Of a DNA stretch of 61,977 bases, positions 1-61,977 are shown piece by piece; the stretch's first letter is position 1; each line of letters starts with the position of its first letter. A model generated the notes under the pieces. The model made no database searches. It was not told the origin of the DNA and saw nothing but the letters and a program-made list of their open reading frames with translations. The position numbers and the translations under genes were made by a program. Source of the DNA: Erysipelothrix anatis (lineage in GTDB: Bacteria; Bacillota_I; Bacilli_A; Erysipelotrichales; Erysipelotrichaceae); NCBI RefSeq assembly GCF_009828745.1, contig NZ_WTSX01000014.1:1-61977 (forward strand), in the 5' to 3' direction.

Positions 1-84
1 TGGTCTTTTATTTTTCTATTTAATTGCTTATACTTCATATGGGAGCTCCTTTTAGTCGGGTGGGCTCCTTTTATTATACAAAAA

Positions 85-109
85 CAACCGCACCTTGGTG
101 GTGCGGTTG
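85..109 (-). terminator. Intrinsic terminator of the SseB-like gene
   Basis: A perfect 9-bp stem (86-94 with 100-108) has a 5-nt loop. On the minus strand it is followed by a T-rich stretch (complement of 80-85). It is the second of two hairpins after the minus-strand gene ending at 145. Confidence 0.75.
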
Positions 110-124
110 AGATTTGAATTTAGG

Positions 125-144
125 AAAGTAGCCTCGGCTACTTT
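125..144 (-). terminator. Hairpin abutting the stop codon of the SseB-like gene
   Basis: A 9-bp perfect stem (125-133 with 136-144) directly touches the stop codon at 145-147. The drawn loop is only 2 nt, so the innermost pairs must open. It probably acts with the hairpin at 85-109 as a tandem 3' end, or protects the mRNA end. Confidence 0.5.
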
Positions 145-762
145 TTATTTGGTATAAAATGGTTTCGTAATGTTTGCAATGGCGTGTCCGAGTTCAGAAT
201 TACGCGGATACAAATCTACCGGAAGAGGAGCGTTGATGTCAGCCAAGAGCGTTTCAGCAATCTCTCGTAGCGCAGTCTCTTCCTCAACACCATCGATAAT
301 AACTACGAATTCGCTACGTCTACCGGTTTGGAGGATTCCAAGCGATGCGGCTGTAATATCACCATATGCCTCCAGTCGATCTTTTAATGTAAAGATAACC
401 ATGAGTGCCGTATTATCGGCTGGTTTAATCGAAACCTCCGGATTTTCATCGAAAATAAGTTCAAGCATTGAGTTATCCAGTGAAATTGCTTCATGCATGG
501 GATTAATTACAATTTCATAATTTGGTTTTAACGTGAGGTCACGTAGAAATTGAACGTGAATGGGTGAATCAACTACACCCATTTCTTCTGCATAGCGATC
601 GTTTGAAAAAACAGGAATGATGGTGATGCCATCATCGGTTGCGATGGAGAAATCTTGAATTATATAGATATGAGTATCACGCAATGCAGCTTCGAACGCT
701 GCCTCGGCTTTCTGAGAATAGTCATTAACTAATTGTTGAAGTGCTGTATCAAGTTGTGTCAT
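145..762 (-). CDS. SseB-family protein, 205 aa
   Basis: The product resembles SseB (enhanced serine sensitivity) proteins, a Bacillota family without a firmly assigned biochemical role. An N-terminal helical part (residues 1-30) is followed by an SseB-like core containing IPVFSNDRYAEEM, and a C-terminal SseB-like half with LGILQTGRRSEFVVIIDG. There is no signal peptide or membrane segment, so it should be cytoplasmic. I start at the ATG whose first base is 762, because an AAGGAAG Shine-Dalgarno lies just upstream. The open frame runs on to 906 but has no SD there. The gene is monocistronic, divergent from metK, and ends in two hairpins. The family call is from pattern memory and fairly secure; the function is unknown. 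Confidence 0.7.
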   Translation of the reverse strand: MTQLDTALQQLVNDYSQKAEAAFEAALRDTHIYIIQDFSIATDDGITIIPVFSNDRYAEEMGVVDSPIHVQFLRDLTLKPNYEIVINPMHEAISLDNSMLELIFDENPEVSIKPADNTALMVIFTLKDRLEAYGDITAASLGILQTGRRSEFVVIIDGVEEETALREIAETLLADINAPLPVDLYPRNSELGHAIANITKPFYTK

Positions 763-942
763 AAGTCGTACTTCCTTTTCTATACTATAACACGGATAAA
801 ATAAAGAAACGGAAATATAATTAAAATGGGTAAAAAAGAAATTATAGAAGAATACAGATTTTGGTCTTTGATACATGCACTTGATTGTACTCACTGGAAA
901 CGTCAAAGCGACAATTTGTTTGTGAAATGATTGCTAGTGTAC

Positions 943-971
943 TTGCAATCATCAAAAAGATATCATATAAT
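943..971 (+). promoter_or_regulatory. Sigma-A promoter of metK leader
   Basis: TTGCAA at 943-948 and TATAAT at 966-971 are separated by exactly 17 bp. Predicted transcription starts near 978, right where the SAM-I riboswitch begins. Confidence 0.85.
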
Positions 972-974
972 TGG

Positions 975-1103
975 TTAGCGATTATCAAGAGTTGAGGTAG
1001 AGAGTTAGCTCGTTGACCTCATACCAACCTACACAATGTAAGGTGGTACAGCTAACAACGATGAGCTATCATTATTTAATAATGAGCCTTAGTGTTGTTG
1101 CTA
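975..1103 (+). promoter_or_regulatory. SAM-I (S-box) riboswitch upstream of metK
   Basis: The region carries the S-box landmarks in order. These are ATCAAGAG (984-991), a GAGG...GAGAG...GCTCG...GACCTC block matching the P2 arm, CAACC at about 1025-1029, a P3 hairpin (CCTACA...TGTAAGG), the GGTG segment at 1042-1045, and a closing GAT at about 1060-1062. It is preceded by a good promoter, followed by an intrinsic terminator, and sits before the SAM synthetase gene. When SAM is abundant the aptamer folds and lets the terminator at 1050-1115 form. The aptamer boundaries are approximate because I folded it by eye. Confidence 0.85.
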
Positions 1104-1115
1104 GGACTTTTTTTT
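1050..1115 (+). terminator. Riboswitch expression-platform terminator
   Basis: A long hairpin pairs AGC/AACAAC (1050-1059, with a bulged T) with GTTGTTGCT (1094-1102), continued inward by CATTATT/AATAATG. An 8-T run lies at 1108-1115. The 5' arm overlaps the end of the SAM-I aptamer, as expected for transcription attenuation of metK. Confidence 0.85.
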
Positions 1116-1145
1116 ATGTCGTTAGAAAAAGAGGCTAGTATTAGA

Positions 1146-2240
1146 ATGGAATACGTATATTTTACATCAGAAAGTGTGACAGATGGTCACCCTGATAAAA
1201 TCTGTGATCAAATCGCAGATGCAATTTTAGATGCAGCATTGAAAGAAGATGCGAACTCAAAAATGGCAGTTGAGGCTACCATTAAAGATGATTTTATTCT
1301 TGTTTATGGTGAGGCAAATACACAAGCAACAGTAGATTATGCTGCAATTGCGAAGCAAGTTCTCGCTGATATCGGGTACAAAGAAACCTACGATGTCTTA
1401 GTGAAAGTTAACAAGCAGTCATCACAAATCAATCATGCGGTTGTGAGTGATGAAAGTGTTGGCGCTGGTGACCAAGGGATTATGTTTGGATATGCAACGA
1501 ATGAAACTGAAAGCTATATGCCACTACCAATTGCTTTGGCACATGCGCTATCCCAACGTCTTAGTGAGGCTAAAGCAACGATTGATTGGTTATTACCTGA
1601 TGGAAAAACACAAGTTACCGTTGCGTACGATGGCAACAAGCCAGTGTATGTCCATACTGTCTTAGTCAGTGCGTCGCACCAAGCTGGTATACCATTGGAA
1701 ACAATTCAAGAAACAATCATGAATGATGTTATCTTACCAACAATCGATGCTCACTGGATTACAGATGAAACGCGTTTTATTATCAATCCAAGTGGCGAGT
1801 TCAGTATTGCCGGACCATTTAGTGATTCAGGCACGACAGGCCGTAAAATTGTTGTTGATACATACGGTGGTGTTGGTCGCATTGGCGGTGGATGCTTTAG
1901 TTCAAAAGACCCATCAAAAGTTGACCGTTCGGCTGCATATTTCTCCCGTTATGTTGCGAAGTCGGTGGTAGCTGCTGGATTAGCAGACAAAATTGAAATT
2001 CAGTTAAGTTATGCAATTGGCTTATCCGATCCATTGTCAATTCATATTGATACATTTGGCACCGCGAAACGTCCAGAAGCAGAAATTTTGGAAATCATTA
2101 ACGCTAACTTTGATTTCAAAGTTGGAAATATTATTAAAGAACTTGATTTGTTACGTCCAATTTACCGCGAAAGTGCAAACTTTGGCCATTTTGGTCGTGA
2201 TGGTTTCCCATGGGAAGCAATTAAACCATTAAAATTCTAA
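1146..2240 (+). CDS. metK: S-adenosylmethionine synthetase
   Basis: This enzyme makes S-adenosylmethionine from methionine and ATP. The product has 364 residues, slightly shorter than the usual 385-400. Family motifs are visible: the opening TSESVTDGHPDKICDQIADAILD, VGAGDQGIMFGYA, GRKIVVDTYGG, and GGGCFSSKDPSKVDRSAAY near the phosphate-binding loop. The usual CE...GGE segment is altered here to VEATIKDDFILVYGEA. I chose the ATG at 1146 because a GAGG lies 11 nt upstream (1131-1134) and MEYVYFTSES is the family start. An upstream in-frame ATG at 1116 lies within the terminator tail of the leader. The gene is single and controlled by the SAM-I riboswitch before it. Confidence 0.97.
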   Translation: MEYVYFTSESVTDGHPDKICDQIADAILDAALKEDANSKMAVEATIKDDFILVYGEANTQATVDYAAIAKQVLADIGYKETYDVLVKVNKQSSQINHAVVSDESVGAGDQGIMFGYATNETESYMPLPIALAHALSQRLSEAKATIDWLLPDGKTQVTVAYDGNKPVYVHTVLVSASHQAGIPLETIQETIMNDVILPTIDAHWITDETRFIINPSGEFSIAGPFSDSGTTGRKIVVDTYGGVGRIGGGCFSSKDPSKVDRSAAYFSRYVAKSVVAAGLADKIEIQLSYAIGLSDPLSIHIDTFGTAKRPEAEILEIINANFDFKVGNIIKELDLLRPIYRESANFGHFGRDGFPWEAIKPLKF

Positions 2241-2244
2241 AATA

Positions 2245-2306
2245 AAAAACGAATCTGGAACGCTCCGTCAATCATAAGTTGAGGAACATGTTCTGGATTC
2301 GTTTTT
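2245..2306. terminator. Bidirectional terminator between metK and tmcAL
   Basis: About 16 bp of stem (AAAACGAATC with GATTCGTTTT, extended by G-T-containing pairs) has a long loop, with A-rich and T-rich flanks. It serves the convergent metK and tmcAL genes. Confidence 0.8.
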
Positions 2307-2311
2307 GTATC

Positions 2312-3370
2312 TTATTCAGTCCGTATTAAACCAGACTTTTCCATTTGTATCAACCAATCTCGATAGTCTTTAGGATATGGCATACTGTATGCAAGTGTCG
2401 CACGCATTTCTAAATTATTGTCGTCATAATACTTATAGGCCGTTACAGCATTAGTTGCTTCCCGTTGAGCTTTCAAATACGCTTGCCCAGCTTTCGTCAT
2501 ACCAAGAATGCGGGTATTTGATGGCAAAATCACATCGGAACGTTTAATGCCAAGTAAAATCATCATTAAAGTACGTTGGATGCGAGATCGTGTGTAGCGT
2601 TTTGAGACGCAAGCTTCAATAAGTTCCGTGATGGGAAGGTGAACATTTTTCTTTAAGAGATTTTCGATGCCTTCGTCGACAAGATGAATCGATTGTAACC
2701 ACGATGTATCGTTTTGAAGTATGATTGCGCGTATTTGTAAATCATAGGCTTCAAGGCGATGCAATGTGCTGTGATCAAGATCTAAAGGGGTCGTGTGTGA
2801 AACTGGTTTGTGACCATAGTGATTACGAATTGCGGTTGCGGAGGCGATGTCCGAGTCAATGTCTGTTCCATGATAATTGTTTGTGCGTTGGATTGTACGT
2901 GTAGCGATGCCAAGCATTTCAGCGACACGAATGTATTGAAAACCAAGAATATCATTAGCATTGCGAGAGGTTCCCATTTGTCGAGCATAGCTTTGACCTA
3001 CGTCTGGATCATAATGAAATTGTGATTTGATATGCTCTATATTATTGGATTCCGAGCCGAAGACAATGGTGTCAGCGCCCATACGATGTAAAAGTGTCAC
3101 AGCCGCTTCTGCAAAAAAGTCAGCGCTTTGTAAAACGAATGGTGTGGGAAGTTCAATCACGATATCAACACCATGATTTAATGCTGCTTCAGTGCGTTCC
3201 CATTTATTAATAAATGCGGGTTCTCCACGCTGGACAAAATTGCCTGACATGACCGCAATTAAAACATCACAATTTGTGATTTCGCGGGCCTTCTTGATAT
3301 GATAAATGTGGCCATTATGAAGTGGGTTATATTCCACGACAATGCCTGTTACACTGTATTTTTTTGTCAT
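2312..3370 (-). CDS. tmcAL: tRNA(Met) cytidine acetate ligase
   Basis: TmcAL (YlbM family) acetylates the wobble cytidine-34 of elongator tRNA-Met using acetate and ATP. The 352-residue product opens with GIVVEYNPLHNGHIYHI, which holds the HxGH nucleotidyltransferase signature, followed by MSGNFVQRGEPAF and IELPTPFVLQSADFFAE, all typical of this family. It is about 40-50 residues shorter than the Bacillus protein, mainly toward the C-terminus. The gene stands alone, convergent with metK and divergent from trmB with a 95-bp gap. The cytoplasmic tRNA-modification role is established for the family and assigned here by motif. Confidence 0.93.
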   Translation of the reverse strand: MTKKYSVTGIVVEYNPLHNGHIYHIKKAREITNCDVLIAVMSGNFVQRGEPAFINKWERTEAALNHGVDIVIELPTPFVLQSADFFAEAAVTLLHRMGADTIVFGSESNNIEHIKSQFHYDPDVGQSYARQMGTSRNANDILGFQYIRVAEMLGIATRTIQRTNNYHGTDIDSDIASATAIRNHYGHKPVSHTTPLDLDHSTLHRLEAYDLQIRAIILQNDTSWLQSIHLVDEGIENLLKKNVHLPITELIEACVSKRYTRSRIQRTLMMILLGIKRSDVILPSNTRILGMTKAGQAYLKAQREATNAVTAYKYYDDNNLEMRATLAYSMPYPKDYRDWLIQMEKSGLIRTE

Positions 3371-3465
3371 AATTGTATTTTATCACATAATGATGAAAAT
3401 AATGTAAAAAATACGATATTCATAATGTAAGCATGATACAATAGGAACATAAAGAGGTATAAGAC

Positions 3466-4107
3466 ATGAGATTACGTAAAAAAGACTGGAGTTCGGAGGT
3501 TTTCGAACAATTTTCTGATTATTTAATAAGCGATTTTGAAGCCATTAAAGGCAACTGGAAAGAAACCCTAAAGACCGATAAACTCCATGTGGAAATTGGT
3601 GCAGGAAAAGGGGATTATTGGCATCAAATGTCAGCCCTATACCCTGAACGCGGGATAGTAGCAATGGAGCGCGATTTTACAGCAAGTTCTATCGCACTCA
3701 AAAAGTTAGAAAGCAACTCGGGTGAACGAAAACGTTTCATCTATGGTGATGCCGAAAAACTCTCGGAGATGTTTGGACCGAAAGAGGTTGATGTGGTTCA
3801 TTTAAACTTCAGTGATCCTTGGAAAAAGAATCGACATGAAAAACGCCGTTTAACCTACAAGACAAAATTAGATGATTACTATGACGTACTCACTGATACA
3901 GGAGAAATTTGGATGAAAACAGATAATGTTGGACTCTTCAATTATTCCTTGGTAAGCGTTGGCAGTCACAAATTTGAATTAGTAGATGTCCACGTTGATT
4001 TCCGAACAACTGATGATAACGATCCTTTCACGGAATATGAACACAAGTTCCATGAAATGGGGCAACCAATATTTAGAGCAATTTGGAGGAAAAAAGATGT
4101 TAAGTAA
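3466..4107 (+). CDS. trmB: tRNA (guanine-N7-)-methyltransferase
   Basis: TrmB methylates G46 in the variable loop of tRNAs with SAM. The 213-residue protein has an N-terminal arm (MRLRKKDWSS), the SAM-binding HVEIGAGKGDY motif near residue 42, and the family signature LNFSDPWKKNRHEKRRL. The ATG at 3466 has AAAGAGG upstream. It is the first gene of a long rightward operon running through ccpA, and it overlaps the next gene by 11 nt. Confidence 0.95.
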   Translation: MRLRKKDWSSEVFEQFSDYLISDFEAIKGNWKETLKTDKLHVEIGAGKGDYWHQMSALYPERGIVAMERDFTASSIALKKLESNSGERKRFIYGDAEKLSEMFGPKEVDVVHLNFSDPWKKNRHEKRRLTYKTKLDDYYDVLTDTGEIWMKTDNVGLFNYSLVSVGSHKFELVDVHVDFRTTDDNDPFTEYEHKFHEMGQPIFRAIWRKKDVK

Positions 4108-5164
4108 ACAACAATTACAATGGTTCGAAACATTGACACAATTAGATGGTGTCAGTGGACATGAACATCAAGTTGCTGCATACTTGCGCAAAGAATATGA
4201 AAAGCTTGGTGTTGATGAGATTATCCAGGATAATCTTGGAAGTATTATGGCAGTACGTAAAAGTAAGAATCCCAATGCCAAACGTGTCATGGTTTTAGGA
4301 CATATGGATGAAGTTGGATTTCTTGTCAAAGAAGTTACAAAAACAGGTGTTTTAAAGATTCATCCGGTTGGTGGATGGTTTAATCAGACGTTACTAGCAC
4401 ACCGTGTTCGCGTTACAACGCGTAAAGGTGATATCTATCCTGGAACAATCGGTAGCATTCCACCACATATGTTGAGTCCTGAAGATCGTGCAAAACCTAT
4501 CGATATTCCACAAATGCTTGTGGATGTGGGGGCAACGGATGCTGACGATATCAAAAACATGGGAATTCAACCTGGAGACATGATTGTTGTTGATGGTGGA
4601 TTTGAGATTCTCAATGGTGGGAAACGTCTTCTTGCCAAAGCATTTGATAACCGTTATGGCTGTGTCATGGGACTTGATTTACTGGATGCACTCAAAGACC
4701 AAGAATTAGATTATGATCTCTATGTTGGTGCAAGTGTTCAAGAAGAAGTCGGACTTCGCGGTGCCCAGACGATTACACAACTTATTAAGCCAGATCTTGC
4801 AATTATTCTTGATTGCTCACCAGCAATCGATACAATGGATTCAGAAGCACTTGGAAAACTAGGAGCTGGAATTCTCTTACGAATGGCAGATGGTAGCATG
4901 ATTGCAACCAAGGATCTAATTTACAAACTACAAGACATTTGTGTTGAACATGATATTAAACATCAATTCTACTATTCTCCAGGTGGAACTGATGCAGGAA
5001 TCGTCCACAAATCCAATGAAGGAATCAAAACAATTACATGTTGTGTGGTTGCTCGCAATATACATACGTCAGGAAGTATTCTTGATACGGATGACTATAC
5101 TGCAGCAAAAGAAGCAATTGTTCGATTCATGGATAGCAATGTTTGGAGTGATGTGATTGTTTAA
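4097..5164 (+). CDS. M42-family aminopeptidase (YtoP/PepA-like)
   Basis: This is a cytoplasmic dinuclear metallopeptidase of 355 residues that would trim N-terminal residues from peptides. Family landmarks are GHMDEVGF (first metal ligands), the KAFDNRYGC segment, EEVGLRGAQ (catalytic and metal-binding glutamates), DCSPA, GGTDAG and RNIHTS. The ATG at 4097 is chosen because GGAGGA lies at 4085-4090. Longer in-frame starts would lie inside trmB. An M42 peptidase upstream of murC is also found in Bacillus (ytoP). Substrate preference (glutamyl- or general aminopeptidase) cannot be told from sequence alone. Confidence 0.9.
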   Translation: MLSKQQLQWFETLTQLDGVSGHEHQVAAYLRKEYEKLGVDEIIQDNLGSIMAVRKSKNPNAKRVMVLGHMDEVGFLVKEVTKTGVLKIHPVGGWFNQTLLAHRVRVTTRKGDIYPGTIGSIPPHMLSPEDRAKPIDIPQMLVDVGATDADDIKNMGIQPGDMIVVDGGFEILNGGKRLLAKAFDNRYGCVMGLDLLDALKDQELDYDLYVGASVQEEVGLRGAQTITQLIKPDLAIILDCSPAIDTMDSEALGKLGAGILLRMADGSMIATKDLIYKLQDICVEHDIKHQFYYSPGGTDAGIVHKSNEGIKTITCCVVARNIHTSGSILDTDDYTAAKEAIVRFMDSNVWSDVIV

Positions 5165-5849
5165 ACGAATCATCGCGAGTGCCCTAGTGTTAGTTATTCT
5201 TGCTGGGTGTAGTTCGCCAAAACCTTATGAGGCGGTTGTACAGGATGCCTTATCCAGACCTCTTGTTCAATCACCAAATAAAAACAAGCAGTATCTGAAG
5301 TATTATGTCTTACCAGATACTGGCGTCAAAGAAACCACACAACTCTCAACCATGATGACTGTGATGTCAGAGCCCGTCATGATGACTTTAGATGTATCAG
5401 AGATTATCGGGCGTAAGTACTATGATTCAGCAGTTCTCGAAACGAAATTGAATGCAGATACCGTTGAGTATACCCAATCAGGGACCTATTTAGACCGTAA
5501 TGATGTTGAACGTCAGTTTATCTTTACAGTCTTACCAAGCGGTAACAAAAAGACAATAATCTTAGAAAATGGTATCGTGACCCTAGTCGGAATCGTATCA
5601 CCATCAAATCTAGCTTATGTAGCCGATTCTATGTTTGTAACAATGCGAAGCACGGAAGTGAATGAAGACGAAGTTGTTGCATACTACTCAAACAAAGAAA
5701 TCATTGACTATAAAGCCGTTCATGAAAATTTCTTTGATCACAAAGTACCTGAGGAAGGAAGCTTGATTGAAATCTACAATCAACTTCACCCAGATAATCC
5801 GATCGAAGTTCCAAAGACTGAACAACCAGCGGAAACGCCAAAAGAGTAG
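5157..5849 (+). CDS. Lipoprotein of unknown function
   Basis: The 230-residue product begins MFKRIIASALVLVILAGCSS, a typical lipoprotein signal with a LAGC lipobox. It should be lipid-anchored on the outer membrane face after cleavage before Cys18. The rest is a soluble mixed alpha/beta region ending in a proline/glutamate-rich tail. The start is TTG at 5157, overlapping the preceding peptidase gene by 8 nt, with GGAG at 5145-5148. No ATG is available nearby. I do not recognise the family. Its place in an operon with murC suggests an envelope role, which is inference only. Confidence 0.75.
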   Translation: MFKRIIASALVLVILAGCSSPKPYEAVVQDALSRPLVQSPNKNKQYLKYYVLPDTGVKETTQLSTMMTVMSEPVMMTLDVSEIIGRKYYDSAVLETKLNADTVEYTQSGTYLDRNDVERQFIFTVLPSGNKKTIILENGIVTLVGIVSPSNLAYVADSMFVTMRSTEVNEDEVVAYYSNKEIIDYKAVHENFFDHKVPEEGSLIEIYNQLHPDNPIEVPKTEQPAETPKE

Positions 5850-5864
5850 GGGGAACGATTAAAA

Positions 5865-6500
5865 ATGTTTAAAAAACTAACATCACTTCTCTTCAAAGAA
5901 GAGGAAATTGTGATTGAGGAAGAAATTGAAAAGCATGATAAAAAAGAAGAGGAATCACTTGTTATTCCAAATCTAAAGCCAATGGTCGCAAAACCAAAGG
6001 AAACGAAAGTAGAGCCTGCTTCCGTAGTCTCAACACCTGCGCCGACATTTAAAGACTCACAAAAAGAAGAAATTCACAACAGTGCAGAGTCTACTCAAGA
6101 AACACGTAAATCGATGATGATTGATGTGGATATTGATACGCATCCTGAAGTGAAAGAATCCAAAGTAAAAACAGAGGAAAAAACTTCTGCACGTCGTGAG
6201 GTAAAATATCAACGTAAGGAAATTATCAGTCCAATTTTTGGTGGTTCTGATAATGGTGCGGAACCACTTTCGAATGCAAAACCACACTATCAAGATGCAA
6301 AATCACGTGCACCTAAAACAAGTGTGATTAGTCCAATGTTTGGACAAATTGAAGTAACAGAACCTGTACATGAACAAATCTCAGAAGATGTCATGGATAT
6401 GGATGTCACTGAATTGTTAGCACCAGAGCGTACAGAGGAAGAAGTCCAAGTATCACTCTATGACTATCTTGAGGAGCTTGATAAGCATGAATCAAAATAA
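5865..6500 (+). CDS. Disordered acidic protein with paired ISPxFG motifs
   Basis: The 211-residue product is rich in Glu, Lys, Pro and Ser and looks largely disordered. A short N-terminal helix (FKKLTSLLFKEEE) precedes a long charged linker. The hexapeptide motif occurs twice, as ISPIFG (about residue 121) and ISPMFG (about residue 155). A conserved-looking end, VSLYDYLEELDKH, follows. There is no signal peptide or membrane span. It overlaps the start of murC by 14 nt. In Bacillus the gene in this neighbourhood is sftA, a division-site DNA translocase. As far as I recall, SftA N-terminal regions carry a similar SP(I/V)(Y/F)G motif. A truncated or stand-alone division-site adaptor is therefore possible but unproven. 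Confidence 0.7.
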   Translation: MFKKLTSLLFKEEEIVIEEEIEKHDKKEEESLVIPNLKPMVAKPKETKVEPASVVSTPAPTFKDSQKEEIHNSAESTQETRKSMMIDVDIDTHPEVKESKVKTEEKTSARREVKYQRKEIISPIFGGSDNGAEPLSNAKPHYQDAKSRAPKTSVISPMFGQIEVTEPVHEQISEDVMDMDVTELLAPERTEEEVQVSLYDYLEELDKHESK

Positions 6501-7812
6501 ATTATTTTTTGTTGGAATTAAAGGGACTGGGATGGCATCGTTAGCCAAAATCATGCGTAATCTCGATTATGATGTAGCAGGTTCAGACATTTCACGTCAT
6601 TTCTTTACCGAAGATTCACTTCGCGCATTGGAAATCCCAATTTTGGACTTTGATGCTAACAATATTAAAGATGGTATGACTGTTATTGTTGGGAATGCGT
6701 TTGGTGATGACCACGAAGAAGTGGTTGCTGCACAGTCAAACGATACAGTTACCGTTTATCGTTATCACGATTATCTCGGTGATTTGGTCTCGAAGTTTCG
6801 AACTGTTACTGTCAGTGGATCACACGGGAAAACAACGACGACAACACTGTTAAAGGATATGCTTGATTATTCAAAAAATACTGGCTATCTAATTGGTGAT
6901 GGACGTGGTGATTTATCAAACCAAGATGATTACTTTGCGGTTGAGGCCTGTGAGTTCCGTCGTCATTTCTTAGCGTATCGTCCAAAGGTAGCAATCATGA
7001 CCAATTTTGAAATTGATCATGTAGACTATTTTAAATCTGAAAAAGATTACCTATCGGCGTATGAAGAATTTGCTGAAAACGTCGAAGAGCTTATTATTGT
7101 ATGGGGTGATGATCCACATTATCGCGATTTAGATTTCAAAGATAAGACTGTATGGACCTATGGATTCTCAGATTCTAATAACCTTCAAGCCCGAAATATA
7201 GAACGAACCACAACACATAGCATTTTCGATGTCTATCATAATGATACATTCGTAAAGCGTTTTGATTTACCACTTGTGGGCGATCATATGATTCTTAATG
7301 CGCTAGCAGTAATTGGTGTAGGTCTTTATGAAGGAATTGCTGTTGATGCCATTGAAAAGGGAATTCAGAATTTTAAAGGCGCAAAACGCCGATTTGTAAT
7401 TGAAGAAGGCAAAGAAAATATTTATATCGATGATTATGCGCACCACCCAACTGAAATTAAAGTTACGTTGGAAGCTGCACATACGCGTTATCCAGACCGT
7501 CGCTTGGTTGCGATTTTCAAACCACACCGAACAGGTCGCGTTTATTACTTTGCTGATGCATTTGCCGATGCGCTTAATTTAGCGGATCATGTTGCGCTGA
7601 TGCCATTTACAAGTATTGATGACCAAGAAGAAGGTATCGATATTGATATAACATACCTTCAAGATCGTATCAAAGGAAGCATCGTTGTTGATGAAGGATC
7701 AGAAGAATCGTTAGATCAACTTCAGAAATACGGTCCTGCTGTTTATGTATTTATGAGCAGCAAAGATATTTATGATTTCAAAGATGCGTTGAAACGTCGT
7801 TTCAATGATTGA
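6487..7812 (+). CDS. murC: UDP-N-acetylmuramate–L-alanine ligase
   Basis: MurC adds the first L-alanine to UDP-MurNAc in the cytoplasmic branch of peptidoglycan synthesis. The 441-residue product has the N-terminal Rossmann motif GIKGTGMASLA, the ATP loop VSGSHGKTTTTT, NFEIDHVDYF, and the ligase signature DDYAHHPTEI. The start at 6487 (MNQNKLFF) has GAGGAG about 8 nt upstream. A longer frame to 6460 lacks an SD. The short hydrophilic insert around residues 115-165 is within family variation. Confidence 0.95.
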   Translation: MNQNKLFFVGIKGTGMASLAKIMRNLDYDVAGSDISRHFFTEDSLRALEIPILDFDANNIKDGMTVIVGNAFGDDHEEVVAAQSNDTVTVYRYHDYLGDLVSKFRTVTVSGSHGKTTTTTLLKDMLDYSKNTGYLIGDGRGDLSNQDDYFAVEACEFRRHFLAYRPKVAIMTNFEIDHVDYFKSEKDYLSAYEEFAENVEELIIVWGDDPHYRDLDFKDKTVWTYGFSDSNNLQARNIERTTTHSIFDVYHNDTFVKRFDLPLVGDHMILNALAVIGVGLYEGIAVDAIEKGIQNFKGAKRRFVIEEGKENIYIDDYAHHPTEIKVTLEAAHTRYPDRRLVAIFKPHRTGRVYYFADAFADALNLADHVALMPFTSIDDQEEGIDIDITYLQDRIKGSIVVDEGSEESLDQLQKYGPAVYVFMSSKDIYDFKDALKRRFND

Positions 7813-7859
7813 AACATTTTTCATAAAGACGTATAATAATAACTATAAGAGGTGAAAAG

Positions 7860-8303
7860 ATGGATAAATTACTATTGAGTTTACACGACGTATCACTTGT
7901 ACTATTACCAACAATTGGAGTGGTTTGCTTAGTCTTGCTTGCGATGATTCTTTATCGAATCTATAAAATCGTACAAGAACTTCCAAAGACAGTCACAAAA
8001 ATCGATGGGGTAATAGATGCTACACAAAGATCAGTAGACAAATTGGATGCACCACTTACTACCTTAAACAACGTTTCGAATACAGTAGACCTTGTAAATG
8101 ATTCTGCTGTAGGATTTGCAAGTAAGGCAGTTAATATGTCAATCAAGCATTCCGATGCAATCGTTGAATGGTTCCGAAACAACCAGCAACAACGAACCCA
8201 TCGAAAAGAAGAAAAAGAAGTACGAAAAGAAGCACGTGAACATGCAGAAGCAGAAGCCCGAAAAGCTGAAGAGAAAGTAGAGGATTTTGGAATTTATGAC
8301 TAA
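7860..8303 (+). CDS. DUF948 (YtxG-like) membrane-anchored coiled-coil protein
   Basis: The 147-residue product has one N-terminal transmembrane helix (about residues 13-36). A DUF948 region follows with repeated hydrophobic heptads (ELPKTVTKIDGVIDATQRSVDKL) and a Glu/Lys/Arg-rich helical C-terminus, probably facing the cytoplasm. The order murC–DUF948–helical protein–ccpA mirrors Bacillus murC–ytxG–ytxH–ytxJ–aroA–ccpA, which supports the assignment. It is a general-stress-type protein of unknown biochemistry. It overlaps the next gene by 8 nt. Confidence 0.8.
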   Translation: MDKLLLSLHDVSLVLLPTIGVVCLVLLAMILYRIYKIVQELPKTVTKIDGVIDATQRSVDKLDAPLTTLNNVSNTVDLVNDSAVGFASKAVNMSIKHSDAIVEWFRNNQQQRTHRKEEKEVRKEAREHAEAEARKAEEKVEDFGIYD

Positions 8304-8982
8304 ATATGATGATATACTCAACGAACTCGTTTATAAAATAGACGATGTGGTGTACGATTTCTATAGTAAAAGTAATGAACTCATTGCAACCAAAGCCAAT
8401 CAAGATCGCCTCTTCACATTCCGTGATAAAACAATCAATACCATAAATGATATGAATGTTCGTTCACTGGAAATGATTTCTGGATTTAGAAGTGAAAGTC
8501 TTGTACGTGAACGTACTGAAAATCTTTATGACAAGAATATTCAACTTATCCAATCTGCGTATGATGTCATTGAAGCATCACCAAACAAAAGTGAATTCTT
8601 AGAAGATGTTCAAAATTTTGCAAGTGGTGTCTATACTCAAGCTAAAGATATGATGAAACGTGTCGAAGATTCAGGTACAATCGATCGCATTACTGATTCT
8701 GCACAAGTAGGGTTCAAAAAAGTACAAGATAGTTGGGATGAATTTGCAACAAATCCAACTGTTGTTAAGAATGTAGAAACACTGAAAGAAAAAACGAAGG
8801 AAGCTGTCGATTATGGTGCTAAAGTCATCCAAGATACATCTAAATTCGTTGCTGATAAAGTGTCTGAAACAAAAGAAAAACCATCAGATCCATCCTCAAT
8901 TTACGTATCATCAACTGATGAACTACGTGATGTCATTGAAGATGTGACTGAACACACAACTGAACAGAAGGATGATAATTAA
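8296..8982 (+). CDS. Helical YtxH-position protein, unknown function
   Basis: The 228-residue product is almost entirely predicted amphipathic helix, with repeated segments of the type FASGVYTQAKDMMKRVEDSG and VETLKEKTKEAVDYGAKVI, and a Glu/Thr-rich tail. These resemble YtxH/apolipoprotein-like 11-mer helices. No transmembrane segment is seen. I chose ATG 8296 because AGAGGA at 8279-8284 is well placed for it and too close to the TTG at 8287. It lies between a DUF948 protein and ccpA, where Bacillus has ytxH. Association with the membrane or with the DUF948 protein is inference. Confidence 0.7.
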   Translation: MTKYDDILNELVYKIDDVVYDFYSKSNELIATKANQDRLFTFRDKTINTINDMNVRSLEMISGFRSESLVRERTENLYDKNIQLIQSAYDVIEASPNKSEFLEDVQNFASGVYTQAKDMMKRVEDSGTIDRITDSAQVGFKKVQDSWDEFATNPTVVKNVETLKEKTKEAVDYGAKVIQDTSKFVADKVSETKEKPSDPSSIYVSSTDELRDVIEDVTEHTTEQKDDN

Positions 8983-8983
8983 T

Positions 8984-9979
8984 ATGAAACGCGTCACTAT
9001 ATACGACGTAGCAAAAGAAGCGGGAGTATCCCTTGCTACAGTTTCACGGGTTATAAACGGACTTGAAATTGTTCGTGAAGAAACACGTGTTAAAGTCGAA
9101 TCCGCTATTGATAAGCTTGGTTACAAGCCCAATGCTATCGCTCAAGGTTTAGCACTTCAAAAAACAACAACAATTGCGTTACTTGTTCCAGAAGCGAGCT
9201 TTGCATATACTGGCCAAATCATTAACGGTTTGATCGATGTAGCGAAAATTTACAAGTATAGCATTATGTTACACACGATGACAGAAGGAATTGTTGATAT
9301 CAAAGATGTTATTGATGATGTTATTAAGTCCCGTGTCGACGGTGTTATTATTTATAACGACAAATTAATGGATAATGAATTGGAAGAGTTAAGTAAATAT
9401 CAATTCCCAATCGTTATTATTGGAAATAAGATGTCAGATAAACAAATTTCATCAGTATATGTTGATATTGAAAAAGCAGTTTATGAACTCACAATGAACC
9501 AACTTGCTAAGAATAAAGACCGTAAAGTTGGTATTATCCAAGATCGCAAGAATGACTTTACAACAAATCAAATGATTCAAGGTGTACGTCGTGCTTACGC
9601 TGAAATGGGACGTGATTCAGAAGGGTATATCGAAATTCCATCGGAATACCGTCGCTCGTATGATTATTTCTTAGATCACATCGAGGATATGGACTATGAC
9701 TTCTTAATTGCTAACCGTGACTCACAAGCCATCTCGGCCATGAATGCTGCACATGAACGTGGAATGTCAATTCCAGATGATTTAGAAATTGTCTGCTTAA
9801 TTGACTCGAAATACAATTCAATGGTACGTCCTCGTCTCTCAAGCTTTGCAATCCCTGCATATGACTTGGGTGCGGTATCAATGCGCGTCCTTACCAAAAT
9901 GCTTAATGACGATGAGGTGGAAGATAAAGAAATTGAACTCAGTTACCTTTATACACCACGTCAATCAACACGAAACTAA
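8984..9979 (+). CDS. ccpA: LacI-family regulator, probable catabolite control protein A
   Basis: The 331-residue DNA-binding protein starts MKRVTIYDVAKEAGVSLATVSRVINGLEIVREETR, the LacI/CcpA helix-turn-helix plus hinge helix (KPNAIAQGLAL). A periplasmic-binding-protein-like core follows. In Bacillota, CcpA with HPr-Ser-P represses or activates carbon genes through cre sites. The start at 8984 has AAGGAT at 8968-8973. The tryptophan-poor core and its position after the murC–DUF948 genes match Bacillus ccpA. Another LacI-type regulator cannot be fully excluded, but synteny makes CcpA the best call. Confidence 0.87.
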   Translation: MKRVTIYDVAKEAGVSLATVSRVINGLEIVREETRVKVESAIDKLGYKPNAIAQGLALQKTTTIALLVPEASFAYTGQIINGLIDVAKIYKYSIMLHTMTEGIVDIKDVIDDVIKSRVDGVIIYNDKLMDNELEELSKYQFPIVIIGNKMSDKQISSVYVDIEKAVYELTMNQLAKNKDRKVGIIQDRKNDFTTNQMIQGVRRAYAEMGRDSEGYIEIPSEYRRSYDYFLDHIEDMDYDFLIANRDSQAISAMNAAHERGMSIPDDLEIVCLIDSKYNSMVRPRLSSFAIPAYDLGAVSMRVLTKMLNDDEVEDKEIELSYLYTPRQSTRN

Positions 9980-9999
9980 AGAGAGCAATCTCTTTTTTT
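9979..9999 (+). terminator. Terminator of the trmB–ccpA operon
   Basis: A 6-bp stem (AAGAGA 9979-9984 with TCTCTT 9989-9994), GCAA loop and 7-T run start at the ccpA stop codon. Confidence 0.75.
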
Positions 10000-10083
10000 C
10001 TTATCTTCACAAATACTTAATATTTTAATGAAAGGTATGAATAATGTGATTTATATAGAAAATTAAATATTTGTGTTTATCTA

Positions 10084-10112
10084 TTGACAGAAACTATCGA
10101 AAGAGGTAATAT
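10084..10112 (+). promoter_or_regulatory. Strong sigma-A promoter of the Nudix leader
   Basis: A consensus TTGACA at 10084-10089 and TAATAT at 10107-10112 are 17 bp apart. Transcription should start near 10119, giving an mRNA leader of about 120 nt. Confidence 0.85.
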
Positions 10113-10118
10113 TATACA

Positions 10119-10241
10119 TGGTCAGAGATGGCCAATCGTTTATCAACAAATAATCTTTACCCCCCCACCCAAGATATTTGTTCGATAGACAACTTCATTG
10201 AAAGGCGCAGCAGCGTCTTTTTTATTTTAGGGGGCACAAAA
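10119..10241 (+). promoter_or_regulatory. Structured leader RNA of the Nudix gene, candidate riboregulator
   Basis: The leader contains a stacked hairpin. GTTTATC (about 10138-10144) pairs with GATAGAC (10184-10190), and inside it CAAAT-ATCTT (10147-10157) pairs with AAGAT-ATTTG (10171-10180). The loop is C-rich, with seven C's at 10160-10166 followed by ACCC. A terminator-like hairpin comes next at 10203-10223. The SD AGGGGG at 10229-10234 is complementary to the C-rich loop, so a long-range pseudoknot could hide the ribosome site. I do not recognise a known riboswitch class. Folding was done by eye. Confidence 0.55.
10203..10223 (+). terminator. Terminator-like hairpin inside the Nudix leader
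   Basis: AGGCGC (10203-10208) pairs with GCGTCT (10213-10218) around an AGCA loop, followed by TTTTTT (10218-10223). It lies after the promoter and just before the SD, so it could act as an attenuator. Confidence 0.6.
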
Positions 10242-10748
10242 ATGTTACTACATGAATTTTATGACACATTATATCCAAATACTGGATTTACAACCATTCG
10301 CAAGACCACCAGAGCTATTGTTCTGAACGAGCACAATGAGGTCGGAATGATGCATGTTAAAGGAAATGATATCTTTGGACCACGTGATCATTATGAGACG
10401 CCAGGGGGTGGTGTAGAAGGTTCTGAGACTCTTGTTGAAGCGATCAAACGAGAAGTCCTTGAAGAGGTAGGTTATGAGTGCGAGGTTGAATCGTATCTTG
10501 GTTCAGTGATTAATCGTTACAATTTACTGGAAGTGATTACCATGCATCATTTCTTTGTCGTTCGAACTACAAAAAAAGCATCGATTGCGTGGACCGATGC
10601 TGAGAAAGAATGGTTTGATGGAGTGGTTTGGAAAACGCCTGAGGCATGGCGCGAGATTCTAAATGAACCCCGGGAAATGGTTAATGAATTAGTCCATGAC
10701 CGGGAGCGTTTCATTATTGACTATTACTTAAATCAATTAAATAGGTAA
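10242..10748 (+). CDS. Nudix hydrolase
   Basis: The 168-residue protein carries a complete Nudix box: GGGVEGSETLVEAIKREVLE continued by EVGY, fitting G-x5-E-x7-RE-x2-EE-x-G. It would hydrolyse a nucleoside diphosphate derivative with Mg2+, but the substrate cannot be read from sequence. The ATG at 10242 has AGGGGG 7 nt upstream. The frame is open to an ATG at 10128, but those 38 codons cover the leader RNA structures and have no SD. The 3' end overlaps the convergent mnmM gene by 35 bp. Transcription starts at a consensus promoter through a structured leader. Confidence 0.9.
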   Translation: MLLHEFYDTLYPNTGFTTIRKTTRAIVLNEHNEVGMMHVKGNDIFGPRDHYETPGGGVEGSETLVEAIKREVLEEVGYECEVESYLGSVINRYNLLEVITMHHFFVVRTTKKASIAWTDAEKEWFDGVVWKTPEAWREILNEPREMVNELVHDRERFIIDYYLNQLNR

Positions 10749-11235
10749 CGGGACTCAATGGCGTCTCGTATTCAAGAACTTCGTATGGCTTGTTTAAAGC
10801 TTCTACGAAGTTTTTTACTGCAAGATACTCGTCATATCCGCCGTCATGTTTGAGATAGCAGGATACGACGATAAATCCATCAACATAAGGAAGAATGCGA
10901 TGTAATGAAGCAATAGTAGTTGCGGCAGTTGTAATGATTTCTTTGTTACTAGATGGTAAATATCCGAGATTATAGATGGCGCCGGTTATAGGTGCGATTA
11001 GGGCGTAGTCTACAAGGTCGTGACTCTGATTTAGATAAGTAATGTTGTGATACTCTTTAGTGCGCTCTTGGGCGCTTCTGATGGCCTCTGCTTGGATATC
11101 GATTGCTGTGACATGTTTTGCATGTTGCGCTAAGAACAAAGTGTCGTGACCGTTGCCAGCTGTCATATCGACAACGTTGCTCGTTTCATCAAGAAACTTC
11201 TGCATAAAAAGATGGGCTAGTTGTTTATGGTTCAT
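10714..11235 (-). CDS. mnmM: tRNA 5-aminomethyl-2-thiouridine methyltransferase (YtqB/MnmM family)
   Basis: This is a small class I SAM-dependent methyltransferase (173 aa) of the YtqB/MnmM family. Those enzymes methylate the wobble nm5s2U to mnm5s2U in Gram-positive tRNAs. Motif I reads VVDMTAGNGHDTLFLA, followed by an acidic VTAIDIQ strand, and the family hallmark IYNLGYLPSSNK. GAAAGGA lies before the ATG (start codon ends at 11235). The gene is convergent with, and overlaps, the Nudix gene. The family call is strong; the exact substrate is by family knowledge. Confidence 0.85.
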   Translation of the reverse strand: MNHKQLAHLFMQKFLDETSNVVDMTAGNGHDTLFLAQHAKHVTAIDIQAEAIRSAQERTKEYHNITYLNQSHDLVDYALIAPITGAIYNLGYLPSSNKEIITTAATTIASLHRILPYVDGFIVVSCYLKHDGGYDEYLAVKNFVEALNKPYEVLEYETPLSPVTYLIDLSNSQ

Positions 11236-11251
11236 AAGTATCGTCCTTTCA

Positions 11252-11279
11252 AAAAAAGAACCCTCATTTACTGAGGGTT
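11252..11279 (-). terminator. Terminator of the def–rnj–phosphoesterase operon
   Basis: A stem (11259-11266 with 11272-11279) encloses the phosphoesterase stop codon. On the minus strand it is followed by a 7-T run (complement of 11251-11257). Confidence 0.8.
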
Positions 11280-12068
11280 TTGTAATCTAATAATAACAAC
11301 ATCTGGATTTGTAAACAATCTAAATTCTGGTTTGCTTGTGCCTACACCAGAACTTTGAATCATAATGGTTTCATCATATTGTTTGCGTTTCTCATTGTAC
11401 TTACTGGATGGGAATAGGGCTCCAATGAGTGGCAGCCTTATTTTTCCATTCATAGATTTCCCAGTAATCATGACATCCATGGTCTGATCTCGTAAACTGT
11501 CGTAGACATCCGGATTGTGTGCAATAGCAATAACAAAGCCACCATCAACAACGGTTGGATAGGTAATACTTGCATTTGTGTTCAAGCCAACAAGTTGAAT
11601 TGATTCATTCGTTTGCTTATGAATTGGGGTCACACTGTTGTCGAGAATGCGAAACCCAGAAGTTTGAAGGGTTTGACGTGCTGTGTCGTTTGAACTTGGA
11701 ATATCGCCACTACCAAGAACCGCATATTTTCCAAGTTTGTCTGGAATACTTGTGAGTAAGTCACGGATGGCAACTTCATCACTTGCGGTTGTTGTTTCGT
11801 CGAATAAGTTACCAGAGAAGACAACGATATCCGGTTGATATATTTTTAAATGATCAACAGCTTTATTTAAGTTTGAGATATTTCCATTCACATCCGAAAT
11901 AACACCAATTGATGCATTATGGAATGAAGGTGGAATCTTTTCGGATACTACAGTTTCGAAGCGAAGCGATACCCGACTTAATGAAAACACAGTCATTTCT
12001 AAATAAACTCCAACAAGTAATGAAAATATAATAAGTAAGGAAATTATTTGTTTTTTCTTACGCTTCAT
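11268..12068 (-). CDS. Membrane-anchored metallophosphoesterase-fold protein, catalytic residues lost
   Basis: The 266-residue product has an N-terminal membrane anchor (about residues 7-29) and then a YkuE-like calcineurin phosphoesterase fold on the outer side. The fold is clear, but most metal ligands are replaced. The canonical SDxH motif reads ISDVNGN (57-63), GDxxD reads SGNLFD (85-90), and GNHD reads GSGDI (119-123). AHNPD is intact (183-187). The GHTHGGQ motif reads TGKSMNGK (202-209), followed by the usual IRLPLIG. I infer a pseudoenzyme or a regulator. Its start codon lies inside the end of the upstream rnj gene (11-nt overlap) without an obvious SD, which suggests translational coupling. 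Confidence 0.85.
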   Translation of the reverse strand: MKRKKKQIISLLIIFSLLVGVYLEMTVFSLSRVSLRFETVVSEKIPPSFHNASIGVISDVNGNISNLNKAVDHLKIYQPDIVVFSGNLFDETTTASDEVAIRDLLTSIPDKLGKYAVLGSGDIPSSNDTARQTLQTSGFRILDNSVTPIHKQTNESIQLVGLNTNASITYPTVVDGGFVIAIAHNPDVYDSLRDQTMDVMITGKSMNGKIRLPLIGALFPSSKYNEKRKQYDETIMIQSSGVGTSKPEFRLFTNPDVVIIRLQNPQ

Positions 12069-14013
12069 GAGTTTCTACTGAAGTTTCAGGTTGCTTTACA
12101 ACGTCAGTTTTCGTCGGTTGTTTTGCTTTCGCTTGAGCGGGTTTCTTTACTTGTTGATTGGGATTTTTCTTAGGCTTTGGTTGTTGTTTCGCTGGACTGT
12201 TTTGTTTTTGATCCTTTGATTCAGCTTTGGGTTTATTGTTCTGACCTTGCTTGTTTTGTTTTGGCTTTTGAGCTTTCCCTTGTTTTTGCTTGGCATTTTT
12301 CTGTGGTGCTGATGCATCCACAGTTTGCCTTTGGTTTAGAATAACAGGAATTACAAGCGGATTACGTTGGGTGTGCTTGTACAAGAATGGTTCTAGTGAA
12401 CCGCGAATTGTATTTTTAATTTCACCAAATGTAACTTTCTTTTGCATACGCTTTTTGAGTGCTTCGTACACAACTTGTTCTGCTTCTTTGAGAAGCGTTT
12501 GATTTTCTTTAATAAAAACGAAACCACGACTTACGATACTTGGTTTAGCCAATATCTTGTTTTGTCGGGAATCAATCGTAACCACGACACTTACCAATCC
12601 ACTATCAGATAGGATTTTACGGTCTTTAATAACTGCAGTAGAAAGTCCACTGGAGTCGTTACCGTCTACGTAGATGTCATCCGCCTGAATACGAACGTCT
12701 GTTTGGAAGACTTCGCCACTTCGAATTGCGAGTACATCACCGTTAGAACAGATAAAGATGTTTTCAGGTTTAACCCCTGTTTCGATAGCTGTTTCTTTGT
12801 GTGTTTTTAACATTTTGTATTCCCCATGCATTGGCATGAAGTATTTTGGTTTAATAAGTTGTAACATCAAGGTTTGCTCATCTTTGGAGGCGTGACCTGT
12901 AGTGTGAAGTGAATTAAGTGGTGAATTAGTAAGGACGTTTGCTCCAGCACGACTGAGGCGGTTCACGACTTGTGACACACTTGGCCCATTTCCAGGGATT
13001 GGACTTGATGAAAAGATCACAGTATCTCCAGGAATAATGCTTACTTGTCGGTGTGTTCCGTTTGCGATACGGCTAAGCGCAGCAAGGGGCTCACCTTGAG
13101 ATCCTGTACAGAGTACAAGAACTTTATCAGCAGGCAATTTATTGAGTTGGTTAGCATTGATGAAGTTTTTATCTGATGCTTTAATATGACCTAGTTTTCG
13201 AGCAATAGTGATTACGTTTTCCATGCTTCGTCCAAATACGGCGATTTTTCGATCTTGTGCGATTGCTGCTTCAATGATTTGTTGGACGCGGTAAACGTTG
13301 GAGGCAAAGGTAGCAATGATAATACGACCTTCAACCTTTTTAAAGATGCGATTAATCTCTTTCGCAACATCCCGTTCACTTATTGAGAATCCACTCACTT
13401 GAGCATTGGTCGAATCACTCATAAGAAGTGTGACACCGATTTCTCCCATGTAAGACATAATTTGATAATCTGGATTTTCACCAACAGGTGTTAAGTCGAA
13501 CTTAAAGTCACCGGTCGATACGATTCTTCCGTTTGGTGTATTTACAAGAACACCTAAAGCATCAGGAATCGAGTGAACGACATTAAAGAAACCAATTACA
13601 AAATGTTTTGTTGTAACTTTTGATTCAGAACTAATTTCTTGAATTTTGTGCTTTGTTTTAATTTTACGTTCTTCAAGTTTACGTTCGATTTGTGCTTTCG
13701 CAAAACGTGGTGCGTAAATCATTGGAATGGTTACGCGTTGTAGAAGAAATGGAATTCCTCCGATGTGGTCTTCGTGACCGTGAGTAATGATTAATGCTTT
13801 AATTTTGTGTTGGTTTTTTACAAGATGTGAAAAGTCGGGGATGACATAGTCAACGCCAAGCAAATCATCCTCTGGGAACATGACACCGGCATCAATGATG
13901 ATAATCTCATCATCGTGCTCAATGACGTACATATTTTTACCAACTTCGCCTAAACCACCTAAAGCATATACAAGGGTATCGGTTTTGCGAATTGAATTGT
14001 TATTTTCTGCCAT
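12058..14013 (-). CDS. rnj: Ribonuclease J with long basic C-terminal tail
   Basis: RNase J is a metallo-beta-lactamase/beta-CASP nuclease that degrades and matures RNA by 5'-3' exonuclease and endonuclease activity. The metal motif ITHGHEDHIGG is present, as are ALGGLGEVGKNMYV at the N-terminus, the beta-CASP region SDSTNAQVSGFS, and the HTTGHAS motif. At 651 residues it is about 95 longer than usual. The extra C-terminus (from about residue 565) is a Lys/Gln/Pro-rich, probably disordered tail. The ATG at 14013 has AGGAGC upstream. The gene is co-transcribed with def upstream and the phosphoesterase downstream. I cannot decide between J1 and J2. Confidence 0.93.
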   Translation of the reverse strand: MAENNNSIRKTDTLVYALGGLGEVGKNMYVIEHDDEIIIIDAGVMFPEDDLLGVDYVIPDFSHLVKNQHKIKALIITHGHEDHIGGIPFLLQRVTIPMIYAPRFAKAQIERKLEERKIKTKHKIQEISSESKVTTKHFVIGFFNVVHSIPDALGVLVNTPNGRIVSTGDFKFDLTPVGENPDYQIMSYMGEIGVTLLMSDSTNAQVSGFSISERDVAKEINRIFKKVEGRIIIATFASNVYRVQQIIEAAIAQDRKIAVFGRSMENVITIARKLGHIKASDKNFINANQLNKLPADKVLVLCTGSQGEPLAALSRIANGTHRQVSIIPGDTVIFSSSPIPGNGPSVSQVVNRLSRAGANVLTNSPLNSLHTTGHASKDEQTLMLQLIKPKYFMPMHGEYKMLKTHKETAIETGVKPENIFICSNGDVLAIRSGEVFQTDVRIQADDIYVDGNDSSGLSTAVIKDRKILSDSGLVSVVVTIDSRQNKILAKPSIVSRGFVFIKENQTLLKEAEQVVYEALKKRMQKKVTFGEIKNTIRGSLEPFLYKHTQRNPLVIPVILNQRQTVDASAPQKNAKQKQGKAQKPKQNKQGQNNKPKAESKDQKQNSPAKQQPKPKKNPNQQVKKPAQAKAKQPTKTDVVKQPETSVETHEA

Positions 14014-14021
14014 AATAGCTC

Positions 14022-14594
14022 CTATTCTATAATCTTGAGTTTATCATCGTGTGCCCATGGATCTTGTTTATTAATATGATCGTAGAATAACACACCGTTT
14101 AAATGATCAATTTCATGTTGTAAAACAATTGCCAAAAAGTCTTTTGCGACAATTGTAACGTTTTCGCCTCTCAGATAATCATACGCTTCAACTTTGATGC
14201 GCTGACTTCTTGGTACGAGGCCTTCATATACTTTTTGAATGGATAGACATCCTTCACCATATGATAATGCTGCTTTACGAACCGCATGGGAAACAATCCG
14301 TGGATTGATTAACGCATACTCGATTTCAAAGTAATTACCGTCTTTGTCTTCATCTTCGATGACGATGACTGTCATTTGCTTTGAAATACCAATTTGAGGT
14401 GCCGCAATACCATTTGCTGGTTGTAGATTATACTTTTCTGCAAGTTCATCGACGCGTGAATCACGCACATATTTCAGCATTGATTCGATAGTTTCAATAT
14501 CCTCTGATTGCAAAGGAAAAGATACCGGTTTTGCTTTTTGACGCAAAACGGGATTTGGGTCTTGGACGATTGTGTCCATATTTATTTTATGCAT
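14022..14594 (-). CDS. def: Peptide deformylase
   Basis: Def removes the formyl group from nascent N-terminal methionine using a metal ion. The three signature motifs are intact: GIAAPQIG, EGCLSI and HEIDHLNG (Cys and two His metal ligands plus the catalytic Glu). It is a 190-residue type II Gram-positive form, with the insert (DEDKDGNYFEIE) between motifs. I start at the ATG ending at 14594 because AGAGGA sits 9 nt upstream. The frame could extend to a TTG at 14615 that would overlap that SD. It is the first gene of a leftward operon with rnj 8 bp downstream. Confidence 0.95.
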   Translation of the reverse strand: MHKINMDTIVQDPNPVLRQKAKPVSFPLQSEDIETIESMLKYVRDSRVDELAEKYNLQPANGIAAPQIGISKQMTVIVIEDEDKDGNYFEIEYALINPRIVSHAVRKAALSYGEGCLSIQKVYEGLVPRSQRIKVEAYDYLRGENVTIVAKDFLAIVLQHEIDHLNGVLFYDHINKQDPWAHDDKLKIIE

Positions 14595-14716
14595 ATTAAA
14601 AATTCCTCTATTCAAAATATGAGTTCTTTATGATTGTTTGACATAAACTCGTTAGGTATAGTTTAGCGTATTTTTAACATTTTTGAAAGGCTTTCGCATA
14701 TTTTTCAAGGAAGTTA

Positions 14717-14725
14717 TGCTATGAT
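14717..14725 (+). promoter_or_regulatory. Extended -10 promoter immediately before ftsW
   Basis: TGcTATGAT is an extended -10 element whose last base is 6 nt from the ftsW start codon. The predicted transcription start would fall at or next to the ATG. The -35 position is poor. AAGGAAG at 14707-14713 is too far (18 nt) to serve as SD. Confidence 0.45.
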
Positions 14726-14731
14726 AATCGT

Positions 14732-15964
14732 ATGAAAAAGAACAGATTCTCACTTAAAATGCCTGCGGGCTATAACCGTGCGATTCATGCAGCAGTCTTA
14801 ATTCTAAATCTCTTCGGAGTTTTAATGGTTATTTCAGCGAGTATGTCCACGGATGCAACAAACGGTTCCTTATTATTCGCGGGTGCGAAGGAACTGGGTT
14901 TTGTCGTTATCTCTTATGTATTAATGATTTTTACAGCTCGTAATTTTTCGTTTAAATTGGTAACAAAGTATCAACGAATTATTAGCCTTTGCGTGATCGC
15001 AGTCTTGTTATCGGTACTTGTCTTTCCGCCTGTTAATGGGGCACGGGCTTGGCTTCGTTTTGGACCAATTACGATTCAACCAGCCGAGTTTGCGAAGATT
15101 TGGGTAATTATTCTTGTAGCAATTAACTTGGGGGACAAGCAACGTCATCGAGTGGCTAAGACATGGGATTTGGTCAAAGAACCCTTAATCTTTATTCTTA
15201 TTTTCAGTGCTATTATTATTGCACTTCAAAGAGACCTTGGGTCTGCAGTCGTACTTCTTGGAATCGGTTATATGTGTTTCTTGGTGCCTTCCAATCGAAA
15301 ACTTGATAAGTTTCAAAAATATATGACGATTTTCCTCTTGGTAGGTATCGTCTTAGTGGTATTTTTAGGGACCGAAACGGGTTTACATTTGGTTGAAAGC
15401 ATTCTTAATAAAATTGGAGCACATGACTATATGCTTGGACGTTTTAAATCATCCGCCGATCCTTTAGGAGAGCGATATGGTGATTCATACCAGTTATTCA
15501 TGAGTCTTGTAGCAATGATTCAAGGTTTGGACGCAGGTTTATTTGGAAAAGGGTATGGAAACAGTCTTAATAAACTCGGATACTTACCCGAGGCGCAGAC
15601 AGACTTTGTACTCGCAATAGTTGTTGAAGAGCTTGGTATTTTTGGAATTCTTATCGTTTTAGTAGGTTACGGTGTGATTCTCTACAATACATTCAAGTAT
15701 GCACTTTATGTTAAGCTCGAACGGGATAAAATTATCTTAGTGGGTGTGGCTTCATACCTAATGATTCACTTTGTCTTTAATGTTGGAGGGGTGACGGGTC
15801 TTGTGCCATTGACTGGAGTTCCGCTACTTTTTGTATCTGCGGGTGGTTCAAGCAAAATGGCCATTATGATTGCAATTGGTTTGGTTCAACATGTCATCAG
15901 TAACTACAATGTAGAGCAAAAAGTATTAGCGCAAAAGAAACGAATGGAGCAACAAGGCTTATGA
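14732..15964 (+). CDS. ftsW: Peptidoglycan polymerase FtsW (SEDS family)
   Basis: This is a polytopic SEDS glycosyltransferase of 410 residues that polymerises lipid II at the septum with a cognate PBP. About ten membrane segments are visible. The family signatures are ARAWLRFGPITIQPAEFAKI, GDSYQLFMSL, GKGYGNSLNKLGYLPEAQTD (with the catalytic-type acidic residue), and VGGVTGLVPLTGVPLLFVSAGGSS. The ending LGYLPEAQTDFVLA is FtsW-like rather than RodA-like, but paralogue choice is not certain. The start codon has no well-spaced SD, so the mRNA may be leaderless. The stop codon overlaps the rsmD start (ATGA). Confidence 0.9.
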   Translation: MKKNRFSLKMPAGYNRAIHAAVLILNLFGVLMVISASMSTDATNGSLLFAGAKELGFVVISYVLMIFTARNFSFKLVTKYQRIISLCVIAVLLSVLVFPPVNGARAWLRFGPITIQPAEFAKIWVIILVAINLGDKQRHRVAKTWDLVKEPLIFILIFSAIIIALQRDLGSAVVLLGIGYMCFLVPSNRKLDKFQKYMTIFLLVGIVLVVFLGTETGLHLVESILNKIGAHDYMLGRFKSSADPLGERYGDSYQLFMSLVAMIQGLDAGLFGKGYGNSLNKLGYLPEAQTDFVLAIVVEELGIFGILIVLVGYGVILYNTFKYALYVKLERDKIILVGVASYLMIHFVFNVGGVTGLVPLTGVPLLFVSAGGSSKMAIMIAIGLVQHVISNYNVEQKVLAQKKRMEQQGL

Positions 15965-16509
15965 GAATCGTAGCTGGAACCCACGGATCTCGTGTCCTTA
16001 AGACTTTGTCAGGACAGACGACACGACCAACAACAGATAAAGTAAGAGGTGCTATCTTCAGTAAAATTGGACCATACTTTGATGGTGGTACATTTCTTGA
16101 TGTGTTTGGAGGTAGTGGTGCCATGGCATTGGAGGCAATCAGTCGAGGAATGCATGCCGCAACGATTATTGAAAAAGATAGCCGAGCACTCAAAGTGATT
16201 CAAGATAATGTTAAGACACTGAATGTGACACAACAAGTGACAGTACAAAAGGGAGATGCCCTGACAGTAACAAAGCGATTATCTGGAACGTTCGATGTGA
16301 TTTTTATGGATCCTCCATACGCATATACCGAATTACCGAGTGTTTTTCTAAATTTGATTGAGGGCAATCTATTGCATACGGATAGTATCGTGATTGTTGA
16401 AATGGATAGTCGCGCAGATTTAAGCAATCAAATTGGCGATTGGCACTGTTATGACACGAAATCGTATGGCATTTCAAAAGTAAAGTTCTATGAACATGCA
16501 CCACAATAA
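15961..16509 (+). CDS. rsmD: 16S rRNA (guanine966-N2)-methyltransferase
   Basis: RsmD methylates G966 of 16S rRNA on 30S assembly intermediates. The 182-residue product begins MRIVAGTHGSRVL and has RPTTDKVRGAIFSKIG, motif I FLDVFGGSGAMALEAISRG, and the N-methyltransferase signature MDPPYAY. Its ATG shares bases with the ftsW stop. In many Bacillota rsmD is followed by coaD, which is not the case here: a terminator comes next. Confidence 0.94.
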   Translation: MRIVAGTHGSRVLKTLSGQTTRPTTDKVRGAIFSKIGPYFDGGTFLDVFGGSGAMALEAISRGMHAATIIEKDSRALKVIQDNVKTLNVTQQVTVQKGDALTVTKRLSGTFDVIFMDPPYAYTELPSVFLNLIEGNLLHTDSIVIVEMDSRADLSNQIGDWHCYDTKSYGISKVKFYEHAPQ

Positions 16510-16521
16510 TGTGGTGTTTTT
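16499..16521 (+). terminator. Terminator of ftsW–rsmD
   Basis: CACCAC (16499-16504) pairs with GTGGTG (16511-16516). The loop contains the rsmD stop codon, and a T-run follows. Confidence 0.75.
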
Positions 16522-16650
16522 ATCAAAAGAAGTATGGAAAATTGCAAATAAACCATAATTTTATGTTTTTTAGGTATGTAAAATCATGGGATTGAACACT
16601 GTGAGCATTCTTTTAAGACAATAAGTATGATAAAATGACATTATTGTTAG

Positions 16651-16678
16651 TTGCGAATCAACTAAGATAACATATAAT
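16651..16678 (+). promoter_or_regulatory. Promoter of licD–ATPase operon
   Basis: TTGCGA at 16651-16656 and a consensus TATAAT at 16673-16678 have 16-bp spacing, 25 bp before the licD start. Confidence 0.7.
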
Positions 16679-16702
16679 GTACAAAGACTGGAAACGGGTA
16701 CC

Positions 16703-17512
16703 ATGGAAAAATATATATTAAAAGTTCGCGAAGATGGATCAGAAATTACCCTTCGTGACGTACAAATGAAAACATTAGAAATACTTTTAGAATTTGACCG
16801 TATTTGTAAGAAACACAATCTTGAATACGCATTAGGATACGGAACGGCACTGGGTGCGGTCCGTCATAAAGGGTTTATTCCTTGGGATGATGATGTTGAT
16901 GTCATGATGACCTATGATACATATCACAAATTATTGGAAATATTACCAGATGAAATTCAAGAACCTTACTATTATCACTGCCTGGAAAAAGATGATGCAT
17001 ATAATGTCTTAATTCCTGAAATGAAATTCCGTATGGGCGGAACTTATGTTAAAGAACAAAACTCATTACTGATGAATAAATGTGAAGGTGATGGTCTATT
17101 TATTGACGTTTTTGCGGTTGATAAGGTATCGGAAAGTAAATTTAAGTACTTATCAAGCCTTTGCTTTTCGATTGCATGTATGCCGATGTTTGTCTTCTTG
17201 GATAATATTGGAATCCAAGCAGCGCCACTTAAACGATGGTTCAACAATCGTGCGAAACGTTATGCTGCGAAACATAAAGATTCGAAATATACAGCGCTTA
17301 ATCTAACATGGACATTCTTTCCAAAATTAGAAGACCAACGCGTGCCAAACGAAGTAATGTGGCCAACGATAGATATGGAATTTGAAGGACATATGTTACC
17401 AATGCCTCCTGGATACCACGAGTATCTAGTATCGCTATTTGGGGAGTCCTACATGCAATTTCCACCAGAAAAACAACAGAAACCGAAACATATTGATGAT
17501 ATAGAAATTTAG
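16703..17512 (+). CDS. LicD-family phosphotransferase
   Basis: LicD-type proteins have a nucleotidyltransferase fold and transfer phosphocholine (or a related phospho-group) from a CDP donor onto surface glycans or teichoic acids. The hallmark stretch GYGTALGAVRHKG followed by FIPWDDDVDVMM, with the metal-binding DDDVD, is at about residues 44-69. GLFIDVFAVD follows near residue 130. The 269-residue length is typical. It is cytoplasmic; the weak hydrophobic patch near 150-175 is probably not a true membrane span. The gene is 13 bp from a P-type ATPase (counting to its likelier start) and probably co-transcribed with it. The acceptor and transferred group are unknown. Confidence 0.85.
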   Translation: MEKYILKVREDGSEITLRDVQMKTLEILLEFDRICKKHNLEYALGYGTALGAVRHKGFIPWDDDVDVMMTYDTYHKLLEILPDEIQEPYYYHCLEKDDAYNVLIPEMKFRMGGTYVKEQNSLLMNKCEGDGLFIDVFAVDKVSESKFKYLSSLCFSIACMPMFVFLDNIGIQAAPLKRWFNNRAKRYAAKHKDSKYTALNLTWTFFPKLEDQRVPNEVMWPTIDMEFEGHMLPMPPGYHEYLVSLFGESYMQFPPEKQQKPKHIDDIEI

Positions 17513-17525
17513 TGAGATGGTAGCG

Positions 17526-19844
17526 ATGAATAAAAAGATTACAGGATTAACGTATCACGAAGTTGATCAGCAAGTCAGTCGCGGGAATGTCAATGTTATA
17601 CCAAAAACAAAGTCTAAATCGAATGCTCAAATAATAATGGGCCATACATTTAACTTGTTTAACTTGTATAATGTTGTGATTGCTGCTGCACTGGTATTTG
17701 TTGGTGAGTATTTAAGTGTTTTCTTTCTTAACGTCATTATTATGAATATTGCGATTCGATCTTTTCAAGAAATACGGTCAAAGCGCATCGTTGAGAATTT
17801 GAATATATTAATTGCTCAAGATACTAAGGTAATACGTGAAGGCAATATCGAAAATATACCAAGTGAAGCACTTGTTTTAGGTGATGTGGTTCTTTATCGA
17901 GTGGGAGACCAAGTTTCTGCGGATGCTGTTGTCATTGAAGGAACTGCTGAGATGAATGAATCCAACTTAACTGGAGAATCAGTCCCTGTTATGAAAAATA
18001 GTGGGGAAGTTCTTCTGTCCGGAAGTTTTGTAACAAGTGGCACCGTATATGCCCGTACTACACACGTTGGACTCGATAGTTTTGCCCAAAAAATAACGAA
18101 TGAAGCACGTAATTATACGCCAATTGAGTCTGAGCTCATGGAGACATTTTTACGGATTACCAGATGGTGTACTCGAATTGTACTGCCAATCGGAATTATT
18201 CTAGTTGTTCAAGCGATGGTATTCCGTCATCAAGATTTGCGAATGACTGTACTATCAACATCGACAGTCCTTCTTGGATTATTACCAAAAGGTCTTATTC
18301 TTTTAACAAGTTTATCATTTGGTGTTTCTGTTTTTAGACTTGCTCAAAAACGAACCCTAGTACAAGAAATCTATAGTATTGAAGTGTTATCCAAAGTAGA
18401 TGTGCTGTGTATCGATAAAACTGGAACATTAACAGCTGGAGAAATGACGGTTCAAGATGTTATTTATTTAGAAGAACAAACGAAAGCATTACCAATGATA
18501 AGTACCTATGTGGGTAACTCAACGGATTCTGATTCTACAACATTAGCGATGAAATCGTTCTTCTCTGGTGAATGTGATATTCATCCGATTCATGTCTCGC
18601 CATTCTCATCTGCTCGTAAATGGGGTTCGATGACATATGAAGGTCATGGGACAGTATTCCTTGGTGCACCTGAATTTTTAATTGATAATTATGAATTACC
18701 AGAACAAGCAATTCAGTATCAAAGTGAGGGTGCGCGTGTTCTTCTCGTTGCGCGAACACCTGATGAACTGCATGAGATTGTTCGTCCTGATGATTTAATT
18801 CCGACAGCATTGATTGCGATTGCAGACCCTGTTCGTTTGGATGTGTATGACTCATTGGATTTCTTCAAAAACAATGAAGTCAACGTTAAAGTTATTTCTG
18901 GTGACAATATCAATACGCTTATGGCGGTTGCTACGAAAACAGGAATTCAAAATGGCGATAAAGCAATTGATGTAAGTCAAATTGAATCGGATGAAGAACT
19001 GGAGGCAGCTGTACTTAATTACAATGTTATTGGCCGCGCTTCACCCTATCAAAAACAAAAAATGGTTAAAATGCTGCAACAAAATGGCCAACGTGTTGCT
19101 ATGGTTGGTGATGGTGTGAATGATGTCTTAGCACTTCGTTCTGCCGACTGTTCGATAGCTATGGGTGCTGGATCAAGTGCAGCCCGTCAAGCTGCACAAA
19201 TCATCTTATTGGATAATGAATTTACAACAATGGTAGACGTTGTTATGGAAGGTCGTTTAGTCACCAATAATATATCCAGATCAGCATCGATGTATTACCT
19301 TGGAACGTTGCTAACCTTCTTATTAGCTCTTGTGGCAGTGTTTATGAATACACCTTATCCATTCACACCGCTCCAAGTCTCAATCATGAGCATGTTTGTC
19401 GAGGGGATGCCATCATCGTTCGTAACCTTTGAATCAAACTACGCGAAACCGAAAGAGGCTATTATCCCAAGTATTATGAAAAATATCTTTCCGAATGCTG
19501 CAGCAACTGCTGTCGTATTCGTGTTGATTCTATTCCAACCAATGCCTTTACCAGTTCGTCAGACAATGATGTATTTCGTAACGATATTCTTATCACTGGT
19601 CATGGTTGTGAAGCTATTCCAACCAATGAATTGGAAACGAATTGGTGTGATTTTCTTATCGGCAACAAGTTTGATTACGGTTTGTTATTTCTTGTATAAA
19701 CCAATGCATCTTGCACGTTTGAATTCACACGAAACAGTCTTAACTGTAATGTTTGCATTTATTGGTCTTGCGACTCTATTTGTACTCACTAAAATAATTG
19801 ATCGAATCGTGAATCGATACGCATCTTCAAGCAATGTAAAATAA
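17526..19844 (+). CDS. Cation-translocating P-type ATPase (CtpE-like)
   Basis: This is a 772-residue P-type ATPase with the LTGESVPV actuator motif, the phosphorylation site DKTGTLT (Asp297), GDGVNDVLALRSADCSIAMG, and about ten membrane helices. The short N-terminus has no metal-binding domain, and the M4 segment LLGLLPKGLILL lacks the CPC motif. This points away from heavy-metal pumps and toward the CtpE-like branch associated with calcium or magnesium. The ion is not certain. I prefer the ATG at 17526, spaced 5 nt from GAGATGG. The ATG at 17517 has no usable SD. It follows licD directly and ends in a strong terminator. Confidence 0.85.
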   Translation: MNKKITGLTYHEVDQQVSRGNVNVIPKTKSKSNAQIIMGHTFNLFNLYNVVIAAALVFVGEYLSVFFLNVIIMNIAIRSFQEIRSKRIVENLNILIAQDTKVIREGNIENIPSEALVLGDVVLYRVGDQVSADAVVIEGTAEMNESNLTGESVPVMKNSGEVLLSGSFVTSGTVYARTTHVGLDSFAQKITNEARNYTPIESELMETFLRITRWCTRIVLPIGIILVVQAMVFRHQDLRMTVLSTSTVLLGLLPKGLILLTSLSFGVSVFRLAQKRTLVQEIYSIEVLSKVDVLCIDKTGTLTAGEMTVQDVIYLEEQTKALPMISTYVGNSTDSDSTTLAMKSFFSGECDIHPIHVSPFSSARKWGSMTYEGHGTVFLGAPEFLIDNYELPEQAIQYQSEGARVLLVARTPDELHEIVRPDDLIPTALIAIADPVRLDVYDSLDFFKNNEVNVKVISGDNINTLMAVATKTGIQNGDKAIDVSQIESDEELEAAVLNYNVIGRASPYQKQKMVKMLQQNGQRVAMVGDGVNDVLALRSADCSIAMGAGSSAARQAAQIILLDNEFTTMVDVVMEGRLVTNNISRSASMYYLGTLLTFLLALVAVFMNTPYPFTPLQVSIMSMFVEGMPSSFVTFESNYAKPKEAIIPSIMKNIFPNAAATAVVFVLILFQPMPLPVRQTMMYFVTIFLSLVMVVKLFQPMNWKRIGVIFLSATSLITVCYFLYKPMHLARLNSHETVLTVMFAFIGLATLFVLTKIIDRIVNRYASSSNVK

Positions 19845-19868
19845 GACACAATGAAGTGTCTTTTTTTT
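19844..19868 (+). terminator. Terminator of licD–ATPase operon
   Basis: AGACAC (19844-19849) pairs with GTGTCT (19856-19861), followed by a run of eight T's. Confidence 0.85.
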
Positions 19869-19874
19869 ATTGTG

Positions 19875-19888
19875 TTTACAAGTGTAAA
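19875..19888. promoter_or_regulatory. Cop-box-like operator (TTTACA-AG-TGTAAA)
   Basis: This 14-bp perfect palindrome contains TACAnnTGTA, the core bound by CopY/BlaI-type winged-helix repressors. It overlaps the likely -35 element (TTTACA) of the downstream cysteine-rich gene, about 45 bp before its start, so a bound repressor would block transcription. The match is seen in the sequence; the regulator is inferred and not in this window. Confidence 0.55.
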
Positions 19889-19931
19889 TATAAAGTGATA
19901 AGATAATAAAAGTAAAAGGAGTTTAATATAT

Positions 19932-20114
19932 ATGATTATGGAATCAACTTTAACGTGTCCATACTGCGGCTTTAAAAGTACTGAAATTATGCCTGAGGAT
20001 ATGTGTCAATTCTTTTATAAATGCAGTCAATGCGAAACTGTTATTAAAGCACAACCCGGTGATTGCTGTGTATTTTGTTCTTATGGAACAGTGAAATGTC
20101 CATCCATGCAATAG
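19932..20114 (+). CDS. GDCCVxC-domain small zinc-ribbon protein
   Basis: The 60-residue protein has eight cysteines, with CPYC (residues 9-12), CSQC, GDCCVFCSYGTVKCP. It matches the GDCCVxC family of small cysteine-rich proteins, which I know as frequent neighbours of metal-resistance genes. The first ATG (19932) is 10 nt from AGGAG and is chosen over the ATG six bases later. It has its own terminator. A cop-box-like operator before it suggests metal-responsive expression and a metal-binding role, but no function is established. Confidence 0.85.
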   Translation: MIMESTLTCPYCGFKSTEIMPEDMCQFFYKCSQCETVIKAQPGDCCVFCSYGTVKCPSMQ

Positions 20115-20116
20115 AA

Positions 20117-20143
20117 AAAAGAACCCATACGGTTCTTTTTTTT
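20117..20143 (+). terminator. Terminator of the GDCCVxC gene
   Basis: AAAAGAACC (20117-20125) pairs with GGTTCTTTT (20131-20139), with a CATAC loop and an extended T-run. Confidence 0.9.
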
Positions 20144-20223
20144 CAGCTAAAGAAGCTTATGAAATAATAGTAGGCGTCTAAAAATGTCCGATACTATTGT
20201 TATACTTTAAATAGGTGATAAAG

Positions 20224-20463
20224 ATGGAATATTACAAGAAAAACATTGAAGTTATTTCAATCATAAAAAAAGACGGTACCTATGTTCCGTTAAGTATATC
20301 AACGGGAAATAACCATTATGATATTGATCGTATTATTGAAGTACGGCAAGCCAACTCCCAAGTTGGAGGGTCTGGTTTGATGTATCGTATTATAATTCAA
20401 GAACATGAGCGTCGAATATTTGTAAAACAAAACCGTTGGTGGATTGAAAGCACTAAACCATAG
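20224..20463 (+). CDS. Small protein paired with DNA polymerase IV
   Basis: The 79-residue product starts at ATG 20224, with AGGTGA at 20212-20217. The frame reaches a GTG at 20215, which lies inside that SD. The sequence shows a compact beta-rich pattern: IDRIIEVRQANSQVGGSGLMYRI followed by RRIFVKQNRWWIES. There are no membrane or catalytic motifs. I recall similar small proteins beside Y-family polymerases in other Bacillota, but cannot name a family. The dinB start is 15 bp downstream, so the two are surely one transcript. A role in translesion synthesis or its control is inference. Confidence 0.7.
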   Translation: MEYYKKNIEVISIIKKDGTYVPLSISTGNNHYDIDRIIEVRQANSQVGGSGLMYRIIIQEHERRIFVKQNRWWIESTKP

Positions 20464-20478
20464 CAGGAGGAAGAAGTG

Positions 20479-21840
20479 ATGGAAAAAGAACGAATTATTT
20501 TTCATATTGACATAAATCATTGTTTTGCGCAAATTGAAGAGATGTTGAATCCAAAGCTTCGTGACGTTCCTATGTGTGTTGGAGGTGACGAGGAAACTCG
20601 AAGTGGGATTGTTCTTGCGCGAAATCTGAAAGCGAAGGAATTTGGCGTAAAAACAGCTGAAACGCTCCGAGATGCGTATCGAAAATGCCCGCAATTAAAA
20701 GTTGTTCCTGCACAGTATCAAGAGTATATTTACTATACAACGAAAGTAAAAGAAATCTATAAAGAGTATACGAATCTTGTGGAATCTTATGGTTTGGATG
20801 AAGCATGGATAGATGTTACTGATTCATACCATTTATTTGGCAAACCGTACGATCTTGCGTATGAAATGCAACGTCGAGTTTTAGATGAATATGGACTGAC
20901 TGTTTCAGTTGGTGTGAGTTGGAATAAAGTTTTTGCAAAATTAGGGAGTGACTTAATCAAACCATCAGGAATGGTAATAATAACCAAGTATAACTTTAAG
21001 GAAATTGTATGGCCATTACCTGTGGGTGATTTACTATTTATTGGAAATAAAACCGTGCCCAAGCTTCATGAAATTGGTATATATACTATCGGAGATTTAG
21101 CTCAAACACAGCGTGATGTGTTGTATCAACGATTTGGACTTAAGGGATTAGAGATGTGGCATTATGCAAATGGTGATGATGCGGGGACGGTTGAAGCAAA
21201 TGGGTATGTTGCCCCGCCAAAGAGTATTGGGAATAGTACGACGCCACCTCATGACATTAATTCCTTACGTGAAGCTGAAATCATCTTACAGCGCCTTTGC
21301 GAGAGTGTGGCATCTCGACTGCGTGATGAAAAGATGAAAGGACTTGTAATCGCGATTGCGCCAAGAGATGTTAATTTGAAGAGTTTTACACGCCAACGTA
21401 AAGTAATGCAACCAACCAATGTTTCGTCGGAAATATTGCGTATTGCTATGGACTTGTTGGAGGAAAATTATGATTTTTCAGTGTTGCCTTTACGATCAAT
21501 TGGTGTCTATGTCAGCAAGCTGATTGATGATACGTCAATTCCACAACAAATAAACTTGTTTGAAACAGTGGATAATGATGCAACGCGATCTTTGACAGTT
21601 GACAAGACGATTGACGCTTTGAGGGATAAATTTGGCTTTCATGTTGTGAAACGAGCATCGTCGCTTCTTAATAAAGATATCGAAAATTTTGATGCTAAAA
21701 ACAGCAATTCTGTCTTTCCAGGAAGAAAAAAAGATTACAACTTAGACACTGATGATTTGCATAATAAAATACTACGTAAAAAGGAGAAGTATGATCAGAA
21801 AAGCCGTGTAGATTTTATGAGAGGAAAAGGAGAGTACTAA
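20479..21840 (+). CDS. dinB: DNA polymerase IV (Y-family)
   Basis: This is an error-prone translesion polymerase of 453 residues. The palm motifs are visible: FHIDINHCFAQIEEM (catalytic Asp), YGLDEAWIDVT (catalytic Asp-Glu; the usual S-x-DEAYLD is altered), and VSVGVSWNKVFAKLGSDLIKP. The thumb, the little-finger region and a C-terminal QINLF, which fits a beta-clamp-binding motif, follow. The tail after residue 390 is charged and longer than in E. coli. AGGAGG at 20465-20470 favours ATG 20479 over the GTG three bases before it. No LexA-type box was recognised upstream. Confidence 0.93.
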   Translation: MEKERIIFHIDINHCFAQIEEMLNPKLRDVPMCVGGDEETRSGIVLARNLKAKEFGVKTAETLRDAYRKCPQLKVVPAQYQEYIYYTTKVKEIYKEYTNLVESYGLDEAWIDVTDSYHLFGKPYDLAYEMQRRVLDEYGLTVSVGVSWNKVFAKLGSDLIKPSGMVIITKYNFKEIVWPLPVGDLLFIGNKTVPKLHEIGIYTIGDLAQTQRDVLYQRFGLKGLEMWHYANGDDAGTVEANGYVAPPKSIGNSTTPPHDINSLREAEIILQRLCESVASRLRDEKMKGLVIAIAPRDVNLKSFTRQRKVMQPTNVSSEILRIAMDLLEENYDFSVLPLRSIGVYVSKLIDDTSIPQQINLFETVDNDATRSLTVDKTIDALRDKFGFHVVKRASSLLNKDIENFDAKNSNSVFPGRKKDYNLDTDDLHNKILRKKEKYDQKSRVDFMRGKGEY

Positions 21841-21867
21841 CAACTTCAATGCTTGAATGGACATATA

Positions 21868-21912
21868 AAAAAACAGAAACACCACATGCGAAAAAAGCGG
21901 TTTTCTGTTTTA
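21868..21912. terminator. Terminator after dinB
   Basis: AAAACAGAAA (21870-21879) pairs with TTTCTGTTTT (21902-21911). It has a long loop and T-rich 3' side, and A-rich 5' side allowing function in both directions. Confidence 0.7.
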
Positions 21913-21948
21913 CATTTTATTTAGAACGCTCGGCTAACGGTGGGTGGC

Positions 21949-22107
21949 TTAAGATATGGGTCGGCGAGCAACAAATGCACCAATCCCGATTCCTAATAAG
22001 ATACTCACTATACCATACTCTATAAAGTTACTTCCAATAATTCCAAGAATAATGCAAACACCGAAAATTGTTGCATCATGTTCGTATTGTTTCTTTTTCT
22101 TATTCAT
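21949..22107 (-). CDS. Small two-helix membrane protein
   Basis: The 52-residue product, MNKKKKQYEHDATIFG followed by two hydrophobic segments (about residues 15-29 and 32-45), ends in ARRPIS. The cationic N-terminus suggests a cytoplasmic start. The start ATG (bases 22107-22105) has a strong GGAGG upstream. A longer frame to 22311 lacks an SD and would be unusual. No family recognised. Confidence 0.6.
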   Translation of the reverse strand: MNKKKKQYEHDATIFGVCIILGIIGSNFIEYGIVSILLGIGIGAFVARRPIS

Positions 22108-22287
22108 CAAGCAACCTCCATTTCTTACCCCATTATATGAAATAAAACGCGATATTGGCATATCAAATTGTATTTCAATTGTCCTTATTTTCATAAGTCG
22201 TGTGACACATTGTGAAGTGAAATAAGGTCCATCTTTCCATAAATGTATCGGTTTAAGCAAGAAAACATGCGACGTAATCACAAAAAC

Positions 22288-22316
22288 TTGTGTAAACAGT
22301 GGTATTCCCATATATT
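22288..22316 (+). promoter_or_regulatory. Promoter of the membrane-protein gene at 22339
   Basis: TTGTGT at 22288-22293 and TATATT at 22311-22316 have 17-bp spacing, shortly before the SD. Confidence 0.55.
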
Positions 22317-22338
22317 GAACATAAATGGAGGTGTTTTT

Positions 22339-22917
22339 ATGAAAACAATCAATGAAGATCGAATTAAGTATTATAGCTACTTGTTGTACAGTTTAATTGT
22401 CCCGTGGATTTTATCGTTTGGTGATATTCTTGGTGCTAAAAATTTATGGGTAAATCTAACTGTTTCGGTTTTGATTCTTATAAGTTTTGGGGTAACCGTT
22501 TATGCGCTCTCTAAACTTAAAACACTTGGAATTGGGAATGAAAATTTAGATGCATCGTTTAAATATTATAAATATGCAGTTAACTCCTTTATCGGAGTAG
22601 TTATTCTTACGTTGCTGGGTGTTGTAGCACCTATCGCAGTTATTTTTATCGTCATCTTAACATTTGTCGCTGCGATTTTTCTTTTTATTGCGAATTATTT
22701 CCTGTTCTGTGGTGGTGATTCGTTATTTGTGGAAAAATTCAAAATGCTTTACATCGGTTCCATTGCGGTGGGTATTGTTGTATCGATTGTGGCTCAGTTA
22801 AATCCAAATTTCAAAGTATTCGCAACGATAATCCAAAATCTTGCCCAAATTTTAGTATTCATAAGTATCTACAAAGCGCTGAAGGGATTTCAATTAACCG
22901 CTAACAATAGTCCATAG
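22339..22917 (+). CDS. Integral membrane protein of unknown function
   Basis: The 192-residue product has five probable membrane helices, at about residues 13-31, 36-57, 75-115 (two closely spaced) and 135-155, with another hydrophobic stretch near the end. Charged N-terminus MKTINEDRIKYYSYLLYS. ATG 22339 has TGGAGG 7 nt upstream; the longer frame from 22243 is not supported by an SD. No family recognised. It lies in an accessory stretch of small membrane genes. Confidence 0.6.
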   Translation: MKTINEDRIKYYSYLLYSLIVPWILSFGDILGAKNLWVNLTVSVLILISFGVTVYALSKLKTLGIGNENLDASFKYYKYAVNSFIGVVILTLLGVVAPIAVIFIVILTFVAAIFLFIANYFLFCGGDSLFVEKFKMLYIGSIAVGIVVSIVAQLNPNFKVFATIIQNLAQILVFISIYKALKGFQLTANNSP

Positions 22918-23113
22918 TGGTTGCTATGATGTTTTGAAGCGTGGCTGACCATAAGATGAGTTTATATATTGACTTGCTGAATCGTTCAGGACGTAAGTCA
23001 TATTTATGGATAAATTTGATGACAATTTAAAATGTGAGATATCGTGCTTCCTCGAAACATGGTCTACACGGATACACATCATAAATTTTGTTGAAATGGA
23101 AAATGGAGGCAGA

Positions 23114-23704
23114 ATGAACACTTTCTATTTTGGATCTATTGCTCAATCCAATAAACTTGTGGAGCTGAGTAGCGGAATAGTTATTTACGCCCTTATATAT
23201 TTGATACTGTTTGTTGTTAAAGTCAGAAAAATGCCTGCAAAAGAAGGCTTTATCTGGTCATTAAAGTTTCTTTATATATGCGCTTTACTAGAAGTGACTA
23301 TCTATCCGATACCCCTGACACCTGAAATGGTACAATACAATTTCTCGAAACCGAACGGGAGTTCGATTAATTATAACCCGTTCGTAGTTTTTAGTTTGAT
23401 CGGCGATGGGCATAGACTGTACCTTAAACACTATCTATTGAATATACTTTTGACTATTCCTGCAGGGTTCTTCATTGCGAGTGGAAAGAAACATATTTCG
23501 TTTTGTAGGACGGTTCTCTGGGTATCGATGTTGTCTATGTCAATTGAGCTTGTACAACTATTGATGAGAGTATACCTCGGATCATCAAGAGATATCGATA
23601 TTCTCGATGTGTTTTTAAACATTGTTGGTGGTATTCTTGGTTATATGCTATTCAAAATTTATCGCAAAATTAGAGTGTATCTTACACAAACCAGGAGAAA
23701 ATGA
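23114..23704 (+). CDS. VanZ-family membrane protein
   Basis: The 196-residue product has four to five membrane helices and VanZ-like features: the NYNPFVVF loop, KHYLLNILLTIPAGFF, and the conserved SIELVQLLM...SRDIDILDVFLNIVGGILGYML end. VanZ proteins are known for low-level teicoplanin resistance, but most chromosomal homologues have no tested role. The start at 23114 has GGAGG at 23105-23109. The longer frame from 23006 is not chosen. There are no other van-type genes around it, so a resistance role should not be assumed. Confidence 0.8.
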   Translation: MNTFYFGSIAQSNKLVELSSGIVIYALIYLILFVVKVRKMPAKEGFIWSLKFLYICALLEVTIYPIPLTPEMVQYNFSKPNGSSINYNPFVVFSLIGDGHRLYLKHYLLNILLTIPAGFFIASGKKHISFCRTVLWVSMLSMSIELVQLLMRVYLGSSRDIDILDVFLNIVGGILGYMLFKIYRKIRVYLTQTRRK

Positions 23705-23839
23705 CTTTGAATACCTTGATTCAAAAGAATAGAAGTTTTGATTTATTGTCTTTTTCGTGTAAAGTCACGTCACGAAGTTTAACTCTTTTAAAAGTATCAT
23801 ATTGAAAAAATATAGCCATTATGCAAAGTTTTCCTACTC

Positions 23840-23858
23840 TTACAACAAACTGTTGTAA
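23840..23858. promoter_or_regulatory. 19-bp palindrome in the VanZ–tRNA gap
   Basis: TTACAACA and TGTTGTAA are exact inverted repeats around AAC. The 298-bp gap from 23705 to 24002 contains no convincing gene. Apart from this palindrome and the tRNA terminator I see nothing in it. The palindrome could be an operator or a small hairpin. Confidence 0.35.
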
Positions 23859-23966
23859 CCCAAATTGATCATTGTCAAATCAATCTCACCGGGACACGAG
23901 GGATAGCGATGAGTTAGGTGAGAAAATAGTTGAGATTTCTGGGCGGTTTCGGATAAATGAAAGCAA

Positions 23967-23990
23967 TAAAAAACGCACTATACAGTGCGT
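23967..23990 (-). terminator. Terminator of tRNA-Trp
   Basis: ACGCACT/AGTGCGT forms a 7-bp stem with a 4-nt loop. On the minus strand it is followed by at least five T's (complement of 23968-23972). Confidence 0.85.
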
Positions 23991-24002
23991 ATTATTTATA
24001 TA

Positions 24003-24076
24003 TGGCAGGGGTAGCAGGACTCGAACCCACATTAACGGTTTTGGAGACCGTTGCTCTACCATTGAACTATACCCCT
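24003..24076 (-). tRNA. trnW: tRNA-Trp (anticodon CCA)
   Basis: The minus-strand cloverleaf has a 7-bp acceptor stem (24070-24076 with 24007-24013), TTCAATGGTAGAGC D-arm, and an anticodon loop reading CTCCAAA with anticodon CCA. The GGTTCGAGTCC T-arm follows. Discriminator base G and the 3' CCA are encoded in the DNA. It has its own promoter and terminator. Confidence 0.97.
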
Positions 24077-24091
24077 ATCGATTGCTCACAA

Positions 24092-24120
24092 ATAATATCA
24101 TAGTCTTATACCAATTACAA
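24092..24120 (-). promoter_or_regulatory. Promoter of tRNA-Trp
   Basis: On the minus strand, TTGTAA (24120-24115) and TATTAT (24097-24092) have 17-bp spacing, 16 bp before the tRNA. The divergent pyrR -10 (TATAAT 24132-24137, plus strand) lies close by. Confidence 0.6.
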
Positions 24121-24131
24121 CCTGTTTTTGA

Positions 24132-24662
<531 letters not shown>

Positions 24663-24683
24663 AAGCCCATAACGGGCTTTTCT
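24663..24683 (+). terminator. Terminator of pyrR
   Basis: AAGCCC (24663-24668) pairs with GGGCTT (24674-24679), followed by a T-rich stretch. Confidence 0.65.
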
Positions 24684-24712
24684 ATTCATAATCTAACTTT
24701 AGGAGGTACGTT

Positions 24713-26695
24713 ATGAGAATAGGACTCTTTACAGATACCTATACACCAGATATAAATGGTGTCGTAACATCGATTGTTACATTAAAAGATGCACTTGAAC
24801 GAGAAGGCCATACTGTATTTATAATTACAAACCAGCCATCTATTGTGTCAACAAGTTATGAAAATAATGTTTTAAGATTGCCAGGGGTTGAACTCAAGTT
24901 CTTATATGGTTATGTTCTCAGCAGTCCAATTCATATTCAGGCACAAGCTGTCATTGAAGAAATGGAATTGGATGTCATTCATGTTCACTCGGAATTCGGA
25001 GTAGGGATGTTTGCACGCATTATTGCGCGAAATCTACGTTTACCCCTTGTTTCGACATATCATACAACATATGAGGACTATACCCACTATGTTAACTTGT
25101 TGGGCTTGAAGTCTGTGGATCATTTGTCTCGGATTGCCGTTGCAAAAATGAGTCGTATGTTTACCAAAACAGCACAAATTATTATCGCACCATCAGAGAA
25201 AACTAAAAAAATGCTCTTGGGTTATGACATCAAAAAAGAAATTGCTGTAATTCCAACAGGACTCGACTTGGAACGTTTTGATAAACGTGATGATGAAGCT
25301 GTTAAAGCCATTCGCAGTACGTATGCGCTTCAAGGGATTCCGTTGTTTGTTTACATTGGGCGTCTCGCTAAAGAAAAAAGCATCGATGTTGTTATACGTA
25401 GCTTTAAGGAATTAGTTGTTCGAGAAGGCTGTGATGCTCGTTTAATGATAGTTGGAGCCGGTCCTTCCGATGATGATTTAAAAGAACAAGCTAAAGACTT
25501 AGGAATTCAAGATAACGTTATTTTTGTTGGACGTGTTCCATCAGAAGAGGTTGTCAACTACTATCATGTTGCTGATGCCTTCATTTCTGCATCATTGACG
25601 GAAACACAAGGATTAACCTATATTGAGGCACTTGCGTGTGGTCTGTGTGTCTTTGCGCGGCCGGATCGTCCTTTAGACGGTATTATCGTCGATGACGAAA
25701 CCGGATACCTGTTTGAAGATGCCACAACATTTGCTGATAAAGCAGAAGCGTTTATCAAAGCATCTGAGCAAGAGCATGAGCGAATCCGTACGAATGCACT
25801 TATGAAAGCAAGTACGTTTGATAGTAAACTCTTTGCTGATAATATGCTTGCAGTTTACCGACGTGCAGGCGATATGTACCATGGACGTTATAATGTCGTT
25901 GGAGTCGAAGAACGTAGTGATGGTCAAAGTGAAATTACAATTGAATCTAAAGGAAATACAGAAACACTACTTATTGATGAATTCATTCAAGAACGCCGTG
26001 AAATTAAAGAAGGTGATACATTGTCACGTCTCGAAATAAATGAAATGGAAGATGATCAACAAATATACGAAGCCTACCAAATCGCGCTTCAACGGATTGG
26101 ACTTCGGGATTATACATCCTATGAAATGGCGGATTATCTACGCTCTAAGTTTGATCTAAATGAAACACAGATTGAGATTGTTGTTGATTTGCTCGTTAAA
26201 CGACGCTTTATCGATGATGAACGATATTTCCGTGATAAAATTGATTACCACCGTGAACAAAATCGTGGAAATTATCGAATCTTTGAAGATTTACAGCGCC
26301 GCGGTTTTGCGAGTGATAAAATAACAGAAGCGCTTGAAAGCGAAGACCAAGATCTTTATATAGAACGTGGTATCGAACGTGCAAATGCATATTTGAATAC
26401 CTTAAAAGACGGATCGCAGCGTCAACGTGTTGATAAGGCAAGCCAACATCTGTTGCGTCAAGGTTATGACTACAACGTCATTAAAGAAATTATGAATCGC
26501 ATTGATGATTTCTATGGTGAGGACGAAGAAATAAGTAGTCTGCGTCTTGTTATAGACAAAGCATGGGCACGATACTCAAAACGTTACGATACGGAGCGCG
26601 AAATTAAGAATCATGTTGTGAAACATGCACTATCAAAAGGATATGATTATGACCTTGTATCCCGAGTAATGGAGGAAAGAAATGATGAAAATTAA
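24713..26695 (+). CDS. GT4 glycosyltransferase fused to a full-length RecX
   Basis: The single 660-residue frame joins two proteins that are normally separate. Residues 1 to about 385 form a GT-B, family 4 glycosyltransferase of the diacylglycerol glucosyltransferase type: MRIGLFTDTYTPDINGVVTS, VSTYHTTYEDYTHYV, IPTGLDLERF, YIGRLAKEKS, and the donor-site SLTETQGLTYIEALACG. Residues from about 395 to 660 match RecX, including its N-terminal beta part (EITIESKGNTETLLIDEF) and helical repeats (IALQRIGLRDYTSYEMADYL, RRFIDDERYF, LQRRGFASDKI, DLVSRVMEE). RecX proteins inhibit or modulate RecA filaments. An in-frame ATG at 25874 with AGG 4 nt upstream might also start a separate RecX. The start at 24713 follows AGGAGG. 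It overlaps yhaM by 14 nt. Confidence 0.9.
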   Translation: MRIGLFTDTYTPDINGVVTSIVTLKDALEREGHTVFIITNQPSIVSTSYENNVLRLPGVELKFLYGYVLSSPIHIQAQAVIEEMELDVIHVHSEFGVGMFARIIARNLRLPLVSTYHTTYEDYTHYVNLLGLKSVDHLSRIAVAKMSRMFTKTAQIIIAPSEKTKKMLLGYDIKKEIAVIPTGLDLERFDKRDDEAVKAIRSTYALQGIPLFVYIGRLAKEKSIDVVIRSFKELVVREGCDARLMIVGAGPSDDDLKEQAKDLGIQDNVIFVGRVPSEEVVNYYHVADAFISASLTETQGLTYIEALACGLCVFARPDRPLDGIIVDDETGYLFEDATTFADKAEAFIKASEQEHERIRTNALMKASTFDSKLFADNMLAVYRRAGDMYHGRYNVVGVEERSDGQSEITIESKGNTETLLIDEFIQERREIKEGDTLSRLEINEMEDDQQIYEAYQIALQRIGLRDYTSYEMADYLRSKFDLNETQIEIVVDLLVKRRFIDDERYFRDKIDYHREQNRGNYRIFEDLQRRGFASDKITEALESEDQDLYIERGIERANAYLNTLKDGSQRQRVDKASQHLLRQGYDYNVIKEIMNRIDDFYGEDEEISSLRLVIDKAWARYSKRYDTEREIKNHVVKHALSKGYDYDLVSRVMEERNDEN

Positions 26696-27623
26696 AGAAT
26701 TACAAAATGGACAAAAGTTCGAAGGTCCACTATTAGTAGGACGGTTTGTACGTGGAGTAACCCAAAGTGGTGCGCCATATTTGTCAATTACCTTCCAAGA
26801 TAACTCGGGTGAAATTGAAGGGAAAGTATGGGATTTGAAACCTGAAATTGAAGCAATGGTCCAAGTCGGACTTATTCTAGAAGTTAAAGGTGATGTGAAT
26901 CAATACCGTCAAGCATTACAGATGCGTGTCCATACTCTCGAATTTAAAGATCAAACGCAATATGCGTTGGACGACTACGTGAGTGCAAGTACCTATGACT
27001 TATCATTCTTAAAAACAGAGATTGAAACGTTTGTAGCTGCAATCGAAGATCCGATCATTAAGGAACTTGTGGTTGCAAACCTAGAAGCAGTAGGTGATCA
27101 GTTCTATCAATATCCTGCCGCAACACGTAATCATCATGATTTTGTGGGTGGACTCGCTACACACGTGTATGGGATGGCTAAAGCGGCGAATGCGATTTGC
27201 GACCTTTATCCAATCTATAACCGAGATTTGCTTGTAGCAGGTGTTATCTTGCATGATATGGGTAAAATTGAAGAGTATACAGCACCAATGCTCAGTGAAT
27301 ATTCTGTCGCGGGTCGACTTCTTGGTCATATATCAATCATGCATGCAAATTTTACAGCAATTGCCGAGCGTATTGGTCACGCTGATAAAGAACAAACATT
27401 GATTTTACGTCATATGATTTTGTCACACCATGGTCAAATGGAATACGGTTCACCGGTAATGCCGATGATTAAAGAAGCAGAAATGCTTAATATTATTGAT
27501 AATCTCGATGCGCGAACCAACATGTTTGAAAAATTCTACGATGATCTTCCAGAGGGAGAATTCAGTCCCCGAATGTTCGCACTAGACAATCGCAATTTCT
27601 ATAAAGCAAAAGGGATTAAATAA
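26682..27623 (+). CDS. yhaM: 3'-5' exoribonuclease YhaM
   Basis: YhaM-type exonuclease (313 aa) with an N-terminal OB-fold (about residues 15-95, GPLLVGRFVRGVTQSGAPYL) and an HD phosphohydrolase domain. HD-domain residues are visible in RNHHDFVGGLATH, VILHDMGK and MILSHHGQMEYGSPV, which match YhaM/Cbf1. It would trim RNA, and perhaps DNA, 3' ends. GGAGG at 26671-26675 serves ATG 26682 or the second ATG at 26685; the difference is one residue. It overlaps the end of the glycosyltransferase–RecX gene, so all three functions are co-expressed. Confidence 0.93.
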   Translation: MMKIKELQNGQKFEGPLLVGRFVRGVTQSGAPYLSITFQDNSGEIEGKVWDLKPEIEAMVQVGLILEVKGDVNQYRQALQMRVHTLEFKDQTQYALDDYVSASTYDLSFLKTEIETFVAAIEDPIIKELVVANLEAVGDQFYQYPAATRNHHDFVGGLATHVYGMAKAANAICDLYPIYNRDLLVAGVILHDMGKIEEYTAPMLSEYSVAGRLLGHISIMHANFTAIAERIGHADKEQTLILRHMILSHHGQMEYGSPVMPMIKEAEMLNIIDNLDARTNMFEKFYDDLPEGEFSPRMFALDNRNFYKAKGIK

Positions 27624-27627
27624 TTTC

Positions 27628-27664
27628 AGAACACTTATTGTTAAACGATAAGTGTTCTTTTTTA
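27628..27664 (+). terminator. Terminator of GT-RecX–yhaM operon
   Basis: An 11-bp stem (AGAACACTTAT 27628-27638 with 27648-27658) is followed by TTTTTT. Confidence 0.92.
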
Positions 27665-27764
27665 GGTAATCGACAGAAGATTGTCCTAAACGTGCAAAAG
27701 TTTCGCAAACATGCTTTATGTTTTTAAAGATTTGTATTATGGTTATAGCATAAAGGGAGAGACT

Positions 27765-28565
27765 ATGACTATCATAAATAAAATCAATAGTGCCATTCAA
27801 AATGACACACCCATTTCAGATGAAATTATCACATTGATGTTAACTGAAATTGGATCAGTAGATCCGGTTTTGCGTGATAATACAATCTATTTGGGTTTTT
27901 GTAATTTGTTTGAAACAGAACGCCTTAATCTTGCGCAAAAAAACTTGATCTTGAATAATGTACTCACCGAAAACAAGCTATTTCTAAATATTGATGGGCC
28001 AACCTCGGATAGTGTCTTCGCACGGAGTTTTACATCATTACTTATGGTGATATTATTGGAAGACCATTATAAGAACCCATGGATTGCGTCCAAGGATGAA
28101 AAAGCGTTAGTGATGGATGCTGTACGATATTTTAGAGTCGAAAATGACAATCGGGGCTTTATTGAAGAAAAAGGATGGGCACATGCATTTGCCCATGGTG
28201 CAGATCTAATTGCAAGCGCATCGCGCTCTGTTTACTTTCAAGAAATTGAAGTCGTTCAGTGTTTGGAAGCAACACGCCGCGCATTGGTGGATGTAGGTGG
28301 GTTCCTATATGGAGAAGAGGGACGACTTGCAAAGGCAAGCACAAACATGAGAGTGTACGGAAAATTAAATGATGCCGTATTTGCGGAATGGTTAGGGAAC
28401 AATTCGCGTCATCTTGATGATTTGCAACAGTATGAAGTCTGTTGGAAAAATTATTTACTCGCATTGAACTTTACATTGATGAATGAAAATGTTTTGGGTG
28501 AAAAAACGGAACGTGCAATTAAAATGTCTTTAAATTTATTTTATAAACGATATCGATCATTTTAA
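27765..28565 (+). CDS. DUF2785 domain protein
   Basis: The 266-residue protein carries the DUF2785 hallmark GWAHAFAHGADLI at about residue 138, in an all-helical context. No signal or membrane span. The function of the family is unknown. ATG 27765 has AAGGGAGAG 6 nt upstream; the longer frame from 27711 is rejected. It is followed 75 bp later by a HEAT-like gene in the same direction. Confidence 0.85.
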   Translation: MTIINKINSAIQNDTPISDEIITLMLTEIGSVDPVLRDNTIYLGFCNLFETERLNLAQKNLILNNVLTENKLFLNIDGPTSDSVFARSFTSLLMVILLEDHYKNPWIASKDEKALVMDAVRYFRVENDNRGFIEEKGWAHAFAHGADLIASASRSVYFQEIEVVQCLEATRRALVDVGGFLYGEEGRLAKASTNMRVYGKLNDAVFAEWLGNNSRHLDDLQQYEVCWKNYLLALNFTLMNENVLGEKTERAIKMSLNLFYKRYRSF

Positions 28566-28640
28566 GCGTCTCTTTTCGAGCGCATATGAAATCAGCGAAA
28601 GACATAACTAATCAATTGAAAAAAGTAGGGGTACTACGCA

Positions 28641-29399
28641 ATGATTGATGCTATTTTAGCTACCAATGATTATTCTAAAATTACCAGATTTTTACTTGCA
28701 AATTCTAACCTACCGGGAAGAATGGCAAATTTAACACTCGCCAATCAAGTTGCCGACTATTATATGAATAACGACTATAATTTTGCTTACTTGAGTGCAC
28801 TGACATTGAATCACAAGGATGCTAATGCACCAGAGGTTTTTGTTGTAATGTGCAAATTAATTACATTGGGGAGTATTTTTGAAAGACTGAGCAGCGATGA
28901 AAAAATTGTAGTCTTGAACGTGTTGTCAGAGTCTGCAAACGGTTCATGGCGTATTAAAGAAGCGGTGGCCATGGCATTTCAGAGGATAGGAATGTGCAAT
29001 GAGGCACTGCTTATAGATACATTCAATGCATATTTGAAGACAGGTACTTTTTCACAGAAAAGAGCGGTCGTCGCGACGTTGGCTGATTATCAATTGTTAG
29101 AAAGCCAAGTATTGTGTGACTATTCATTGGTCGTTTCGAATTGTCTATTAGCGGAAATATGCACATTAGAACCAAGTCTTTATAAAGATGAGGACTTCAA
29201 AGTTTTAGAAAAAGGCCTTGCGTATGCAATCAGTGTCTTTGTAGCAGTAAATCCTAAACAGGGTTTTGAGTTATTATCGAAGTATGCTCAAAGTGATAAT
29301 AAAGTTATCAAGAAAATTATCAAATCGAACTTGGGGAAAAAAAGACTAGTGTCAAAGTATCCTGAGGAAACGGAATCAGTAATGAAATTGCTGGGTTAA
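28641..29399 (+). CDS. HEAT-repeat-like helical protein
   Basis: The 252-residue product appears to consist of paired amphipathic helices resembling HEAT or armadillo repeats, for example SDEKIVVLNVLSESANGSWRIKEAVAMAFQRIG and a final IKKIIKSNLGKKRLVSKYPEE. The latter resembles the end of DNA-alkylation-repair-like HEAT proteins. There are no catalytic motifs. GTAGGGG precedes the ATG. Unknown function; probably a protein-interaction scaffold. The 283 bp after it hold only the rpsP promoter and no gene that I can support. Confidence 0.55.
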   Translation: MIDAILATNDYSKITRFLLANSNLPGRMANLTLANQVADYYMNNDYNFAYLSALTLNHKDANAPEVFVVMCKLITLGSIFERLSSDEKIVVLNVLSESANGSWRIKEAVAMAFQRIGMCNEALLIDTFNAYLKTGTFSQKRAVVATLADYQLLESQVLCDYSLVVSNCLLAEICTLEPSLYKDEDFKVLEKGLAYAISVFVAVNPKQGFELLSKYAQSDNKVIKKIIKSNLGKKRLVSKYPEETESVMKLLG

Positions 29400-29620
29400 A
29401 CTGCATGGGACTAACGAAATGATCCTAGGACGACAAGCTTGGCTCAAGAAGCCTTCGTAAGTAACGAATGGATTCATTACGTTTGTATATTGCCTTCAAT
29501 TCTATCGTCTGGAACAGTTGATACTAAATATTTAGAAGCAACGAAACTTATGGGGAGTTATTAAATCAAATTAGATTAAATAGACGTGTCACATTTTTTC
29601 AAACTGTTAAGTAAAAAGAC

Positions 29621-29649
29621 TTGACACCTCTAATGGCGAATGCTATACT
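29621..29649 (+). promoter_or_regulatory. Consensus promoter of the rpsP operon
   Basis: TTGACA at 29621-29626 and TATACT at 29644-29649 have exact 17-bp spacing. Transcription starts about 27 bp before the rpsP start. Confidence 0.92.
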
Positions 29650-29682
29650 CATAAAGTAAATTACATTTAGGAGGCTTTTATA

Positions 29683-29955
29683 ATGGCAGTTAAATTACGT
29701 TTAAGAAGAATGGGATCAAAACAAAAACCTTTCTACCGTATCGTTGCAGCTGATTCACGTGCACCACGTGATGGACGTTTCATCGAAATCGTAGGATACT
29801 ATGACCCAACACAATCACCAGCAGAAGTTAAAGTTGACGAAGCTTTAGCAATGAAATGGTTATCAGTCGGTGCTCAACCTTCAGATACAGTTCGTAGCAT
29901 TCTTTCAAAAGAAGGTATCATGACTCGTTTTCATGAATCAAAATTAGCGAAATAA
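29683..29955 (+). CDS. rpsP: Ribosomal protein S16
   Basis: The 90-residue protein has the S16 signature [41 protein letters not shown] lies before the ATG. It leads the usual rpsP–khpA–rimM–trmD operon. No ffh/ylxM or rplS is seen around it. Confidence 0.98.
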
Positions 29956-29957
29956 TT

Positions 29958-30206
29958 ATGAGACCGGTTGAAGATATTCTATATGATTTAGTGTTGCCAT
30001 TAGTGGAAGACGAAAAGAGTTTGAGTGTCAAAAGGTTACCGAGTTTGGATGAGAATGAGATTATTCTTGCAATTTATGCTGAAAGTTCAGATATTGCACG
30101 TTTAATCGGCCGTCAAGGCGTCATGGCCCATGCAATTCGACAAACAATGTCAATTGGTTCACGCGTCCTTGATCAAAGAATTTCAATTAAATTTGAATCA
30201 TATTAG
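29958..30206 (+). CDS. khpA: KH-domain RNA-binding protein KhpA
   Basis: The 82-residue KH-domain protein has the GxxG loop in ARLIGRQGVMAHAIRQ. KhpA with KhpB (EloR/Jag) binds RNA and affects cell elongation in several Gram-positives. It starts 2 nt after the rpsP stop with no strong SD, so translation is likely coupled. A strong hairpin starts at its stop codon. Confidence 0.93.
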   Translation: MRPVEDILYDLVLPLVEDEKSLSVKRLPSLDENEIILAIYAESSDIARLIGRQGVMAHAIRQTMSIGSRVLDQRISIKFESY

Positions 30207-30233
30207 GGATGTACTTAAGTACATCCCTTTTTT
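30205..30233 (+). terminator. Intra-operon terminator/attenuator before rimM
   Basis: A perfect 24-bp palindrome (30205-30228; arms AGGGATGTACTT/AAGTACATCCCT) is followed by TTTTTT and, at once, the rimM SD GGAGG. It should terminate a fraction of transcripts after khpA. Confidence 0.8.
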
Positions 30234-30243
30234 GGAGGTAAAT

Positions 30244-30741
30244 ATGTCATTAATAAGTATTGGTATTGTCCAAAAGCCACACGGAGTCCGTGGAGAATTA
30301 AAAATTTTTCCTAAAACTGACTTTATTAAAGAACGATTTAAAAAAGGACAAGTCGTTCAATTTCAATTAAACGGTAAAACAACAGAGCTTGTGATTGAAA
30401 CAATGCGCATGCATAAAGGATCAGTTCTCATTAAATTTGAAGGACTTAATTCCTTGAATGATGTTGAATTTTTTCACAAAGGCGAACTCTTTGTACCGCG
30501 TGATGAAATGCATGAATTGCCCGAAGATGAATACTATTTTGTCGACTTAGTAGGGTGTGGTGTGTATCGCGATAATGAACACATCGGCACTGTTACTGAA
30601 ATTGTTGAAACTCCTGCGCACCCAGTCATGCGTATTGAAGGGGAAGAGCGCGATATTTTAGTTCCGTTTGTAGAACGTTTTATTGCTTCAGTTGATATTA
30701 GTGAAAAACGCATTGATATCAATTGGATGGAGGGATTGTAA
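30244..30741 (+). CDS. rimM: Ribosome maturation factor RimM
   Basis: RimM (165 aa) assists 16S processing and 30S head assembly by binding S19. It has the N-terminal IGIVQKPHGVRGELKI motif and the PRC-barrel half with YYFVDLVGCGVY, ETPAHPVMRIEG and ILVPFVERFI. ATG 30244 follows GGAGG; the longer frame runs back through khpA and is not used. The stop overlaps the trmD start by one base. Confidence 0.95.
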   Translation: MSLISIGIVQKPHGVRGELKIFPKTDFIKERFKKGQVVQFQLNGKTTELVIETMRMHKGSVLIKFEGLNSLNDVEFFHKGELFVPRDEMHELPEDEYYFVDLVGCGVYRDNEHIGTVTEIVETPAHPVMRIEGEERDILVPFVERFIASVDISEKRIDINWMEGL

Positions 30742-31469
30742 TGAAGATTAGTGTTATTACGCTTTTTCCAGATATGTTTACTGGTTTCAAAACATCATCA
30801 ATTATCAATAAAGCGATTCTAAAAGGAATCGTCGAGTATGAAGTTGTCGATATGCGTTCATTTACAGAAGACCGTCACAATCGGGTCGATGATTATCCCT
30901 ATGGTGGTGGTGCTGGTCTTGTTTTAATGTGCCAACCTGTTATCGATGCAATTAAAGCAACACGCACAGAAAAATCATTAGTAATTATGATGACGCCACA
31001 AGGTAAGACGTTGAAACAATCCTTAGCGTATGATTTAAGCAAACATGAGCATCTTGTACTTGTTTGTGGCCACTATGAAGGTTTTGATGAACGGATTCGA
31101 ATGTATGTGGATATGGAAATGTCGATTGGTGATTATGTATTAACGGGTGGAGAAGCCGCTGCAATGGTAATCTCAGATGCCGTTATTCGCCTCGTTGACG
31201 GCGTTATCACACAAGAGTCTCATGAAGATGACTCCTTCAGTGATGGATTGCTAGAATATCCACATTACACCCGTCCTCGTGTCTATGATGGCCATGAAGT
31301 ACCGGATGTACTTGTTAGTGGGCACCATGAGAATATCAAACGATTCCGTCTCAAAGAGTCTTTACGAAAAACACAACGTGTTCGTCCTGATTTATTAGAA
31401 AATCGTGAATTTTCAAAGTTAGAACAAACATTGATGGAAGAAATTGCACAAGAAAATCAGGGGGAGTAA
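30741..31469 (+). CDS. trmD: tRNA (guanine37-N1)-methyltransferase
   Basis: TrmD methylates G37 next to the anticodon, using the SPOUT trefoil knot. The 242-residue product has ITLFPDMFTGF, DYPYGGGAGLVL, CGHYEGFDERI and SIGDYVLTGGEAAA, the knot and SAM-binding motifs. ATG 30741 has GGAGGG upstream. Operon with rimM; terminator follows. Confidence 0.97.
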   Translation: MKISVITLFPDMFTGFKTSSIINKAILKGIVEYEVVDMRSFTEDRHNRVDDYPYGGGAGLVLMCQPVIDAIKATRTEKSLVIMMTPQGKTLKQSLAYDLSKHEHLVLVCGHYEGFDERIRMYVDMEMSIGDYVLTGGEAAAMVISDAVIRLVDGVITQESHEDDSFSDGLLEYPHYTRPRVYDGHEVPDVLVSGHHENIKRFRLKESLRKTQRVRPDLLENREFSKLEQTLMEEIAQENQGE

Positions 31470-31488
31470 ACAATCGTTTACTCTTTTT
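31464..31488 (+). terminator. Terminator of the rpsP operon
   Basis: GAGTAAA (31464-31470) pairs with TTTACTC (31477-31483), followed by TTTTT. The stem includes the trmD stop codon. Confidence 0.85.
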
Positions 31489-31497
31489 GTTAATTCG

Positions 31498-31526
31498 TTG
31501 ACACACATGAAGTGAAAAGCGATAAT
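31498..31526 (+). promoter_or_regulatory. Promoter of coaB–coaC–coaX–panT operon
   Basis: TTGACA at 31498-31503 and GATAAT at 31521-31526 have 17-bp spacing, directly after the trmD terminator. Confidence 0.8.
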
Positions 31527-31550
31527 TAACCATACGAAAGAGGTGACAGG

Positions 31551-32240
31551 ATGAAACGAATTCTAATAACTGCTGGAGCAACATCGGAGCCCATTGATGC
31601 AGTACGATCAATCACAAATAATGCGACAGGTAAATTAGGGAGTTATATTGCCGATTTTGCTGTGACGCAAGGGATTGAAGTTCATTATGTTTCAGGAGCC
31701 AATGCGTGCCAACCCTCTCAACCAGTCAAGCATTACGTGACGACAGGTGTTGATTCAGTATTGGGAGTGTTAGATCAGTTGATGTCGCGCTATCACTATG
31801 ATGCTATTATTCATTCGATGGCAATTAGTGATTATCGTGTTGCGGCAACAGCTCAGTATCAAGGAAGTAATCTAACTGAAATTGTTGCTAAAGATGCCCA
31901 TCAAAAGCTTCCGTCATCCAATGATCACCTTGCCATTTTGCTCGAACCATCACCCAAGGTAATTGGTTATATTAAGAAAAAACAGCCAGAGACCCATCTC
32001 GTAGGATTTAAACTATTAAGTCAGGTGTCAGTTGATACATTAGTTCGCGTTGCCCAAAACTTAATGATCAAAAATGATTGTAGTTTTGTGGTTGCAAACG
32101 ATGCAACAGATATTTCAGGGGACCTGCATCGCGGCTACATTGTAGACGAAAAAGGAATTATGAAACAGTACGAAACAAAAGAAACCCTAGCACAAGGGAT
32201 TCTCCAGGAGGTTCAAAATTTATGGATAAAAAAACAGTGA
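31551..32240 (+). CDS. coaB: Phosphopantothenate–cysteine ligase (stand-alone CoaB)
   Basis: CoaB joins cysteine to 4'-phosphopantothenate using CTP. The 229-residue protein is the separate-gene form known in streptococci and enterococci, rather than the fused CoaBC. It shows ITAGATSEPIDAVRSITNNATGKLG, HSMAISDYRV, a Lys-rich EPSPKVIGYIKKK segment, and FVVANDAT. GAGGTGACAGG precedes the ATG. It overlaps coaC by 19 nt. Confidence 0.93.
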   Translation: MKRILITAGATSEPIDAVRSITNNATGKLGSYIADFAVTQGIEVHYVSGANACQPSQPVKHYVTTGVDSVLGVLDQLMSRYHYDAIIHSMAISDYRVAATAQYQGSNLTEIVAKDAHQKLPSSNDHLAILLEPSPKVIGYIKKKQPETHLVGFKLLSQVSVDTLVRVAQNLMIKNDCSFVVANDATDISGDLHRGYIVDEKGIMKQYETKETLAQGILQEVQNLWIKKQ

Positions 32241-32767
32241 TTTTAGGTGTCAGTGGAAGTATTGCGGCATACAAAGCAGCAGATATTGTAAATCGTTTAA
32301 ACAATAGTAATGTTGATGTTCATGTCATGATGACACAGGCAGCCCAAGCTTTTATAACGCCGTTAACATTGCAGACACTATCGAAAAATCCAGTTCACTT
32401 TAATGTACTGGAAGAAAAAATTGCGACCGAAATTGCTCACATAGATATTACCAAAAAAGCGGATTTATTGATTATTGCACCAGCCACCGCCAATATAATT
32501 GGAAAATTAGCAAACGGTGTCGCTGATGATATGCTTAGCACTTCTGTTTTAGCACTTGATACCAAGGTGAAGAAAATAATAGCGCCGGCCATGAATCAAA
32601 ATATGTACGGAAACCCCGTTGTTCAAAAAAACTTGCAACAACTTAAAGCGTTAGGATGGCTTGAAATTGATCCACGAACATCTTTATTGGCGTGTGGTGA
32701 TGTGGGTAAAGGTGCGTTAGCAGATGTAGATGTGATTGTGCAAACAGTCCTCGAGAATTTACAATGA
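32222..32767 (+). CDS. coaC: Phosphopantothenoylcysteine decarboxylase (stand-alone CoaC)
   Basis: This is an FMN-dependent decarboxylase that yields 4'-phosphopantetheine. The 181-residue protein has GVSGSIAAYKAADI, the active-site His in HIDITKKADL, the substrate-clamp PAMNQNMYGNP, and the catalytic Cys in LACGDVGKG. CAGGAGG precedes the ATG within the end of coaB. The stop overlaps the coaX start (ATGA). Confidence 0.94.
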   Translation: MDKKTVILGVSGSIAAYKAADIVNRLNNSNVDVHVMMTQAAQAFITPLTLQTLSKNPVHFNVLEEKIATEIAHIDITKKADLLIIAPATANIIGKLANGVADDMLSTSVLALDTKVKKIIAPAMNQNMYGNPVVQKNLQQLKALGWLEIDPRTSLLACGDVGKGALADVDVIVQTVLENLQ

Positions 32768-33504
32768 TGAATCGTCTTGTCATTAGTATTGGTAATACCC
32801 ATACCCGATGGGGATTTATGCATAATGGAATCCTAAAACAATTTAAAATTGCGAACTTAGAGACGGTCGAAACAGTGAATCGAGCGATTACGGATTCAAC
32901 TACGAATTTTTTGACTCGATTTGACACAATCAAAATAGCATCAGTAGTTCCCTCACGCACAGACCACCAAATTCATTTGTTGGAAATGTTTTATCTAAGT
33001 GCAGTTGAACAGGTTAGACTTAATGATTTACAAAAGGTCGATTTCACCGCGTATGAAGGTCTTGGGATTGATCGAGCTCTCATTGTTCATGAGGTTTATC
33101 GGACAACTGAAGATGCAGCAATGGTCATCGATTTTGGTACAGCGATGACTGTCAACGTTGTTGATAAAACAGGAGTCTTTGTTGGCGGAACCATAGTTCC
33201 TGGACATCAAGCGATGCTCGATGCTATGCATATTAGTACAGCGGCATTACCGGAATTGCTTCCGGAATGTACACCCCATGATTGGCTTGGTGATACGACA
33301 CAGTCAGCGATGCAATCAGGAACTGCTTTTATGATTGCTAGTTATGTAAATTCACTCATTACGACAATGGCTACACGCTTCATGCCGTTAAACGTAGTTG
33401 CAACGGGTGGTGGTTATAAATCTATACATTCGTTAGTGACTGCGAATATTGAAGTTATTGATGATTTAATTCTAAGGAGTTTATTGAATTATGATGCAGA
33501 ATAA
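32764..33504 (+). CDS. coaX: Type III pantothenate kinase
   Basis: CoaX phosphorylates pantothenate, the first CoA step. The 246-residue actin-fold kinase shows VISIGNTHTRWG (phosphate loop 1), GLGIDRALIVHE, VIDFGTAMTVNVVD and GGTIVPGHQAM. Type III enzymes are typically not inhibited by CoA. It overlaps coaC by 4 nt and panT by 14 nt. Confidence 0.94.
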   Translation: MMNRLVISIGNTHTRWGFMHNGILKQFKIANLETVETVNRAITDSTTNFLTRFDTIKIASVVPSRTDHQIHLLEMFYLSAVEQVRLNDLQKVDFTAYEGLGIDRALIVHEVYRTTEDAAMVIDFGTAMTVNVVDKTGVFVGGTIVPGHQAMLDAMHISTAALPELLPECTPHDWLGDTTQSAMQSGTAFMIASYVNSLITTMATRFMPLNVVATGGGYKSIHSLVTANIEVIDDLILRSLLNYDAE

Positions 33505-34072
33505 AACGAAGAATCTAACGACTCTTGCATTACTGAGTGCATTACTTGTGATGTTAGCGTTGACACCCCTAGGGTTTCTACAAGTAGGACCTGTCCGTTT
33601 GACCTTTATCCATCTTCCTGTAATTGTGGGCGGGATTTTACTCGGAACAAAAGGTGGGATGACTATGGGATTCATCTTTGGACTTGCGAGTCTTTGGACC
33701 AATACGATGGCACCTTCTCTTTTGTCCTTTATGTTTTCACCATTTATTCCACTTCCAGGAACGACTCAAGGATCGTTATGGGCGATAATTATATGTTTTG
33801 GACCACGAATAGTATTAGGGTTCTTATCAGGGTATCTTTACGACAAAGGCTTCAAAGGATTTAAGTTGGGCGTTTGCGTTACACTGGTACATACAACATT
33901 AGTCTTTGGTGGCATGTTGCTTTTCTTTGCCCCTGTCCTCCAAGAAGTACTGCATGTATCCGTTTCTGGGTTATTTATGTTTTTAGGAACGCTTCTTTTA
34001 ACAAACGCCATACCCGAAGCTTTTACAGCCGGCTTTATAACAAAATACAGTGTTCCTCGAGATCACAAATAA
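33491..34072 (+). CDS. panT: Pantothenate ECF transporter S component (PanT-like)
   Basis: The 193-residue product has about six membrane helices and an ECF S-component look: LTTLALLSALLVMLALTPLGFLQVGPVRLTFIHLPVIVGGILLG. It sits in the coaB–coaC–coaX operon, as PanT-like proteins do in streptococci, so pantothenate is the likely substrate. AGGAG is 12 nt upstream of ATG 33491. The EcfA/A'/T energising module must be elsewhere. Confidence 0.82.
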   Translation: MMQNKTKNLTTLALLSALLVMLALTPLGFLQVGPVRLTFIHLPVIVGGILLGTKGGMTMGFIFGLASLWTNTMAPSLLSFMFSPFIPLPGTTQGSLWAIIICFGPRIVLGFLSGYLYDKGFKGFKLGVCVTLVHTTLVFGGMLLFFAPVLQEVLHVSVSGLFMFLGTLLLTNAIPEAFTAGFITKYSVPRDHK

Positions 34073-34097
34073 AAAACATGGACTTGCCATGTTTTTT
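34072..34097. terminator. Bidirectional terminator between panT and dacA
   Basis: AAAAACATGG and CCATGTTTTT are paired around ACTTG, with A and T runs on the two sides, between convergent genes. Confidence 0.9.
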
Positions 34098-34130
34098 TAC
34101 TTTCTTTAGTCGGATCATAGGAATGCATGC

Positions 34131-35483
34131 TTAATGGTTTTGGTTTCGACGTTGCATTTCCATTTGTTGACGGCGGAGCATTCGCCGCTTGCGAAGTCTC
34201 ACGCGATTTATTTCGCGAATCGTGATTATGAGTGCACCAAGTATCAAAAAGACAATGAATACTACTTGCCCTATGGATTTCATAAAATCCATAAAGACTT
34301 TGGTACCCTTGACGTTGATGTCTAAAGGTGCTAATACTTGTGTTTCAAAAACTGTTTTGGTGTTGTAGGATACTTTAATCTGTGCCATATCCGTATTCTG
34401 CGAGACTGGTGCGATGAAATTAGGTTGCGTTGCGGTAACATCAATGGCGACATCCTGTGGAGCTATTCCGTTTGGTAAATAGGTCACAATGTCGTAGTCG
34501 AGCATTACCGGAAAGGGTGAACTCGCATGCAATATAGGAATTTCTTGTAGGATGGTATTGCGAGTTACAAGCGTTGTTCGTTTAAAATCGTCAAAGACAC
34601 GTGAGTAAACGTTGATGGCATCAATTACGTTTGTGAAGAGTAAGTCTTCATTAGGTGCATTTGTGCTAATAAAAATTAAGTGGGAGTCTCCACGTTTTGC
34701 GACACTTGAAAGTGAGCGTTCAGCCATCTCCGTGTAACCAGACTTAGCGCCATATAAATCGGTAAACCCTTTGTCGTGAGCTGCTTCTAAAGATCGATTA
34801 ACAAGTTCGATACCATTAGGAGCTGTCGGGGTAGGTGATGTTGTGTATGTAACCGTACTATAAATCTTTGCGAAAGTCTTATTTTTCATTGCATATTGGA
34901 CTAGTAATGCAAGGTCGTAGGGTGTTGAAAGATGATCATCTTCATCGAGGCCACTTGTATTTAAAAAATTGGAATCTTTCATGCCGATTTTTGCGGCAGT
35001 TGCGTTCATATGTTGTGCAAGGCCTTCGGGGTCCTGGGTAAGGCGCATTGAGATTGCACGTGTCGCATCAGCACCAGACGGTAATATAATAGCGTAGAGT
35101 ATGTCTTCAATTGTTACGGTATCGCCGCCTTCGAATCCGGCAACAGATGCAATACTCGTTAAATCATCAACAACCTCTGCAGGAATTGTATAGGTTTCCT
35201 TGAGTGATACATTTTGAGACTCAAGCATTTCTAGTGCGGTAATTAAAGTAAGTACTTTGGTAATGGAAGCAGGATGAATTTTTGAATATCCATTCTTTTG
35301 TGTGAGAACCTGGCCGCTTTCCATATCCATTAAAAGATAATTAGAGCTGTACATCATGATGTTTTGTACAGAGATAAGGTCTTCTTGTGTTTGATAGGCA
35401 GTTGTAGGTGATTGTGCATAAGCAGTCGTTGGTGTAGAAAAACATAAGACACCTACAAGTAGTAAAGTAAATATTCGTTTCAT
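34131..35483 (-). CDS. dacA: D-alanyl-D-alanine carboxypeptidase, S11 family
   Basis: This low-molecular-weight PBP of 450 residues removes the terminal D-Ala of the stem peptide. It has a signal peptide (residues 1-24, ending AYAQS), SITK at 73-76 (catalytic Ser73) and KSG at 247-249. The second motif reads SGA at 136-138 instead of the canonical SxN. A beta-rich PBP5-C-like domain (about 290-390) is followed by a membrane helix near 402-423 and a basic cytoplasmic tail (RVRLRKRRMLRRQQ). The start is the ATG ending at 35483, with AAAGGAAA upstream; the TTG six bases before it is less likely. Confidence 0.92.
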   Translation of the reverse strand: MKRIFTLLLVGVLCFSTPTTAYAQSPTTAYQTQEDLISVQNIMMYSSNYLLMDMESGQVLTQKNGYSKIHPASITKVLTLITALEMLESQNVSLKETYTIPAEVVDDLTSIASVAGFEGGDTVTIEDILYAIILPSGADATRAISMRLTQDPEGLAQHMNATAAKIGMKDSNFLNTSGLDEDDHLSTPYDLALLVQYAMKNKTFAKIYSTVTYTTSPTPTAPNGIELVNRSLEAAHDKGFTDLYGAKSGYTEMAERSLSSVAKRGDSHLIFISTNAPNEDLLFTNVIDAINVYSRVFDDFKRTTLVTRNTILQEIPILHASSPFPVMLDYDIVTYLPNGIAPQDVAIDVTATQPNFIAPVSQNTDMAQIKVSYNTKTVFETQVLAPLDINVKGTKVFMDFMKSIGQVVFIVFLILGALIITIREINRVRLRKRRMLRRQQMEMQRRNQNH

Positions 35484-35617
35484 GGACAATTTCCTTTCTT
35501 AAATAATATACCATAAAAGCAGAATCGGTATTGTGTAAAAAAGGTGGAATTGCATCAAACTGCATCTGAATCCAAAGAATCTTTGAATTATGATAGAATA
35601 TAAAAGTGGAGGTTTTT

Positions 35618-36004
35618 ATGAAACGACTAATTATTGGTGATGGCGTAGCCATCCAAAACGAAATGAAAAAACAAGGCTATGATGCGCCTTACATTGATCT
35701 CAGAGGAAGCCATCACGAGGTGGAAAACTTAATGGATCTCTATGAGACGCTAAAGCCAGAATTAATTACAAAGGTTCGAGACGCTATAATTGCGGAAAGT
35801 CCTGATGAAATTATTGTTGTTGGGAAACTTGAGGGTTACCTATGGCTAGGAACAATTATTACACGTTTTTTTGGACAGTTTAATTCATGGAATAACCAAC
35901 GCGAAAATGACTATGGCGTTACAACGATTATTATTGATCAAAAGCCTGTAAAACTGTATGCAGTATCGCAATTAGAAGACTACGAATCAATCAAAAAGGT
36001 GTAA
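35618..36004 (+). CDS. Conserved-looking hypothetical protein, 128 aa
   Basis: Soluble, mixed alpha/beta 128-residue protein beginning MKRLIIGDGVAIQNEMKKQGYDAPYIDLRGS and containing DEIIVVGKLEGYLWLGTIITRFF. There are no signal or membrane features and I do not recognise the family. ATG 35618 has GGAGG 6 nt upstream; an ATG at 35606 in the same frame lies before that SD. It sits alone between dacA and rpsB. Confidence 0.6.
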   Translation: MKRLIIGDGVAIQNEMKKQGYDAPYIDLRGSHHEVENLMDLYETLKPELITKVRDAIIAESPDEIIVVGKLEGYLWLGTIITRFFGQFNSWNNQRENDYGVTTIIIDQKPVKLYAVSQLEDYESIKKV

Positions 36005-36015
36005 AGGATAAAACC

Positions 36016-36044
36016 TTGAACTCCCCATATTAATATGTTAAAAT
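36016..36044 (+). promoter_or_regulatory. Promoter of rpsB operon
   Basis: TTGAAC at 36016-36021 and TAAAAT at 36039-36044 have 17-bp spacing, giving a leader of about 110 nt. Confidence 0.75.
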
Positions 36045-36051
36045 AATAAAC

Positions 36052-36163
36052 GGTGCAAAGACACCTATATTCACACATCATGGATTGACGGACTCCGTGC
36101 TCAAATATGAGTCGTCTCGTCTTGGAAGTGATGGAGGACTAACGGAAAGGTAGGAATTTAGTT
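36052..36163 (+). promoter_or_regulatory. Structured 5' leader of rpsB
   Basis: The leader includes a hairpin: GAC-GACTC (36087-36095, one bulged G) pairs with GAGTC-GTC (36109-36116), plus a purine-rich stretch before the start. Autogenous control by S2 is known in other bacteria, and this could be such a site. I cannot match it to a defined class. Confidence 0.45.
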
Positions 36164-37093
36164 ATGTCAGTTGTGACAATGCGCAAATTATTAGAAAGTG
36201 GGGTTCATTACGGACATCAAACACGTCGTTGGAACCCAAAAATGAAGCCGTATATCTATGCAGCTAAAAACCGTATTTACATCATTGACTTGAACAAAAC
36301 TCAAGACAAATTAGATGTAGCATACGCAGCAATGAAAGAAATTGCTGAAAAAAATGGAAAATTATTGATTGTTGGTACTAAAAAACAAGCACAAACAATC
36401 GTTGTAGAGGAAGCATTACGTAGTGGTTCATTCTTTATTAACCAACGTTGGTTAGGTGGAACATTAACAAACTTCCGTACAATCCAAAAAAGTATCCGTC
36501 GTCTTGTAGAAATCGAAGAGATGGAAGCAAGTGGATCAATCCAAGTTTATACTAAAAAAGAAATTGCTTTATTACTTAAAGAAAAAGACCGTTTAGAAAA
36601 CTTCTTAGGCGGAATTAAAGAAATGAAGAAACTTCCAGATGCAGTATTCGTTGTTGACCCACTCGAAGATGCAAACGCAGTTGCTGAAGCACGTAAATTA
36701 GGAATCCCAGTATTCGGTATCGTTGATACAAACTGTGATCCAGATACAGTTGACTTCGCAATTCCTGGAAATGACGATGCAATTCGTTCAATCCGTACAA
36801 TTGTTGGTGCTATGGCTGATGCTATGGTTGAACCAAAAGGTGGCGTATTACAAGTTGCATACCAAGACCAAGATCAAGAAGACATTACAATGGAAGATGT
36901 TATCGTTAACGTAGAACAACAAGCTGCAGAAAACGATCGCCGTCGTCGTCAACGTATGGACGAACGTCGTAAACGTGATGACCGTCGTCGTCAACAACGT
37001 TTTACACCACGTAATGACAACCGTGAAGGTGCTCCACAACAACGTGAAGCGCGTACAGAAGAGAAAAAATCAACAGAAAAAAGTGAGGCGTAA
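36164..37093 (+). CDS. rpsB: Ribosomal protein S2 with extended C-terminus
   Basis: The 309-residue protein has the S2 signatures [36 protein letters not shown] and [13 protein letters not shown]. Typical bacterial S2 is about 240-260 residues. The extra C-terminus from about residue 250 ([19 protein letters not shown] and more) is highly charged and probably disordered. AGGA precedes the ATG. First gene of rpsB–tsf. Confidence 0.98.
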
Positions 37094-37096
37094 ACT

Positions 37097-37984
37097 ATGA
37101 TTACAGCAAGTTTAGTAAAAGAACTTCGTGAACGTACTGGTGCCGGAATGATGGATTGCAAGAAAGCTCTTGAAGCTACAGATGGAAACATCGAAGCTGC
37201 AATCGATTGGTTACGTGAAAAAGGTATGGCAAGCGCCGCTAAAAAATCAGGACGTATCGCTGCAGAAGGAACAAGTACAGTTTTATCATCAGGAAATACA
37301 GCTGTAATTCTTGAAGTTAACTCAGAAACAGACTTTGTTGCTAAAAACGAACAATTCGTAGAATTAGTTAAAGACTTAGCAGAAGTTTTCCTTGCAAACA
37401 AACCAGCAGATTTAGATGCTGCTTTAGCACTAGATCTTAAAGGACAATCAGTAAATGATGCAATCATTTCAGCTACAGCAACAATCGGAGAAAAAATTAC
37501 ACTTCGCCGTGTTGCAGTTGTAGAAAAAGAAGATAACCAAGTATTCGGTGAATACATCCATATGGGTGGTAAAATTTCAGCAGTTACTGTTTTAAACGGT
37601 GACAATGCTGAATTAGCACGTGATATTGCAATGCAAGTTGCGTCAATGAGCCCTCAATATGTTTCACAAAAAGAAATCCCAAGCGAAATCGTAGATCACG
37701 AAACAGCTATCCAAGTGGAAATCGTTAAAAACGATGCTGAATTAGCTTCAAAACCTGAACAAGTTGTTCAAGGAATTATTAAAGGACGCGTAAGCAAACA
37801 AATGCAAGATATCTCATTAGTAGACCAAATCTACTTCAAAGATGGAAAAGCTAAAGTTTCACAAATCCTTAAAGATGCTGGAACTGATGTTGTAACATTT
37901 GTACGTTACGCTGTTGGTGAAGGAATCGAAAAACGTGAAGAAGATTTTGCAGCTGAAGTTGCAAAAGCATCACAAGTTAAATAA
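37097..37984 (+). CDS. tsf: Elongation factor Ts
   Basis: Nucleotide exchange factor for EF-Tu, 295 residues, with the N-terminal UBA-like LVKELRERTGAGMMDCKKAL and the core ILEVNSETDFVAKNE. GTGAGGCG precedes the ATG, 3 nt after rpsB. A terminator-like hairpin follows before pyrH. Confidence 0.98.
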   Translation: MITASLVKELRERTGAGMMDCKKALEATDGNIEAAIDWLREKGMASAAKKSGRIAAEGTSTVLSSGNTAVILEVNSETDFVAKNEQFVELVKDLAEVFLANKPADLDAALALDLKGQSVNDAIISATATIGEKITLRRVAVVEKEDNQVFGEYIHMGGKISAVTVLNGDNAELARDIAMQVASMSPQYVSQKEIPSEIVDHETAIQVEIVKNDAELASKPEQVVQGIIKGRVSKQMQDISLVDQIYFKDGKAKVSQILKDAGTDVVTFVRYAVGEGIEKREEDFAAEVAKASQVK

Positions 37985-37988
37985 AAAT

Positions 37989-38013
37989 AAGGACACTCTT
38001 TAGTGTCCTTTTT
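37989..38013 (+). terminator. Terminator-like hairpin between tsf and pyrH
   Basis: AAGGACACT (37989-37997) pairs with AGTGTCCTT (38002-38010), followed by TTTTT and then the pyrH SD AAAGGG. It probably lowers expression of pyrH and downstream genes relative to rpsB–tsf. Confidence 0.8.
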
Positions 38014-38030
38014 GAAAGGGCGTAAATCTC

Positions 38031-38741
38031 ATGTACAAACGGGTATTATTAAAACTGAGTGGAGAGGCACTTGCATCCGATTCGGGTATTTTCAGTCGTG
38101 AAGTTCTCGAAGATGTAGCAGCTCAAATTAAAACAGTTGTTGAAGATGGTATCGAAGTTGCAATCGTCGTTGGCGGTGGAAACTTTGTACGCGGTCGTAT
38201 GGCCGATGAGTTAGGGATTGATCGTACTCAAGTAGACTCAATGGGGATGCTTGGTACGGTCATCAACGCACTTGCTATTCAAGGAGCACTTGAAGCGCAA
38301 GGAGTACCAACTCGTGTTCAAACAGCAATTGATATGATTAAAGTTGCAGAGCCTTATATTCCACGTCGTGCAGTGCGTCATCTCGAAAAGGGACGCGTAG
38401 TAGTATTTGGGGCAGGTACAGGATCTGCATTCTTCTCTACTGATACAACAGCAGCATTACGAGCATCTGAGATTAAAGCAGATGTCATCCTAATGGCTAA
38501 AAATGGCGTTGATGGTGTTTATGATTCAGACCCTCGTGTGAATCCGAATGCCAAACGGTATGAGTCATTATCATACAAAGAGGTGTTACAGCAAGAACTA
38601 GCGGTAATGGATTCAACTGCAACATCAATGTGTATGGATAATGATATTGATCTCATAGTGTTTAATATGAATGAAAAAAATAATATAATTAAAGCTGCAA
38701 GAGGCGAAGCAACCGCAACACGTGTTGCTAGGGAGGTATAA
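38031..38741 (+). CDS. pyrH: UMP kinase
   Basis: Hexameric UMP kinase of 236 residues, with KLSGEAL at the start, [22 protein letters not shown] and [13 protein letters not shown]. It converts UMP to UDP for RNA and UDP-sugar pools. Start 38031 has AAAGGG 10 nt upstream. It is 2 nt from frr. Confidence 0.97.
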
Positions 38742-38743
38742 TC

Positions 38744-39289
38744 ATGCAAGCAATTATCACAGATGGTCGCATGTTAATGCAAGATGCGATTGAATCATAC
38801 GAAGGTCGTTTAGGAACACTTCGTACAGGACGTGCAAACGTATCAATTCTTCACGGAATTATGGTCGATTACTATGGATCACCAACACCAATCGAGCAAA
38901 TCGCATCATTATCAATCGTTGAAGGACGTCAAATTGTTGTTAAACCTTTTGACCCATCAAGCATGAAAGATATGGAACGCGCAATCAATGAATCAACATT
39001 GAACTTACCAGTTCAAAATGATGGATCTGTATTACGTATTAACGTACCTCAACTCACAGAAGATGCACGTCGTGAAGTTTCAAAATCAGTTGGAACATTC
39101 GCAGAAGACGCAAAAGTTGTAGTCCGTAATGTTCGTCGTGATTTGAATGATGAAGTAAAAAAAGCAGATGATCTTCCAGAAGATCAAGAACGTGCGTTAC
39201 TTGAAGATGTTCAAAAGCTAACAGACGAATTCATCAAGAAAATTGATGAAATTGCGAAAGCAAAATCAGCGGAGATTATGTCACTCTAA
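38744..39289 (+). CDS. frr: Ribosome recycling factor
   Basis: RRF (181 aa), which splits post-termination ribosomes with EF-G. It shows the LRTGRANVSIL motif, YYGSPTPIEQIASLS and a helical C-terminal half. GGGAGG precedes the ATG in the end of pyrH. Confidence 0.97.
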   Translation: MQAIITDGRMLMQDAIESYEGRLGTLRTGRANVSILHGIMVDYYGSPTPIEQIASLSIVEGRQIVVKPFDPSSMKDMERAINESTLNLPVQNDGSVLRINVPQLTEDARREVSKSVGTFAEDAKVVVRNVRRDLNDEVKKADDLPEDQERALLEDVQKLTDEFIKKIDEIAKAKSAEIMSL

Positions 39290-39291
39290 TT

Positions 39292-39972
39292 ATGGAGAGT
39301 CTAAAACATGTTGCCATCATCATGGATGGCAACGGCCGTTGGGCTCAAAAACAACGTAAGGAACGTACAGTTGGACACTACTTTGGTAGTGAAAATGTTC
39401 GTGAGATTGCCTTAAAAGCGTTGGATTTGGGCATTGAAGCCATAACACTTTATGCATTTTCTACAGAAAACTGGAAACGCCCACAAAAAGAGATTGACTA
39501 CTTGATGAAGTTACCAGCAGTCTTTTTTGAGCGCTTTCTCAAAGAACTTAACGAAAAAGGGATTCAAATTCGCACAATTGGCGATTTATCAATGATGCCC
39601 GAAAAGACTCGAAAAGTAATGGAGAACGCTGTCGAAAAAACAAAAGACAATAAGGCTTTAGTCCTTAATTTTGCACTTAATTATGGATCACGTGATGAAA
39701 TTGTCCGCGCAACACGTAAAATTATCCAAGACGGACTGACAGAAATTACTGAAGAAGTCTTTGAAAGTTATCTTGATACTGCAACTATGCCGGCAGTTGA
39801 TCTACTAATACGCACAGGTGGCGATAAACGCCTCTCAAACTATTTATTATGGCAATTAGCTTATGCGGAATTGATTTTTGTTGATGAAGAGTGGCCGCAA
39901 TTTGGCCCTGAACAATTTGAATCATGCATTGAAGCGTATCATAAACGCCAAAGACGATTTGGAGGACTTTAG
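39292..39972 (+). CDS. uppS: Undecaprenyl diphosphate synthase
   Basis: Cis-prenyltransferase making the C55 lipid carrier. The 226-residue protein has HVAIIMDGNGRWA (catalytic Asp), TLYAFSTENWKRP, and the end LLIRTGGDKRLSNYLLWQLAYAEL with FVDEEWP. The SD is weak (GGAG about 17 nt upstream), so coupling with frr, whose stop is 2 nt away, is likely. Confidence 0.96.
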   Translation: MESLKHVAIIMDGNGRWAQKQRKERTVGHYFGSENVREIALKALDLGIEAITLYAFSTENWKRPQKEIDYLMKLPAVFFERFLKELNEKGIQIRTIGDLSMMPEKTRKVMENAVEKTKDNKALVLNFALNYGSRDEIVRATRKIIQDGLTEITEEVFESYLDTATMPAVDLLIRTGGDKRLSNYLLWQLAYAELIFVDEEWPQFGPEQFESCIEAYHKRQRRFGGL

Positions 39973-39973
39973 T

Positions 39974-40741
39974 ATGAAAGAGCGTTTGATTACAGGAATT
40001 GCACTAATTGTTGTTTTCGGAACGGCAATTTTGATGGGTAATCAAGCTCTTTTTTTATTACTGCTTGCAGTAGTTACAATTGGAGCTTATGAAATCTATC
40101 GTCTCAAAAAGGACGAGATGAAACCCATAATCTTACCGTTATTAATTGTTTCAACAATTTTAGGTGGGTTGTTAGGACCCGAGTATCTCAGTGTATTTAT
40201 CATGGGATGGATTATGACCCTATTTGTGCTTACCGTGGTGTTTGACTGGTTTAATTTTAGTCATGTTAATTATATCTTCGTCATGGTAATGATGCTTGTG
40301 GCAGCAATCCAAGCCGTTAAAGTGGTGTTATCCTTTAACACGATTACATTCTTGTTCATCTTGTTAGCAACGTATGTAACAGATGCAGCAGCATATTTTG
40401 GCGGTCGTCATTTTGGGAAACATAAACTTATTGAACGTATTTCACCAAAGAAAACAATTGAAGGGGCAGTTATTGGATATGTAGCTTCTGCGACAATTGC
40501 ATTAATCTTTGGCCATATCTTTGTTATTGAGTATGTTCCCGCAATCGTCGTATATTTAAGTGCCATTCTGATTCCAATAATGGGTCAATTTGGTGATTTA
40601 GCATTTAGTTTAATTAAGAGATATTTTGATGTTAAAGATTTTGGATATATTTTCCCTGGTCATGGAGGAATCTTAGACCGTGTGGATAGTGTTATCTTTG
40701 CGCTCTTTACATTCAATATCCTCTTACAGATTTTTGTCTAG
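39974..40741 (+). CDS. cdsA: Phosphatidate cytidylyltransferase
   Basis: CdsA makes CDP-diacylglycerol from phosphatidate and CTP. The 255-residue polytopic protein has the CDS signature near its end, GQFGDLAFSLIKRYFDVKDFG followed by PGHGGILDRVDS. ATG 39974 has GGAGG at 39961-39965, inside the end of uppS. The longer frame from 39878 is not used. Confidence 0.94.
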   Translation: MKERLITGIALIVVFGTAILMGNQALFLLLLAVVTIGAYEIYRLKKDEMKPIILPLLIVSTILGGLLGPEYLSVFIMGWIMTLFVLTVVFDWFNFSHVNYIFVMVMMLVAAIQAVKVVLSFNTITFLFILLATYVTDAAAYFGGRHFGKHKLIERISPKKTIEGAVIGYVASATIALIFGHIFVIEYVPAIVVYLSAILIPIMGQFGDLAFSLIKRYFDVKDFGYIFPGHGGILDRVDSVIFALFTFNILLQIFV

Positions 40742-40753
40742 GAGGCAGTCAAT

Positions 40754-41824
40754 ATGAGTATCATAATGTCAATTATTTACTTCGCACTCGTTCTAAGTAT
40801 ACTCGTGTTTGTGCATGAGTTAGGACATCTCATTGCCGCAAAAATGTTTGGTGTGTATTGCCAAGAATTTGCTATTGGAATGGGACCAAAAGTGTTTTCA
40901 ATTAAGAAACCACACTGGGAAACAACTTACAGTATTCGAGCATTGCCGCTTGGTGGATTTGTTTCGATGGCAGGTGAACCGGGTGAGGGTGATATGGGAG
41001 TTCCAGTTGAGCGTTCCATGGTCGGAATCGCGCGTTGGAAGCGTCTTATTATCATGCTTGCAGGAATCTTTATGAATCTTGTGTTGGCAGTTGTTGTTTA
41101 TGCAGGAATGTTTAGTATGAATGGCGTTGTTGAAGTACCAAAACCTATCGTTGCAGCAGTTGTTGATGGTATGCCAGCGGATAAAGCGGGAATGCAGGCA
41201 AATGATGTCATGACTGAGATTACGTTTGCAGATGGTAGTGTTGTGCATCCTAAAACATTTGCTGACTTACAAACAGGAATGGCAATGTACAAAGATAAAC
41301 CAATGACAATCAAACTAGATCGTAACGGTACAACTGAAACAGTCACAGTTACTCCTGAACCATCAAAAGAAAATAAAGATATGTACGTGATTGGAATTCA
41401 AGCTCCTGCAGCAACATTACGTAATGTGAATCTTTTTGAAGCTGTACCACTTGCATTTGCGGAAGTAGGAAGTGTTATTGCTCAAATGATTTTTATCCTA
41501 AACCGTGTTTTCAGAGGGATAGGACTTGATAGTTTAGGTGGTCCAATTGCAATATTTGGTGCAACGTCTCAAGTAAATACCTATGGTGCTGTTTATTTCT
41601 TTAATCTAGTAGCACTTTTATCTGTTAACCTGGCAGTTGTAAACTTGCTACCAATTCCAATTATGGATGGTGGACGTGTTGTTATTACCTTAATTGAAAT
41701 GATAATTCGCCGACCAATTCCAGAAAAACTGGAAAATGCTCTTATGATTGCAGGTGTAGCGCTTGTATTGATTTTCTTTGTTTATATCTCATTTCAAGAT
41801 ATCATGCGTGTAATTCCAAACTAG
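40754..41824 (+). CDS. rseP: RseP-type site-2 (RIP) metalloprotease
   Basis: Intramembrane zinc protease of 356 residues, with VHELGHLIAAK in the first helix (zinc ligands and catalytic Glu), a PDZ domain at about 130-200 (DGMPADKAGMQANDVM), and the NLLPIPIMDGGRV motif. It would cleave membrane-anchored regulators or signal-peptide remnants. TAGGAGG precedes the ATG. Unlike Bacillus there is no dxr between cdsA and rseP, and no proS or polC after it. Confidence 0.95.
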   Translation: MSIIMSIIYFALVLSILVFVHELGHLIAAKMFGVYCQEFAIGMGPKVFSIKKPHWETTYSIRALPLGGFVSMAGEPGEGDMGVPVERSMVGIARWKRLIIMLAGIFMNLVLAVVVYAGMFSMNGVVEVPKPIVAAVVDGMPADKAGMQANDVMTEITFADGSVVHPKTFADLQTGMAMYKDKPMTIKLDRNGTTETVTVTPEPSKENKDMYVIGIQAPAATLRNVNLFEAVPLAFAEVGSVIAQMIFILNRVFRGIGLDSLGGPIAIFGATSQVNTYGAVYFFNLVALLSVNLAVVNLLPIPIMDGGRVVITLIEMIIRRPIPEKLENALMIAGVALVLIFFVYISFQDIMRVIPN

Positions 41825-41828
41825 ACTA

Positions 41829-41852
41829 AAAAAAGGCGGCAGCCTTTTTTTT
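41829..41852 (+). terminator. Terminator of the rpsB–rseP cluster
   Basis: AAAAAAGGC/GCCTTTTTT form a 9-bp stem around GGCA, followed by extra T's. Confidence 0.92.
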
Positions 41853-41888
41853 CCTATCTATGATATAATGATACAAAAGGAGTAAGTT

Positions 41889-42338
41889 ATGGCTTATACA
41901 GTAAATAAAATTGAATCAAAACCACAATGGTTTGCCGTCATGGATTTTACCATACCAGACTTTTCTCGCGACACAGATGTTCGTGCGATGTACTCAATGC
42001 GTTCAGAATTGGCGCGTCTGGGTATAGAACTTGCATCACCAGAATATAACTATATGATCGGGTATGACTCTGATGATCGTATCGAAGTTGTGGATGTAAA
42101 ATTATTTGTAGCTATCGAAGCACCAACAGATAAAGAAACTACACTGACATTCATTGAAAAAAATGATACACGTGAGGTAATTCGTATCGAGACCGATTCA
42201 TTCGAGGATGTCCACACAGGCCTTGCGGAATGGATGCACGACAATGATTATATTGGCGATGGCGACGTTCGTCGCGTACTGGTTAAGGATGCAACACGCC
42301 TTGTTTTTGATAGCCCAGTTAAAAATTCTGACGAATAG
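41889..42338 (+). CDS. GyrI-like / effector-binding domain protein
   Basis: The 149-residue soluble protein resembles stand-alone GyrI-like (AraC-type effector-binding) domains. It starts AYTVNKIESKPQWFAVMDFTIPD and keeps two repeated beta-alpha-beta halves. No DNA-binding domain is present. Ligand unknown; the family call is moderate. AAAAGGAG precedes the ATG, and a TATAAT-like -10 lies about 25 bp upstream. Single gene with a terminator. Confidence 0.55.
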   Translation: MAYTVNKIESKPQWFAVMDFTIPDFSRDTDVRAMYSMRSELARLGIELASPEYNYMIGYDSDDRIEVVDVKLFVAIEAPTDKETTLTFIEKNDTREVIRIETDSFEDVHTGLAEWMHDNDYIGDGDVRRVLVKDATRLVFDSPVKNSDE

Positions 42339-42363
42339 TAAATTGACATTAATTAAAATTTTG

Positions 42364-42389
42364 ACATCAAACACTGTTTGATGTTTTTT
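42364..42389 (+). terminator. Terminator after the GyrI-like gene
   Basis: ACATCAAA (42364-42371) pairs with TTTGATGT (42377-42384), followed by a T-run. Confidence 0.85.
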
Positions 42390-42446
42390 AGTGTTTTTGA
42401 AACTTTAGACTTTTCAGTAGGACATCACAATGCTGCATCATTCATT

Positions 42447-43918
<1,472 letters not shown>

Positions 43919-43922
43919 CTTA

Positions 43923-43949
43923 AACGCAGGTTAATGCCTGCGTTTTTTT
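43923..43949 (+). terminator. Terminator of the GH1 gene
   Basis: AACGCAGG/CCTGCGTT form an 8-bp stem with a 6-nt loop, followed by seven T's. Confidence 0.93.
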
Positions 43950-44421
43950 ATGCAAAGATTTTGGTAGATACCGAAATTTAAGATATTTACACTTCGTTCA
44001 CATTGTCGATATTGTGAAAAAATACAAAATTATCACAGGATGGGGCAAAAAATAACAATCACACATTAAACTAACAATTCACTAATAAGGCGAAGATAAT
44101 TCAAACTTAGTGACTGTGAACGTAAGTGATAACGATAGAGCCGTTCTAAAGCCTTGAGATAACATGGATTTAATATAAGAGCATGATGGTAATTTGAAAA
44201 TTAACAATATAAAGATTGTTAGGATTATGTTTTGAACAAGAAGTTCAAAAGAAAAATTCGGTGCCGCATAATGAAAGATATAATTAATATATGTATGTAC
44301 TATGTCTTTTATAAAGATACATCAGTGAAGTACTATGCACAAAAAAACTATCTTCTACTCTATAGGGGGGTATCGAGGTAGTGTGTCGCAGTTTACCTGT
44401 TGACATCAAAAAGGAGGAAAT
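43950..44421 (+). promoter_or_regulatory. Long upstream region of the giant adhesin gene
   Basis: About 470 bp without a convincing gene, AT-rich. It holds an inverted repeat at 44230-44250 (TTTTGAAC-AAGAA-GTTCAAAA), a TATAAT at 44279-44284 with a poor -35, and two direct copies of GTACTATG (44297-44304 and 44330-44337) set 33 bp apart, three helical turns. A G-rich stretch lies near 44364. The region looks like a multi-input control region. The actual promoter is not certain. Confidence 0.45.
44230..44250. repeat. 21-bp inverted repeat in the adhesin upstream region
   Basis: TTTTGAAC (44230-44237) and GTTCAAAA (44243-44250) are perfect inverted arms around AAGAA. Could be a regulator site about 40 bp upstream of the proposed -10. 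Confidence 0.45.
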
Positions 44422-47400
44422 ATGTTTAAGTCAAAGAAAAGACTTGGACGCGTTTTTAGTGTCGTAGCATTAGCGTTTGTGCTCACACTGTCTAGCTTAA
44501 CAGTTAGTGCAGCAACCGAAACCAAACCTAAGACAAATGATGAACTCGTTCAAGCAATTATCAATGACAAAGATACAAAAGTGTCATTGACGAATACTTC
44601 AGAGGGGTATAAAGCTGAAGTAACAATGGATTTTCATATTAAAGATGCGGATTGGGTTACCATTCAGAGCCTAACAGATCCTTTGGAGCTGAAGTTTCCA
44701 GATTCAATGAAACTCTCACCCAAGCAAGATTTAAAATTCGCGAATACTGATAAAAACTTTAAAGATAATGTGTACCAGTCTTTAGAAGATACCCGCATTA
44801 AAACAGAAGACAATACGATAGCAATCGATTTTAAAGAACTAACGCAACGTCCACAAGACTTTAGACTTGTTTACGAACTTGATATTGTTGCAGATAGTGC
44901 ACTGATTGATGCCATCGATCTCAAGGTCTTTCCGGTAGTTGCACCACTTATCAAAGATACTGTAGCGTTTATTAATAAAGTAGAAGATGAGCGTGTGGCA
45001 GCACTTAAAACAGCAGAAGATACAGAATCAGAAGCTGCAACGAATAACACTTCAGAAGTTGGAAATTCAGATACAGATAAGCCAGAAACGGTAAAACCCG
45101 ATACTGAAACACCAAATGGTGATACTGAAACATCAGAAGAAACCAATGAAACTGTAAAAACACAGGTATCTGGAGATATCAACATTGAACTCGTTGGTAA
45201 TCCACAAGCACGTGTTAAACATGCAAATAAAGAGATTAATGATTCGTACCCTATCGCGATGACTAACTACTCAGAAACAGCCACTAACTATTCGATTGAT
45301 TTATTTACCGACGAGAACCCAACACACCTAGGCGTATCCTATGTCGTGAAACTCGATGATCAATCCCTTGCTCTTATCACTGAAGAGAATAAAGCGAATG
45401 CCCTAGATTTCCAATATAAGAAAAATGGCGTTCAAGTTCCGTTTAAATATGAATATGCTTTCCCAGAAGTAATCAAATTTTATGACCAAACAGGGGATAG
45501 CATCTTAGCAAGTTCGAAACTTTCCGATTACAGCACTTCTTCATTTAAACGTGTTGCTCCAGGAACCAATGAGGGTCCCTTTAAACTAGATGTTGAAGAA
45601 ATCAAGATTGATTCAAATGTTGAAGGCGCAGCCGTTCAATATAAGTTCCAAGACTTTATTTCAACACAAATTAGCAACTATATTAATGAAGAACTTCAAG
45701 CAGGGAAGTCATTGACTGAAATCAAAGCGGCTTTAAAACAAGGTGTCGTTGTAACAGATGATCAATATAAAGTTAACGATTACCAATACCAACAAAATAC
45801 CAAAGCAAGTTTTGAGAAGCTTAATGTGTATCCACTTGAAATCAAGAATATCTTAAATTCCCAAAAAGATATTAAGAAAGACCTACCAGTTACACCAGTT
45901 GGTGGTGTCGATAACACTCTTGAAGCCAAATCATTTGAACAAGTTCCTAACGGCTTTGAATTGATTTGGGAAGGTGTTGCTAATACTAACCGTAAATCAA
46001 CATTAAATACTTTAGACTTATCATTTGATGCACCAACCGTTGTAAAAACATCAGGTTTAGCGAATTGGAATATCAAAACAGTCGTCAACGTATCGTACTA
46101 TGATGTTCTTAATGATGGAACATTGGTTCCTAATACAACTTTAGCGCCAGAACGTATCGAAAAAATTAATGCTGCAACTGATAAAATTGAACCTATTTCA
46201 ATTGATACACATGGTCAAAATGTCGCAATCAAATATGATGTGACACAGACATTCATAAACAACGATCTCAACCTTGAAATCGAAGGAAATCAAGTGGGTC
46301 GTTTGAGTGCCGCTCTGAACAAAAATCAATTTAATAAATCGGTTGAGAATAAAAAAGAGTTCCCACGTTCCATTGTAATTAATGGCGTTAAAGGAGCTGA
46401 AGGTGCACCAACAAGCTTACATTGGGATGTTGTCTTCAATAACAACAAATTAATTCGTCAACCAAATGATGGATTCAATTTCTATCTTGATGCAAGTAAA
46501 GTTAAAGCATATCGTTTCAATGGATCGGGTGACAGTTATAGTGAAATTAATGTTGCCTACAACCAAATGAAAATTAAAACCACAATCTTTGTTGACGGTA
46601 AAGAAATAAGTAAAGATGGCCGTTTCACAGTCGAATGGAATGCTGATTTCACAGAAGCAAAAATTCGATTAAAACCTGGTCTTGCAGAACCACTCAATAA
46701 AGAAGTGAAATTCCAATTTAAATACGAAATTGATGTTGTTGAACCATATGTTGAAGGTAAAGCAATTCGTGATGAATTACTAACATCATCAAAACTTAAA
46801 TTTGAAGGAAATGCCAATGTTAAGTCGTTTACCAATGGTATTGAAATTGAACCAACAAAACCTACAGAAGAAGAATTAAAAGCACAACAAGCACTTAACT
46901 ACCTTGTACTATTAGACAAGCGTCCTGTGATGATTGACTACCGTACAAAGGAAGTAATTTGGGGTGTTGCGATTAATACCGTAACTGCAAATCGTATTGG
47001 TTTAGAAGGTTTTACCTATTCAGATACTTTCAAATCTCCAGGTATGTTCTTTGAACCAATGGATGAAAACAACCCAATCTTAATGTTTAAGATTGATCCA
47101 ACCAAACAACCTCAAACATCACATGGTGAATATTCCAAATTTATTTCAGAAGTTAAGAAAATAATGGATAATGCCGATATCTATTCTGATGAAATTGCAA
47201 ATGCAATTGTTGGGGCAGGTGGATTGCTAGGCCAGAAACTTGATGATGAAGCGGAAGATTCAAAAACTTATGGTGACATTGTCAGTTATGTAAATCCAAG
47301 TGAAATTGCATACCTCAAAGATGATGCATCGACATTAACCAATGAAAAATTCGCGTTGAGTCAACCGAAAGAATATCCAGGTTATGTCGATAAACTTAAA

Positions 47401-50400
47401 GGTAAAGTTGTGAATGGTGAACCTGGTGATCCATTTGTTTCGACACCTACAAAATCAGAACTCTTGAAGGGTGTTGATTTGCGCCTTGACTTTATCGATT
47501 CCAATAAAGCAATCGGTCCTGCCGGTGGCGAAGATGACAATGCTTACTATATTCTTTATAAAACTAAATTATCCAGTGATACGCCAATGGAAAGTGTTAA
47601 AAATGCAGGCGCATTAACATTTGCAACATGGGTCATTGGTGAAGGAAACACAATCAGTTGGACGGGTGGCGACATTGAAGCATCGAAAGATCTTGGTGAA
47701 GTTGCGAAGTATAACACCGTTCCTAAAAAAGAAGGAACCGTCAAAGTCATTAACGATGCGGCAACAAACCGTCAACGTCTTGCAGCAAACTGGAATATCA
47801 CATTTAACTATGATGTTGATACACGACGTGTTGCTGAAGTACCAATGGTTGTCGTTGATACCATCGATAAAAACCGTGACCTAGGTGGTTTCACGTTAGG
47901 AAATAAACACCTCGTTCCTCAAGAAATTGAAGCAATTACACTCGCAAAATTCGAAGTTGATAAGGATGGAAATCTAAAACCAACGAATGAAACAGTAGAG
48001 GTAACTAAAGCATCAGGCGAGCTTACTGTTGATGAAACTGCAGATAAAATTACATATACGATTAAGAAACATCTCGATCCTAAGTACGTATACCGTTTCG
48101 AAATTAACACACTCATTGAGAGTCATGAAGCTGTAATTCCAGTTGCAACAGAAGAAGTATCGAATACTGTGGCGACTGGAGAGTTCGAAAACACCGTAAC
48201 GTATACTTGTGGACACGAACCAAACCAAGTCGATTTACCAGAACCTGGTGTAGCAACAGCTAAAGCAAACTTAGGAAATCGCAATCGTGTTCAAAAAACA
48301 GGATCACTTGTCTCGGGTACATATCCGGGATCACGTCAACAAGTTCAATGGACATTGACCTTGAATGAAACGTATGAAAATATGTCAAATATCGTGATTA
48401 AGGATACTCTTGAAAGCAAACATACATTCAAATTTATTAAAGACCACAACGACTTGGAACAAAGTGGAACTGGAAATGCAGTCTTAGATCGCTTCTCAAT
48501 TCAAGAACTTGTCGGATCAAGCTGGAGAACAATTCCAAGTGACAAATATGTTCTAACGAATGCTGATGGAGATGCAAACAAACCATTGGATAACTGGACA
48601 ACGGGAGAAAGTGGATTCATTCTTCGTTTTACCGAAGCAATGTCTAACCCAATCCGTATTCAATATGCAACCTTTGGTCATGTTGTTGATAACAAAGAAA
48701 TTCCATTAAAAAACCACGCTGACTTGTCATATACAACAGATGCAGCACAAGCAATTGACCACAAAGTAACAGCCGCAGTTAACTTTAAAGTTAATGACGA
48801 AGCTGGTGGTTATGAAGATGAACGTTTTGATATTGGTCTGACAGTGCGCTATAACGATAACCAACCAGCTTTAACAACTGACTTGGATAAAGGAGAGCGT
48901 ATTACTGGAAACAATGTTGAGCAATCAATTATTGTACTTTACCGTTACCAGAATAAATTCGTCGAAAACAACCATGTTTACCGTATTGGTCAACCAGACG
49001 CAAATGGTTACCTAGAATTCAAGAATATTGAAAAAGGAAACTATATCGTTAAACAATTTAATGTAGCAGATGGTTATTCTGTACCGAACTCATTAGGTTA
49101 TGTTGAATCTGGACGAAATACTACAAAAGATAAATCTGTAGAAATCAATGCGAGCCAACTTGCATCTGGAAATCTTGTAACACTTGATGTTAAAGATCCA
49201 AGTAAACGCATGTTTGACTTCTTTAAAGCAGATCCTGTTGTAACAAAAGTTGATTACGCAATCTACAATACAACACCAGTCTTCGAAGTGAAAACCGATG
49301 GAAAACTCGTAACAGCTACAGGAGCAGATGCAACTGAAAAATTGAGCGATATTAATCTAGATATTACCAATGAAGCTAAACAAAAAGCAGCATTTAGAAG
49401 TAGTGATCAAGGGACCTTTAAAGTGGGAACAGTTAATCCCGAAGACGATCGAATCGACTTTGGTAAATTTGCAATTACACAACCAACTCAAACCCTAAAT
49501 GGTTACCTTCGAAATACAGAAACGGTTAACCATACACTGGCACGAAATCCAAATGGTACAGTTGATGCAACAACAATCAATGCAACGTTCAATAACTATA
49601 AGACAAGTGCAACGATGAAAGTTGTTCATCGTGGAACCGAAAATCTTATTGCAAATAGTGCTTACACACTTGAGCAGTACGACGGAACAGCATGGGTCCC
49701 TTATGAAGCAGCATCTACCGGAAAAGGTGATGCCAATGCATATACACTTACAAATGGAAAACTAACGGTTCACAATCTTGATGCCGGCCGTTACCGTTTC
49801 AATCAAACTGCAGTTGGTGATGGATATCTAATTAATCCAGAACCTTTAGAATTCTATGTATACGGTCCAACACAAGAAACAGCAACTGATGCATACGAAG
49901 GAAAACCTGAAGTCATGCAACTTACATTCGACAACATTAAAGCGTCTGTAAACTTCTCAAATGTCATTGGTACGGAGACAATCTCTGGATCCACATTTGA
50001 TATTAAAGATGAAAGCGACACGGTTGTTGATACCTTCACAATTACGGATAAAGATGCAGGTTACACACGCAATCTCGCTCCTGGAACGTATTCATTAGTC
50101 CAAACAGGAACAAGTGATAATCGTCCACTTAATGCTTCACCAATGACTTTCGAAATTGAAAGTGATGAAGGAATCTTTGAAGGTGAAACAGAAGCAAGTA
50201 CCCGTACCATTGTGTTCGAAAACCATCTTGGAAGTTTCGAGTTTGCGACACATACACCATCACTCGCAACATTTGATATTGAGAGCTATGCTCTAGATTA
50301 CAATGCAACAGCAGTTGCAACACCAAGCCAAGTTAATCTTGGATATGGCAATTACGAAGTGAAAGATGTCCAAATTAACAATGCATGGATTCACGTACCA

Positions 50401-52371
50401 ACCGATTACACATTTGTAGTTCCACAAAGCTATACGGATCCAGCTACCTTGAAACAAACAGTTCATGTTTATGGTACACAAGTAAATATGGATTATGTAA
50501 ACCGTGATGGGGATGTCTTAACTGATACAACACCGCTTACTGGTGGTACATTCTCCTTAACTGAAGAAACATCAAATACACTTGTTGCAAGCGTTGATGA
50601 AAGCAATCCAATCCGCAACATTGGACCTGGAACCTATGCTTTCGCACAAACAAATGCACCACAAGGTTATGGACTCAACACCGCAATTCTTGCGAACATC
50701 GTTGTACCACAAACCTTAAGTCAAAATGATGTTGTGATCGATACAGTTAACCACACAATTGAAAACTATAACTTAGAACCAATTACTTACTACAACTATC
50801 GTGGAAAAGTTGGGTTAACGAAAACCTCAGCAGAAACAAATACTCCGCTTGCAGGTGTTGTTTTCAATCTCTATCACGAAGGTGTAAAACTTGATGGTGA
50901 GTATGTTACAGATACTGATGGTAAAATTACGATTGACCGTCTAGCACCAGGTAACTACTACTTTGAAGAGATTAAAGGGGATGGCAATCACATTGCGAAC
51001 GCAAGTAAAACTCCATTTACGATTGCAGCTTCCAATGAAAATGCTTATGCACCACAAACAGTAGCAGTTTCTAACTACTACGCTGATGTCGTGTTTAAGA
51101 ATACAAACCCAGACCATGATGTTATCTATACGGATGGTACATTCACACTCTTATCAAATGAGAATGGTACATGGACACCCGTTAATGGTTTCATTGACTT
51201 TAAAGTTACACCGCAGACAGATACTTTCAAAATCTTTGGTGTCAAAGCAGGTTCATACAAACTCGTACAAACAAAAGCACCGACACATACTGTCCGCAAT
51301 ACATTTGAATACTTGTTTGATATTCCAGACTATACACCTGAAGAAATAGAGGGTCGCTTGACGTTAGAACTTGATGATTACATTAACTATCAAGCAACAT
51401 TAAAAGTTGATCTTATCGATCCAAACGGTGCGTTTACGAATAACGTTGATGCAACATTTAACGATGCGTCAGGCCGTAAAGATCCAATGCTCCAAGTAGG
51501 TTCAGTCCTCACACGCACTGGATTGGGATCAGGAAACTATAGCATCACAACAAATAAAGCCGATCAAGCAATTGTTGTTGATGAAACATTAGATGTTGTA
51601 GTTCCAGAATCTGCATTGAACGACGAAGGCTTAGCGCTTACTAAAACACTTCGCGTTACTTATGCTCGAAACACATTGAAACTCGTTGATGGTCGTACCT
51701 CAAATGCTTTAGGCTCAGGTATCTTCACAATTAACGATGTTGAATACAAAGTAAGCACAGCGGGTGTTATCAAACTTGATGCACTCACACCAGGAACATA
51801 CTCATATGTTCAAACACAAGCAGCTGATGGCTATGTATTAAATACACTTAACCAAGGTAGCTTTGAGGTTTTCGGTAAATTGAGTGACTTTGAACCACAA
51901 TTTGTAAACCGTGAAGGTTTCCCATATGTTGACCTTCAAACAACTACATTCAATAATTACCGCGTTAATGTCATTATTAATAAGGTTGATGATAAAGATC
52001 GCCCACTTCAAGGTGTTGAATTTACATTAACTCATGACGCAGACAACACTGTAGTAACTACAAACGCACAAGGTCAAGCAATAATTAATGACCGTGCTCC
52101 TGGAGCTTATGTATTGAAAGAAACAAAAGCACTTCCAGGCTATGAGGGAATTACGGATGCTCGTGAATTCATTATTGAATCTGAGTACGCTGGCGAACCT
52201 CAAGATATTATCTTTAAAGTAACAAATAAAGAAATTATTGATCCTGTTAAACCAGTTGCCCCACCCTTACCTTCAACAGGTATGGCTGCAAGTACACCAT
52301 GGTTTGCATTCGGAATCGTCGCACTTGGTGGCATCTTCATTGTCGCTTCGCGTCGTCGTAAGCATCAATAG
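44422..52371 (+). CDS. Giant LPxTG-anchored adhesin with CnaB/SpaA-like repeats
   Basis: The 2649-residue surface protein has a signal peptide (residues 1-31), an acidic Thr/Glu linker (about 187-252), and a long middle region of beta-rich adhesin-type modules to about 1460. At least nine CnaB (SpaA-like prealbumin) repeats run from about 1460 to 2600. Repeat cores read, for example, KGNYIVKQFNVADGYSVPNS, PGTYSLVQTGT, PGNYYFEEIKGDG, PGTYSYVQTQAADGYVLN and PGAYVLKETKALPGYEG. Between repeats lie Asn-ending strands (FNNYK, SNYYA, INYQA) of the kind that can form Lys-Asn isopeptide bonds. It ends with LPSTG (2616-2620), a membrane helix and RRRKHQ, so sortase would link it to peptidoglycan. AAGGAGG precedes the ATG. 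Collagen or fibronectin binding is plausible by family. Confidence 0.92.
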   Translation: MFKSKKRLGRVFSVVALAFVLTLSSLTVSAATETKPKTNDELVQAIINDKDTKVSLTNTSEGYKAEVTMDFHIKDADWVTIQSLTDPLELKFPDSMKLSPKQDLKFANTDKNFKDNVYQSLEDTRIKTEDNTIAIDFKELTQRPQDFRLVYELDIVADSALIDAIDLKVFPVVAPLIKDTVAFINKVEDERVAALKTAEDTESEAATNNTSEVGNSDTDKPETVKPDTETPNGDTETSEETNETVKTQVSGDINIELVGNPQARVKHANKEINDSYPIAMTNYSETATNYSIDLFTDENPTHLGVSYVVKLDDQSLALITEENKANALDFQYKKNGVQVPFKYEYAFPEVIKFYDQTGDSILASSKLSDYSTSSFKRVAPGTNEGPFKLDVEEIKIDSNVEGAAVQYKFQDFISTQISNYINEELQAGKSLTEIKAALKQGVVVTDDQYKVNDYQYQQNTKASFEKLNVYPLEIKNILNSQKDIKKDLPVTPVGGVDNTLEAKSFEQVPNGFELIWEGVANTNRKSTLNTLDLSFDAPTVVKTSGLANWNIKTVVNVSYYDVLNDGTLVPNTTLAPERIEKINAATDKIEPISIDTHGQNVAIKYDVTQTFINNDLNLEIEGNQVGRLSAALNKNQFNKSVENKKEFPRSIVINGVKGAEGAPTSLHWDVVFNNNKLIRQPNDGFNFYLDASKVKAYRFNGSGDSYSEINVAYNQMKIKTTIFVDGKEISKDGRFTVEWNADFTEAKIRLKPGLAEPLNKEVKFQFKYEIDVVEPYVEGKAIRDELLTSSKLKFEGNANVKSFTNGIEIEPTKPTEEELKAQQALNYLVLLDKRPVMIDYRTKEVIWGVAINTVTANRIGLEGFTYSDTFKSPGMFFEPMDENNPILMFKIDPTKQPQTSHGEYSKFISEVKKIMDNADIYSDEIANAIVGAGGLLGQKLDDEAEDSKTYGDIVSYVNPSEIAYLKDDASTLTNEKFALSQPKEYPGYVDKLKGKVVNGEPGDPFVSTPTKSELLKGVDLRLDFIDSNKAIGPAGGEDDNAYYILYKTKLSSDTPMESVKNAGALTFATWVIGEGNTISWTGGDIEASKDLGEVAKYNTVPKKEGTVKVINDAATNRQRLAANWNITFNYDVDTRRVAEVPMVVVDTIDKNRDLGGFTLGNKHLVPQEIEAITLAKFEVDKDGNLKPTNETVEVTKASGELTVDETADKITYTIKKHLDPKYVYRFEINTLIESHEAVIPVATEEVSNTVATGEFENTVTYTCGHEPNQVDLPEPGVATAKANLGNRNRVQKTGSLVSGTYPGSRQQVQWTLTLNETYENMSNIVIKDTLESKHTFKFIKDHNDLEQSGTGNAVLDRFSIQELVGSSWRTIPSDKYVLTNADGDANKPLDNWTTGESGFILRFTEAMSNPIRIQYATFGHVVDNKEIPLKNHADLSYTTDAAQAIDHKVTAAVNFKVNDEAGGYEDERFDIGLTVRYNDNQPALTTDLDKGERITGNNVEQSIIVLYRYQNKFVENNHVYRIGQPDANGYLEFKNIEKGNYIVKQFNVADGYSVPNSLGYVESGRNTTKDKSVEINASQLASGNLVTLDVKDPSKRMFDFFKADPVVTKVDYAIYNTTPVFEVKTDGKLVTATGADATEKLSDINLDITNEAKQKAAFRSSDQGTFKVGTVNPEDDRIDFGKFAITQPTQTLNGYLRNTETVNHTLARNPNGTVDATTINATFNNYKTSATMKVVHRGTENLIANSAYTLEQYDGTAWVPYEAASTGKGDANAYTLTNGKLTVHNLDAGRYRFNQTAVGDGYLINPEPLEFYVYGPTQETATDAYEGKPEVMQLTFDNIKASVNFSNVIGTETISGSTFDIKDESDTVVDTFTITDKDAGYTRNLAPGTYSLVQTGTSDNRPLNASPMTFEIESDEGIFEGETEASTRTIVFENHLGSFEFATHTPSLATFDIESYALDYNATAVATPSQVNLGYGNYEVKDVQINNAWIHVPTDYTFVVPQSYTDPATLKQTVHVYGTQVNMDYVNRDGDVLTDTTPLTGGTFSLTEETSNTLVASVDESNPIRNIGPGTYAFAQTNAPQGYGLNTAILANIVVPQTLSQNDVVIDTVNHTIENYNLEPITYYNYRGKVGLTKTSAETNTPLAGVVFNLYHEGVKLDGEYVTDTDGKITIDRLAPGNYYFEEIKGDGNHIANASKTPFTIAASNENAYAPQTVAVSNYYADVVFKNTNPDHDVIYTDGTFTLLSNENGTWTPVNGFIDFKVTPQTDTFKIFGVKAGSYKLVQTKAPTHTVRNTFEYLFDIPDYTPEEIEGRLTLELDDYINYQATLKVDLIDPNGAFTNNVDATFNDASGRKDPMLQVGSVLTRTGLGSGNYSITTNKADQAIVVDETLDVVVPESALNDEGLALTKTLRVTYARNTLKLVDGRTSNALGSGIFTINDVEYKVSTAGVIKLDALTPGTYSYVQTQAADGYVLNTLNQGSFEVFGKLSDFEPQFVNREGFPYVDLQTTTFNNYRVNVIINKVDDKDRPLQGVEFTLTHDADNTVVTTNAQGQAIINDRAPGAYVLKETKALPGYEGITDAREFIIESEYAGEPQDIIFKVTNKEIIDPVKPVAPPLPSTGMAASTPWFAFGIVALGGIFIVASRRRKHQ

Positions 52372-52376
52372 CATTT

Positions 52377-52402
52377 AAAGACTCCTTCTTAGGAGTCTTT
52401 TT
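52377..52402 (+). terminator. Terminator of the adhesin gene
   Basis: AAAGACTCC (52377-52385) pairs with GGAGTCTTT (52392-52400), with a T-run. Confidence 0.92.
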
Positions 52403-52416
52403 GTGTGTGAAGACAT

Positions 52417-52446
52417 AAAAAAAGCATCCGTTAAGATGCTTTTTTA
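52417..52446. terminator. Terminator of the HlyIII gene (bidirectional)
   Basis: AAAAAAGCATC (52418-52428) pairs with GATGCTTTTTT (52435-52445). A and T runs on either side let it work for the minus-strand gene and as a back-up for the adhesin. Confidence 0.88.
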
Positions 52447-52455
52447 GATGTGTGA

Positions 52456-53124
52456 TTAAATCATAAAGAATACGATTGCGATGAAATGTGATATTGAAGC
52501 TGCATTAATGAATAAATGCCAAATAAAGTGATAGTATTTTTTATCTTTTTGTAGATAGAAATATGTACCCACGGAATAAAAGACACCACCCAGAACAATT
52601 AAGCCAATAAACATAGCGCTTGTATTTTGGATGAGTTGCGGAATTAATAATACCGCTGCCCAGCCCATTACAAGATAAATTGCAACTGATAATTTAGGCA
52701 TTGAGCGTTTTGCAACAGTTTTCTGCAATATCCCAATTAAAACCATTAGCCATTGAATTACAACGACTGTAACGCCAAGCCAGCCATCAATGACGGTTAA
52801 TGCAATTGGTGTATAAGTCCCAGCAATAGCTACAAAAATAAAGCTGTGATCCAGTATTCTAAATATATATTTATGTTTAGTATCATTCGCCATTGAATGG
52901 TAAAGTGTCGAGCCCATAAACATTAAAAATAAAGAAATAATAAATATCGCATCGCCAATGACTAAGAGCCATCCACCTTGCTGAAATGCCCGTACTGATA
53001 CATATGGGAAAACCAAAAGCAGCAAGCCAGCCATCACACCATGTGATACAGCATTCGCAACTTCTTCACCAAATGTGAGTCGCTTATAATCTTTCATCGA
53101 ACGATCCATTGTTTTAGTTGTCAT
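52456..53124 (-). CDS. Hemolysin III family (PAQR-type) membrane protein
   Basis: The 222-residue product has seven membrane helices and the HlyIII/PAQR pattern: FGEEVANAVSHG at the N-terminus, FMGSTLYHSM, FRILDHSFIFVAIAGTYTP, and FIWHLFINAASISHFIAI near the end. The conserved Ser, Asp and His residues suggest a zinc-dependent hydrolase-like core. True haemolysis is not implied by the name. ACGGAGATGACACT precedes the ATG. A promoter TTGATA-17-TATGGT lies upstream on the minus strand. Confidence 0.9.
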   Translation of the reverse strand: MTTKTMDRSMKDYKRLTFGEEVANAVSHGVMAGLLLLVFPYVSVRAFQQGGWLLVIGDAIFIISLFLMFMGSTLYHSMANDTKHKYIFRILDHSFIFVAIAGTYTPIALTVIDGWLGVTVVVIQWLMVLIGILQKTVAKRSMPKLSVAIYLVMGWAAVLLIPQLIQNTSAMFIGLIVLGGVFYSVGTYFYLQKDKKYYHFIWHLFINAASISHFIAIVFFMI

Positions 53125-53232
53125 AGTGTCATCTCCGTTCTTTAAAAGTGTACCATAAATCCTAAATGTTTGTATATCAAAGTATGCAGAAAGATTATGA
53201 AGCCTGTATGAACATATTCTCCATTAAGAAAC

Positions 53233-53261
53233 TTGTATAATCAAGATACACTCTATATAAT
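53233..53261 (+). promoter_or_regulatory. Promoter of the glucosaminidase operon
   Basis: TTGTAT at 53233-53238 and TATAAT at 53256-53261 have 17-bp spacing, 25 bp before the start codon. Confidence 0.8.
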
Positions 53262-53286
53262 TAAAGTAATCGCTTAGGGGGTAATT

Positions 53287-55107
53287 ATGAAAAATTCACA
53301 CAAAAAAAACCTTAAAAAAAGCCTGAAAATATTTTTAGCGCTGACCATTATGGTATCAATGGGATCTTGGTCTTTATTTGCACTTGATGGTTCAAATGAC
53401 GAAGACAAAGGGACGGTTGAAAAAGATAATGCAATTGAGCCCCCGGTCCAAAGCCAAGATGCGCTCGAGAATTCTATGCTCGAAGTAATTGAGTTGGAAC
53501 CAATGGCTCTTGAAGAACCGAAGGAAGCATGGGGTGGTGATACCGAAGGGGTCGAAGCCGCAATGCAAGCTCGGGCTGCATCAACATATGCGAAATCGGG
53601 GTTTATTCAGTTCAATCTAGCCATTGATAAAAATATCAATCTCTATGATACTGCAACGGATTCAAGCCCGTATCGCTACTTGTCTGGACACGTTGCATAC
53701 TCAGGCGTTGTGCCATTTTATGATGCGACAGACGACCGTTATAAAATAACAATTAGTGGCATCGAAGGATGGGTTCCTAAATCTGCCTTCAAAGAGTTTA
53801 AAGTATCGGAAGCTAAAGGAGCCAACTATTACTCTGTCCGTAATGGGAATTTATACAATAATATCAGTATGGGTGCTGCAACTAGCAACTATGGTACAAT
53901 TCTCAACGGACCTGCGCCATCTTATCTAAAGGAAGATGTACGTTACTTCTCAGCAGATGGTCACTACTTCTACACTAATGTTAATGATTTGATTTTGGAT
54001 TATCGCTCTGGAGGGAACTACAGCGCAGTTAACAAATCAACGCCATTCTATAATTACTACCAGTTTTTATCATTCCGTTCAGAATCATCGATAACTGCGG
54101 ATCAACTCAATGCATTTCTTAGAGATCGTAAAGGATTCACGAGTGCACCTACAAACTGGGATTCAATGACAAGTACTCAATCTAAATTATATGGATCAGA
54201 ATCTGCGTTCGTTGACTTGGGTCGAAAATACGGAACAAACCCACTGATGAACTTTGGAGTATCAATTAATGAGACTGGTTGGGGCCGCAGTTGGCTTGCC
54301 GTAGATCGTAATAATGTATTTGGACATAATGCAACAGATAGTAGTCCTTGGTTAGCAAACAGCTACGATAGTGTACCCACAGCCGTTGATATTCACTACA
54401 CAATGTTCTTAAACTGGTTATATATGGATTTCGGTGAATCAAGTTTCTACTACGGTGGGTATCTTGGAGATAAACAAACCGGTATTAACGTCAAATACTC
54501 AAGTGATCCTTTCTGGGGGCAAAAAGCAGCTGCATTCTCCTATGAAATAGATCGTAACTATGGAAACCAAGATTATGGTCGATACTCAATCGGAGAATCA
54601 ACGGCACAAGTTGTTCCTATTCGAAAAGAGCCAAGCACAGGCTCACAACAAGTTATGAAAACAGAAATCGTTGGGCAAAAAGTCATGATTCTAGATACAG
54701 TCCAAGGAGAAAGTGTGAACGGAAATGCGACATGGTACAAGATTGCTGCAGATTCGTTACTCAATAGTGATCGCGATCGGTTAGCATGGATAACAGGTGG
54801 TGCAAACCGTACTGCAACCTATGACCGTAGTAATAACTACCTCTACATTCACTCAAGCAATGTACGCAAAGTATTTGATGGTAAAGGATCGCCAGTTACA
54901 CCTGAACCGGAATTTCCAAGAGGGGATATAAATGGCGACGGAAAAGTTTCGGTTGTTGATTTTGCGATGATGAAGAGTCACCTTGAAGGTGTTCGGACTC
55001 TAACAGGAGATCAATTAAAGCGAGCTGACCTAAATAATGATGGAAAAGTAACTGTCATTGACTTTGCAATGCTTAAAAGTCATTTGGAAGGCATACGACC
55101 ACTTTAG
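53287..55107 (+). CDS. Secreted GH73 N-acetylglucosaminidase with SH3-like domains and a C-terminal dockerin
   Basis: The 606-residue secreted protein would cut glycan strands of peptidoglycan. It has a signal peptide (about 1-33), an acidic spacer, an SH3/GW-like domain (about 100-175) ending in IEGWVPKSAF, and a GH73 catalytic domain (about 255-440). The latter contains INETGWGRSW (Glu329 as the likely acid) and RNNVFGHNA. A second SH3-like domain follows (about 435-530). The C-terminal 60 residues are a type I dockerin: DINGDGKVSVVDFAMMKSHL and DLNNDGKVTVIDFAMLKSHL, two duplicated EF-hand-like calcium loops with F-helices. Dockerins bind cohesins. TTAGGGGG precedes the ATG. The next gene, 12 bp on, is a membrane-anchored candidate partner. 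Confidence 0.92.
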   Translation: MKNSHKKNLKKSLKIFLALTIMVSMGSWSLFALDGSNDEDKGTVEKDNAIEPPVQSQDALENSMLEVIELEPMALEEPKEAWGGDTEGVEAAMQARAASTYAKSGFIQFNLAIDKNINLYDTATDSSPYRYLSGHVAYSGVVPFYDATDDRYKITISGIEGWVPKSAFKEFKVSEAKGANYYSVRNGNLYNNISMGAATSNYGTILNGPAPSYLKEDVRYFSADGHYFYTNVNDLILDYRSGGNYSAVNKSTPFYNYYQFLSFRSESSITADQLNAFLRDRKGFTSAPTNWDSMTSTQSKLYGSESAFVDLGRKYGTNPLMNFGVSINETGWGRSWLAVDRNNVFGHNATDSSPWLANSYDSVPTAVDIHYTMFLNWLYMDFGESSFYYGGYLGDKQTGINVKYSSDPFWGQKAAAFSYEIDRNYGNQDYGRYSIGESTAQVVPIRKEPSTGSQQVMKTEIVGQKVMILDTVQGESVNGNATWYKIAADSLLNSDRDRLAWITGGANRTATYDRSNNYLYIHSSNVRKVFDGKGSPVTPEPEFPRGDINGDGKVSVVDFAMMKSHLEGVRTLTGDQLKRADLNNDGKVTVIDFAMLKSHLEGIRPL

Positions 55108-55119
55108 GAGGAGATTTTT

Positions 55120-56649
55120 ATGAAGAATTTTAAAAAAATAATGGCACTTTCTTTAGTGTTTTTAATGATGTCTGTGTTACCAATATTTGCACTTTCCGGA
55201 TCTGCGTACGTAAGTGGACCTGGGTCAGTGAATGTGGGGCAATCAATCACTGTAAGTGTAACGGTCAATGCTGATGTAGATGCATCATTTGATCTTGTTG
55301 TTAGCGCAAGCGGAGCTGCAAGCGGTTCTACAAATTGGGCACCAGGATCACGAGGAGAAAGTAGAAGTTTTACTTTCCCAACACATGCAGCAGGGACTGC
55401 TACTATTTCTGTATCGGGTGAAGGTGCTGACTGGGTCAATTTTAATACCTTCTCTGTTTCGGGAGGAACCTCAGTTAATGTGGTTAACCCAAACACTGGT
55501 GGCGGAAACACTGGGGGTGGAAACACTGGTGGTGGAAACACTGGTGGTGGAAACACTGGTGGTGGAAACACTGGTGGTGGAAACACAGGTGGCGGAAACA
55601 CAGGTGGATCATCAAACAATGGTGGTTCATCAATTCCAGATGAAGATAAAACACCAGAACAGCTAGCTGAAGAAAAAGCTGCGGAAGAAGCAAAAGCAAA
55701 AGAAGATGCGCAAAAGAATCCATTGATTAGTTCATTCAACATCATTTCTAATAATGAAAAGAAATTTGGTGAGACGCTAAGCGATATTCCAACAGCAGTT
55801 GATACATGGGAATACGAATATAAGTTACCGAAACGAATTGATAGTGTACTTTTAGACGTTAAGAGTGTCAGTGAAACAACGACGCTTACATTTGATAAAG
55901 AACAAAAATTTGCGGAAGGTGAAAAAACTAAAGAAGTTGTGATTCGTGCGGTTGATGGCGAAATCACTCAAGAGTATAAATTAAAGCTGACACTCGACGA
56001 TAGCGAACCTGTTAAAGTCAATGTTGGCGATAAGACTGCTACACTCTATGATGATGAAGCACTTGATAAATTGATGACAGAGTATGGGTTTACAAGAGAA
56101 GTAATCGATCAAAATGGAACGGCATCATTTGCATATCAGAAAGATGCGATGAAACTACAACTCTTAACCGATGAAAAGCAAAATGCACAATGGCTAGCAT
56201 TGGATAAAACAAATGCTGCGAAAACTGTAGTGTATCCGGTACTTCAAGATGAAGGAAAAATGTATATCTTGACGGCTCCAAATCCAGAAATGGCGAAGCA
56301 AACGTATGGTGGCGTCGCAGTGACCCCAACGGATTTAGATTTCAAAAAATTCGAAGGTGTTGACAGCTCGTTGAAATTTGAAAAACAAGTGTCGGTTTGG
56401 AATTTAGAAGGTGAATCAGGCATGATCGTGAACGGTATGCAAACTACGGACTCTGAACCACGACTTTACCATATCGATAACACACAAAAACTAACACCTG
56501 CATTCGTTGCATTTGATGTAGCGTCATCAAAAACGACAAAAGTTTGGGCAATTACCGCAACAGTTGTGGCAGTTGCACTTGCAGCAGGATTTGGTGCTTA
56601 TTTATACGTAAATCGCGCACCCAAAAAACGTAAAGATGTAAACATTTAA
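55120..56649 (+). CDS. Membrane-anchored surface protein with Ig/cohesin-like domain and GGGNT linker
   Basis: The 509-residue product has a signal peptide (about 1-26) and an N-terminal Ig-like or cohesin-like beta domain (about 27-122; GSAYVSGPGSVNVGQSITVS, then TATISVSGEGAD). Then come a GGGNT repeat linker (about 126-162), an Ala/Glu-rich helix, and a cadherin-like beta-sandwich (about 205-290; FNIISNNEKKF and VIRAVDGEITQEYKLKL). A mixed region precedes a C-terminal membrane helix (about 478-500) with a basic tail (RAPKKRKD). It is thus tethered to the membrane and faces outward. The SD AGGAGG lies in the 12-bp gap after the dockerin glucosaminidase. Binding of that dockerin is inferred from context, not from a certain cohesin match. 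Confidence 0.8.
   Translation: MKNFKKIMALSLVFLMMSVLPIFALSGSAYVSGPGSVNVGQSITVSVTVNADVDASFDLVVSASGAASGSTNWAPGSRGESRSFTFPTHAAGTATISVSGEGADWVNFNTFSVSGGTSVNVVNPNTGGGNTGGGNTGGGNTGGGNTGGGNTGGGNTGGGNTGGSSNNGGSSIPDEDKTPEQLAEEKAAEEAKAKEDAQKNPLISSFNIISNNEKKFGETLSDIPTAVDTWEYEYKLPKRIDSVLLDVKSVSETTTLTFDKEQKFAEGEKTKEVVIRAVDGEITQEYKLKLTLDDSEPVKVNVGDKTATLYDDEALDKLMTEYGFTREVIDQNGTASFAYQKDAMKLQLLTDEKQNAQWLALDKTNAAKTVVYPVLQDEGKMYILTAPNPEMAKQTYGGVAVTPTDLDFKKFEGVDSSLKFEKQVSVWNLEGESGMIVNGMQTTDSEPRLYHIDNTQKLTPAFVAFDVASSKTTKVWAITATVVAVALAAGFGAYLYVNRAPKKRKDVNI
55498..55602 (+). repeat. Seven tandem 15-bp units encoding GGGNT
   Basis: Seven direct copies of a 15-bp unit (GGTGGTGGAAACACT and close variants), each adding five residues in frame. 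The middle copies are identical. It encodes the flexible linker between the N-terminal domain and the rest of the surface protein. Copy number can change by slippage without breaking the frame. Confidence 0.95.
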
Positions 56650-56655
56650 AAATAG

Positions 56656-56684
56656 AAACTCGAGTGAAAATCTCGAGTTTTTTT
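56656..56684 (+). terminator. Terminator of the glucosaminidase operon
   Basis: AAACTCGAG (56656-56664) pairs with CTCGAGTTT (56672-56680), followed by a T-run. Confidence 0.92.
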
Positions 56685-56752
56685 ATGCGAAAATTATCGG
56701 AAGATACGCTATCGGTGGCCAAATATGGTAGAATAATACAAGAGGTGCGTGC

Positions 56753-57217
56753 ATGAATAAAATTATCAAATCATTTCTTAAATCACTGCTTTTAGTAGCA
56801 CTCGCAATCCTATTATTTTGGATAGGATATGTAGGCTTCATTGGTGGTCCTGCGCGTGCATATGAACGCGAAGATCGACTAATGGTCGAAGCAATGATGG
56901 AATCTAAAGGATTTACAGAAGCAACAATTATTGATCGATTTTCATATGACGAAGTGTATTACATAACAGAAATAAATGACGATAGTGGAAATTTCATTTT
57001 TTGGTTTAACAAAGATCTAACAAAGACAGGACAACATGATGTTGTGACTACAGAGCCAGTCCATGCGCTCGCAACCAATTTTGGAATGCGTCCCGAGGAT
57101 GTATCCTTCGGAGTCTATCAAGATAAACTTGTATATGTGCTCAAAAATAAACACTTTGAAAAATTTGTAGATATAGAATCGCACAATGTTGTATATGATC
57201 GAGGGAGTGGTGTTTAA
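56753..57217 (+). CDS. YpmB-like (DUF5590) membrane-anchored protein
   Basis: The 154-residue protein has one N-terminal membrane helix (about 9-31) and a small outward alpha/beta domain that resembles YpmB/DUF5590 (PepSY-like). In Bacillus ypmB also precedes dnaD and nth (ypmB–aspB–asnS–dnaD–nth), which supports the call; aspB and asnS are absent here. Function unknown. AAGAGG precedes the ATG. Confidence 0.72.
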   Translation: MNKIIKSFLKSLLLVALAILLFWIGYVGFIGGPARAYEREDRLMVEAMMESKGFTEATIIDRFSYDEVYYITEINDDSGNFIFWFNKDLTKTGQHDVVTTEPVHALATNFGMRPEDVSFGVYQDKLVYVLKNKHFEKFVDIESHNVVYDRGSGV

Positions 57218-57219
57218 AA

Positions 57220-57720
57220 ATGTGGTGGAATAAATCATACATCAATCGAAGAGATTGGATATTAGAAAATATGAGTACACTAAAAGTAACACCGAACCAG
57301 GTGGTGGTGCTACTCTTAATTGATTTCTTGAATGAACAAAATATTGCCATATCGCTTGAAGTACTTGCCGAACAATCAGGGATGAGTGTCCAAGCGGTTG
57401 ATGAAGTAATGCATGACTTAATGCGTCAGAAAATGCTTGCAATCAAAGTCGAAAATGAGTCCATTCGTTTTATCATGGATGGATTGTTTCAAGATGGCGT
57501 TGCCTATGAATACGTCAATCAGTCTATCTTTGAAGTGTTTGAGAGCGAATTCGGAAGGCTTTTATCACAACCAGAATTAGTGATGCTGAACAATTGGATG
57601 AAACAGTATACTGAAGCAGATATTCTTGATGCCTTGCGTAATGCCATGGTATATAAGAAGGTATCGATGAACTATATAAATACAATTTTGGCAAATAAAC
57701 AAAAAGAAAAGCAAGGGTAG
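57220..57720 (+). CDS. dnaD: DnaD-like replication initiation/primosome protein
   Basis: The 166-residue protein has an N-terminal winged-helix DDBH1 part (residues 1-95) and a shortened DDBH2 domain (FEVFESEFGRLLSQPELVMLNNW followed by ILDALRNAMVYKKVSMNYINTIL). The YxxxI-type end is MNYINTILA. It is shorter than Bacillus DnaD (about 230 aa), mainly in the linker and tail. DnaD helps load the replicative helicase with DnaA and DnaB. It starts 2 nt after the YpmB-like gene and is followed by nth 3 nt later. Confidence 0.88.
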   Translation: MWWNKSYINRRDWILENMSTLKVTPNQVVVLLLIDFLNEQNIAISLEVLAEQSGMSVQAVDEVMHDLMRQKMLAIKVENESIRFIMDGLFQDGVAYEYVNQSIFEVFESEFGRLLSQPELVMLNNWMKQYTEADILDALRNAMVYKKVSMNYINTILANKQKEKQG

Positions 57721-57723
57721 ATC

Positions 57724-58344
57724 ATGGATGTAAATATGATACTGGATATTCTCGAGGCTGAATTTCCAGAAAAGCAAGGAGAATTGGATTATAAGAATCC
57801 ATTCGAACTTTTGATTGCTGTAGCTTTATCGGCGCAAACAACCGATGCTGCTGTAAATAAAGTAACGCCGGGTCTGTTTGAAAGATACCCAACCCCACAA
57901 GCACTTGCTAAAGCAAATCCAGAGGATGTGGAAGCATTAATATCCAAAATAGGGTTGTATCGAAATAAAACCAAATTTATTATTGCGTGTTCACAAATGC
58001 TTGTGGAAGATTTTAATGGAGAAGTGCCACAAAATCGTAAAGCGTTAATGACACTTCCGGGCGTTGGACGTAAAACGGCAAACGTTGTTTTATCGGAAGG
58101 GTTTGGATTGCCCGCAATTGCAGTTGATACACATATTGAAAGAGTTGCCAAACGATTGAAACTTGCGAAGCCGGATGATTCGGTTCTTAAAGTTGAAGAA
58201 AAACTGATGCGTAAGATTCCACGTGAACGATGGGCACGAGCGCATTTACTATTACTACTCTTCGGAAGGTATTACTCAACAGCACGCAATCACCAAGATG
58301 CATTTGAGATTCTTGAAGCGTTAAAGGAGAAACATAACTTATGA
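57724..58344 (+). CDS. nth: Endonuclease III lacking the iron-sulfur cluster ligands
   Basis: This base-excision glycosylase/AP lyase (206 aa) removes oxidised pyrimidines. The helix-hairpin-helix LPGVGRKTANVVL contains catalytic Lys117, and VDTHIERV contains catalytic Asp135. The C-terminus after residue 170 (RAHLLLLLFGRYYSTARNHQ) keeps the family helix but has none of the four cysteines that normally bind a [4Fe-4S] cluster. The only Cys is residue 89. Length is near the family norm of 210-215. AAGGG precedes the ATG. The stop overlaps the murF start (ATGA). Confidence 0.93.
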   Translation: MDVNMILDILEAEFPEKQGELDYKNPFELLIAVALSAQTTDAAVNKVTPGLFERYPTPQALAKANPEDVEALISKIGLYRNKTKFIIACSQMLVEDFNGEVPQNRKALMTLPGVGRKTANVVLSEGFGLPAIAVDTHIERVAKRLKLAKPDDSVLKVEEKLMRKIPRERWARAHLLLLLFGRYYSTARNHQDAFEILEALKEKHNL

Positions 58345-59657
58345 AACAATTAAATCTGAACACAATTGGTCAATGGGCAAGTGGCATCGTTGATGGAAAC
58401 GGAGCGGCCGACGGGATTAACGTAGATACACGTTTTGTTAAAGAAGGAGACTTATTTGTCTGTTTACGAGGCGAACGCGTTGATGGCCATACATTTGCAC
58501 AGACTGCAATCGATAATGGTGCAACTGCATTGCTTGTCGACCATAAAATAGACACGCTTGATGTTCCGCAAATTATTGTTGAGGATACACTTGTTGCGCT
58601 TCAAAAAATTGCAAAGGGATATCGCAATACATTAAGTGCATACTTTATTGGAATTACAGGAAGTAATGGAAAAACGTCAACAAAAGATATTCTTTTCAGT
58701 ATCCTTGCACCACTAGGAAAAACAATAGCAACTTACAAGAACCAAAATACAGAAATAGGAACATATCTCAACCTATTCCGTATGGATGAAGACACACAAT
58801 ATGGTATCTTTGAAATGGGACTGGACTTTCCCAATGATGTTGCGGTGATGACAGAAATTGTGAGACCGCATGCCGCAATGGTTACAAGTTTAGCACCGAC
58901 GCATATCGTAAATTTTGAAGATATTCATCATATTGCCCGTGAAAAGTTTGCAATTTTCAATCAGGTTCAAGACAAAGATATGGCATTCTACCAAGGTGAT
59001 TTTCTAGAGTGCCGCCAACTAGATCAGGGATTCCATACATTTGGTTATAATGCTGATAATGAATTCATTGTAGATAACGTGATTGCTGATTCAACGGGAA
59101 TTTCTTTTACTGTTAATCAAGAGGCGTATACTTGCAATCTGCTAGGTGGACACCAAGCAAGTAACTGTGCAGGTGTGATTGCTATGTTAAGCAAGATTGG
59201 AATTAGCAAAGAAGCAATCCAACATGGGTTAAATAATGTCGCATTAACGTCACTACGAACAGAACTTGTGAACCATGCAGCATCATTGGTGCTTCTGGAT
59301 GCGTACAAGTCAAATCCAATCAGTGCAATCTATGCGCTAGAACTTCTAAATAATTATGCGTATTCGGGTGATCGTATTGCTGTTTTAAGTGATATGGTAG
59401 AATTAGGCGATGACAGTATCAAGTATCATGAAGAAGTACTTGAGTACATTAATACACTCAATCTACAACACGTATTCCTATTGGGACCGGATTTCAAAGC
59501 AGCACTAAACAATGTAACACTGAATACACCGTACACGACATTTGAAACATTTGACACACTTTACAATGCGGTTGCACCGCAATTCGATAAAGAGCAAATG
59601 ATTCTAATCAAAGGATCACGATTCTATGCGCTAGAACGCTTAATGAAAGAGGCATAA
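58341..59657 (+). CDS. murF: UDP-MurNAc-tripeptide–D-Ala-D-Ala ligase
   Basis: MurF adds D-Ala-D-Ala to complete the stem peptide. The 438-residue protein has the N-terminal VDTRFVKEGDLFVCLRGERVDGH region, the ATP loop GITGSNGKTSTKDIL, LAPTHIVNFED, and SLRTELVNHAASLVLLDAYKSNPIS, where the usual DAYNANP is DAYKSNP. Directly followed by ddl and alr, so D-Ala-D-Ala supply and use are co-expressed. AGGAG is 11 nt upstream. Confidence 0.94.
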   Translation: MKQLNLNTIGQWASGIVDGNGAADGINVDTRFVKEGDLFVCLRGERVDGHTFAQTAIDNGATALLVDHKIDTLDVPQIIVEDTLVALQKIAKGYRNTLSAYFIGITGSNGKTSTKDILFSILAPLGKTIATYKNQNTEIGTYLNLFRMDEDTQYGIFEMGLDFPNDVAVMTEIVRPHAAMVTSLAPTHIVNFEDIHHIAREKFAIFNQVQDKDMAFYQGDFLECRQLDQGFHTFGYNADNEFIVDNVIADSTGISFTVNQEAYTCNLLGGHQASNCAGVIAMLSKIGISKEAIQHGLNNVALTSLRTELVNHAASLVLLDAYKSNPISAIYALELLNNYAYSGDRIAVLSDMVELGDDSIKYHEEVLEYINTLNLQHVFLLGPDFKAALNNVTLNTPYTTFETFDTLYNAVAPQFDKEQMILIKGSRFYALERLMKEA

Positions 59658-59658
59658 T

Positions 59659-60672
59659 ATGAAAAAACAAGTAGCAGTAATTTTTGGATCACCCAATGCA
59701 GAACATGATATTTCTGTTGCATCTGCAGCATCAGCAATTGAGCATTTCCCTCATGATTTGTATGATTTAATTCCAATCTTTATTAGTAAAGAAGGTCGTT
59801 GGTTTACAGGTGATTACTCATTAGAAATGCTTCAGGCAAATAAACTTGAAGGGCATCATGAGTTACTCTTACAATTCAACCCAGAACGTCCTGGTTTTGT
59901 TTTCAAAGAGTCAAATGCAGTTTTACCAGTTGATGCAGCATTCCTTATGCTTCATGGACGAATGGGTGAAGGTGGAGAAATTCAAGGATTGTTGAATATT
60001 GCGAGAATTCCATATGCTGGATGTGAGGTATTATCGTCAGCATTATGCATGGATAAAGCGTATACCCATATGATTGCTGAATTGAATGATATTCCTATGG
60101 CAGATTATCGTTTACTTCTCAAAGGAGAGGCCTATGATATTTCAGACATTGAGTATCCTGTTATCGTAAAACCAAGCCGTGAAGGATCGTCTTTTGGCGT
60201 GACATTAGCTAAAGATGAAGCTGCACTACATGCAGCATTGGAATTTGCATTTAGCTTTGATTCACGTGTACTTATTGAAGAATACATTAAGGGTACAGAA
60301 TGTGGTATGGGAATTTTAAAAACTAAAAAAGACTATATTGTGAGTGATGTGGACCAGGTTAACGTCGCAGGTGAGGTATTTGATTTCCAAGAGAAATATC
60401 ATCCTCATGCAACTGAAACGTTACCAGTTTCAACATTCCCAGAGTCGGTACGCAAACAAATTCAAGCGTATGGTGAAAGAGTATTCGAATTATTAGATTG
60501 CAAAACATTTGCGCGTATTGATTTCTTTGTGACAGAGGATCATAAAATTTTCTTCAACGAAATTAATACAATACCTGGATTTACGGCGAATTCACGTTAT
60601 CCAAAAATGATGGACCGTCAAGGTGTCAACTATACATCATTAATTGCTAAAATGGTGGAAGACGTTTTATGA
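59659..60672 (+). CDS. ddl: D-alanine–D-alanine ligase
   Basis: ATP-grasp ligase of 337 residues with GSPNAEHDISVAS (Glu15), KPSREGSSFGV, EEYIKGTECGMG and FNEINTIPGFTANSRYPKM. The residues that select D-Ala over D-lactate appear kept: Glu15, the Ser of GSSFG, and Tyr in FDFQEKY (equivalent to E. coli Tyr216). This predicts normal D-Ala-D-Ala termini and glycopeptide sensitivity by this gene. The start follows murF by 2 nt with AGAGG; the stop overlaps alr by 4 nt. Confidence 0.95.
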   Translation: MKKQVAVIFGSPNAEHDISVASAASAIEHFPHDLYDLIPIFISKEGRWFTGDYSLEMLQANKLEGHHELLLQFNPERPGFVFKESNAVLPVDAAFLMLHGRMGEGGEIQGLLNIARIPYAGCEVLSSALCMDKAYTHMIAELNDIPMADYRLLLKGEAYDISDIEYPVIVKPSREGSSFGVTLAKDEAALHAALEFAFSFDSRVLIEEYIKGTECGMGILKTKKDYIVSDVDQVNVAGEVFDFQEKYHPHATETLPVSTFPESVRKQIQAYGERVFELLDCKTFARIDFFVTEDHKIFFNEINTIPGFTANSRYPKMMDRQGVNYTSLIAKMVEDVL

Positions 60673-61793
60673 TTGAAAGCGTAACAGTTTATGTCGATGA
60701 AGCGGCAGTTGTACACAATACCAAGCTTTTACGTAAAACATTGAATCCGAATACGAGAATAATTTCTGTAATTAAGGCAAATGGATATGGCCTTGGAATG
60801 GTGCAGTTAGCGTTGTTAAGCGAAAAGATGAATATCGATATCCTTGCAGTCTTAGACGTCGCACAAGCGATTGAATTGCGTGAGGGTGGCGTAACGGCAC
60901 CAATTCTCTTAATGGGTGCGACATTAGTTTCGAATTTTGAACTACTAATCAAGTATGATCTAATACAAGTGCTCATTGACTATGATTATGCCCAGAAGTT
61001 AAGTGACTTTGGTTTGGAGCATAATGAAGTTGTAAAAACACATCTCAAAGTGAATACAGGATTAAACCGTCTTGGGATGCGTGATTACGACGAAATTGAA
61101 GCAACTTACAATTTACCTGGAATTGAAGTCCAAGGAATCTACAGTCATTTCGTAGAAGCGCAAGCCTACGAAGTTGATGCTGTTGAGTTTTCAAAAGCAC
61201 AGATCAGTGAATTCAAAAGTGTTCTTAAACGACTTGAAGAACAGGGAATTAACCCTGGATTAACTCATATGCAAAACAGCCCATCGGTACTTCATTTTGG
61301 AGATTTGGGGTTTGATGCAGTTCGATGCGGAATGGTAATGTTTGGCTTGTTCCATCCATCTCAGAAGGCCTATGCAGATCAAGAAGGGTACAAAGATGTC
61401 GTCCGTCTTGAAAGTCGCATTGCGATGATTCGTAATATCCGTAAAGGTGAGTTTGTTGGTTACGGTCGCTCATTTTACGCTGATCGCGATATCCGACTTG
61501 CAACAATTTCTGCCGGATACTGTGATGGCGTCATGAAACAATTATCATTAAATGGTGGTGGTGTTTACATCAATGGCACATGGTGCCCCATCTTAGGTGA
61601 TATTGCGATGTCCCAATTTATGGTTGATGTTACACATGTTGCCTGTGAACCAGAAGATGTAGTCATGATTTTTGGTGGACCACAGCAAACAATCTATGAC
61701 TATATAGCGATTACGGGACAATCAATTAATGAATTAGTGAGTCATCTTCGCTATAACATTCCGCGTGTTTATGAAAATAAAATATTTGACTAA
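60669..61793 (+). CDS. alr: Alanine racemase (divergent)
   Basis: The PLP enzyme of 374 residues makes D-alanine for the adjacent ddl. The PLP lysine is Lys36 in VIKANGYGLG, where the canonical motif is VVKADAYGHG. GLNRLGM, THMQNSPS and GYGRSFYADRD fit the fold. The second active-site segment, normally GRxxMDQ, reads GDIAMSQFMVDVTH (residues 310-323), so Arg and Asp of that motif are changed. Substrate preference might differ (serine is an alternative), but its place after ddl favours alanine. A terminator follows. Confidence 0.9.
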   Translation: MIESVTVYVDEAAVVHNTKLLRKTLNPNTRIISVIKANGYGLGMVQLALLSEKMNIDILAVLDVAQAIELREGGVTAPILLMGATLVSNFELLIKYDLIQVLIDYDYAQKLSDFGLEHNEVVKTHLKVNTGLNRLGMRDYDEIEATYNLPGIEVQGIYSHFVEAQAYEVDAVEFSKAQISEFKSVLKRLEEQGINPGLTHMQNSPSVLHFGDLGFDAVRCGMVMFGLFHPSQKAYADQEGYKDVVRLESRIAMIRNIRKGEFVGYGRSFYADRDIRLATISAGYCDGVMKQLSLNGGGVYINGTWCPILGDIAMSQFMVDVTHVACEPEDVVMIFGGPQQTIYDYIAITGQSINELVSHLRYNIPRVYENKIFD

Positions 61794-61820
61794 AGAGTAT
61801 GAAACATACTCTTTTTTTTA
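61792..61820 (+). terminator. Terminator of the ypmB–alr cluster
   Basis: AGAGTATG (61794-61801) pairs with CATACTCT (61805-61812), followed by eight T's. Confidence 0.93.
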
Positions 61821-61850
61821 GATGAGTCAATAAAAAAAGCACCAACATAG

Positions 61851-61867
61851 GGAACTGACCTAGTTCC
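61851..61867. repeat. Inverted repeat near the IS end
   Basis: GGAACT-GACCT-AGTTCC lies between the alr terminator and the transposase 3' end. It probably belongs to the terminal region of the insertion sequence. The exact IS boundary and target duplication cannot be set because the other end is outside the window. Confidence 0.45.
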
Positions 61868-61890
61868 TTGGGACTCAAGAAAAAACCAAG

Positions 61891-61977
61891 TTAGGATGAA
61901 GCCAACCGATAATTAACGGGAGACTGATATCCTAGCTTTTCTTGTATTCGATTTTCATTGTAATATTTTAAATAGTC
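61891..61977 (-). mobile_element. IS3-family transposase, C-terminal fragment (cut by window edge)
   Basis: The last 28 codons and stop of a minus-strand frame are visible: DYLKYYNENRIQEKLGYQSP followed by VNYRLASS. This is the characteristic end of IS3-family (IS150-type) OrfB/DDE transposases (YNxxRxQxKLGxxSPxxYR). The rest lies beyond position 61977. Whether the element is intact cannot be told. Confidence 0.85.

Follow-up and report, generated by a model that had tools for sequence, protein, structure and literature searches.

Most of what is known of cohesin-dockerin pairs comes from complexes that degrade fibre. Non-cellulosomal cohesins and dockerins were the subject of an earlier survey (Peer et al. 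2009, cited in PMC2930009), and in Clostridium perfringens, five single-cohesin proteins and five dockerin-bearing glycoside hydrolases form multi-toxin complexes (PMC12997984). LytB of Streptococcus pneumoniae attaches via choline-binding repeats (PMC5817068). We analyzed a window of Erysipelothrix anatis DNA (the whole stretch of 61,977 nucleotides from contig NZ_WTSX01000014.1), in which two adjacent genes appear to combine elements of these systems (Table 1). The best reading of the locus, to which we assign a probability of about 0.82 based on sequence comparisons and predicted structures, is that the two genes would encode a dedicated, specificity-matched tether that holds one autolysin at the membrane.

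The locus resembles the cellulosome in the sequence and fold of its type I dockerin, in the match of its relatives' cohesins to scaffoldin cohesins, and in the surface-anchored display of an enzyme. It differs from the cellulosome in having a single, N-terminal cohesin-like domain, no CBM in gene 2, and a cell-wall glucosaminidase as the predicted cargo in place of plant-fibre enzymes; on these grounds, a cellulosome or plant-fibre system was rejected. The C. perfringens protein NagJ/GH84C and its relatives likewise have non-cellulosomal single cohesins, and the solved ones (2w1n, 2jh2, and 2vo8) are among the folds closest to the domain in the window. The cohesins of the C. perfringens type sit on large glycoside hydrolases, whereas the cohesin-like domain in the window sits on a membrane anchor without an enzyme domain, and the locus consists of one autolysin and one membrane receptor encoded by neighbouring genes. 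The catalytic region and the Glu motif are common to gene 1 and LytB, a GH73 cell-separation glucosaminidase, but gene 1 has a dockerin where LytB has its choline-binding repeats. The original prediction had regarded the locus as a non-cellulosomal use of cohesin-dockerin logic. The comparative evidence supports this description, but such use is not a novelty in itself, going by the survey of Peer et al. (2009) as it is cited and by the C. perfringens enzymes (PMC12997984). In the literature covered, which was mostly outside subscription papers, we found no autolysin described as bearing a dockerin and having an anchored cohesin of its own, no exchangeable cassette of the kind described below, and no account of Erysipelothrix dockerins or prophage dockerins. 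The kind of interaction is already known; its use as an autolysin tether and the exchangeable cassette look new.

Table 1. Features of the two-gene locus in the window, with the evidence on which each was placed
Feature	Position	Strand	Basis or remark
Gene 1 (606 aa), secreted glucosaminidase with GH73, SH3_3, and a dockerin at the C-terminus	53287..55107	+	ORF; Pfam; closest solved structure is a LytB-type GH73
GH73 domain (PF01832), residues 307-417	54205..54537	+	Pfam; Glu column alignment
SH3_3 domain, residues 443-502	54613..54792	+	Pfam
Exchange cassette: dockerin, gene junction, signal peptide, beta domain, and linker	54911..55621	+	~50% identity to sister species inside ~90% flanks
Type I dockerin made up of two symmetric repeats (DINGDGKVSVVDFAMMKSHLEG / DLNNDGKVTVIDFAMLKSHLEG)	54919..55104	+	PF00404; fold match 5nrm_B
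Ribosome-binding site of gene 2 (AGGAGG), overlapping the gene 1 stop	55106..55111	+	Sequence
Gene 2, membrane-anchored putative receptor, 509 aa	55120..56649	+	ORF; orthologues
Signal peptide of gene 2 (approximate)	55120..55197	+	Sequence; AF2 helix
N-terminal cohesin-like beta domain, residues 27-122	55198..55485	+	Cohesin HMM, hhalign, AF2, fold matches
Flexible linker, ~7 x GGGNT then GSSNNGGSS	55486..55638	+	Sequence
Cadherin-like beta-sandwich region	55723..55995	+	Homology to relatives; without a Pfam call in the window protein
C-terminal transmembrane segment, then basic cytoplasmic tail KKRKDVNI	56539..56610	+	Sequence
Stem then T run 3' of gene 2, possible terminator of the two-gene unit	56656..56687	+	Sequence; stem listing gave the - strand only

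The GH73 domain of gene 1 was assigned by Pfam with an E-value of 3.7e-12 (47.4 bits against a cut-off of 30.2). The nearest solved relatives of the protein were PDB 4q2w and 7pj3, which bear the depositor name putative endo-beta-N-acetylglucosaminidase and which we take to be S. pneumoniae LytB. Residues 215-429 of gene 1 aligned to the LytB-type catalytic region with an E-value of 4.9e-17; E329 aligned with the Glu of the LytB motif, and NETGWGRS in gene 1 matched ESNWGRS in LytB. The SH3_3 domain of gene 1 is an addition to the domains listed in the original prediction.

The dockerin of gene 1 matched PF00404 at residues 546-600 with an E-value of 7.5e-17 and 61.7 bits (cut-off 22.9), and this was the top-scoring dockerin match in its genome. 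The predicted fold of the dockerin matched that of 5nrm_B with a Z-score of 11.5 and an rmsd of 1.5 over 64 residues. In 51 dockerins of such pairs, positions 10, 11, 13, 14, 17, 18, and 21 were concerted between the two repeats, with observed between-repeat identities of 0.76-0.94 against expected values of 0.17-0.45. Most of these positions are ones through which the type I dockerins of cellulosomes are known to recognise their partners. Their concertedness suggests that these dockerins are functional binders under selection.

Gene 2, which begins 12 bases after gene 1, encodes a single-pass membrane protein with a further domain between the Cadherin-like region and the transmembrane segment; PF12733 (Cadherin-like) was matched in 50 of the 62 relatives of gene 2 that were scanned. 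Because the stem and T run lie directly after gene 2, the two genes probably form one operon. This architecture bears out the original prediction of a secreted GH73 enzyme that ends in a type I dockerin with two calcium loops, both of which were found as quoted, and of a membrane-tethered protein encoded 12 bp downstream, for which the signal peptide, about seven GGGNT repeats of the linker, and a C-terminal hydrophobic segment with KKRK were all seen.

The relationship of the beta domain to cohesins was found through intermediate relatives. The Pfam scan of the gene 2 protein gave no cohesin and only a weak BatD/DUF11 match, and the PDB sequence search with gene 2 gave matches to the low-complexity linker only. 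Among the 62 members of the gene 2 family that were scanned, 11 matched PF00963 (cohesin). A profile built from the cohesin-like relatives matched scaffoldin cohesins in the PDB, with a best E-value of 1.5e-7, and an HMM of these relatives matched the beta domain of the window with an E-value of 4.4e-6 when the database size was set to 1000. In profile-profile comparison with hhalign, the Erysipelothrix beta domains and the cohesin-like group gave 96.7% over 101 columns, whereas the controls, consisting of cadherin-like and reversed sequences, gave 0.1-0.4% against the same group. Judged from these comparisons, the beta domain of the window is cohesin-like and homologous to cohesins via intermediate relatives.

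A structural model of the region was generated with AF2 from the sequences of the window and related loci, for which the natural in-frame read-through stretch (dockerin-TAG-gene 2) served as the input. The beta domain was predicted to be a beta sandwich with block-mean pLDDT values of mostly 81-92. It matched the C. perfringens GH84C cohesins 2w1n and 2jh2 with Z-scores of 11.4 and 11.2, respectively, over 101-102 residues, and the PKD domain 4xed, the top fold match, with a Z-score of 12.7 over 94 residues; therefore, the fold alone does not decide between a cohesin and a PKD domain. In the read-through fusion of the dockerin and gene 2, the individual domains were modelled well, and the pTM was 0.47 with no confident docked arrangement. 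The assignment to an Ig/cohesin type in the original prediction drew its support from the intermediates and from fold prediction, and not from a direct Pfam cohesin call. Structure prediction of the domain with the dockerin, which had been suggested there as a check, gave well-modelled domains but no confident docking.

In a rival explanation, the beta domain is an Ig/PKD-type module for another ligand, such as a wall polymer or a host component, the dockerin docks elsewhere, for example on cohesins encoded on contig C11, and the genes adjoin merely so as to be expressed together. The rank of 4xed and the Pfam result for the window protein are in keeping with this explanation, but some relatives of the anchored protein carry bona fide cohesins at the same position. 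The genomic evidence given below, which includes the exchange of the dockerin and the beta domain together inside otherwise conserved genes, also argues against it, and we consider it improbable.

Gene 2 was present in 11 of the 13 Erysipelothrix genomes, and the two genomes without it were incomplete assemblies (88% and 84%). A dockerin was located directly upstream of gene 2 in all 11 genomes carrying it; the contig of G011 begins inside gene 1, and in G006 the frame encoding GH73 is broken into two parts, with the dockerin and the anchor intact. Relatives of gene 2 were widespread in the class. The immediately upstream gene encoded a C-terminal dockerin at 48 of 55 class-wide loci and at 13 of 13 further loci (61/68), and the intergenic gaps in the set of 55 loci ranged from -17 to +18 bp. 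A chance neighbourhood of a dockerin and an anchored gene was rejected in view of this class-wide adjacency, and the sequence record makes it very unlikely that the dockerin and gene 2 are paired by chance. Among 50 aligned upstream partners, Pfam assigned SH3_3 in 27 and GH73 in only 13, and a few had other domains (amidase, GH25, and subtilase). Despite the low number of GH73 calls, most of the partners look like wall hydrolases, because the E329 column was at least 90% conserved in their alignment.

The search of the genome for further dockerins, another check suggested at the outset, gave 8 matches in all, together with two Pfam cohesins, both on contig C11. The C11 genes are arranged as a relay, in which the gene for a large protein with a terminal dockerin is followed by one for an N-terminal cohesin and a C-terminal dockerin, and this in turn by one for an N-terminal cohesin and a terminal membrane segment. 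The order of a C-terminal dockerin followed by an N-terminal cohesin on the next gene was found at three places in the genome, and at two of these the cohesin is one recognised by Pfam. The other dockerins, where examined, lay on a GH31-type LPXTG protein and in prophages. The presence of two Pfam cohesins on C11 would give the gene 1 dockerin another possible partner, as the Ig/PKD explanation supposes, but these cohesins have their own dockerins directly upstream. Furthermore, in six congeners (G002, G004, G005, G006, G009, and G011), the gene 1-type dockerin was the sole dockerin over the threshold, and the Pfam cohesin search of the same genomes found none. Service of the C11 cohesins by the gene 1 dockerin is unlikely, given these six relatives.

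The window was about 90% identical to the corresponding region of Erysipelothrix aquatica (G007) over 16 kb, within which 100-base bins with less than 65% identity occurred only between 54951 and 55551. These bins cover the dockerin, the junction, the signal peptide, the beta domain, and the linker, and most of a 2649-aa LPXTG protein encoded in the same 16 kb stayed at 65% or higher. The same pattern was also observed for G009/G006, G038/G043, and G040/G045, so that the four comparisons represent three genera and two families. In the four comparisons, the flanks were 70-100% identical (mostly 80-90%), the dockerins 54-63%, and the beta domains 47-49%, and in each case the divergent segment started at the dockerin and ended in the linker. 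These results suggest that the cassette was swapped in at least four lineages. Exchangeable specificity cassettes of matched protein pairs, for example toxin-immunity pairs, have their partners encoded side by side and replaced together. The cassette resembles these in that two adjoining matched parts appear to be replaced jointly; it differs from them in reaching from the 3' end of gene 1 into the 5' end of gene 2, with the putative plug and socket in separate proteins.

The exchanged types were shared among genomes in both modules. G006, G007, and G010 had the same dockerin type (MM.IRRHIL) and the same beta type, and in the rest of the gene 2 protein, G007 was closest to the window species and G006 was closest to G009. 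In maximum-likelihood analyses, neither the dockerin tree nor the beta-domain tree rejected the other; both rejected the one obtained for the remainder of gene 2 (AU p values of 6e-4 and 5e-9, respectively), and the data for the rest of gene 2 rejected the dockerin and beta trees (p <1e-40). When close relatives were masked, the pair that was nearest by dockerin also ranked in the top three by beta domain for 37 of 58 pairs, against 3.1 expected. The partial Mantel correlation between the dockerin and the beta domain, given the rest of the protein, was 0.32 (0/2000 permutations). In 37 close comparisons, which were not all independent, the dockerin and beta distances were correlated with a rho of 0.92, and none of these comparisons had a change in the dockerin or the beta domain alone.

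Co-exchange alone could be explained by linkage, because the two modules adjoin on the DNA and one event moves both. Linkage leaves unexplained why, in four lineages, the cassette has its outer edges where the modules have theirs, and why the dockerin repeats are concerted. We consider it very improbable that the cassette reflects nothing more than the usual local recombination, or that exposed sequence of the linker type has drifted fast, without any matching function. The contiguity of the modules, by which any event may cover both, and the fast drift of signal peptides and linkers would fit this explanation. However, the cassette runs from the dockerin to the linker in all four lineages, its exchanged types recur across G006, G007, and G010 in both modules, and the dockerin is a conserved calcium-binding module whose repeats co-vary at the recognition positions; moreover, nothing else in the 16 kb, including most of the LPXTG protein, falls below 65%. 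Taken with the near-universal adjacency and the six genomes with a sole dockerin and no Pfam cohesin, the joint exchange of the modules supports the one-enzyme, one-receptor pair that had originally been proposed.

Prophages of the genus also carry dockerins, one kind being borne by the tail and another by a 104-aa protein with a membrane anchor. Two prophages each carried a frame of 856-861 residues with a partial dockerin together with a TM-dockerin, and the copy of this frame in the E. anatis genome was assigned by Pfam as a tail endopeptidase. The occurrence of both dockerins in the same two prophages would fit an explanation in which phages use the beta domain as a receptor and their attack drives the diversification of the cassette, with the prophage dockerins using and then occupying the host cohesin. 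We regard it as rather unlikely, as the tail match is a partial dockerin and the phage dockerin types are not cleanly matched to the host types. Such an explanation would add a selective force to the tether and would not replace it. It is unlikely that the polymorphic gene-junction cassette is kept diverse by phages whose tail dockerins would use the anchored cohesin as a receptor, with the membrane dockerin of a lysogen blocking superinfection.

In the tether reading that we prefer, the two-gene unit would produce a peptidoglycan glucosaminidase, secreted and of the LytB-like GH73 type, together with a receptor dedicated to it. Part of this model is visible in the sequences: the enzyme has a symmetric type I dockerin at its end; the putative receptor has a cohesin-like domain at its N-terminus, then a flexible linker of some length, and a membrane anchor at its C-terminus; and the genes are kept together across the bacterial class, with the modules inherited and exchanged as a matched pair. 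Binding of the dockerin to the beta domain is predicted to depend on calcium, and the enzyme would therefore be held at the outer face of the membrane with the wall within its reach, which would restrict the place of cutting. By analogy with LytB, it would probably have a role in cell separation. The dockerin at the end of gene 1 lies beside the beta domain at the start of gene 2, an arrangement in which a single recombination could swap the whole specificity without a mismatch.

The co-exchanged cassette supplies natural sets of matched and mismatched pairs, by which the rules of specificity become directly testable, and protein engineering may gain orthogonal pairs from it. A further testable question is why a tether that holds an autolysin at the membrane should have to alter its specificity. 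In Erysipelothrix and across a class of Bacillota, the cohesin-dockerin interaction would, on this evidence, have a housekeeping use, the tethering of a cell-wall hydrolase.

On contig C11 of the E. anatis genome (about 206000–219000; loci L032 and L033), a dockerin–cohesin relay of three proteins was observed, in which the cohesin start of the next gene twice lay directly downstream of the dockerin end of the preceding gene. The relay ended in a cohesin protein anchored to the membrane, in which five matches to cadherin-like domains were found. At locus L031 (12046–19233), GH31 and F5/8 type C occurred in an LPXTG-type protein of 2395 aa that also had an internal dockerin, and a weak cohesin match was found 3′ of it.

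Closely upstream of the glucosaminidase–anchored protein pair, the window encodes an LPXTG surface protein of 2649 aa (44422–52371) with seven SpaA (prealbumin-like) domain matches. In G006, another Erysipelothrix genome carrying the pair, the dockerin and the anchored protein were intact despite the GH73 gene being spread over two frames (L022, reverse strand, 8205–10093), which reflects either real inactivation or a sequencing error.

At four loci, Erysipelothrix prophages encoded a small protein of 102–119 aa with just two parts, a membrane segment at the N-terminus and a dockerin; in three of these, repeat 1 was similar to host type A dockerins (KSH motif). Two prophages, both also carrying the membrane dockerin, had a partial dockerin in an open frame of 856–861 residues, the E. 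anatis copy of which (857 aa) matched Prophage_tail endopeptidase (Pfam). The prophage dockerins may serve in receptor use and superinfection exclusion.

Coordinates of dockerin-containing prophage features
Feature	Location	Strand
Frame with partial dockerin	L028:4686-7259	-
Frame with partial dockerin	IMG/VR record G566:3985-4119 (L186)	
Membrane segment + dockerin	L029:5655-5969	-
Membrane segment + dockerin	L030:5180-5494	-
Membrane segment + dockerin	L124:5138-5497	+
Membrane segment + dockerin	L131:5001-5309	+
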